Made by a program: the position numbers and the translations under genes. A stretch of 31,306 nucleotides of DNA, from the IMG/VR virus record IMGVR_UViG_3300004369_000554, positions 1 to 31,306 of that record, one strand, 5' to 3'. The stretch is from a virus. Under the pieces are notes generated by a model. The model was given only the letters and a program-made list of their open reading frames with translations. It was not told where the DNA came from and ran no database searches. Shown one piece after another: positions 1 to 31,306 of this stretch (the stretch's first letter is position 1; every line of letters starts with the position of its first letter).

Positions 1-1
1 G

Positions 2-589
2 GATAAGATGTATGCCAACCAGATTTTGGCTCAGGCAGGTCTTCCTATCCCTAAGACGATGCTGACAAGATTTCCTTGTAAAGCAGAGTTGGTAGAAAAA
101 CAAGTAGGGTTTCCTTGTGTCTTGAAAGTTATTACTGGCAGTCATGGTGCTGGTGTGTATCTTTGTGAAAACGCTAAGCAGTTTGAAGATCTCTCCGAAC
201 TTATTTCATCTCTTGAATCTAAATCTTCTATGATTGTTCAAGAATATATTTCAGATTCCGAAGGCAGAGATCTACGAGTGATTGTTATTGGTGGTAGAGT
301 TGTTGGTGCTATGCAACGCAAGTCTACTGATGGTTCATTCAAAGCAAATATTTCCCGTGGAGGTAAAGGGGAAGCATACGATGTTGATGATGAATTGGAA
401 ATGCTTAGCATTCAGGTTACAAAAGTTCTTGACCTTGACATTGCTGGTGTTGATTTGTTATTTCATCCTGATGGATACCGAGTCTGTGAAGCAAACTCCG
501 CACCAGGATTTGAAGGATTTGAAAAAGCATTAGGCATTAATATACCCGAAAAAGTTTTTACATATGCCAAGATGAGGTCTTGTCAATAA
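2..589 (+). CDS. RimK-like ATP-grasp ligase, 5'-truncated by the window edge
   Basis: This is the C-terminal two thirds of an ATP-grasp enzyme of the RimK type. The family ligates an amino acid, classically glutamate, to the C-terminus of a protein such as ribosomal protein S6, using ATP. The reading frame is open to the first base. The codons before the ATG at 8 (Asp-Lys) continue the family's conserved 'DK...LLAQ.GLPIP.T' segment, so that ATG is internal and the gene begins upstream. Visible motifs are an ATP-binding lysine in 'CVLKVITGSHGAGV', the 'IVQEYI' strand, 'RDLRVIVIGG' with the nucleotide-contacting RDxR, 'AGVDLLF', and the metal-ligand segment 'VCEANSAPGF'. Full RimK is about 300 residues and about 195 are seen here. 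The substrate cannot be read from sequence. Ligation to a host ribosomal or phage protein is inference. Confidence 0.85.
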   Translation, partial: DKMYANQILAQAGLPIPKTMLTRFPCKAELVEKQVGFPCVLKVITGSHGAGVYLCENAKQFEDLSELISSLESKSSMIVQEYISDSEGRDLRVIVIGGRVVGAMQRKSTDGSFKANISRGGKGEAYDVDDELEMLSIQVTKVLDLDIAGVDLLFHPDGYRVCEANSAPGFEGFEKALGINIPEKVFTYAKMRSCQ

Positions 590-783
590 TGTCAGAGTTT
601 GTCCCAGGAGTGTTTATTATTTTGGGGTGTGGATTAGTCTTCACCCTATATTGTGTTGTCTATATATTAAGGATAGCATACCAGGAGTTAGAAGATGGGA
701 GCAATGGTTCCACCGAACAGGAAGAGTTGTTACAACTTCCGAGTAGTGGAGATCAACAGAGTTCTGGACGGGGACACGATTGA
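589..783 (+). CDS. Small single-pass membrane protein overlapping the nuclease gene
   Basis: This 64-residue protein of unknown function starts at an ATG that overlaps the stop of the RimK-like gene (TAATG). Residues about 5-28 (VPGVFIILGCGLVFTLYCVV and onward) form one hydrophobic helix. The remainder is a soluble Ser/Gln/Glu-rich tail. Its last 89 bases overlap the start of the nuclease gene in another frame. The tail composition may therefore be dictated by the nuclease frame. No family is recognised. The coupled start and clean transmembrane helix favour a real gene. Confidence 0.5.
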   Translation: MSEFVPGVFIILGCGLVFTLYCVVYILRIAYQELEDGSNGSTEQEELLQLPSSGDQQSSGRGHD

Positions 784-1156
784 TGTTACTATTGATCTAG
801 GATTTGATCTGTATAAGAAAGAAAGAGTTAGAGTTGCAGGAGTTGATACGCCAGAGAAGAGGACCAAAAATTTAGAGGAGAGGGCACTTGGAATCGACGC
901 AACCAACTGGCTCAAAGAAAAACTGGAATCGACGATCGCTGGTGATGATGAGTTGACTGTTAGGACTGAACTTGTTGGTGGCGTCGGTAAATACGGGCGT
1001 CTTTTGGGTTGGCTTTACATTGGGGACGGAGACGTGTCACTTAACGAGCAAATGATTGAAGAAGGTTATGCTTGGGCATACGATGGTGGCACCAAACAAA
1101 AAGATTTTGAAGAACTAAGAGAGATTCGTCGTGCTCATGGCACCTTGGTCGAATGA
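695..1156 (+). CDS. Staphylococcal-type thermonuclease (SNase/TNase domain)
   Basis: This 153-residue protein is a calcium-dependent phosphodiesterase of the micrococcal nuclease fold. The metal-binding DGD is at residues 25-27. The 'RVRVAGVDTPE' segment gives Arg46 and Glu54, equivalent to SNase Arg35 and Glu43. 'KYGRLLGWLYI' supplies Arg102, equivalent to Arg87. All catalytic positions are therefore present. 'VSLNEQMIEEGYAWAY' is the usual SNase C-terminal helix. No signal peptide is visible, so it should act inside the host, where it may degrade host DNA or trim nucleic acid. The ATG at 695 has GGAG about 11 bases upstream. Placement just before the terminase gene is typical in cyanomyoviruses. 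A role in packaging is unproven. Confidence 0.9.
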   Translation: MGAMVPPNRKSCYNFRVVEINRVLDGDTIDVTIDLGFDLYKKERVRVAGVDTPEKRTKNLEERALGIDATNWLKEKLESTIAGDDELTVRTELVGGVGKYGRLLGWLYIGDGDVSLNEQMIEEGYAWAYDGGTKQKDFEELREIRRAHGTLVE

Positions 1157-1236
1157 CCTTACTCTTTGTGTTCACCTTTATTATGTTACTAGTCGCTGGT
1201 ATGGAAGCGACATGGCCTGTTAGATACAGAGGTTAA
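1153..1236 (+). CDS. 27-residue membrane peptide, translationally coupled
   Basis: A very short frame starts at an ATG overlapping the nuclease stop (ATGA). Residues 1-16 (MTLLFVFTFIMLLVAG) are continuously hydrophobic and could span the membrane. The remainder ends in a short basic tail (VRYRG). It lies entirely between the nuclease and the terminase gene, with no other explanation for the gap. Function is unknown. Support is the ATGA coupling and hydrophobic pattern only. Confidence 0.45.
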   Translation: MTLLFVFTFIMLLVAGMEATWPVRYRG

Positions 1237-1244
1237 GTAGAATA

Positions 1245-2906
1245 ATGAGTTCAGATCAGATCTATCTTGGTAATCCTAATCTTAAAAAGGCGAACGTCGG
1301 AATGTCGTTCACCCCAGATCAGGTTGAAGAATTCGTCAAGTGTTCAAAGGACCCAGTATACTTTATCAAAAAGTATATCAGGATCATCTCACTTGACAAA
1401 GGTCTGATCCCTTTTGACATGTATGACTTCCAAGTTGATATGACTAGGAAGTTTCACGCTGAAAGATTCAACATCGCAAAACTACCACGACAGTCAGGTA
1501 AGTCTACCATCGTTACCTCGTACCTGTTGTGGTATGTTATTTTTAACGACAACGTTAACGTAGCAATTCTCGCTAACAAGGCAGCGACTGCTCGTGAGAT
1601 GCTACAAAGACTTCAACTTAGTTATGAAAATCTCCCCAAGTGGATGCAACAAGGCATCAACCAGTGGAACCGAGGATCTCTGGAATTGGAGAACGGATCT
1701 AAAATTATGGCTGCTTCTACTTCGGCTAGCGCCGTTAGGGGTATGTCTTTTAATGTCATTTTTCTGGACGAATTCGCGTTTATTCCGAACCACATTGCTG
1801 ATCAGTTCTTTTCATCTGTCTATCCTACTATATCTTCTGGTAAAAGCACAAAGGTAATCATCATCTCCACGCCACACGGGATGAACATGTTCTACAAGTT
1901 GTGGCATGACGCAGAGCGTGGGAAGAATGAGTATATAACAACAGAGGTTCATTGGTCCGAAGTTCCTGGTCGTGATGAGGTCTGGAAAGAACAGACCATT
2001 AAGAACACGTCAGAAGAGCAGTTCAGGGTAGAGTTTGAATGCGAGTTCTTAGGATCAGTTGATACCCTCATCTCTGCTTCTAAACTTAGGACGATGGTCT
2101 ATGAGGACCCACTTACTAGGAACAAGGGTCTAGATGTATTTGAAGAACCTAAGAAGGATGCTCAGTATGTGATAACTGTGGACGTGGCAAGAGGAGTAAC
2201 AAAAGATTATTCCGCATTCACAGTCATCGATACTTCGACTATCCCATATAGGATGGTCGCCAAGTACAGAAACAACACAATCAAACCTCTGCTGTTCCCG
2301 AATATCATACACCAAGTTGCCACAGCATACAACCATGCATATGTGCTCTGTGAAGTCAATGACATCGGTGGACAGGTAGCAGACATCTTACAGTTTGATC
2401 TCGAATACGACAACCTCCTGATGTGTGCTATGCGTGGTAGAGCAGGTCAGGTAGTTGGTCAAGGTTTCTCTGGTAACAAGACACAGATGGGTGTCAAGAT
2501 GTCCACCACAGTCAAGAAGACTGGGTGTGCAAACATGAAACAGTTGATTGAGGATGATAAACTAATCATCAACGACTATGACGTGATTGCAGAACTAACT
2601 ACGTTCATCCAGAAGGGTCAGGCATGGGAAGCAGAAGACGGATGTAATGATGACCTTGCTATGTGTTTAGTCATGTTCTCATGGTTAGCAACGTCTGACT
2701 ACTTCCGAGAACTAAATGACGCTGACGTTAGACACAGGATGTATCTGGAACAAAAGGAACAGATCGAAGCAGACATGGCACCATTTGGTTTCATCTCTGA
2801 TGGTCTAGATGAAGAGTCCTTTGTTGATCCAGAAGGGCAGGTATGGAGTAATGCTTCTACCGTAGGAGATTATGGAGACATGTCCTATATGTGGGATTAC
2901 AGGTAG
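1245..2906 (+). CDS. 17: Terminase large subunit, packaging ATPase and nuclease (gp17)
   Basis: The 553-residue motor protein docks on the portal, pumps DNA into the prohead using ATP and cuts the concatemer. The N-terminal ATPase has a Walker A of the terminase type (RQSGKST, residues 82-88) and a Walker B plus catalytic Glu in 'VIFLDEFAF' (Asp175, Glu176). 'IISTPHG' is the coupling motif. The C-terminal RNase H-like nuclease shows its acidic triad: Asp313 in 'VDVARG', the Glu/Asp of 'CEVNDIGG', and the Asp pair in 'NDDLAMCL'. Length is close to the T4 protein (610). It starts at ATG 1245 and its stop overlaps the next gene. The small subunit gp16 is not in the window. Confidence 0.97.
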   Translation: MSSDQIYLGNPNLKKANVGMSFTPDQVEEFVKCSKDPVYFIKKYIRIISLDKGLIPFDMYDFQVDMTRKFHAERFNIAKLPRQSGKSTIVTSYLLWYVIFNDNVNVAILANKAATAREMLQRLQLSYENLPKWMQQGINQWNRGSLELENGSKIMAASTSASAVRGMSFNVIFLDEFAFIPNHIADQFFSSVYPTISSGKSTKVIIISTPHGMNMFYKLWHDAERGKNEYITTEVHWSEVPGRDEVWKEQTIKNTSEEQFRVEFECEFLGSVDTLISASKLRTMVYEDPLTRNKGLDVFEEPKKDAQYVITVDVARGVTKDYSAFTVIDTSTIPYRMVAKYRNNTIKPLLFPNIIHQVATAYNHAYVLCEVNDIGGQVADILQFDLEYDNLLMCAMRGRAGQVVGQGFSGNKTQMGVKMSTTVKKTGCANMKQLIEDDKLIINDYDVIAELTTFIQKGQAWEAEDGCNDDLAMCLVMFSWLATSDYFRELNDADVRHRMYLEQKEQIEADMAPFGFISDGLDEESFVDPEGQVWSNASTVGDYGDMSYMWDYR

Positions 2907-3130
2907 TGGATTTTGAAGAAGAGTTTGAACTAGAACACATCTTACTTGCACAACGTAAATGCCGTTCGTGCGGTAAGACAAAAGATTTAATTGACGGGTT
3001 CTATCGTACAAGAAAAGACAGAGGTTCTAACCCTGGTGCATTCTCTTATGAGTGTAAGATGTGTACCATCAAGAGAGTATCAAAGCAAAGAAGGTATAGA
3101 TCTCCGATAGACGTATACCCAGATTGGTAG
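2906..3130 (+). CDS. Zinc-ribbon protein coupled to the terminase gene
   Basis: This 74-residue protein has two CxxC pairs (Cys19/22 and Cys50/53) separated by a basic, aromatic loop (GFYRTRKDRG), as in a zinc ribbon or HNH-like knuckle. The catalytic HNH histidines are absent, so nuclease activity is not supported. An acidic N-terminal helix precedes the knuckle and a basic tail follows it. The likely start is a GTG whose first base is the last base of the gp17 stop (TAGTG). Another in-frame GTG at 2891 would add five residues. The coupling suggests a role in packaging or DNA binding, but function is unknown. Confidence 0.8.
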   Translation: MDFEEEFELEHILLAQRKCRSCGKTKDLIDGFYRTRKDRGSNPGAFSYECKMCTIKRVSKQRRYRSPIDVYPDW

Positions 3131-3167
3131 TGCTCACGGCTAGTTTCCCCAATGGAAAGGTGCATTT

Positions 3168-3180
3168 TTCTAAATAATAG
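3168..3180 (+). promoter_or_regulatory. T4-type late promoter upstream of gp18
   Basis: TTCTAAATAATAG matches the phage late -10 element (TATAAATA class) with CTAAATA at its core. It lies about 40 bases before the gp18 ATG, which has its own AGGAGA site at 3201. No -35 box is needed for gp55-dependent promoters. Confidence 0.65.
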
Positions 3181-3216
3181 TAGCATCCACTGAATTCACC
3201 AGGAGACAAAACCGCA

Positions 3217-6018
3217 ATGGCCAACACACAAGTATCACCAGGTGTATTGGTCCAGGAGAGAGATCTAACTAACACTATTAATGCGACGGTCGATAACGTC
3301 GGCGCTATTGTTGGAACTTTCGCCCAAGGACCTGTTGAAGAGATCGTAGATATCTCTTCCGAACGCCAACTCATCGAGATCTTCGGTGAGCCCAATGACC
3401 AGAACTACGAATATTGGTTCTCTGTCGCACAGTTTATGCTGTACGGTGGAACCGTTAAAGTTGTCCGTGCTGACAACTCCGCTTTGAAGAACGCAATCGA
3501 CACTGCGACCTTCACCCAAACAAACTTTACCGCTATCGACACGACTCTTACCGTTGCCGATTCCACGGGATTTGATGTTGGTGACCTCCTCCTGATTGAT
3601 GCTGAAATCCTGGTTATCACTGCAATCTCTGGTAAGGACATTACGGTTACTCGCGGACAGTACAGCACATCTGCTGCTTCTCACGCTGCTGGCGCTAACA
3701 TCACTCTGATCGAGCCTGCTGGTACTGCTACTACCCTGAACCAGGGTTCTACCATGAACAGCACTGAAACCGCTATCACGGTTACCTCAGTTCCTACTCT
3801 GGGTGCTACCACTAACTCCTACATCGAGATCGATGACGAGATCTTGCAGGTTACTGCTGTTAACGGCAATGACCTGACTGTTGCTCGTGCTCAACTCGGT
3901 ACTTCTGCTGCTTCTCACACTGACGGCGTTGCCGTTGACCTGAGAACTGTCACCGCTGCTAAGACTACCATCGACGAGGAAACCAGCACTGGTATTACTC
4001 CTCCTAAGATCAAGAACATCGATGAGTATGAAGCAAACGTAGAAGACGGTGCCAACAACTGGAAGTGGGCTGCTCGTACTCCTGGTACGTATGGCAACAG
4101 CATCCGCGTGGTAGTGACCGACGCTGGTCCTGACCAAATTCTGAACCTCGCTGAGCCTGCTGACGCTGCTGCTGAGTGGCAGATGACCCCTGGCGCTGCT
4201 GTTAACTACTCTAACGCTAACATCTACTCCAAGGTGTATTCCTACTCCTTGATCGTAACTCTCGCCCCTGGTGCTAGCTTGGTTGGTGAGTTCAACGCTG
4301 ACAACTTCTTCACTGCCAATGCAGGTAACGTAACTGGTCGCGTTGTTGCATACGACGCTGCTAAGAGAAAAGTTGAACTGACTGTTGACTCAACCTCTTC
4401 CGATCACCTGTCCGTTGGCGACACCCTTACCGAACTCGGTAACTCTGGTGGTTCTGCTGGTGCCGCTACTGGCGACACTGCCGTAATTGCTGCTGTACAA
4501 CGTCGTCTCGCCGTTGTCCTGAACGAAGGTTCTAAGCAGTTCGCCGCCAACCTGACCATCAAGGATTCCTCTACTGTTGTCACTGGTGTCAACGAAGGTG
4601 ACGACGTAGTTATCACTGCTGTTGAGTCTGAGTACATCAGCAGAGTGTATGGAAACAACCAGAAGTGGTCTTCTATTGGTGATCGTCCTGGTACTTCCGT
4701 TTACGCTTCTGAGCGTGGTGGTTTCCGCGACCTGATGCACATCCTCGTCCTCGACGGCGACGGTGGTATCACTGGTACACCTGGTGCTGTTCTTGAAAAG
4801 TTCCTGAACGTATCCAAGGCACGCGACGCCAAGACTCCTCAGGGTTCCAACCTGTACTACAAGGATGTCATCAAGGCAAACTCCGCCTTCCTGTTCTGGG
4901 GTGCTCACGAAAACATCAAACTCTTTGATGTTGACTCTAACCTGACTGGTGATATTGGTGGTGCCGTTCTGAACCGTAAGTTTGACCTGTTCAAGAGCAC
5001 CGAAGCGATCAAGTCTATCGACGATCCTACTGGCAGCAACCTTCTGTCTGTTCCCCTGGTTAACACCAAGGGCACCGCTACCTTGAAGTATGAACTTCGC
5101 GGTGGTCTTGACGGTTACTCTGCTGAGCGTGACAAGCTGTTCGATTCCTACGACCTGTTCTCCGATCCTGAGACTGAGGAAATCGATTATGTGATCATGG
5201 GTCCTGCCATGAGCAACGATGATGATTCTGTCGCCAAGGCACAGAAGATGATCGACCTTGCCGAAACCCGCCAGGACTGCATGGCATTCGTTTCTGCTCC
5301 TCGCGACGCCATCATTGGTGTTCCTAGCAGCGGCGAAATCGTCAACAAGACTGTCGAATACTTCGACAAACTGTCTAGTTCTTCTTATGTTGTTTTCGAC
5401 AACAACTATAAGTACATCTATGACAAGTATAACGACAAGTATCGTTATCTTCCCATGAACCCTGACGTTGCTGGTCTCATTCTTGACACCGCAATCGAAG
5501 CAGAACCTTGGTTCTCGCCTGCTGGATTCAGCAGAGGTCAGGTTCGTAACGCTGTGAAACTGGCATACTCTCCTCTGAAAGAAGAGAGAGATCGTCTCTA
5601 CACCTCTCGCGTCAATCCTATCGTCGCATTCCCTGGCGAAGGTATTGTACTCTACGGTGACAAGACTGGTCTTTCTCAACCCAGTGCATTCGACAGAATC
5701 AACGTCCGTCGTCTGTTCCTGGTTATCGAGAGAGCAATCAGTGATGCTGCCAAGAGCATGTTGTTTGAAATCAACGATGAGTTCACTCGTCAGTCCTTCA
5801 AGGACATCGTTGACCCATACCTGAGAGGCGTTCAGTCTCGTCGTGGTATTGAAGATTATCTGGTGGTTTGTGATAGCAGCAACAACCCTGATGACGCCGT
5901 TGATCGTGGCGAGTTCTTCGCGGAAATCTTCGTGAAGCCTACCCGCTCCATCAACTTCATCACCCTGCGCTTCACTGCAACCCGTACTGGCGCTTCGTTC
6001 GCTGAGATCGTCGGTTGA
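3217..6018 (+). CDS. 18: Contractile tail sheath protein (gp18)
   Basis: The 933-residue sheath subunit polymerises around the tail tube and contracts on infection. The N-terminus (SPGVLVQERDLTNTI, then VDNVGAIVGTFAQGPVEE) and the C-terminal 'FTRQSFKDIVDPYLRGVQSRRGIEDY' region are hallmark gp18 segments that form the inter-subunit handshake. It is about 270 residues longer than T4 gp18 (659). The extra length sits in the surface-exposed middle. It includes two consecutive homologous beta-rich units at residues about 109-165 and 185-242, both ending in 'TSAASH.(A/D)G'. Alanine-, glycine- and threonine-rich, C-ending codon use is typical of highly expressed late genes. It is preceded by a late promoter and a good AGGAG site, and followed by a UUCG hairpin. 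Confidence 0.97.
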   Translation: MANTQVSPGVLVQERDLTNTINATVDNVGAIVGTFAQGPVEEIVDISSERQLIEIFGEPNDQNYEYWFSVAQFMLYGGTVKVVRADNSALKNAIDTATFTQTNFTAIDTTLTVADSTGFDVGDLLLIDAEILVITAISGKDITVTRGQYSTSAASHAAGANITLIEPAGTATTLNQGSTMNSTETAITVTSVPTLGATTNSYIEIDDEILQVTAVNGNDLTVARAQLGTSAASHTDGVAVDLRTVTAAKTTIDEETSTGITPPKIKNIDEYEANVEDGANNWKWAARTPGTYGNSIRVVVTDAGPDQILNLAEPADAAAEWQMTPGAAVNYSNANIYSKVYSYSLIVTLAPGASLVGEFNADNFFTANAGNVTGRVVAYDAAKRKVELTVDSTSSDHLSVGDTLTELGNSGGSAGAATGDTAVIAAVQRRLAVVLNEGSKQFAANLTIKDSSTVVTGVNEGDDVVITAVESEYISRVYGNNQKWSSIGDRPGTSVYASERGGFRDLMHILVLDGDGGITGTPGAVLEKFLNVSKARDAKTPQGSNLYYKDVIKANSAFLFWGAHENIKLFDVDSNLTGDIGGAVLNRKFDLFKSTEAIKSIDDPTGSNLLSVPLVNTKGTATLKYELRGGLDGYSAERDKLFDSYDLFSDPETEEIDYVIMGPAMSNDDDSVAKAQKMIDLAETRQDCMAFVSAPRDAIIGVPSSGEIVNKTVEYFDKLSSSSYVVFDNNYKYIYDKYNDKYRYLPMNPDVAGLILDTAIEAEPWFSPAGFSRGQVRNAVKLAYSPLKEERDRLYTSRVNPIVAFPGEGIVLYGDKTGLSQPSAFDRINVRRLFLVIERAISDAAKSMLFEINDEFTRQSFKDIVDPYLRGVQSRRGIEDYLVVCDSSNNPDDAVDRGEFFAEIFVKPTRSINFITLRFTATRTGASFAEIVG
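3541..3942 (+). repeat. Two tandem homologous units inside gp18
   Basis: The first unit (about 3541-3711) and second unit (about 3769-3942) encode related 57-58-residue segments. Shared anchors are 'T.LTV', 'ID.EIL.(V/I)TA..G.D(I/L)TV.R.Q..TSAASH'. They are divergent at DNA level, so this is an old duplication rather than a recent one. Confidence 0.75.
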
Positions 6019-6024
6019 TTTATC

Positions 6025-6046
6025 GGGGACCTTCGGGTCCCCCTTC
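6025..6046 (+). terminator. UUCG-tetraloop hairpin after gp18
   Basis: GGGGACC pairs with GGTCCCC around a TTCG loop, a perfect 7-bp stem closed by C-G. What follows is CCTTCTCCCC rather than a run of T, so termination may be partial. This fits the absence of any late promoter before gp19, which would depend on readthrough. Confidence 0.65.
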
Positions 6047-6088
6047 TCCCCACCCTTTCAATCTTAATTCCCCAGGAGTAAAATAACA

Positions 6089-6826
6089 ATGACCACCATG
6101 CCAATGAGAAGAGGTGGCAACCGCCGCCGCAATAATGCAAGACAGGAGGGAACTGAAACCTCTCTGTCAATCATGAATTTTAGGAATCAGATTCAGGATC
6201 TGGCAAGACCTAATCTGTTCCAAGTTGCTATCGAGTTCCCCGACATCGATGATGGCGACTCTGGTCGTCCTGATGGTGGCAGAGATCGCGGTAGAGGTCG
6301 AAGAGGTCGTCGCGGTAGAAACCGTAACCAAGAGACCAACCTGTCCACCTTCCTCGTTAAAGCAGCAAACCTGCCTGCTTCTACTATCGGTGTGATCGAA
6401 GTTCCGTTCCGTGGTCGTCAGCTGAAAATCGCTGGTGACAGAACGTTTGAACCTTGGACTGTTACCGTGATGAACGACGAAGCAATGCAGCTTCGCACCA
6501 AGTTTGAAGCATGGGCTCGTGCCATTCAGGAACTGAGCATGAACTATCAGCGTGCTGATACGATTGCTGACTACCAGACAACTGCTCGTGTGTTCCACTA
6601 CGACAGACAGAACGGCGCTAACGGTGCCTATCAGTTTGAAGGTATCTGGCCTTCTAACATCTCTGCCATTGACCTGGCATGGGATAGCAATGACACCGCC
6701 GAAGAGTACACTGTTGAGTTCCAAGTTCAATACTGGGAGCCCACCACTGATAACAACCAACCTCACGGTCGTGAGCGTAATCGCCGCAACCGCAACCGTC
6801 GCGGCAGAGGTCAAAGAGGGGGTTGA
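6089..6826 (+). CDS. 19: Tail tube protein (gp19) with arginine-rich extensions
   Basis: The 245-residue subunit builds the inner tail tube through which DNA passes. The core matches T4 gp19: 'LARPNLFQVAIEF', 'AGDRTFEPWTVTVMNDEA', 'IWPSNISAIDLAWDSND' and the terminal 'FQVQYWE'. T4 gp19 is 163 residues. The extra length lies in three Arg/Asn/Gly-rich stretches: residues 7-18 at the N-terminus, 60-79 inserted in the first beta-hairpin loop, and about 226-243 at the C-terminus. These are low-complexity and strongly basic, so likely disordered and exposed. AGGAG lies 10 bases before the ATG at 6089. In-frame ATGs at 6098 and 6104 are alternatives. Confidence 0.95.
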   Translation: MTTMPMRRGGNRRRNNARQEGTETSLSIMNFRNQIQDLARPNLFQVAIEFPDIDDGDSGRPDGGRDRGRGRRGRRGRNRNQETNLSTFLVKAANLPASTIGVIEVPFRGRQLKIAGDRTFEPWTVTVMNDEAMQLRTKFEAWARAIQELSMNYQRADTIADYQTTARVFHYDRQNGANGAYQFEGIWPSNISAIDLAWDSNDTAEEYTVEFQVQYWEPTTDNNQPHGRERNRRNRNRRGRGQRGG

Positions 6827-6838
6827 TATTTAACCCTG

Positions 6839-6849
6839 CTAAATAGTAG
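6839..6849 (+). promoter_or_regulatory. Late promoter upstream of gp20
   Basis: CTAAATAGTAG repeats the late -10 core seen before gp18 and lies about 25 bases before the portal gene start. Confidence 0.6.
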
Positions 6850-6871
6850 AGAAGAAATTGCGCTCACGTTG

Positions 6872-8479
6872 ATGTCTCAACTATTTGGTTATTCGTTAGA
6901 AAGGAAGAAGGATCAGGCAACTGGTCCTTCTTTTGTTCGTAAGGAGTCTGATGATGCTGCCCAGCCCATCGTTGCTGGTGGATACTTTGGACAGTATGTT
7001 GAGATGGGTGATGCCGCTAACAAGGCATCGGAAGCAGACCTGATCGGTAGATATCGTGAGATGTCTCTCCACCCTGAGTGTGATGCTGCAATTAATGATG
7101 TTGTCAATGAAGCGATTGCTGGGGATCTGAATGATCACCCCGTTGACATTGACCTTCAACACCTGAAAGTATCCCAGACACTTCGCAATAGAGTCCGCGA
7201 AGAGTTTGAGAACGTTCTGGTTCTTCTAGATTTTGATAGAAAAGCATACGATATCTTCCGTCGCTGGTACATCGATGGACGCTTGTTCTATCATAAGATG
7301 ATCGACACTAAGAATCCTAATGCTGGTATTACGGAACTTAGATACATCGATCCTCGTAAGATCAAAAAGGTTGTCGAGTTTGACAAACCCAAAGATCGTC
7401 TCCAACCTATCGATCCTCAGACTGCTTCTATTGTACCCAAGTCTGTTGAGTATTACATCTACTCACCTAAGGGTCTGAAAGGTTACGAGAACAATGGCAT
7501 CAAAATTGCGCCAGATGCTATCACGTACTGCCACTCTGGTCAGTTGGATATGCAACGCAACTATGTGTTGTCACACCTTCACAAGGCAATTAAGGCACTC
7601 AATCAACTTCGCATGATTGAGGACTCTCTGGTCATTTATCGTCTGAGCAGAGCACCCGAACGTCGCATCTTCTACATTGATGTAGGTAACCTCCCTAAGC
7701 AAAAGGCAGAACAATACCTGCGTGAAGTGATGTCTCGCTATCGTAATAAGTTAGTATACAATGCTGACACTGGCGAGATTAGAGACGATAAGAAATTTAT
7801 GTCTATGTTGGAAGACTTCTGGCTTCCGAGACGCGAGGGTGGGCGCGGCACAGAAATTTCTACCCTTCCTGGCGGGCAAAACCTTGGAGAACTGGAAGAC
7901 GTTAAGTATTTCCAGAAGAAACTGTATAGATCTCTGAATGTCCCAGAGTCTAGATTGGAATCTGAAAGCAGTTTCAATGTCGGTCGTAGTGCCGAGATTA
8001 CCAGAGACGAAGTTAAGTTCCAGAAGTTCGTCACCAGACTTCGTAAGAAGTTCAGTGATCTCTTTCACGATCTTCTGAGAACTCAACTGGTTCTCAAAGG
8101 CGTCGTCACTCTCGAAGAGTGGGACGACATGAAGGAGCACATTCAGTATTCCTTCATTGCTGACAACTACTTCTCCGAAATGAAGGAGAAGGAAGTCATG
8201 AACGAGAGACTCGCTCTCTTGCAACAGATGGATCCTTACGCTGGCAAGTATTTCTCTCTGGAATATCTTCGTCGTAACATTCTGCGTCAGTCTGATGCTC
8301 AGTTCCAAGAGATCGATAAGCAGATGGCAGAAGAGATTGAAGCTGGTCTGGTTGTCTCTCCTGCTGAGATGCAACAGATGGAGAAAGCACAGATGGAATT
8401 GTCTCTGATGCCACCCGAACCTCCGCAAGAAGAGGAACAGGGTATCGATCCAAAAGACTTTGAAAAAGGAAACATCTAA
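6872..8479 (+). CDS. 20: Portal vertex protein (gp20)
   Basis: This 535-residue dodecameric portal initiates head assembly, docks the terminase and later joins the tail. Characteristic segments include 'VEMGDAANKASEADLIGRYREMSLHPECDAAINDVVNEAI', 'FRRWYIDGRLFYHKMID', 'LRYIDPRKIKKV', the region used for cyanophage g20 marker typing, and 'RAPERRIFYIDVGNLPK'. A stem/clip region with 'FWLPRREGGRGTEISTLPGG' follows. Length is close to T4 (524). The ATG at 6872 is preferred to a TTG one codon earlier. Its stop lies within the late promoter of the next gene. Confidence 0.97.
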   Translation: MSQLFGYSLERKKDQATGPSFVRKESDDAAQPIVAGGYFGQYVEMGDAANKASEADLIGRYREMSLHPECDAAINDVVNEAIAGDLNDHPVDIDLQHLKVSQTLRNRVREEFENVLVLLDFDRKAYDIFRRWYIDGRLFYHKMIDTKNPNAGITELRYIDPRKIKKVVEFDKPKDRLQPIDPQTASIVPKSVEYYIYSPKGLKGYENNGIKIAPDAITYCHSGQLDMQRNYVLSHLHKAIKALNQLRMIEDSLVIYRLSRAPERRIFYIDVGNLPKQKAEQYLREVMSRYRNKLVYNADTGEIRDDKKFMSMLEDFWLPRREGGRGTEISTLPGGQNLGELEDVKYFQKKLYRSLNVPESRLESESSFNVGRSAEITRDEVKFQKFVTRLRKKFSDLFHDLLRTQLVLKGVVTLEEWDDMKEHIQYSFIADNYFSEMKEKEVMNERLALLQQMDPYAGKYFSLEYLRRNILRQSDAQFQEIDKQMAEEIEAGLVVSPAEMQQMEKAQMELSLMPPEPPQEEEQGIDPKDFEKGNI

Positions 8480-8483
8480 ATAG
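8476..8483 (+). promoter_or_regulatory. Late promoter upstream of the core protein gene
   Basis: CTAAATAG, followed by TATTA, overlaps the portal stop codon (TAA at 8477-8479) and lies about 21 bases before the next ATG at 8504. It shares the core of the other late promoters here. Confidence 0.55.
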
Positions 8484-8503
8484 TATTACCAGAACATAAC
8501 ATT

Positions 8504-8755
8504 ATGCCTTCCGACACATCCCTTGAAATTGTAAATGCACTGTTTGCTGGACAGAAAGATCTTTCTGACTACGTTGACCAGCAAATGAAAACCCTTGCCA
8601 TGGATAAGATTGGTGACATGAAAAAGGATGTCGGTGCAAAGATGTTTGCAGTTCCCGAAGACGGACCTGAGAACACTGAGCAACCCGAAGACGCCATTCC
8701 CCCCGACCAACCCACAAAGGAACCAACTGATGAAACTGATAACGGAGAAGATTGA
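8504..8755 (+). CDS. 67: Prohead core protein, gp67-like
   Basis: This 83-residue acidic protein lies between portal and prohead protease, exactly where T4 has gene 67, a minor core component degraded during maturation. The N-terminal half is a predicted amphipathic helix (SLEIVNALFAGQKDLSDYV, then KTLAMDKIGDMKKDVGAKMF). The C-terminal third is a Pro/Glu/Asp-rich disordered tail. Sequence similarity to T4 gp67 is weak, so assignment rests on position, size and composition. It overlaps the protease gene by 26 bases. Confidence 0.7.
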   Translation: MPSDTSLEIVNALFAGQKDLSDYVDQQMKTLAMDKIGDMKKDVGAKMFAVPEDGPENTEQPEDAIPPDQPTKEPTDETDNGED

Positions 8756-9377
8756 AGACGCGAGAATCGTAATTACCGAGGGTAAGAACGGTAAGCGTAA
8801 CACCTTTATCGAAGGTGTTTTTCTTCAAGCAGAAATCTGTAACCGCAACGGTCGCATGTATCCCATGAGAACCATGGAGCGTGAGGTCCAGAAGTATAAC
8901 GAAAATTTCGTTAAGACTGGCCGTGCTCTGGGTGAACTGGGTCACCCCGATGGTCCTACCATCAACCTCGACCGTGCGTCTCACCTTATTACATCTCTCC
9001 AAAGAGAGGGTAACAACTTCATCGGTAAAGCAAGACTGCTGGAAACCCCGATGGGTAAGATCGCCAAGCAACTGCTTGACGAGGGTGTGAAGTTGGGTGT
9101 GTCTTCACGCGGTCTCGGTTCTATCAAGGAAGAGAACGGTGTCAAGATCGTTGGCGAGGATTTCATGCTCGCTACTGCTGCTGATATTGTAGCAGATCCC
9201 TCTGCCCCTGACGCATTTGTCAATGGGATCATGGAAGGAAAAGAATGGGTGTGGGCAAATGGCAACATCGCTGAATCTAAGATCGATGAGATCAAAAGAC
9301 GAATCGATAATGCCGCGCAATCCCAGTTAGAAGAGAGAAAAATTTCCGCATTTTCAGAGTTTCTGAAAAATCTGTAA
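8730..9377 (+). CDS. 21: Prohead core scaffold protease (gp21)
   Basis: This 215-residue serine protease has the herpesvirus-assemblin-like prohead protease fold and cleaves scaffold and capsid proteins before DNA filling. Diagnostic segments are 'GRMYPMRTMEREV', 'GELGHPDGPTINLDRASH' with the catalytic His72, and 'GVSSRGLGS' with the nucleophile at Ser125 or Ser126. T4 gp21 is 212 residues. The ATG at 8730 has AAAGGA upstream and gives the family length. The frame is open further upstream inside gene 67, but that extension lacks homology. Confidence 0.93.
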   Translation: MKLITEKIEDARIVITEGKNGKRNTFIEGVFLQAEICNRNGRMYPMRTMEREVQKYNENFVKTGRALGELGHPDGPTINLDRASHLITSLQREGNNFIGKARLLETPMGKIAKQLLDEGVKLGVSSRGLGSIKEENGVKIVGEDFMLATAADIVADPSAPDAFVNGIMEGKEWVWANGNIAESKIDEIKRRIDNAAQSQLEERKISAFSEFLKNL

Positions 9378-9379
9378 TC

Positions 9380-9388
9380 ATAAATAAT
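9380..9388 (+). promoter_or_regulatory. Late promoter upstream of gp22
   Basis: CATAAATAA is the closest match here to the canonical late element (NATAAATA). It lies just after the gp21 stop and about 38 bases before the gp22 ATG. Confidence 0.7.
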
Positions 9389-9425
9389 TAGTAGCAATCA
9401 CAGCAACCACAGCAAGAGGAACACA

Positions 9426-10463
9426 ATGTCTGACAAGATTGAAGAAACTACCATTGAAGAATCCAGCGTGACTGCTGGTGCTAAGCCTGCCGACCCGCAG
9501 GGTAAACTGTCAGACGACGGTTCCTCTCTGGGTGGCGTTCAGGACCTCGGTGGTCCTACTCCTCAAAACAGCAAGCCCGACGACGAGTCGAACAAGTATA
9601 AGATCGTCGCCAAGAGTGCTTCTGCTCCTACCACTAAGCCTTCCGATGCTTCTGGTAACAAGCAGGATACTCTCTCCAAGAAACCTACCTTCGATCACGT
9701 TGAGAACGAAGGCGAGGAAGTGATTGCTGAGGAAGAAGAAGTCGAAATCATTGCTATCGACCTCTCTGCTGACGTTGCTGCGCTGACCGAAGGTGAAGAC
9801 CTGAGCGAAGCATTCAAGGAAAAGGCTGCTACCATCTTTGAAGCGGCAGTTGTTTCCCGCCTCAATGAAGAACTCGATCGTATCCATGGTGATTACGCTA
9901 AGGTTCTTGAAGAAGAAATTGAGTCTGTCAAGACCGAACTTGCTGAGCAAGTAGACGAGTATCTTTCGTTTGCTGTTAGCAAGTGGGCAAAGGACAATGA
10001 ACTCGCTATCGAGCACGGTATTAAGACCGAGATGGCTGAGTCTGTCCTCGCTGGACTCAAACAGGTTTTCGTCGAGAACTCCATCGAGCTTCCCGACGAG
10101 AAAGTTGACTTGGTTGACGAAATGATCGAGCAACTCGACATCATGCAAAATAAACTCAACGAACAAATCGAAGAGAACGTTGATCTCACCAAAGAGATCG
10201 GCGGTTATATCAAGAATGGGATTGTGAGCGAACTGAGCGAGGGTCTGTCCCTTTCGCAACGCGAAAAGCTGGCATCTCTTGCTGAGGGAGTTGAGTTTGA
10301 TGATGAAGAATCCTTCCGTGGGAAGGTTGCGACCCTTCGTGAGTCGTACTTCTCTACCAAACCCGAAGTGACTACCGTCACCGAGGACGTACAGGTTGAG
10401 AATCAGGAAGTTGGCGACACTATGTCTGCCTACGTCCAAGCACTTTCCCGCTGGGCTAAGTGA
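9426..10463 (+). CDS. 22: Prohead core scaffold protein (gp22)
   Basis: The 345-residue major scaffold is assembled inside the prohead and degraded by gp21. It is highly acidic. An N-terminal low-complexity region (about residues 1-90, Ser/Pro/Asp/Lys-rich) leads into long helical, coiled-coil-like segments ('FKEKAATIFEAAVVSRLNEE', 'DEMIEQLDIMQNKLNEQIEE'). 'GLSLSQREKLASLAEGVEF' near the C-terminus is a recognisable gp22 segment. It is longer than T4 gp22 (269), mostly in the N-terminal region. Position between gp21 and gp23 is strictly conserved in T4-like phages. Confidence 0.93.
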   Translation: MSDKIEETTIEESSVTAGAKPADPQGKLSDDGSSLGGVQDLGGPTPQNSKPDDESNKYKIVAKSASAPTTKPSDASGNKQDTLSKKPTFDHVENEGEEVIAEEEEVEIIAIDLSADVAALTEGEDLSEAFKEKAATIFEAAVVSRLNEELDRIHGDYAKVLEEEIESVKTELAEQVDEYLSFAVSKWAKDNELAIEHGIKTEMAESVLAGLKQVFVENSIELPDEKVDLVDEMIEQLDIMQNKLNEQIEENVDLTKEIGGYIKNGIVSELSEGLSLSQREKLASLAEGVEFDDEESFRGKVATLRESYFSTKPEVTTVTEDVQVENQEVGDTMSAYVQALSRWAK

Positions 10464-10504
10464 TTTTTAGTTCCACTATCCAACTATTAAGGTAAGAAAA
10501 GCAA

Positions 10505-11851
10505 ATGTTCAACTCTGAATCTTTGCAGGAAAAGTGGGCACCCATTCTGGAACACTCCGAACTGAACAACATTTCGGACAAATATAGAAAGGCTGTCACC
10601 TCCATCCTGCTCGAAAACCAAGAAAAGTTCCTCCGCGAGGAAGCAGGCTTGCTGAGTGAAGCCGCCCCTACTATGAGTGCTGGCACAGCTGGTTTCTCTA
10701 ATAGCAGCACTGCCACTGGTCCTGTCGCAGGTTTCGACCCCGTACTGATCTCCCTGATCCGTCGCTCGATGCCTAAGCTGATCGCCTATGATATCGCAGG
10801 CGTTCAACCGATGACTGGTCCTACTGGTCTCATCTTTGCCATGCGTTCACGCTATGGCACAAACCGTACCGCTGGCGCTGAGTCCTTCTTCAACGAAGCT
10901 GACACAGAGTTCTCCGCAGAGAACGCAGCATCGAACCTCGGTCGTACCGCCCAGAGCGGCACCAACCCTGGTCTGCTGAATGACAGCGGTGCCTACACCG
11001 TCTCTGACGGTATGCCGACTGCTGAGGCTGAGGCACTGGGCGATGCAGCAGGCAATGCCTTTGCTGAAATGAACTTCTCCATCGAGAAGGTCACCGTCAC
11101 CGCCAAGTCCCGTGCTCTGAAAGCAGAATACTCGCTTGAACTCGCCCAAGACCTGAAAGCTGTTCATGGTCTCGACGCTGAGTCTGAGCTCGCCAACATC
11201 CTCTCTACTGAGGTTCTCGCTGAGATCAACCGCGAAGTTGTACGTACCGTATACCGCATTGCTCGCCCTGGCGCTCAGAACAACACAGCTACTGCTGGCG
11301 TATTCGACCTCGACGTTGATTCCAACGGTCGCTGGTCGGTTGAAAAGTTCAAGGGTCTCCTTTTCCAGATCGAACGCGACATGAACGCAATCGGTCACGA
11401 GACTCGTCGCGGGAAGGGTAACATCCTCATCTGCTCTGCTGACGTTGCTTCGGCACTGTCCATGGCAGGTGTTCTGGATTACACCCCTGCTCTCTCGGGT
11501 AATAGCAACCTGCTTCCCGATGACAACAGCAGCACCCTGGCTGGTACACTGAACGGACGCATCAAGGTCTACGTTGACCCCTATTCCGCTAACGTTTCTG
11601 ACCGTCACTTCTATGTGGCTGGTTACAAAGGTTCTAGCGCATACGATGCTGGTCTCTTCTACTGCCCCTATGTGCCCCTCCAAATGGTTCGCGCCGTTGG
11701 TCAGGATACATTCCAGCCCAAGATCGGCTTTAAGACCCGCTACGGCATGGTCGCCAACCCGTTTGCAGAAGGAACAACGCAGGGGAGCGGTGCTCTTAAT
11801 GCTAACGCCAACCGCTACTATCGTCGTGTGCTGGTCGATAACCTCATGTGA
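10505..11851 (+). CDS. 23: Major capsid protein precursor (gp23)
   Basis: The 448-residue HK97-fold subunit forms the head hexamers. Recognisable segments include 'FDPVLISLIRRSMPKLIAYDIAGVQPMTGPTG', 'MRSRYG', 'KSRALKAEYSLELAQDLKAVHGLDAE' and 'RHFYVAGYKG'. A likely gp21 cleavage site is 'LLSE/AAPT', after Glu52, matching the family's small-hydrophobic-x-Glu rule and removing an N-terminal propeptide as in T4 (after residue 65). T4 gp23 is 521 residues, so this is the shorter cyanophage form. No late promoter match lies directly before it, so it probably depends on the promoter upstream of gp22. AAGG precedes the ATG. A strong terminator follows. Confidence 0.98.
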   Translation: MFNSESLQEKWAPILEHSELNNISDKYRKAVTSILLENQEKFLREEAGLLSEAAPTMSAGTAGFSNSSTATGPVAGFDPVLISLIRRSMPKLIAYDIAGVQPMTGPTGLIFAMRSRYGTNRTAGAESFFNEADTEFSAENAASNLGRTAQSGTNPGLLNDSGAYTVSDGMPTAEAEALGDAAGNAFAEMNFSIEKVTVTAKSRALKAEYSLELAQDLKAVHGLDAESELANILSTEVLAEINREVVRTVYRIARPGAQNNTATAGVFDLDVDSNGRWSVEKFKGLLFQIERDMNAIGHETRRGKGNILICSADVASALSMAGVLDYTPALSGNSNLLPDDNSSTLAGTLNGRIKVYVDPYSANVSDRHFYVAGYKGSSAYDAGLFYCPYVPLQMVRAVGQDTFQPKIGFKTRYGMVANPFAEGTTQGSGALNANANRYYRRVLVDNLM

Positions 11852-11878
11852 TCGATTGCTCACAAACGAGTCTTCTTT

Positions 11879-11902
11879 GGGGTCCTTCGGGACCCCTTTT
11901 TT
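11879..11902 (+). terminator. Intrinsic terminator after gp23
   Basis: GGGGTCC and GGACCCC form a perfect 7-bp stem around a TTCG loop, followed directly by six T. This is a textbook factor-independent terminator ending the head gene transcript. Confidence 0.93.
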
Positions 11903-11903
11903 G

Positions 11904-11911
11904 TTAAATAG
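11904..11911 (+). promoter_or_regulatory. Late promoter after the gp23 terminator
   Basis: TTAAATAG, followed by TAACT, lies immediately past the terminator and about 36 bases before the next gene start. It fits restart of late transcription for the micro-gene cluster and gp3. Confidence 0.5.
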
Positions 11912-11946
11912 TAACTATACTATGGTGACCCATGCCAAGAGGAATC

Positions 11947-12096
11947 ATGCTAAAACCAGAAATCCAGGCTAGGATCTACAAGTTGAAGACTGCTCTCTAT
12001 GAAGGAGAACATAAAGATAAAGGTGGTGAATGGCACGACGGTGCCCATGCCGCCTACAATGCAGTCCTAGATATTTTGAAAGAGTACCGCCAATGA
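11947..12096 (+). CDS. Conserved-looking 49-residue protein
   Basis: ATG at 11947 has AGAGGA 6-11 bases upstream. The product begins MLKPEIQARIYKLKTALYEG, continues 'HKDKGGEWHDGAHAAYNAVL' and ends in an amphipathic helix (DILKEYRQ). It looks all-helical and soluble, with a central Gly/His/Asp turn. Its stop overlaps the next ATG (ATGA). Function is unknown. Placement between gp23 and gp3 under a late-type promoter suggests late expression. Confidence 0.7.
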   Translation: MLKPEIQARIYKLKTALYEGEHKDKGGEWHDGAHAAYNAVLDILKEYRQ

Positions 12097-12251
12097 AAAA
12101 GGATCTAGATTTCATTGATGAAATGCTTCCCAAGTTGCAAGCAGCAACCTTACGGATGAAGACAGACATCCTCATGCAAGAACCATGCCCAGTGTACGAG
12201 GGGGATGATACTGATTGGGAAGACTTCTGGTACGGGGAAGACATAGAATGA
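12093..12251 (+). CDS. Acidic 52-residue protein
   Basis: The ATG overlaps the previous stop. The product begins with a helical segment (MKKDLDFIDEMLPKLQAATL) and ends in a very acidic, tryptophan-containing tail (EGDDTDWEDFWYGEDIE). No family is recognised. ATGA overlaps at both ends place it in one translational unit with its neighbours. Confidence 0.6.
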   Translation: MKKDLDFIDEMLPKLQAATLRMKTDILMQEPCPVYEGDDTDWEDFWYGEDIE

Positions 12252-12466
12252 AATGGAACTGGGGTAATGATGTAGAGATCCCAGAAAGGATCACAGAAGA
12301 ACGTGTGCAGGAGATGATTGATGATGCCATACGAAAGCACAATCGTAATGCTTCGATTATCAGTATGTGTGTTGGTTGGGTTGTTCTTGCACTTTTTGCT
12401 GAGGGTCTCCTTCGACTCATCGGAGTAATCCCGCCTGTTGTGCCATGGATCAATCCACACTTATAG
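12248..12466 (+). CDS. Small membrane protein, 72 residues
   Basis: The start overlaps the previous stop (ATGA). An N-terminal soluble helix containing 'ITEERVQEMIDDAIRKHNRN' is followed by one transmembrane segment (about residues 38-62, 'IISMCVGWVVLALFAEGLLR' and onward). Its last 22 bases overlap the next small membrane gene. Function is unknown. The helix 'RVQEMIDDAI' recurs in many small phage proteins and is not diagnostic. Confidence 0.6.
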   Translation: MKWNWGNDVEIPERITEERVQEMIDDAIRKHNRNASIISMCVGWVVLALFAEGLLRLIGVIPPVVPWINPHL

Positions 12467-12627
12467 AATGGATTGGAGTTGCTCTCCTCTTCTTGTTTGG
12501 TATCACTATGATCTATCAGGGTCATATGATAACCCACAGCAAGAGAGGGTATCGTAACTGCCAAAAAGAGAAAGAGGATGCCATAAATACCAGGAGAAGA
12601 ATTGAAGAACTCCTGAGGAACAAGTAA
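12445..12627 (+). CDS. Small membrane protein, 60 residues
   Basis: It begins inside the preceding gene. One N-terminal transmembrane helix (about residues 7-28, 'IEWIGVALLFLFGITMIYQG') is followed by a highly charged helical tail (KRGYRNCQKEKEDAINTRRR). This is an N-out or N-in bitopic arrangement resembling spanin or holin accessory proteins in size only. The stop shares a base with the gp3 start (TAATG). Confidence 0.55.
   Translation: MDQSTLIEWIGVALLFLFGITMIYQGHMITHSKRGYRNCQKEKEDAINTRRRIEELLRNK
12582..12589 (+). promoter_or_regulatory. Late promoter upstream of gp3
   Basis: CATAAATA lies inside the preceding small gene, 37 bases before the gp3 ATG. It is the same element and spacing as before gp22. 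Confidence 0.55.
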
Positions 12628-13199
12628 TGGCATTGTATGGCGTTGAGAACAACCAGGACCTGGTGGGTCTGTGGAATAAGCAATTAGAGAATAGGAACTT
12701 CCTGTCACCTATTGGGTTCAAGATGCTGTTAGAACAGTTCCCCAAGGTGCCTTACTTTTCACAGTCTGCCAACATCCCTGGCATAGGACTGAACACAATC
12801 GAGCAACCTACTATGCTAGGTCGCCCTGTACCTTGGGATGCTCATGGTTTGAACTACGAACCGTTCATCCTGACGTTCCTGGTAGATGAAGATTTAGAAA
12901 ACTATCTTATCATCCACAACTGGATGCGTGGTATCAGTGGCGGTAACCACACATGGGAACGTGGAGACTATGAAGATAAGTATACACCACGCTGTGACGG
13001 TTCTCTTGCTGTCATGAACTCCAACATGCAGACTAACTTCTTTGTCAACTTCAAAGACTTGTTCCCTGTGTCGTTGAATGCTCTGGAATTTAATGCTACT
13101 ATTGATGGTACAGAGTATGCCACGGCATCAGTCGAATTCAGGTATACTGCGTATGACATTGTAGACATTGAAGGTCAACGGAGGACCACACTTGAATGA
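12627..13199 (+). CDS. 3: Tail completion / sheath stabiliser protein, gp3-like
   Basis: This 190-residue protein has the tail-tube-like beta fold: an N-terminal 'LENRNFLSPIGFKMLLEQFP', 'YFSQSANIPGIGL', 'EPFILTFLVDEDLENYLIIHNWMRGI' and a C-terminal 'NALEFNATIDGTEYATASVEFRYTAYDI'. T4 gp3 (176 residues) caps the tail tube end and stabilises the sheath, and cyanophages carry a gene of this size between gp23 and uvsY. Assignment to gp3 rather than another tail-tube paralogue rests on position and size. The ATGA overlap with uvsY couples a late structural gene to the recombination block. Confidence 0.7.
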   Translation: MALYGVENNQDLVGLWNKQLENRNFLSPIGFKMLLEQFPKVPYFSQSANIPGIGLNTIEQPTMLGRPVPWDAHGLNYEPFILTFLVDEDLENYLIIHNWMRGISGGNHTWERGDYEDKYTPRCDGSLAVMNSNMQTNFFVNFKDLFPVSLNALEFNATIDGTEYATASVEFRYTAYDIVDIEGQRRTTLE

Positions 13200-13618
13200 C
13201 ATTAGATGAAATTCGTGACATGTGGAGAGAGGACTGCGTTGTAGACCAGAACGATCTCGACACTGAAAACTTTAAGGTTACTGTTATCCATGAGAAGTAC
13301 CTGAACATCTGGTCTCAGTTCAAACTGATGCTATCAGATGCTGAGACTAAGGCAAAGATGCTTTACAAACAGAAGTTTGAATACTACTCAGGCAAGGCAC
13401 CTGCCAAAGTGTACGCTGAGAAACCATTCAACCATAAGGTACTCAAAACTGACATCACCACATACATCTGGGCAGACGAAGACTGGTTGAGAAACAAGCA
13501 GAAGATTGACTACCTTGAAACTTGTATAAATTACTTAGAACAGATTCTTAAACAGTGTTCCTCTCGTGGGTTCCAGATTAAGAATTTCATTGATCTGAGA
13601 CGACATGGTGATTACTAA
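13196..13618 (+). CDS. uvsY: Recombination mediator UvsY
   Basis: This 140-residue protein loads the UvsX recombinase on gp32-coated single-stranded DNA. It matches T4 UvsY (137 residues) in size and layout: the N-terminal 'IRDMWREDCVVDQNDL', the central 'KAKMLYKQKFEYYSGKAPA', and a C-terminal oligomerisation helix ending 'SSRGFQIKNFIDLRRHGDY', close to T4 'SRGFAIKHIQDMR'. It starts inside the gp3 stop and overlaps uvsW by 14 bases. Confidence 0.92.
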   Translation: MTLDEIRDMWREDCVVDQNDLDTENFKVTVIHEKYLNIWSQFKLMLSDAETKAKMLYKQKFEYYSGKAPAKVYAEKPFNHKVLKTDITTYIWADEDWLRNKQKIDYLETCINYLEQILKQCSSRGFQIKNFIDLRRHGDY

Positions 13619-15080
13619 GATTGAAAAGAAGAATGAAGTCTATGTCAAGGTAACAGCAGAACCACATGTTCATCAGGAACTCAGTGATCATTTTCAGTTC
13701 GATGTTCCTCAGGCAAAGTATATGCCTCAGTACAACAAATTTAAGTGGGATGGAAAGATTCGCCTATATTCTCCTGCTACTGGGGAGATATATGCGGGTC
13801 TTTTTGATTACCTATGTGAATTTCTCGACGAAAAAGGATATGAATGGGAAGTTGAAGACAGCAAGTTCTATGGTAAACCAAATGAATGTGAACTACTCGT
13901 ATCTCCTGAGGCAACTGCGGGGTTTGTTAGATCTCTCGGACTCCCTTTCAAAGCAAGAGATTACCAGTTACGAGCAATTTACCAGGCACTTAGGTACAAT
14001 CGCAGACTTCTACTATCCCCGACAGGATCAGGAAAGTCTCTGATCATCTATGCTCTGGTGCGTTGGCACCTGGGTCTGGATCGTCGTGTGTTGATTATTG
14101 TACCTACTGTATCATTGGTCGAACAGATGTACAAGGACTTCCAACAGTATGGTTGGAAAGCAGATGCATACTGTCACAAGATCATGGGTGGCACAGAGAA
14201 GTACACAAACGCTCCTGTGGTCATCTCTACATGGCAGAGTATCTACAAGGAACCTCGTAAGTTCTTCAAGGACTTCGATGTAGTCATCGGTGACGAGGCA
14301 CACCTGTATAAAGCGAAAAGTCTGTCAGGTATTCTCACCAAGTGCCATGATGCAAAATACCGTGTAGGACTGACAGGTACTCTGGATGGTATGCACACTC
14401 ATCAGTTGGTGTTAGAAGGTTTGTTTGGTCGATGTGACAAGGTGACAAACACTGCTGACCTCATGAATAAGGGACACCTTACTCCACTGAAAGTAAATAT
14501 CCTACTGTTGAAACATGGATATGTTCCTTTTGATGATTACCATCAGGAGATGGACTACATCATCAGTCACCCAAAGAGAAACAATCTGATTACCAACTTA
14601 GCGTTTGATCTAAAAGGTAACACCCTTATTCTGTTCAACTACGTGGAGAAGCACGGGGACCCTTTGTGGGAGATGCTAAATAATAAGGTAAAGACGGGTC
14701 CTGAATCACGCAGAACTTTCTTTATTCATGGAGGCATTGATGCCTATGATCGTGAACAAGCACGATCTATCTGTGAGAAAGAAAACAATGCCATCATCTT
14801 GGCATCGTATGGTACTTTCTCTACTGGTATCAATATCAAGAATCTACATAATGTAATTTTTGCTAGTCCATCCAAGTCGAGAGTAAGGAACCTCCAATCT
14901 ATTGGACGTGTCCTTCGTAAAGGTGAAAACAAGGCGCAGGCAACGTTGTATGACATTGCAGACAACTGCTCCCGAGGATCCAGAAGTAATTATACCCTTC
15001 GTCATCTTGCTGAAAGAATCAAGATCTATCAAGAAGAGTCATTCAATTACGAAATAAAGGAGATCAAACTACATGATTAA
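13605..15080 (+). CDS. uvsW: RNA-DNA and DNA-DNA helicase UvsW
   Basis: This 491-residue superfamily 2 helicase regresses forks, migrates branches and removes R-loops, ending origin-primed replication. An N-terminal DNA-binding domain (about residues 1-115) contains 'YMPQYNKFKWDGKIRLYS'. Motif I is 'SPTGSGKS' (Lys144). Motif II is 'GDEAH' (Asp230-His233). Motif III is 'GLTGTLDG'. Motif VI is 'QSIGRVLRKGE'. Length and domain order match T4 UvsW (503). It is translationally nested in an operon with uvsY upstream and an unknown gene downstream (8-base overlap). Confidence 0.95.
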   Translation: MVITKIEKKNEVYVKVTAEPHVHQELSDHFQFDVPQAKYMPQYNKFKWDGKIRLYSPATGEIYAGLFDYLCEFLDEKGYEWEVEDSKFYGKPNECELLVSPEATAGFVRSLGLPFKARDYQLRAIYQALRYNRRLLLSPTGSGKSLIIYALVRWHLGLDRRVLIIVPTVSLVEQMYKDFQQYGWKADAYCHKIMGGTEKYTNAPVVISTWQSIYKEPRKFFKDFDVVIGDEAHLYKAKSLSGILTKCHDAKYRVGLTGTLDGMHTHQLVLEGLFGRCDKVTNTADLMNKGHLTPLKVNILLLKHGYVPFDDYHQEMDYIISHPKRNNLITNLAFDLKGNTLILFNYVEKHGDPLWEMLNNKVKTGPESRRTFFIHGGIDAYDREQARSICEKENNAIILASYGTFSTGINIKNLHNVIFASPSKSRVRNLQSIGRVLRKGENKAQATLYDIADNCSRGSRSNYTLRHLAERIKIYQEESFNYEIKEIKLHD

Positions 15081-15522
15081 CTACATTCGACACGACGAAC
15101 AGTTCTTTGGTGCAGTCAAACTAACATCAGGAGAGGAAGTCTTAGGTGAGATCCTCGTTAGTCAAGATCCTGATACTAAGAGAGATATGATCTTCATTCA
15201 GAATCCTGCTAAGACTAAGGTTATCGAGTTGGATCCTGATGAAGAGACTAAGAGTCAAAAGGTTGCTATGGCATTCATCCGTTGGATGAACTTCTCCGAT
15301 GAAGACTTCTATGTCCTGGATGAATCATCTGTCACTACCATTGCTCCTATGTCAAAGGAAGCAGTGATGATGTATAAGCGTTGGGTTAGAAGAGAGATTA
15401 AGAAGGAAGAGGACGACGAGACCGAAGTTCCAATGAACAAAAGCATGGGTCTAGTGTCTAAGGTTGATGAAGCAAGAACGTTCTTGGAGAAGATCTTTAA
15501 GAACGGATCTCATTACCACTAA
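15073..15522 (+). CDS. Unknown protein with possible Sm-like N-terminal domain
   Basis: This 149-residue protein lies between uvsW and gp55. The N-terminus 'FFGAVKLTSGEEVLGEILVS' has the Sm1-type pattern (V.L.sGe...G.i) of Sm/LSm beta-barrels. Strands 'KRDMIFIQNPAKTKVIEL' and 'QKVAMAFIRWMNF' could complete the barrel. A charged helical tail rich in Glu/Lys follows (about residues 110-149). The Sm resemblance is a pattern judgement and has no catalytic residues to test. It starts within the uvsW stop region, so it is co-translated. RNA binding would be inference only. Confidence 0.75.
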   Translation: MINYIRHDEQFFGAVKLTSGEEVLGEILVSQDPDTKRDMIFIQNPAKTKVIELDPDEETKSQKVAMAFIRWMNFSDEDFYVLDESSVTTIAPMSKEAVMMYKRWVRREIKKEEDDETEVPMNKSMGLVSKVDEARTFLEKIFKNGSHYH

Positions 15523-15587
15523 GTAATAACTTAAAGGTACTCTGTCTCTGAACCCTGACTGTGTTACTATAATTATTATTCTTCTTC

Positions 15588-15625
15588 TTGTCAAGCTGTC
15601 ACCTTGTCACTTGACATTTTCGTCA
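15588..15625 (+). repeat. 8-bp-periodic TGTCA repeats upstream of gp55
   Basis: TTGTCA at 15588, CTGTCA at 15596 and TTGTCA at 15604 recur exactly every 8 bases. A fourth, weaker copy, TCGTCA, at 15620 stays in phase. The array abuts and overlaps the predicted -35 box of the gp55 promoter, as a regulator binding site would. Confidence 0.5.
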
Positions 15626-15639
15626 ACATTCGATAACAT
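15611..15639 (+). promoter_or_regulatory. Host sigma70-type promoter for gp55
   Basis: TTGACA (15611-15616) and TAACAT (15634-15639) are separated by 17 bases. They lie in the 140-base gap before gp55, the longest gap inside the recombination block. A perfect -35 box is consistent with early or middle expression by host polymerase. Alternative -10 candidates lie at 15641-15647. Confidence 0.6.
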
Positions 15640-15662
15640 TATGCTATCCGTGAAGGACAACT

Positions 15663-16154
15663 ATGACTATTTCTATGCCAGCACGGAAGAACGCCAAAAA
15701 GAAAGAACACTATGTGGATAACAAGCAGTTCCTCCATGAACTGATTATCTATCGCAATAAGTGTGTTCAGGCAGCAGAGAAAGGAGAATCCAAACCTCGT
15801 GTGTCCAACTATATTGGCGAATGCTTCCTTAAAATTGCTACTCACCTTTCGTATCGTCCCAACTTCATCAACTACATGTACCGTGAGGACATGATTGGTG
15901 ATGGGATTGAGAACTGTATTCAGTACATCCATAACTTCGATCCAGAGAAATCATCCAACCCTTTTGCATACTTCACACAGATTGTGTACTATGCATACCT
16001 GCGTAGGATTGCCAAAGAGAAGAGGCAGCAGTCAATCAGAGAGAAGATCCTAGAACGTAAGGGGTGGGAGGAAGTCATGCATAGTGATGACCTTGACAAC
16101 GCGGCAGACATGAACTACATTAAGGCACGAGTCGAAACCAACACGAGGTACTGA
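15663..16154 (+). CDS. 55: Late promoter recognition sigma factor (gp55)
   Basis: This 163-residue minimal sigma factor directs host RNA polymerase to TATAAATA-type late promoters with the gp45 clamp. The region-2-like core is clear: 'YREDMIGDGIENCIQYIHNF', then 'NPFAYFTQIVYYAYLRRIAKEKRQQ'. A basic N-terminus (PARKNAKKKEH) precedes it. There is no sigma region 4, as expected. Length is close to T4 gp55 (185). ATG at 15663 has AAGGA upstream. ATG at 15675 is possible. A dedicated promoter with periodic repeats precedes it. Confidence 0.95.
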   Translation: MTISMPARKNAKKKEHYVDNKQFLHELIIYRNKCVQAAEKGESKPRVSNYIGECFLKIATHLSYRPNFINYMYREDMIGDGIENCIQYIHNFDPEKSSNPFAYFTQIVYYAYLRRIAKEKRQQSIREKILERKGWEEVMHSDDLDNAADMNYIKARVETNTRY

Positions 16155-16336
16155 TGTCCGACAACTACATGGTAAACTACTGGCGGGGTGGCACCGCCGA
16201 AGACCGTACCAAAGAATTGATCTCAGAACTGACTGAACTTGTCGGCGGTGTAACATACACTCAGACATGTGTCACTAGTACAGGCAAACCCTACAAGAAA
16301 CTTGTGATTGAGTATGAAGATACTTCTGATAACTGA
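16154..16336 (+). CDS. Unknown 60-residue protein between gp55 and gp47
   Basis: Starts on the last base of the gp55 stop (TGATG). The product 'MSDNYMVNYWRGGTAEDRTK' continues into an amphipathic helix and two likely strands ending 'KPYKKLVIEYEDTSDN'. There is no membrane segment, cysteine pair or known motif. It overlaps the gp47 start by 23 bases. Function is unknown. Confidence 0.7.
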   Translation: MSDNYMVNYWRGGTAEDRTKELISELTELVGGVTYTQTCVTSTGKPYKKLVIEYEDTSDN

Positions 16337-17342
16337 CCAGCACTTCGGTGCTCGAAACGATAGTCAGGCATATGTTAACAAGTATCAAAAGTTCTACTCC
16401 AAAACCGTACTCCCTTACATAGATAAGCATAAGATCACTAACGTGATCGCTTTGGGAGATACGTTCGACAGAAGAAAAGGTATCAACTACAACTCGCTGG
16501 ATGCAGCGAAAGCAATGTGGTTTAATCCTTTACGCGAGCGTGATGTCAAAATGCACATGCTCGTGGGGAACCATGACATCTACTACAAGAATACTCTCAG
16601 AATTAATAGTCCCCAACTTCTGCTCGGAGACTACGACAACATTACTGTCGTGGATAATCCTAGGGAACTATCTATCGGTGGTAGTAGCATACTTCTTCTG
16701 CCTTGGATTTGTGATGACAATAGAGGAAGAGCACTCGACGCGATTGAGAGCAGTAATTCATCTATCTGCCTGGGCCATCTTGAACTTAATTCTTTTGAAC
16801 CTATTCCTGGATACACCATGGAACATGGGGATGATCCCAGCATGTTCTCCAAGTTTGATCTAGTGTGTAGTGGTCATTTTCATCACAGATCTAAGAAGGG
16901 TAACGTAGTATACCTCGGTAATCCGTACCAAATGTTCTGGAATGATTACGGTTGCGAACGTGGGTTTCATGTACTAAATACTGATACCAAGAAACTCACA
17001 TTTGTAAAGAATCCTAACAGTATGTTCCACAAGATCTACTATCGGGATTCAGAAACTGCCACCATTGATTACAACTCTCTGGAAGGTAGTTATGTCAAAC
17101 TCATTGTCGAGAAAAAACAGGACCAAGTTCTGTTTGACAAAACCCTCAAAAAAATCAACGACTCAGGTATTGTTGACTTGAAGATCATCGAAGATACATT
17201 CGTGCATCTCGATGACGTTGATGAGGATCTAGAACAAGAGGACACATTGAGCATTCTTCACAACTGTGTCAAAGAGATCGACAATAAGGAGGAAGTATTT
17301 GGTATACTCAAATCCTTGTATGTAGAGGCACTAAGACTATAA
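16314..17342 (+). CDS. 47: Recombination endonuclease subunit gp47 (Mre11/SbcD-like)
   Basis: This 342-residue metallophosphoesterase works with gp46 to resect DNA ends for recombination-dependent replication and host DNA breakdown. Motifs appear in order: 'DQHFGARND' (Asp8, His10), 'ALGDTFDRR', 'VGNHDIYY' and 'CSGHFHHR', completing the two-metal site. T4 gp47 is 339 residues. ATG at 16314 starts exactly at the first beta-strand (MKILLITD). A TTG two codons earlier is less likely. Confidence 0.95.
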   Translation: MKILLITDQHFGARNDSQAYVNKYQKFYSKTVLPYIDKHKITNVIALGDTFDRRKGINYNSLDAAKAMWFNPLRERDVKMHMLVGNHDIYYKNTLRINSPQLLLGDYDNITVVDNPRELSIGGSSILLLPWICDDNRGRALDAIESSNSSICLGHLELNSFEPIPGYTMEHGDDPSMFSKFDLVCSGHFHHRSKKGNVVYLGNPYQMFWNDYGCERGFHVLNTDTKKLTFVKNPNSMFHKIYYRDSETATIDYNSLEGSYVKLIVEKKQDQVLFDKTLKKINDSGIVDLKIIEDTFVHLDDVDEDLEQEDTLSILHNCVKEIDNKEEVFGILKSLYVEALRL

Positions 17343-17605
17343 TGTACGTTCTAGTTGACAAGAAATCAGGTGGCGTGTATGCTGTTCGGGATGACACTAT
17401 CCATGAAAGGGTAGTTCAGATCTTTGAACAAGAAGATGATGCTAAACGGTATCACGGTTACCTGATGGCGGACGACTACAAGCGTGCGTTAGAAGTCATG
17501 GAAGTCGAAGAAGAGATTGTCAAAGAAAATTGTACTCAGTATGGTTACAACTACACTGTCATCACACCAAACGACATAGTATTCCCTCCACGAGATACCG
17601 ATTAG
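17342..17605 (+). CDS. DUF3110-like small protein between gp47 and gp46
   Basis: This 87-residue protein opens with 'MYVLVDKKSGGVYAVRD', continues 'VQIFEQEDDAKRYHGYLMAD' and ends near 'TVITPNDIVFPP'. The pattern fits the DUF3110 family, which is otherwise found in cyanobacteria and plastid lineages. This suggests a host-derived gene. It starts on the last base of the gp47 stop and ends one base before gp46, so it is made with the nuclease subunits. Molecular function is unknown. Confidence 0.75.
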   Translation: MYVLVDKKSGGVYAVRDDTIHERVVQIFEQEDDAKRYHGYLMADDYKRALEVMEVEEEIVKENCTQYGYNYTVITPNDIVFPPRDTD

Positions 17606-17606
17606 C

Positions 17607-19322
17607 ATGATCACATTTGAGAAGATCCGATGGAAGAACTTTCTGTCTACTGGACAACAGTTCACCGAAGTCGATCTCACAGAGTCACCCACTACATTGA
17701 TCGTAGGAAATAACGGCGCGGGCAAGAGTACCATTCTTGACGCGCTTTGTTTTGTCTTGTTCAACAAACCGTTTCGCAAGATCAACAAACCACAACTGAT
17801 CAATAGTGTTAACGAACGTGAACTTTTGGTGGAGGTAGAGTTCAAGATAGGCACTATCGATTATAAAATAGTACGTGGTATCAAACCCAGCGTGTTTGAG
17901 ATCTACCGTAATAATGAACTGGTTGATCAGGACGCTGCTAATAAGGACTACCAAAAACACCTTGAACAAAGCATTCTCAAACTTAACTTCAAGTCTTTTA
18001 CTCAGGTTGTTATTCTTGGAAGTAGCACTTTTGTGCCTTTCATGCAGTTGCCTGCTGCTCATCGAAGAGAAGTTATTGAAGACCTCCTTGATATCCAAAT
18101 CTTCTCGCAGATGAATGGTATCCTCAAAGAGAGGATCAAAGATGCAAAAGATGAGCAACGTCAGTGTGAGTACGAACTAGAACTTGCACAACAAAAGGTT
18201 GACATGCAGGTTCGTAACATTCAGAACCTGGAAGAAGTTGATGCCAAGCACGTAGAAGGCAAGCAAGAACGCTTTGTCAAGAATGAAAATCGTGTTATGG
18301 AGATCGGTGAGAAGATCAAACTCATCGAGAAGGATGTAAATGCTATGGAACCAGAGATCCTGCAACTGGATGTCATGGTTGAGAAGCATGAGAAGTTCAA
18401 GGACATGAAGTCTAAACTGCATCACAAGTATGAGCAGTCTAAAAAAGACTACGACTTCTTTGTAGAGCATAAAACCTGTCCTGTATGTACACAGGAGATC
18501 GACAGAGACTTTCGTGTTGACAAGCAAGCAGAACTCAATCAGAAATGTGTTGAACTGCATGATGCCCAATCTAAGATTCTTGGTAGCATCACCACATTCT
18601 CTAATCAAGTCAAAGAACTTCGCAACAAAGCATCAAAGATCAACAACATGAGGTACGAGATTCAGTCTCTTACCAAAGAACAACTGCGTCTCCTCAAAGA
18701 GAACACACAGATCATGACTGATGTAGGTAGTGACTCTGCTTCTTTGGAGAAGGAAAAGCAAGAACTGGTTGAGATGCAAGGACTACTTGACACCAAGCAG
18801 AAATCATGCTCTAATATAAACAAGCAGACGGATCATCTCAAAGTTGTTGCTGGTCTGCTCAAAGATGGTGGGATTAAGACTAAGATTATTTCTAAGTTCA
18901 TTCCTGTCATTAACCAGCGCATCAATAAATATCTTCAAAGCATGGATTTCTATGTGAACTTCACGCTTGATGATAACTTTAACGAGAAGATCCTTTCTCG
19001 TTTTCGAGACGATTTCTCCTATGCATCGTTCTCTGAGGGTGAGAAACAAAAGATCGATCTGGCACTGTTGTTTACTTGGCGTGAAGTCGCTAAATTAAAA
19101 AACAGTGTATCAACAAACCTTCTTCTGCTTGATGAAGTGTTTGATTCGTCGCTCGATCAGTCTGCTACTGACGAACTGATGAGGATATTGCAGGGTCTGG
19201 GGGAAAAGACTAACCTCTTTGTGATCTCACATAAGGGTGACGTACTCTACGATAAGTTTGAGCGTATCGTAGAGTTCTCGAAAGACGGAGACTTTTCCAC
19301 CATGGCATCTATACAGGGATGA
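17607..19322 (+). CDS. 46: Recombination endonuclease subunit gp46 (Rad50/SbcC-like)
   Basis: This 571-residue SMC-type ATPase partners gp47. Walker A is 'GNNGAGKST' (residues 34-42). The Q-loop region 'FTQVVILGSSTFVPFMQL' follows. Two long coiled-coil arms flank a zinc hook 'CPVC' (residues 291-294). The ABC signature is 'SFSEGEKQKIDL' (about 474-485), and Walker B is 'LLLLDEVFD' with Asp509 and Glu510. T4 gp46 is 560 residues. The coil is short, as in phage members, compared with cellular Rad50. The stop overlaps speD. Confidence 0.96.
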   Translation: MITFEKIRWKNFLSTGQQFTEVDLTESPTTLIVGNNGAGKSTILDALCFVLFNKPFRKINKPQLINSVNERELLVEVEFKIGTIDYKIVRGIKPSVFEIYRNNELVDQDAANKDYQKHLEQSILKLNFKSFTQVVILGSSTFVPFMQLPAAHRREVIEDLLDIQIFSQMNGILKERIKDAKDEQRQCEYELELAQQKVDMQVRNIQNLEEVDAKHVEGKQERFVKNENRVMEIGEKIKLIEKDVNAMEPEILQLDVMVEKHEKFKDMKSKLHHKYEQSKKDYDFFVEHKTCPVCTQEIDRDFRVDKQAELNQKCVELHDAQSKILGSITTFSNQVKELRNKASKINNMRYEIQSLTKEQLRLLKENTQIMTDVGSDSASLEKEKQELVEMQGLLDTKQKSCSNINKQTDHLKVVAGLLKDGGIKTKIISKFIPVINQRINKYLQSMDFYVNFTLDDNFNEKILSRFRDDFSYASFSEGEKQKIDLALLFTWREVAKLKNSVSTNLLLLDEVFDSSLDQSATDELMRILQGLGEKTNLFVISHKGDVLYDKFERIVEFSKDGDFSTMASIQG

Positions 19323-19678
19323 AACACATACTCTTCACACTCAAAGGTTGTCCACTCTATAAACTGGATGACGAAGCAGATATTAGAAACTGTCTGGTGA
19401 ATGCAGCGGTAATGTCACAAGCAACCTTGCTAGACATTACCAGTCACAAGTTCTCCCCACTTGGTGTTACTGCTGTCGCACTCCTAGCAGAGTCACATAT
19501 CAGCATTCATACTTGGCCAGAGAAACTTATGGCAGTCTGTGATGTGTTTACTTGCGGGGACCACACGATGCCTGACTCAGCAGTCAGGTATATGTATGAT
19601 TACTTGCAAGCAACAGACATGGTTGCTTCCCAGTTCATAAGACCGTTGGACGAAGACCCGCAAGGGACACCTGAATAA
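19319..19678 (+). CDS. speD: S-adenosylmethionine decarboxylase proenzyme (speD)
   Basis: This 119-residue pyruvoyl enzyme converts S-adenosylmethionine to decarboxylated AdoMet, the aminopropyl donor for spermidine. The self-cleavage site is Glu58-Ser59 in 'LLAESHISIHTWPE'. Ser59 becomes the pyruvoyl group. His64 and Cys79 (in 'VCDVFTCG') match the processing and proton-donor residues of the prokaryotic class 1B enzyme, with a constant four-residue offset from the Thermotoga protein. All essential residues are present. It is a known cyanophage auxiliary gene. Polyamines could support DNA condensation or host metabolism during infection. The ATGA overlap with gp46 shows co-expression with replication genes. 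Confidence 0.95.
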   Translation: MKHILFTLKGCPLYKLDDEADIRNCLVNAAVMSQATLLDITSHKFSPLGVTAVALLAESHISIHTWPEKLMAVCDVFTCGDHTMPDSAVRYMYDYLQATDMVASQFIRPLDEDPQGTPE

Positions 19679-19685
19679 GCGTCAC

Positions 19686-19715
19686 AGACCCTGTGGGAAA
19701 TCTCCCATGGGGTCT
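19686..19715 (+). terminator. Long hairpin between speD and the VWA gene
   Basis: AGACCC pairs with GGGTCT and the helix continues inward through two G-T wobbles to TGGGA/TCCCA around an AATC loop, about 13 bp in all. No T-run follows. It may be a weak terminator or an RNA stability or processing element. TATACT just downstream (19716) resembles a -10 box but has no -35 partner. Confidence 0.4.
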
Positions 19716-19743
19716 TATACTGTATTCATACAGACGACAACCG

Positions 19744-21921
19744 ATGTACAACACCCAAGAAATCAAAGGTAACCTCGCCCGCCTGCTTGCCACCGAGAAC
19801 CTGCTGGTGCAGCACAAGCAAGTCTCTACTGCTTCCTTCGATGTTGAGAAGCGTGTCCTGACTCTCCCTCTGTGGGACCGTGCAAGCAATATAGTGTACA
19901 CCATGCTGGTTGGTCATGAGGTCGGTCATGCCTTGTACACCCCCAACGATGACAGTCTTGACAACCTGCCTTGCCCCAAGGCATATGTCAACGTGACTGA
20001 GGATGCTCGCATCGAGAAACTGATGAAGCGTAAGTACCCTGGTCTCACCAAAGACTTCTATGGTGGTTATCAGGAACTCAATGCTCAGGATTTCTTCTGC
20101 ATCAAGGATGAAGACCTGACTAAGATGACTCTCATCGATCGGATCAACCTACACTACAAGATCGGTGCATATGCACTGCTGCCTTTTGAGGACGCTGAGA
20201 CCCCTCTACGTGACGCTGTGGGCGTTGCTGAGACGTTTGAAGAGGCGATTGCCGCCGCTGTTGCTATTTACGAGTATGCAAAACAGCAGCAGGAAAAGCA
20301 AAAGTCTGTCACTCCGTCACCTCAGGGTAACCAACAATCTTCTGGCATGACTCACGAAGAGATGCTTGACAAAGCACAGGAACGTGAGCAGCAGAACGAA
20401 GCATCTGGTGAAGGTGACGAACCACGCCCCTGGTTTACTGACAGTGACCCTGAGGAAGACGATCGTACTAATCGTAACTTCGACAAAGGTGACGCTGATC
20501 TGGACACTCCGTCCTTCGATTACGCTGAACCTGACATTGACAACGTTGCAACTCAGGACAACTTTGATACCAAGGCACAGTCTCTAATCAACAAGGGTGC
20601 CCTTCCCCCTACCTATGTCACTTTTCCTAAGTTTGACATGAGTAAGATCATCACCCCTAACGTTGCTCTGTGGGATGCAGCAGAGGTGTGGTGGGATGAA
20701 TACTATTCCGATCATGAGTCTCCTTTTGCTGCTGTTGATGCTGATTTCAACGAGTTCTGCAACAAGTCTGCTAAGGATGTGAACTACCTGGTCAAGGAGT
20801 TTGAGTGTAAGAAGTCTGCTTCTGCCTATGCACGGTCTACAACCTCCCGTACTGGCGTTCTTGACCTTAGCAAACTGCATACCTACAAGTTCAACGATGA
20901 CATTTTCAAGAAGGTGACTCGTACTCCTGATGGTAAGAACCATGGTCTGATCTTCCTACTTGATTGGTCTGGTTCTATGGCACAGGAGATCTTTGAGACT
21001 GTCTGTCAGGTCATCAACCTTGCTCAGTTCTGTAAGAAGGTTGGTATCCCCTTCGATGTGTACTCTTTCGTCACTGATCACCAGCAGAATCGCTTCTTCG
21101 GTCTCGAATCTGATGCTGAATGGAAAGATCTTCCTGATCCTCAGACCCGCAATGCTGGTGAGTTCTGGTTGGATAAGCGTTTCAAACTGGTCAACCTGCT
21201 GTCTAGCGAAGGTAACAACAAAAACTTCAAGCGTCAGTGTAAGTTCCTCTATCGTGTTGCCAACTATTGGAAACCTCAGAGTTACTACAACTTCCGTCCT
21301 GCTCCTCCTTCCTTCCTTGGTCTGGGTGGCACTCCTCTGAATGATGCTCTCGTGGTTATGCGTCAGTATCTTGGCGAGTGGCAGCGTAAGCGGGGTGTTG
21401 AGAAGACTCATCTGCTGGTTCTGACTGACGGTGAATCCCAGTGCATTGGATACACGAAGTCTCCTGAGGATTCGGTATACTTTGATCGTCCTTATGTCTC
21501 TACTCTGCCTTACAACACTGTTGTTCGTGACAATGGTCGTTACCACACTGGCATCGAGAACGCTAACTCTTCTGCTACTGCTGGTCTGTTAAAGATCCTC
21601 CGTGCTGCATACCCTCAGTGCAGTGTTCTTGGGTTCCGTATCTGTCAAAATCGTTCTATGGTCCACTATCTGCATGTCCTGGGTATCTGGGACACCGATA
21701 AATACTCCAAAGATTTCACCAAGAACAAGTCTACTATTGTTCACAACAGTCCTTACACTGAACTCTATGTCTTGAAGTCCAATTCATACAGTTCTGACAC
21801 TGAAATGGAGGTTGTTGACGACGCAACCAAGACTCAGATCAAGTCAGCATTTATGAAGTCCTTGAAGTCCAAGTCTGTCAACCGAAGGATGCTTACATCG
21901 TTCGCAGGACAGATCGCATAG
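19744..21921 (+). CDS. CobT-like protein: HExxH metallopeptidase-like domain plus VWA domain
   Basis: This 725-residue protein has an N-terminal zincin-like region with 'VGHEVGHALY' (His58, Glu59, His62) and a following 'NVTEDARIEKLMKRKYPG' helix that supplies a plausible third zinc ligand. A Gln/Ser/Glu/Asp-rich linker follows (about residues 180-265). The C-terminal von Willebrand A domain has a complete MIDAS: 'DWSGS' (Asp407, Ser409, Ser411), Thr530 in 'GGTPLNDAL', and Asp562 in 'LTDGES'. The next gene encodes a MoxR/CobS-type AAA+ ATPase. AAA+/VWA pairs are known in metal chelatases (CobS-CobT, ChlI-ChlD) and MoxR chaperone systems. The real substrate is unknown. ATG at 19744 is chosen because it opens the conserved region. 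A strong terminator follows. Confidence 0.85.
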   Translation: MYNTQEIKGNLARLLATENLLVQHKQVSTASFDVEKRVLTLPLWDRASNIVYTMLVGHEVGHALYTPNDDSLDNLPCPKAYVNVTEDARIEKLMKRKYPGLTKDFYGGYQELNAQDFFCIKDEDLTKMTLIDRINLHYKIGAYALLPFEDAETPLRDAVGVAETFEEAIAAAVAIYEYAKQQQEKQKSVTPSPQGNQQSSGMTHEEMLDKAQEREQQNEASGEGDEPRPWFTDSDPEEDDRTNRNFDKGDADLDTPSFDYAEPDIDNVATQDNFDTKAQSLINKGALPPTYVTFPKFDMSKIITPNVALWDAAEVWWDEYYSDHESPFAAVDADFNEFCNKSAKDVNYLVKEFECKKSASAYARSTTSRTGVLDLSKLHTYKFNDDIFKKVTRTPDGKNHGLIFLLDWSGSMAQEIFETVCQVINLAQFCKKVGIPFDVYSFVTDHQQNRFFGLESDAEWKDLPDPQTRNAGEFWLDKRFKLVNLLSSEGNNKNFKRQCKFLYRVANYWKPQSYYNFRPAPPSFLGLGGTPLNDALVVMRQYLGEWQRKRGVEKTHLLVLTDGESQCIGYTKSPEDSVYFDRPYVSTLPYNTVVRDNGRYHTGIENANSSATAGLLKILRAAYPQCSVLGFRICQNRSMVHYLHVLGIWDTDKYSKDFTKNKSTIVHNSPYTELYVLKSNSYSSDTEMEVVDDATKTQIKSAFMKSLKSKSVNRRMLTSFAGQIA

Positions 21922-21929
21922 TGTCCTCA

Positions 21930-21953
21930 GGGGGTCTTCGGACCCCCTTTTTT
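21930..21953 (+). terminator. Intrinsic terminator after the VWA gene
   Basis: GGGGGTC and GACCCCC form a perfect 7-bp stem on a TTCG loop followed by six T. It has the same architecture as the terminator after gp23. Confidence 0.92.
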
Positions 21954-21960
21954 CTTGTAT

Positions 21961-21975
21961 GATTACTAGGTAATC
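21961..21975. promoter_or_regulatory. Palindrome before the CobS-like gene
   Basis: GATTAC and GTAATC form a perfect 6-bp inverted repeat around TAG, 14 bases before the start codon. TATGAT at 21958 resembles a -10 box overlapping it, though no -35 is visible because the terminator occupies that position. It could be an operator or a weak leader hairpin. Confidence 0.35.
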
Positions 21976-21989
21976 GACAGACACCCACA

Positions 21990-23090
21990 ATGCCTCGCAC
22001 CGCTGACGTGACCACCAACGAAATCATTGACTTCCTCACCCGCAACTTCGGTCAAGACGTTCAAACTCCTCACCTTCTCCGTGCAGCAGACCACTTCGAT
22101 GTCTCTTATCCTACTATTACTAAGCGACTTGATTCCTATAAGTCTGGTCGTGGCAAGTGGTGTCTGACTGCACAAGAAATCGAGAAGACTTTCAATGCTC
22201 CTTCTGCTACACCTGCTGTTCCCGATCGGGATTCTACTAACTTGATTCCATCCAAAGATAATAATTTTGTCCCGTTCGGTAACTTTGCTGATGTAAAGAA
22301 GATTATCAAGTCTGGTATCTTCTATCCTGTCTTCATCACGGGTCTGTCTGGCAACGGTAAGACCTTCGGTGTCGAGCAAGCATGTGCTACCCTCGGTCGT
22401 GAACTGATTCGTGTCAACATTACGGTAGAAACTGATGAAGATGACCTTATTGGTGGTTTCCGCCTTGTGGACGGTAACACTGTTTGGCACAATGGTCCCG
22501 TCATTGAGGCACTCCAACGTGGTGCAGTGCTTCTTCTCGATGAGATCGACCTTGCTAGTAACAAAATCCTCTGCTTGCAGTCCATTCTTGAAGGCAAAGG
22601 CATCTATTTGAAGAAGACTGGTGTCACTATCAACCCTGCACCTGGGTTCACTGTTGTCGCTACTGCCAACACTAAGGGTAAGGGCAGCGATGATGGTCGT
22701 TTCATCGGCACAAACGTGCTCAATGAGGCATTCTTGGAGCGTTTTCCTCTCACTTTCGAGCAAGAGTACCCTACTGCTAGCATCGAGACCAAGATGCTCA
22801 ACAACTACTGCAAGGAACTCAACTGCTGCGACGATGAATTCATCTCCAACCTCACTACTTGGGCAGAAATCATCCGTAAAACCTTCGCTGAGGGTGGTTG
22901 TGACGAGGTTATCAGCACCCGTCGCCTGGTTCACGTCATCCGTGCCTTCGCTATCTTCAACAACCGTCTGAAAGCGATCAAACTGTGCCTGAATCGCTTC
23001 GATGACGAGACCAAAGCATCATTCCTTGAACTTTACAGCAAGATTGATGCTAAGATTGACCTTGATGAGTCCCCTCTGCTCCAAGACTGA
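21990..23090 (+). CDS. cobS: CobS/MoxR-like AAA+ ATPase
   Basis: This 366-residue ATPase belongs to the class annotated cobS in cyanophages. Walker A is 'GLSGNGKT' (residues 118-125). Walker B is 'LLLDEIDLAS' (Asp184, Glu185). The MoxR-type segments 'DEDDLIGGFRLVDGNTVWHNGPVIEAL' and 'VVATANTKGKGSDDGRFIGTNVLNEAFLERF' (arginine finger region) are clear. Residues 1-70 are distinct: 'TNEIIDFLTRNFG' and 'FDVSYPTITKRLDSYKSGRGKW' resemble a winged-helix DNA-binding domain rather than the bacterial CobS N-terminus. The adjacent VWA gene is the likely partner. Cobaltochelatase activity is not supported here because no CobN is in the window. Confidence 0.88.
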   Translation: MPRTADVTTNEIIDFLTRNFGQDVQTPHLLRAADHFDVSYPTITKRLDSYKSGRGKWCLTAQEIEKTFNAPSATPAVPDRDSTNLIPSKDNNFVPFGNFADVKKIIKSGIFYPVFITGLSGNGKTFGVEQACATLGRELIRVNITVETDEDDLIGGFRLVDGNTVWHNGPVIEALQRGAVLLLDEIDLASNKILCLQSILEGKGIYLKKTGVTINPAPGFTVVATANTKGKGSDDGRFIGTNVLNEAFLERFPLTFEQEYPTASIETKMLNNYCKELNCCDDEFISNLTTWAEIIRKTFAEGGCDEVISTRRLVHVIRAFAIFNNRLKAIKLCLNRFDDETKASFLELYSKIDAKIDLDESPLLQD

Positions 23091-23653
23091 TGCTGTATCG
23101 TACACAAATCCTTGACGACTCGGGTGTATCCCGAGTCTTAGGTCAAGTTGACCCTATTTTGGTCACAAATCCCCTCAAAAACGTCAACGAACACAAAGGG
23201 ATTGATCCAGAGTGGTTAGACGAACAGATTGCTAACTCTCTTCAACCAGAACTTACACTATCCAGCGGCAGGAGTGGGTTTACCTACAAAAAATACACTG
23301 CTGGACAGGATTATGACTGGCATCAGGACGAGATTACTAGCATCGATGGTCTGAGATTGGATATATCTACCACACTTTTCCTCAATGACCCGACTGATTA
23401 CGAAGGTGGTGAGTTAGAGTTGCGATTTGGTGACTTTGGTGTTAGTATTAAACTACCCGCAGGGTATGCTGTCATATATCCTACGGGCATCATCCACCGT
23501 GTGAAACCAATCATCTCTGGTGTTCGCAAAGTGGTCCATTGGTGGGATGAATCCAATGTTCAGAACCCATTTACACGCGACGCTATCGTCCAGTTGTCCA
23601 AACTCCCTGAACGAGTTGATCTTCACACCGCTACACTTGAACGATTCTGTTAA
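23090..23653 (+). CDS. 2OG-Fe(II) oxygenase, PKHD/prolyl-4-hydroxylase type
   Basis: This 187-residue non-haem iron dioxygenase couples 2-oxoglutarate decarboxylation to hydroxylation. The iron triad is His78 and Asp80 ('YDWHQDE') and His136 ('TGIIHRVKPI'). Arg146 in 'GVRKVVHWW' is placed to bind 2-oxoglutarate. 'YEGGELELRFGD' and 'PAGYAVIYP' are typical of the family. It is close in size to PiuC-like hydroxylases, which are about 225 residues. Substrate is unknown and could be a protein or a nucleotide. The start shares a base with the cobS stop (TGATG). Confidence 0.88.
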   Translation: MLYRTQILDDSGVSRVLGQVDPILVTNPLKNVNEHKGIDPEWLDEQIANSLQPELTLSSGRSGFTYKKYTAGQDYDWHQDEITSIDGLRLDISTTLFLNDPTDYEGGELELRFGDFGVSIKLPAGYAVIYPTGIIHRVKPIISGVRKVVHWWDESNVQNPFTRDAIVQLSKLPERVDLHTATLERFC

Positions 23654-23656
23654 ATT

Positions 23657-23944
23657 ATGAGTAACAAGTACAATGAGGAAGAAATCCTCAGACAATTGAA
23701 AGAATACATCAGTTCCACGTACAATCAGCACTATTCAAACGATGGTTTGCAAACTCTCGATCTGATTGAAGCATGTGGTGACGGTGAAGCATTCTGTCGA
23801 AGTAACATCTTGAAGTATGCTACTCGCTATGACAAGAAAGGAACCGCTAGACGTGACATCATGAAGGTGTTACACTATGCTGTTCTGTTGATGCACTTCA
23901 ACGACAAAAACGCTACCCCTACCGAAGAATACCCTAACCGATGA
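23657..23944 (+). CDS. DUF3310 protein, phage nucleotide-kinase-like
   Basis: This 95-residue protein carries the DUF3310 signature: 'HYSNDGLQTLDLIEACG', then 'FCRSNILKYATRYDKKG', then 'DIMKVLHYAVLL'. The family includes T7 gp1.7, reported to phosphorylate thymidylate-type nucleotides. It lacks a P-loop. Placement directly before the sliding clamp gene, with an ATGA overlap available, agrees with a nucleotide supply role. That role is inferred from the family. Confidence 0.8.
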   Translation: MSNKYNEEEILRQLKEYISSTYNQHYSNDGLQTLDLIEACGDGEAFCRSNILKYATRYDKKGTARRDIMKVLHYAVLLMHFNDKNATPTEEYPNR

Positions 23945-23949
23945 CCTGT

Positions 23950-24678
23950 ATGAAATTTTCCGAACCTCAGATGGAGATTCTGAGTCTGTTTATGAACATC
24001 AATCCTTCGATTATGTTCAAACCAGGTCAGAAAGTATCCACCATCTCTAACAACAGAAACATCCTGGGGTCTTGTACGTTCAAGGATGTAGAGTTTGAGA
24101 GCAAGGCACCCATTTACGACCTGGGTAACATGATGAAAACCATCAAGGTCTTGTCTCGCAACAACACTTCGTCTCCTGAGGTTGAGTTCAACACTAACCG
24201 TGTCGAAATCAGCAACAATGGCAGTCGAATGAAGTATTACTACGCCGAGGAGCGTATGATCACGGTTCCACCTGATAACATCAACTCTCTCGGTGAACCT
24301 GCTGTTATCACCAAACTGTCTAACGATCAACTGATCCAGATCTTCGGCACTGCATCGCACTATCAACTGCCTGATCTGTGTTTCCAAGGTAAAGAAGGTA
24401 AACTTTTTGCCATCGTGACTGACAAGCGTAACTCTACGTCTAACTCCTTGGAGATCGAACTGGGTGAGGCAGACAAAGAGTTCTGTTTCTGTATGAAGAT
24501 CGAGAACATGTCGATCCTGATGACTAATGGACAACCTTGTCGTGCTGCCAAGGGTTACAACATTGAACTGTTCGAGAAGAAGGTTGCTAGACTGGTGGGA
24601 ATTGTCAACGAGACTGCATCTCATACTGTTGAGAACATCGAACTGATGCTAGCATTGGAACCCGACAGTGAATACTAA
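23950..24678 (+). CDS. 45: DNA polymerase sliding clamp (gp45)
   Basis: The 242-residue PCNA-fold clamp forms a trimeric ring that tethers DNA polymerase and also activates gp55-dependent late transcription. 'MKFSEPQMEILSLFMNINPS' followed by 'IMFKPGQ' aligns with the T4 N-terminus (MKLSK..., INSGIMLKSGQ). This supports ATG 23950 over the upstream in-frame ATG 23941, which overlaps the previous stop as ATGA and would add three residues. 'FPIYDLG'-like 'APIYDLGNMMKTIKVL' and a C-terminal 'NIELMLALEPDSEY' fit the family. T4 gp45 is 228 residues. Confidence 0.93.
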   Translation: MKFSEPQMEILSLFMNINPSIMFKPGQKVSTISNNRNILGSCTFKDVEFESKAPIYDLGNMMKTIKVLSRNNTSSPEVEFNTNRVEISNNGSRMKYYYAEERMITVPPDNINSLGEPAVITKLSNDQLIQIFGTASHYQLPDLCFQGKEGKLFAIVTDKRNSTSNSLEIELGEADKEFCFCMKIENMSILMTNGQPCRAAKGYNIELFEKKVARLVGIVNETASHTVENIELMLALEPDSEY

Positions 24679-24781
24679 GAAGAAGGACTATGATGGTCCC
24701 CTCTACGCTCCCTGGTGGAAGGTAGTGGCAGGTAAGAAAGAGTTCCAAGAGTGGTTAAAAAAACAGCAGGAGAAGAAATGA
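24668..24781 (+). CDS. 37-residue basic protein between gp45 and gp44
   Basis: A short frame fills the entire gap between clamp and clamp-loader genes. It starts at GTG 24668 inside the gp45 end and stops in an ATGA overlap with gp44. The product (VNTKKKDYDGPLYAPWWKVV, then AGKKEFQEWLKKQQEKK) is rich in lysine and tryptophan. The conserved-looking 'DGPLYAPWW' and a charged C-terminal helix are its main features. Precise overlaps at both ends argue for a real coupled gene. Function is unknown. Confidence 0.6.
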   Translation: MNTKKKDYDGPLYAPWWKVVAGKKEFQEWLKKQQEKK

Positions 24782-25719
24782 ACGAATTCCTTTGGGTTGA
24801 AAAGTATCGACCTCAGACTGTGGATGATTGTATCCTTCCTGAGGAAACTACCAAGATGTTCAAAGGGTTCATCGAACAGGGTGAACTACCGAACCTCTTG
24901 CTTGCTGGTCCTGCTGGCATTGGCAAGACTACCATTGCTAAGGCACTCTGTAATGAACTAGGTGCTGACTACTATGTGATCAACGGATCGGACGAAGGTC
25001 GCTTTCTGGACACTGTTCGGAACCGTGCTAAGTCCTTTGTGTCTACCGTCTCCCTGACCTCTGAGGCGAAGCACAAGGTGCTGATCATCGATGAGGCAGA
25101 CAACACCACTCCTGACGTACAGATGCTCCTGAGGGCGTTTGTGGAGGAGTTTCAGGGTGCCTGTCGCTTCATCTTCACCTGCAACTACAAGAACAAGATC
25201 ATCCAACCGCTGCACTCTCGGTGCTCGGTGGTGGAGTTTAACGTCAGAGGCAAGGAGAAGCAGTTCCTTGCTGCTGCATTCTTCAAACGTGTGCATCAGA
25301 TCCTCGCTGAGGAGGGTGTTGAGTTTGAGATGGCAGTGCTGCGTGAGGTGGTGCTGAAACACTTCCCTGACTTCCGTCGCACCCTGAATGAACTGCAACG
25401 CTATGCCTCACGAGGCACCATTGACGCAGGTATTCTGGGTAATTCTTCTGACATTGCCATGTCAGACCTGATGGACTTCTTGAAGCACCGTAAGTTTACT
25501 GACGTTAAGAAGTGGGTTGTTGCCAACATGGACAACGAACCTCATGCAATCATGAGAAAGGTCTATGACTCCCTCTATACATATTTGAAACCAGCAAGTA
25601 TTCCCGAAGCAGTCCTTGTGATCGGTGAGTACCAGTACAAAGCAAACTTTGTCATGGATCAGGAGATTAACCTCGTTGCATTCATGACAGAAATCATGAT
25701 GAGGTGTGAATTCAAATGA
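24778..25719 (+). CDS. 44: Clamp loader large subunit (gp44)
   Basis: The 313-residue AAA+ ATPase forms a tetramer with one gp62 to open and load the gp45 clamp. 'WVEKYRPQTVDDCILP' is the classic RFC box. Walker A is 'GPAGIGKTT' (residues 44-52). Walker B is 'LIIDEAD'. The arginine finger motif is 'LHSRCSVVEF' (SRC). 'HFPDFRRTLNELQRYA' is the sensor 2 region. T4 gp44 is 319 residues. The ATG at 24778 overlaps the preceding 37-residue gene. Its stop overlaps the oxygenase start. Confidence 0.96.
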   Translation: MNEFLWVEKYRPQTVDDCILPEETTKMFKGFIEQGELPNLLLAGPAGIGKTTIAKALCNELGADYYVINGSDEGRFLDTVRNRAKSFVSTVSLTSEAKHKVLIIDEADNTTPDVQMLLRAFVEEFQGACRFIFTCNYKNKIIQPLHSRCSVVEFNVRGKEKQFLAAAFFKRVHQILAEEGVEFEMAVLREVVLKHFPDFRRTLNELQRYASRGTIDAGILGNSSDIAMSDLMDFLKHRKFTDVKKWVVANMDNEPHAIMRKVYDSLYTYLKPASIPEAVLVIGEYQYKANFVMDQEINLVAFMTEIMMRCEFK

Positions 25720-26342
25720 GTATTACCAAGCATGATCTATTCCCTACTACTGTTTACCAGTTTGACCTGGGTGAAGAAGATATGTGGATGGCAGATCAAG
25801 CATTGGAATACATCAAGACCTTAGATCTGGCGATGTATAACTTCCCTGCTGGTGTCAGAACCAGTCGTGGAGACATACATAACGAAGAACAAATGGCACC
25901 GCTGATTGGGTTCTTCCATGACTCTCTGGACTTCATTCGTTGCGACCTTGCTCTCCAAGCACAAGAACTTAAAATCTCTCTTTCTTGGGCGAATTGGGCA
26001 CCTCCTGGTTCAGGTGCTAGTCATCCTCTTCATCGTCACAATTATTCTTATCTGTCTGGCGTATTCTATTTCACAGAAGGAAGTAATACAGTCTTTCAAG
26101 ACCCTGTTGATATCCGCAATCTTGATACCTTGGAGATCATTAGGGATTGGTTCGACGGACCCTATGAAAGATTTAACGCAGAACCTGGTAAACTTCTTGT
26201 CTTCCCTGGATGGTTGAGGCATTACAGTGAACCTCATTCTGGTGAGACTGATCGGTACACTATGTCCTTCAACTCCCTCCCTAATGGTCCAGTAAATGCT
26301 GGTCCTCAGGGTGTACCCATGGCGAACATTAATGTATTATGA
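25716..26342 (+). CDS. 2OG-Fe(II) oxygenase inserted in the clamp-loader operon
   Basis: This 208-residue protein is of the TIGR02466-type putative dioxygenase family. The iron ligands are in 'HPLHRHNYSYLSGVFYF' (His106 and/or His108), with a distal His169 in 'LLVFPGWLRHYSEPH'. Arg180 in 'DRYTMSFNSLP' is positioned for 2-oxoglutarate. 'FQDPVDIR' is the usual link. The N-terminal 'DLFPTTVYQFDL' is also typical. Substrate is unknown. ATGA overlaps on both sides tie it to gp44 and to the methylase, so its expression follows the replisome genes. Confidence 0.87.
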   Translation: MSITKHDLFPTTVYQFDLGEEDMWMADQALEYIKTLDLAMYNFPAGVRTSRGDIHNEEQMAPLIGFFHDSLDFIRCDLALQAQELKISLSWANWAPPGSGASHPLHRHNYSYLSGVFYFTEGSNTVFQDPVDIRNLDTLEIIRDWFDGPYERFNAEPGKLLVFPGWLRHYSEPHSGETDRYTMSFNSLPNGPVNAGPQGVPMANINVL

Positions 26343-27181
26343 AACTATTGAAGACCCCGCTGCGATACCCAGGTGGTAAGTCGCGAGCAGCAGCATCATT
26401 GTACAAGTGGTTCCCAACAGGAATCAAAGAGTATCGAGAACCTTTCTTGGGTGGAGGTTCAATGGCACTCTACTTCTCGCAATTACATCCTGATACTCCT
26501 GTTTGGGTCAATGACAAATACTATTACCTCTATAATTTCTGGGTCCACCTACAAGAAGCAGGTGACGAACTGTCTGATGTCTGCTATGGCATCAAGCAAG
26601 ACCATGCGACCGCTCCCCTTGCTAAGGAGTTGTTCATACGAAGTAAGGAAGAGATATCCGAAGCCGATCCTTTTCGTCAAGCTGTGCTATTTTGGGTTCT
26701 TAATAAGTGTTCTTACTCTGGGTTGACAGAGAACTCCTCCTTCTCTGAGTCTGCTTCCAAACAGAACTTTACCCTACGTGGTGCAGCAAACTTGAAGAAG
26801 TATCAGGACATCATTGCCGATTGGCACATCACTAATTTAGATTATACTGAACTGCTTTCAGGGGATGATGGTGTGTTTTGCTTCCTTGATCCTCCATATA
26901 AGATTGGTTCTTTTCTCTATGGTACTAACGCAGAGATGCACAAGAACTTTGACCATGCTAATTTTGGAGAAGCATGTAAGGAGTGTATTCACAAGTGGAT
27001 GGTCACCTATAATGTAGACGAAGAGATTGAGCAGATGTTTGAAGGGTATCATCAGAGATACTTCGACATCACATATGGCATGAAGCACCGAGAGAACAAC
27101 AAGAAGTCTGAACTCTTGGTATCTAACTACGACGTAGCACCCCCTAACCCACTCGAAGCACTGATCTATGAAGGAGTATGA
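26339..27181 (+). CDS. dam: DNA adenine N6-methyltransferase (Dam/D12 class)
   Basis: This 280-residue enzyme transfers methyl from AdoMet to adenine N6. 'TPLRYPGGKSRAAASLYKWF' is the N-terminal D12 signature. 'YREPFLGGGSMALYF' is the AdoMet-binding motif I. 'CFLDPPY' (Asp184-Tyr187) is catalytic motif IV. 'SELLVSNYD' is the late conserved strand. Length is near T4 Dam (259) and E. coli Dam (278). GATC specificity is likely from family but not proven. GATC sites are common throughout the window, so no depletion is evident. No cognate restriction gene is seen. It overlaps gp62 by 14 bases. Confidence 0.93.
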   Translation: MKLLKTPLRYPGGKSRAAASLYKWFPTGIKEYREPFLGGGSMALYFSQLHPDTPVWVNDKYYYLYNFWVHLQEAGDELSDVCYGIKQDHATAPLAKELFIRSKEEISEADPFRQAVLFWVLNKCSYSGLTENSSFSESASKQNFTLRGAANLKKYQDIIADWHITNLDYTELLSGDDGVFCFLDPPYKIGSFLYGTNAEMHKNFDHANFGEACKECIHKWMVTYNVDEEIEQMFEGYHQRYFDITYGMKHRENNKKSELLVSNYDVAPPNPLEALIYEGV

Positions 27182-27560
27182 GTACCAGCTGAAAGATTAC
27201 CTTAATGGTATCAACTTGAAGCAAGGAGACATCCACGAAGACGAACGTGCGATGAAGAAGTATCCATCCTTTGTAGTCAATAAGTGTCTTGCTGGACACA
27301 TTGATTGCATCATGCATGTCAACGAGATGAATCGTATGTACGATCTCGATCCAGACATGCAATATAACTATTACCTATATAGTATTAGGAAATCCAAACG
27401 CTTCGCGCCTTGGAACAAAGTCCAGACAGATAATGATCTAGAACTAGTAAAACAGTTCTACGGATATAGCACCGACAAGGCGAGAGATGCCCTGAAACTG
27501 CTCAACAAGGATCAGTTAGAAGTCATCAAATCTAAATTAAACATTGGAGGAGTAAGATGA
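27168..27560 (+). CDS. 62: Clamp loader small subunit (gp62)
   Basis: The 130-residue non-ATPase subunit of the gp44/gp62 loader. 'YEYQLKDYLNGINLKQGDIH' and 'MQYNYYLYSIRKSKRFAPW' match the family. The last resembles T4's 'IRKRKRF' segment. It is shorter than T4 gp62 (187), as in other cyanophages. It starts inside the dam gene and its stop overlaps the regA ATG. A strong GGAGG for regA lies within its 3' end. Confidence 0.9.
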   Translation: MKEYEYQLKDYLNGINLKQGDIHEDERAMKKYPSFVVNKCLAGHIDCIMHVNEMNRMYDLDPDMQYNYYLYSIRKSKRFAPWNKVQTDNDLELVKQFYGYSTDKARDALKLLNKDQLEVIKSKLNIGGVR

Positions 27561-27976
27561 GTGACGAGATCTCTTGGTCTCAGGATATGATGTTAGAGGT
27601 GGCACTGAAAGAACCTGATGACTTTCTCAAAGTGCGTGAAACTCTGACTAGAATCGGTGTTGCATCCCGTAAGGATCGTAAACTGTATCAGTCATGCCAT
27701 ATCCTGCATAAGAAGGGCAAGTATTACATTGTCCATTTCAAAGAACTGTTTGCGTTGGACGGCAAGCCCGCCAACATCACAAGGAACGACATCGAACGTC
27801 GTAATCGCATTGCAAAACTTCTGTTTGACTGGGGTCTAGTAGACTTTGAAGCAGAAGGTCTTGTCGATATTGCACCACTCAACCAGATTAAGGTGCTATC
27901 ATATAAGGATAAGTCCGAATGGACACTAGAATCCAAGTATAACATTGGCAAAAAGAAAGTCGTTGCTGAGTCTTAA
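27557..27976 (+). CDS. regA: Translational repressor RegA
   Basis: The 139-residue RNA-binding protein represses early phage mRNAs by covering ribosome binding sites, including its own in T4. The match to T4 RegA (122 residues) is strong: 'LKEPDDFLKVRETLTRIGVA', 'LYQSCHILHKKGKYYIVHFK', 'LFDWGLV' and the terminal 'WTLESKYNIG'. There is a 13-residue N-terminal extension before the T4-like start and a short C-terminal tail. GGAGG sits 6 bases before the ATG, an unusually strong site for this operon and a plausible autoregulatory target. Confidence 0.96.
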   Translation: MSDEISWSQDMMLEVALKEPDDFLKVRETLTRIGVASRKDRKLYQSCHILHKKGKYYIVHFKELFALDGKPANITRNDIERRNRIAKLLFDWGLVDFEAEGLVDIAPLNQIKVLSYKDKSEWTLESKYNIGKKKVVAES

Positions 27977-27978
27977 TT

Positions 27979-28164
27979 ATGTACGAAGAACTGAACTGTT
28001 TTGAAGAGGCGCTGAAACACTTTGGCACCAGAGTAGAAATTATCTGTGCTCTGGAATTATCAAGGAAAATCTCACCAGAAGATGCTTACAAACAAATTAA
28101 GGATGAGTTGAAAGAAGTAAAGAAGTGTCGTAAACTATTCAAAACCGAAGGTGAGTGTGAATGA
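27979..28164 (+). CDS. Unknown 61-residue helical protein after regA
   Basis: 'MYEELNCFEEALKHFGTRVE' followed by 'IICALELSRKISPEDAYKQI' and a lysine-rich C-terminal helix predicts two or three helices, soluble. Two bases separate it from regA and its stop overlaps the carbamoyltransferase ATG (ATGA). It has two N-terminal-half cysteines but no metal motif. No function is recognised. Confidence 0.72.
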   Translation: MYEELNCFEEALKHFGTRVEIICALELSRKISPEDAYKQIKDELKEVKKCRKLFKTEGECE

Positions 28165-29624
28165 AATTTCTTGGTTTGAGAGTCGAAGATCACGACTCTA
28201 ACATTTGTTATACTGATGGCAAGAAAGTTAAGTACCTCTCTACGGAGAGGTATTTTGGTATCAAGCACCATGGGTTAAATAACACATGGCAATGGCAGGA
28301 TCTTCTGGATGAATGGGGTATCCATATCTATGAACTGGATGCTATTGCGATCATCAGTGATCAGGTTGAGTTTGATAAAGGAGAACTGTACCGAGAGATT
28401 GATCTAGGTCTAGAATGTCGTTGTTTTGCAGTAGACCATCATTGGGCACACGTTCTGTCACAATGGCCAGTGGGTATCCCTTATACAAACTATGTGTTTG
28501 ATGGTTATGGTAGCAATGAAAGGTCTCATTCGCTATTCGTGAATAGAGAATTAGGTGTAGAGTACAATGTCAACAAGCATGGGTCCATCGGTATCGAGAT
28601 GGCGAAGGTTGGTGCTACCTTAGGACTGAAAGATGTGACCCCAGATGGTCTAGATCTTGCTGGAAAGGTCATGGGACTAGCAGCATACGGTATAATCGAT
28701 GAAGAATATTTTGAGAAGATGGACCAGTATCCTCTGAGTCAGATCAAGAAGATCTGGAACTATGATTCTTGGGATCGTAAGTGGGATAACGATTTTGATA
28801 TCAACTGGTTGAGAACTGTGCATGAACTCACGTCACAGAAACTTGCTGATCTATTAGTAGGTGTGGTTGATAATGTTTACTCTACTGATACCGTAGGATT
28901 TACTGGTGGTGTAGCACAGAATTGTGTGTTTGTGGGTGATGCTATCCAGAAGGGTGCTAAGTTGAGCACCATTCCACATGCTAATGACTGTGGTCTGTCG
29001 CTAGGTGCTGTTGAATTCTTGCGTCAGCATTTCCATGAAGAGGAATTTGACTCATCTGGGTTTCCGTTCTGGCAAGATGATGAGGGAACTGATGAAGTTA
29101 CTGATGATACTATCGTCACCATGGCAGAAGAGATTGCAGCAGGTAACATTGTTGGGTGGTATCAAGGACATGGTGAGATTGGACCCAGAGCACTGGGTAA
29201 TAGGAGTATTCTGTGCAATCCAAGGATCAAAAACATGAAGGATACTCTGAACAGTAGAGTCAAGCATCGTGAACACTTCCGTCCATTCGGTGCATCAGTC
29301 CTCTACGAGGATGTGCAGGAACATTTTGTGGGTGTATCGCAACCTATCCCCTGGATGAATGCATCATTCCAGTGTAAGGATGAGAGTCTTAAAGCAGTCA
29401 CTCACATTGATGGATCGTGCAGGATTCAGACGGTACAGGGAGATGGACAGTACGCTAGATTACTTCGAGCATACAAAGACCTGACGGGTTCTAGTGTCAT
29501 ACTGAATACGTCACTCAATCTGGGTGGTAAACCTATTGCATCAAAGCATTGGGAAGCGAAAGAATTGTTTTCCAAGACAAACATGGACTTTCTTGCCATT
29601 GGCAATGATGTATTACATAAATAG
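28161..29624 (+). CDS. Carbamoyltransferase, NodU/TobZ/CmcH-like
   Basis: This 487-residue enzyme belongs to the family that transfers carbamoyl from carbamoyl phosphate, through a carbamoyl-adenylate, to a hydroxyl acceptor. The N-terminal Kae1-like domain has the metal motif 'DHHWAH' (residues 92-97), 'TGGVAQN' (about 248-254) and 'NDCGLSLGA'. The C-terminal YrdC-like half shows 'GWYQGHGEIGPRALGNRSIL' (Gly341-Pro-Arg-Ala) and 'KHREHFRPFGASVL', then 'LNTSLNLGGKPI'. It is shorter than TobZ (about 570) but complete in motifs. The acceptor could be a sugar, a metabolite or a modified base. A perfect hairpin lies near its 5' end. Its stop lies in a late promoter. Confidence 0.92.
   Translation: MKFLGLRVEDHDSNICYTDGKKVKYLSTERYFGIKHHGLNNTWQWQDLLDEWGIHIYELDAIAIISDQVEFDKGELYREIDLGLECRCFAVDHHWAHVLSQWPVGIPYTNYVFDGYGSNERSHSLFVNRELGVEYNVNKHGSIGIEMAKVGATLGLKDVTPDGLDLAGKVMGLAAYGIIDEEYFEKMDQYPLSQIKKIWNYDSWDRKWDNDFDINWLRTVHELTSQKLADLLVGVVDNVYSTDTVGFTGGVAQNCVFVGDAIQKGAKLSTIPHANDCGLSLGAVEFLRQHFHEEEFDSSGFPFWQDDEGTDEVTDDTIVTMAEEIAAGNIVGWYQGHGEIGPRALGNRSILCNPRIKNMKDTLNSRVKHREHFRPFGASVLYEDVQEHFVGVSQPIPWMNASFQCKDESLKAVTHIDGSCRIQTVQGDGQYARLLRAYKDLTGSSVILNTSLNLGGKPIASKHWEAKELFSKTNMDFLAIGNDVLHK
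28233..28256 (+). terminator. UACG-loop hairpin in the start of the carbamoyltransferase gene
   Basis: TACCTCTC and GAGAGGTA form a perfect 8-bp stem closed C-G on a TACG loop (UNCG type), followed by TTTT. It lies about 70 bases inside the coding sequence and could attenuate transcription running out of the replication operon. It may also be a chance outcome of codon choice. Confidence 0.4.
29616..29623 (+). promoter_or_regulatory. Late promoter before the terminal membrane-protein cluster
   Basis: CATAAATA overlaps the carbamoyltransferase stop codon and lies about 24 bases before the next ATG. It marks a return to late gene expression. Confidence 0.65.
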
Positions 29625-29646
29625 CTGAGTCTTGCTTACTCTACCT

Positions 29647-29976
29647 ATGGCTGATTCAAAGCCCAAAGTAGAGAAGGACCACGATGAAGATAAAAGTGAA
29701 GTTCTTGGTAATCTGGTGAAAGTCGTTGTACTTATTTGGTCTGCTTCTCTCCTCACATTCTCTTACGTTCGCTTACCCAACGGTCAAAAGATTCTTGACT
29801 TTGACCCTACCTTCATCGCCTCTGTGTTTTCTGGATCGTTAGCTGCCTTCGGACTGTCTCCTGCCAAGAGTGGTGGAAATGCCAACGGAAATGCCAACAA
29901 AGCAGTTAATGCCAAGAAAGAAGAACCTGTTGTAGTATCCGCTATCGAACCCAAGAAAGATGCAAAAACTAATTAA
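29647..29976 (+). CDS. Late membrane protein, 109 residues, holin candidate
   Basis: A charged N-terminus (MADSKPKVEKDHDEDKSE) precedes two hydrophobic segments: about residues 20-42 (LGNLVKVVVLIWSASLLTFS) and about 55-72 (PTFIASVFSGSLAAFGLSPA). An Asn/Ala/Lys-rich soluble tail follows (GGNANGNANKAVNAKKEEP). Two helices, small size and a late promoter fit a holin, but sequence alone does not identify one. ATG 29647 is preferred to TTG 29632. Confidence 0.65.
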   Translation: MADSKPKVEKDHDEDKSEVLGNLVKVVVLIWSASLLTFSYVRLPNGQKILDFDPTFIASVFSGSLAAFGLSPAKSGGNANGNANKAVNAKKEEPVVVSAIEPKKDAKTN

Positions 29977-30196
29977 CGTTGTCGCCCTGTTGTCTGGTCT
30001 TACTAGTGCTGCCTTGATTGGTGGTGCTAGTTATGTCCTCCTCAATAAGGATGCTCTGATTGAGCAAGTAAAGAGTGCTGCTACTAAGGCAGCAACGGAA
30101 GCAGTATCTGCTGCTCTTCCTGGTATGCTGGACTCTGCTATGCCTGAGGTTCCTGCCTTGCCATCCACAACTGGTCCTGTGCTGCCAATGCCATGA
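29960..30196 (+). CDS. Small secreted or membrane-anchored protein, 78 residues
   Basis: An N-terminal hydrophobic helix (VVALLSGLTSAALIGGASYV) could be a signal or anchor. It is followed by an amphipathic alanine-rich helix (LIEQVKSAATKAATEAVSAA) and a proline-rich tail (VPALPSTTGPVLPMP). No lipobox cysteine is present. It overlaps the previous gene by 17 bases and the next by an ATGA. Function is unknown. Confidence 0.65.
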   Translation: MQKLINVVALLSGLTSAALIGGASYVLLNKDALIEQVKSAATKAATEAVSAALPGMLDSAMPEVPALPSTTGPVLPMP

Positions 30197-30232
30197 CTGC
30201 TAAACGTGCTGCCAATGCCATGACTGTTAAAC
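30179..30232 (+). repeat. 27-bp tandem duplication across a gene boundary
   Basis: Two 27-base units (30179-30205 and 30206-30232) differ at one position only (ACTGC versus ACTGT). Each contains GCCAATGCCATGACTG and so a copy of the overlapping stop/start ATGA. The duplication gives the downstream protein two possible starts, nine codons apart. Confidence 0.9.
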
Positions 30233-30798
30233 TACCCATCAAAGGAATTGCAATAGGAGTTGGTGCCGCCATTGGTGTGGCACATATTGGACTTCTGGGT
30301 TATGTGTTTAACCCACCAGAAGAAAAGGTTCTTCAACCACCTACAATCAACATTCCTCACGGTCCTTATTCATCTTACAAGATCAAAGCAGGCAAGGATG
30401 GATACGAGATTGAGTTTCGTGCCGACGATCCTAAGGTTTTAGAGTCTGAGAGATCATTGAATCTCGACAAGACTAAGAGGGGATTCTTTGGAGGAAGCAC
30501 TGAGAAACGTACAGAGTATCGTAGTGATCAGTACACCAGAGAAGGAACCAGAAACATGGGAGGTGCGAGTACAGAGGAGGGAAAGTCTGCAAAAGACATA
30601 GAGTGCATAGTGGCGGACGCTGGCGCACGGTCACAAGGTGCGATGGCAGGTAGTGCTCTTGCTGCTGGTGTCGCTGTTCCTGCCCTTGCTAGCGTCCCCT
30701 ACGTGGGTTGGTTGGCAGGTGGTTGGGCATTGCTGCTAGGTCAGAAGATTGGATCCGAAGCAGGGTCACAAGTTGGACAAGTATTCAATGATTGTTAA
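30193..30798 (+). CDS. Membrane protein with glycine-zipper-like C-terminus, 201 residues
   Basis: One N-terminal hydrophobic helix (about residues 18-39, 'IAIGVGAAIGVAHIGLLGYV') is followed by a polar, basic middle region (about 45-140). A Gly/Ala-rich hydrophobic C-terminus (AGSALAAGVAVPALASVPYV, then GWLAGGWALLLGQKIGSEAG) resembles glycine-zipper membrane segments. The product could sit in the host envelope or the virion. ATG 30193 overlaps the previous stop. ATG 30220 in the second repeat copy gives a protein nine residues shorter, probably the ancestral start. Confidence 0.7.
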   Translation: MTAKRAANAMTVKLPIKGIAIGVGAAIGVAHIGLLGYVFNPPEEKVLQPPTINIPHGPYSSYKIKAGKDGYEIEFRADDPKVLESERSLNLDKTKRGFFGGSTEKRTEYRSDQYTREGTRNMGGASTEEGKSAKDIECIVADAGARSQGAMAGSALAAGVAVPALASVPYVGWLAGGWALLLGQKIGSEAGSQVGQVFNDC

Positions 30799-31306
30799 TG
30801 GAAATACCTGACATTGGGACTAGGGGGATCGGTATCGATCCTATTGACATTCCTGTATGGGACTTCTCTCGTAATGTTGCTAGTCCTAATGTGGGTGTTG
30901 CAGCACCTGTTACGGTGGATATTGGTGTGCCTATTGTTAACATGCCTGGATGCGTTGAGGCACATGAACAGAACAATCCTAGAAACGATAAACTAATCGG
31001 TGATGATCCTAAGGGTACGATAACCTTCTGTGATGCAGGGGTGCCTAACTTCAATCCCATGGACTTCAAACCCAATGAGATGATCATCACTAGACCACCT
31101 AATGTGGATACTAGGCAACCAAAGCAACCTAAAACCCCCCCTACTGGTGAGTTGCCGATACCTAAAACCCCCCCTGCTAGTGCGGTCGTTGAGTGTCCCA
31201 CACCAGCACAGAATGCCAAAGAACCTGTCGGAACATATGTAGAGGGTTTCCGAAAGAAAGTTACTGAATATAAACTGATAGGCAACGAGTGTGTCCAGAT
31301 AACAGA
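30798..31306 (+). CDS. Proline-rich structural-type protein, 3'-truncated
   Basis: The frame is open from the ATG at 30798, which overlaps the previous stop (TAATG), to the window end, giving at least 169 residues. 'GIDPIDIPVWDFSRNVASPN' opens it, followed by 'PIVNMPGCVEAHEQNNPRND', 'DDPKGTITFCDAGVPNFNPM' and a proline-rich stretch with repeated 'PKTPP'. The pattern resembles virion structural proteins of cyanomyoviruses, but that is recall of style rather than a tested match. It follows three membrane-type genes in the same late unit. The true end lies outside the window. Confidence 0.72.
   Translation, partial: MEIPDIGTRGIGIDPIDIPVWDFSRNVASPNVGVAAPVTVDIGVPIVNMPGCVEAHEQNNPRNDKLIGDDPKGTITFCDAGVPNFNPMDFKPNEMIITRPPNVDTRQPKQPKTPPTGELPIPKTPPASAVVECPTPAQNAKEPVGTYVEGFRKKVTEYKLIGNECVQIT
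31128..31175 (+). repeat. Direct repeats encoding PKTPP
   Basis: CCTAAAACCCCCCCT occurs at 31128-31142 and again at 31161-31175, 33 bases apart and in frame. Each holds a run of seven C after four A, a slippage-prone tract, and encodes Pro-Lys-Thr-Pro-Pro. Confidence 0.85.

Follow-up and report, generated by a model that had tools for sequence, protein, structure and literature searches.

In cyanophages, cobS and cobT have been described as core genes, and the same account states that cobT was 'mistakenly annotated as a peptidase' (Liu et al., 2021, PLoS Biol, PMC8651126). In group 2.2 jumbo phages, pairs of a MoxR ATPase and a metallopeptidase-vWA protein have been described in a second paper, which proposes a role in virion assembly (Iyer et al., 2021, Viruses, PMC7824862). 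Lists of core auxiliary metabolic genes in cyanophages include cobS under vitamin B12, and surveys of the ocean count it, yet its function has been stated to be unknown (PMC9983427). Among cellular systems, alphaproteobacterial CobS-CobT (TIGR01650/TIGR01651; PDB 9uka, 21vu) joins an AAA+ ATPase to a partner made of the CobT N-terminal domain, an acidic linker and a VWA domain, a layout shared by the pair studied here. The MoxR/VWA activases NorQ-NorD and CbbQ-CbbO activate a metalloenzyme or rubisco.

We analysed one stretch of viral DNA of 31,306 nucleotides (the window), a fragment of a T4-like cyanophage. Its nearest isolate is Synechococcus phage S-WAM1, and the two share the gene order around the pair (Table 1). 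A sequence-only reading of this DNA had pointed to a 725-residue protein with an HEVGH motif, a charged linker and a full VWA MIDAS beside an AAA+ ATPase, and the open reading frames, motifs and conservation confirm this. The pair belongs to the cyanophage and haloviral cobST of Liu et al. (PMC8651126): the CobT-like protein matches phrog_459 ('peptidase') over its full length (E=1.3e-242), and the CobS-like ATPase does the same with phrog_249 ('porphyrin biosynthesis'; E=1.5e-137). The jumbo-phage pair, compared by its published description, has the same domain architecture and gene pairing, but it belongs to another phage group, was given a virion-assembly role and, in the accessible part of the paper, is not linked to CobT-N. 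The same reading had held that the partner of the cyanophage ATPase goes undiscussed. This was wrong, and the ideas of that reading are not new, because the CobST account (PMC8651126) and the MoxR/metallopeptidase-vWA account (PMC7824862) are both already in print. What this analysis adds is the link that joins these two accounts.

Table 1. Features of the gene pair in the window (positions are those of the whole stretch).
Feature	Position	Strand	Details
CobT-like protein, 725 aa	19744..21921	+	N-terminal zincin-like/CobT-N domain, acidic linker, C-terminal VWA; ORF and translation
HEVGH, residues 58-62	19915..19929	+	predicted zinc ligands H58 and H62; predicted catalytic E59
N-x-x-E-D-x-R, residues 83-89	19990..20010	+	E86 or D87, in the glutamate helix, as predicted third ligand of the metal
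Acidic disordered linker, about residues 190-259	20311..20520	+	pLDDT 30-43; rich in D, E, Q and S
VWA domain, about residues 398-690	20935..21813	+	Foldseek: VWA domains, among them that of NorD from NorQD; Pfam VWA weak
MIDAS DWSGS (D407, S409, S411)	20962..20976	+	completed by T530 (21331-21333) and D562 (21427-21429)
Intrinsic terminator AGGGGGTC(TTCG)GACCCCCT-TTTTTCTT	21929..21956	+	8-bp stem, TTCG loop, T-run
CobS-like AAA+ ATPase, 366 aa	21990..23090	+	AAA_5, E=1e-18
Walker A GLSGNGKT, residues 118-125	22341..22364	+	core residues identical across 31 homologues
Walker B region LLLDEID, residues 181-187	22530..22550	+	conserved in 31 homologues

The CobT-like gene starts at the ATG at 19744, which gives exactly 725 residues; a GTG lies further upstream at 19693, and relatives begin at the ATG. 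We compared the protein with 41 non-redundant homologues that are 30-73% identical to it over full length. H58, E59, H62, N83, E86, D87, R89, D407, S409, S411, T530 and D562 are invariant in 41/41, while the codons of the zincin and MIDAS residues among them vary synonymously. Thus, these motifs are not due to chance. HExxH is found in 85 of 85 homologues, and an HExxH followed by a conserved downstream acidic ligand (H58, E59, H62, E86, D87) is the pattern of a zincin. Between speD and the CobT-like gene there is an imperfect inverted repeat, GACCCTGTGGGA-AATC-TCCCATGGGGTC (19686-19713), which the terminator scan did not report. The CobT-like gene of Pseudoalteromonas phage vB_Psh_XG4 lies across two frames (positions 6851-9108 of locus L144) with HEVSH in one ORF, which may reflect a frameshift, a split gene or a sequencing error.

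The relation of this protein to cellular CobT became visible only through viral intermediates. The window protein did not match the CobT models TIGR01651, PF06213 or PF11775 at curated cut-offs, and only 4-5 of the 41 homologues gave matches to them, all weak. Searches of PDB sequences with the protein or its profiles returned nothing useful. Direct hhalign comparison of cyanophage and cellular CobT N-domains was just suggestive (p=0.0084 and 0.0029), so viral intermediates were needed. The viral CobTs of SSU5 (129.6 bits), CRP-810 (57.5), T5S1 (42.3) and RHEph10 (26.3) pass the PF06213 cut-off of 26.1 bits and carry HExxH within that domain, and each also carries an N-x-x-E-D-x3-E-R motif. 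The N-x-x-E-D-x-R of the window protein is aligned with the ED/EQ motif that viral and cellular CobTs have. A profile built from seven such viral N-domains, of which two lack HExxH, matched the cyanophage N-domains with E=4.6e-14, HExxH aligned on HExxH, and the cellular CobT N-domains with E=1.1e-7. The N-terminal domain is thus homologous to that of CobT through the viral CobTs. Cellular CobT has RGxxD-SMALK in the position of HExxH; it has lost the histidines and the glutamate but retains the RGxxD frame and the E further on.

On these profile comparisons, the phage 'peptidase' domain is CobT's own N-terminal domain (PF06213) and not an extra one. The sequence-only reading had called it an added peptidase-like domain, which does not hold: the domain belongs to CobT itself and keeps its predicted active site. 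Both database labels are thus partly right, since the protein is related to CobT and its N-domain has an intact predicted zincin site. The accessible part of the cyanophage cobST account (PMC8651126) does not mention a zincin site. In a search that fell short of most subscription journals, we found no paper identifying the phage peptidase domain as CobT-N.

The site has changed in some relatives. The CobT of Nican01 passes PF06213 (31.6 bits) but has lost HExxH, and the CobT of phage ANB28 likewise keeps the domain without the motif, as does every bona fide cellular CobT that we examined. Our tree forces three site changes, although it has several long branches and its deep order is unsure. 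From this tree, the changes are best read as losses, in cellular CobT, Nican01 and ANB28. As three lineages without HExxH retain the domain, catalysis would be dispensable in some relatives. Separately, we saw bacterial CobT-like VWA proteins at six loci that have intact HExxH and ED motifs and are distinct from cobaltochelatase CobT.

The predicted topology of the N-domain fits that of a zincin. AlphaFold2 modelled the whole CobT-like protein at pLDDT 76 and residues 1-185 alone at pLDDT 90. The modelled N-domain has strands at 21-25, 31-33 and 38-42, a helix at 49-65 that carries HEVGH and a helix at 79-97 that carries the ED motif. In Foldseek searches of the PDB with this domain, zincins ranked first (selecase, ArdC and IrrE/PprI, with Wss1 lower), at E 0.3-2 and none significant alone. 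The whole model matched the NorD VWA and, among viral models, proteins from Gordonia phages and haloviruses that are annotated as CobT or VWA.

The ATPase scored 71.9 bits against the CobS equivalog model TIGR01650, far below the cut-off of 558.6, so both window proteins fall short of the equivalog cut-offs for the cobaltochelatase subunits. Solved CobS was among its top matches in a PDB sequence search (E=8e-22), and it also matches NorQ/CbbQ in sequence. With an AAA_5 ATPase that has Walker A and B and a VWA partner that has a full MIDAS, the pair belongs to the MoxR-clade AAA+/VWA systems. Downstream, the stop codon of CobS and the start of a gene for a 2OG-Fe(II) oxygenase overlap (TGATG, 23088-23092), as in S-WAM1, which suggests translational coupling. 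A carbamoyltransferase gene (PF16861, PF02543) is present at 28161-29624 of the window, and S-WAM1 has one too.

The distribution of the two genes bears out that they form a unit. In tblastn searches of 50,697 phage records, the CobT-like protein was found in 463 and the CobS-like protein, at a coverage of at least 80%, in 459. When compared as counts, the numbers per name were equal for both genes (Synechococcus 365, Cyanophage 61, Prochlorococcus 24). At 84 loci (80 from IMG/VR and 4 isolates), both genes were near each other in 66, nine loci ended too early and nine had no cobS in at least 3 kb downstream; this gives 66/75 among loci that reach far enough. In two of the nine apparent exceptions, a search of the whole contig found cobS about 10-17 kb off. 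Intervening genes are common, for example pcyA in P-SSM4. The pair is thus a known unit that almost every T4-like cyanophage carries. Genomes that routinely carry one gene alone, which would have spoken against a joint function, were not seen, given the 66/75 paired loci and the cobS found elsewhere in both tested exceptions. A mirror-tree comparison of both proteins with gp45, gp46 and gp47 revealed no specific co-evolution, as the partial correlations of 0.37-0.79 did not clearly exceed those of control pairs, and a scan of viral contigs with the ICP2 CobT as query found no relatives. We also considered the Staphylococcus Kayvirus ATPase as an instance of the same pair and rejected it because no VWA gene adjoins it; in the region concerned, positions 3707-5683 of locus L164, its neighbour is DUF7192. 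It is a related AAA ATPase without a CobT partner.

The intrinsic terminator between the genes is real, as judged from its folding (-16.3 kcal/mol, z=-2.4) and T-run, and sits in the 68-nt intergenic gap. Within about 110 nt 3' of the CobT-like gene, a terminator was found at 5/81 loci, all of them near relatives, and in 5/810 random windows. Thus, the terminator noticed in the sequence-only reading stands as a feature of this phage and its nearest relatives. The proposal that it sets the two genes at different expression levels was rejected as a family trait.

We propose a model, to which we give a probability of roughly one in two, in which the pair is a CobST-type AAA+/VWA remodelling machine whose CobT-like half has a catalytically complete zincin site and which acts near replication. 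The first part of the model concerns assembly: the CobS-like protein would form an ATP-driven ring, and the CobT-like protein would dock on this ring and hold a protein client through its MIDAS. The second part concerns the client, which may be cut, or else the zincin domain may serve as a regulated metal or peptide site while the ring remodels the client. The target would be a phage or host protein in the replication phase, and the machine would not primarily be a cobalt-inserting chelatase. A machine that remodels or cuts proteins appears more likely than a plain vitamin B12 gene because the partner retains the predicted zinc-protease site, which is gone from genuine CobT.

The hosts provide an argument for a different explanation. 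In the Prochlorococcus/Synechococcus family, CobN scored over the cut-off in 88 of 101 genomes, CobT was found in 0/101 and CobS over the cut-off in 0/101. The sole weak CobS match came from a single-cell genome that also holds a phage CobT gene, and it is probably the phage's own gene. Since these hosts have neither CobS nor CobT, the phage pair is not a set of copied host genes. This distribution fits the published proposal of a mosaic cobaltochelatase (PMC8651126), in which viral CobS and CobT would hijack host CobN and raise cobalamin or pseudocobalamin for nucleotide synthesis, and the homology to CobS and, transitively, to CobT agrees with it. However, the CobS score lies far below the equivalog cut-off, the window protein leaves the CobT models unmatched, and the CobT N-domain of the solved chelatase is dead where the phage N-domain is intact. 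Additionally, the ortholog in Pelagibacter phage HTVC008M nests within the cyanophage clade (99/97), and SAR11, to which its host belongs, is reported to be B12-auxotrophic (PMC9296465). CobT-type pairs also occur in Vibrio phages, such as that of ICP2, and the majority of Vibrio species are unable to make B12 (PMC11837498). We consider a mosaic chelatase unlikely. The earlier suggestion that the pair serves more than cobalamin synthesis gains support from the tested host family without CobS and CobT and from the ortholog carried by a phage whose host is auxotrophic for B12.

Two further observations concern cellular genomes. CobN was found in 0/52 genomes of a small-genome alphaproteobacterial family, a result that we do not rely on for Pelagibacter; the stretch read had a GC content of 35%, which is higher than the value we take to be expected for SAR11. 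In a sample of Pseudomonadota, 10 of the 37 genomes with a CobT match had no CobN over the cut-off, six of them with no CobN match, and the control genome of Caulobacter vibrioides has CobS and CobT and lacks CobN. Because of these genomes, cellular CobST may have a job outside B12 synthesis; alternatively, the genomes are incomplete.

The location of the genes bears on a third explanation. In Kyanoviridae the pair lies between gp46/47 and gp45/44/62, and in the unrelated phages ICP2, Nican01, SSU5, RHEph10, RHph_X66, ANB28 and T5S1 it lies near a DNA polymerase, primase or helicase. We regard these as associations with the replication phase, not as proof of a role in it. For group 2.2 jumbo phages, whose pair has this architecture, Iyer et al. 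(2021) proposed a virion-assembly chaperone with a peptidase, in which the pair would fold and trim structural proteins, by analogy with the MoxR-vWA tail system of Acidianus two-tailed virus, and our whole model does match the VWA protein of that virus weakly (E=3.6e-3). As the pair adjoins genes for replication and recombination rather than structural genes, both here and in seven other phages, we find such a role improbable. Least probable to us is a pure remodelling machine of the NorQD or RavA-ViaA type with a structural zinc site and no cleavage, which would suit the domains that persist without HExxH but not the general base E59, as invariant as the zinc ligands in 41/41 cyanophage-type proteins.

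In sum, the remodelling machine with a complete zincin site is the reading we prefer. A CobT partner with an intact predicted zincin site reconciles the peptidase and CobT annotations and suggests an ancestry for the CobT N-domain. We tentatively extend this to the possibility that an AAA+-driven VWA metallopeptidase was the ancestor of cobaltochelatase CobT. The active form of that ancestor would persist as a machine that cuts proteins and is linked to replication, both in T4-like cyanophages and in many other phages. The cobS gene would hence not be a B12 auxiliary metabolic gene; if this is true, a gene tallied worldwide as a vitamin B12 gene is none.
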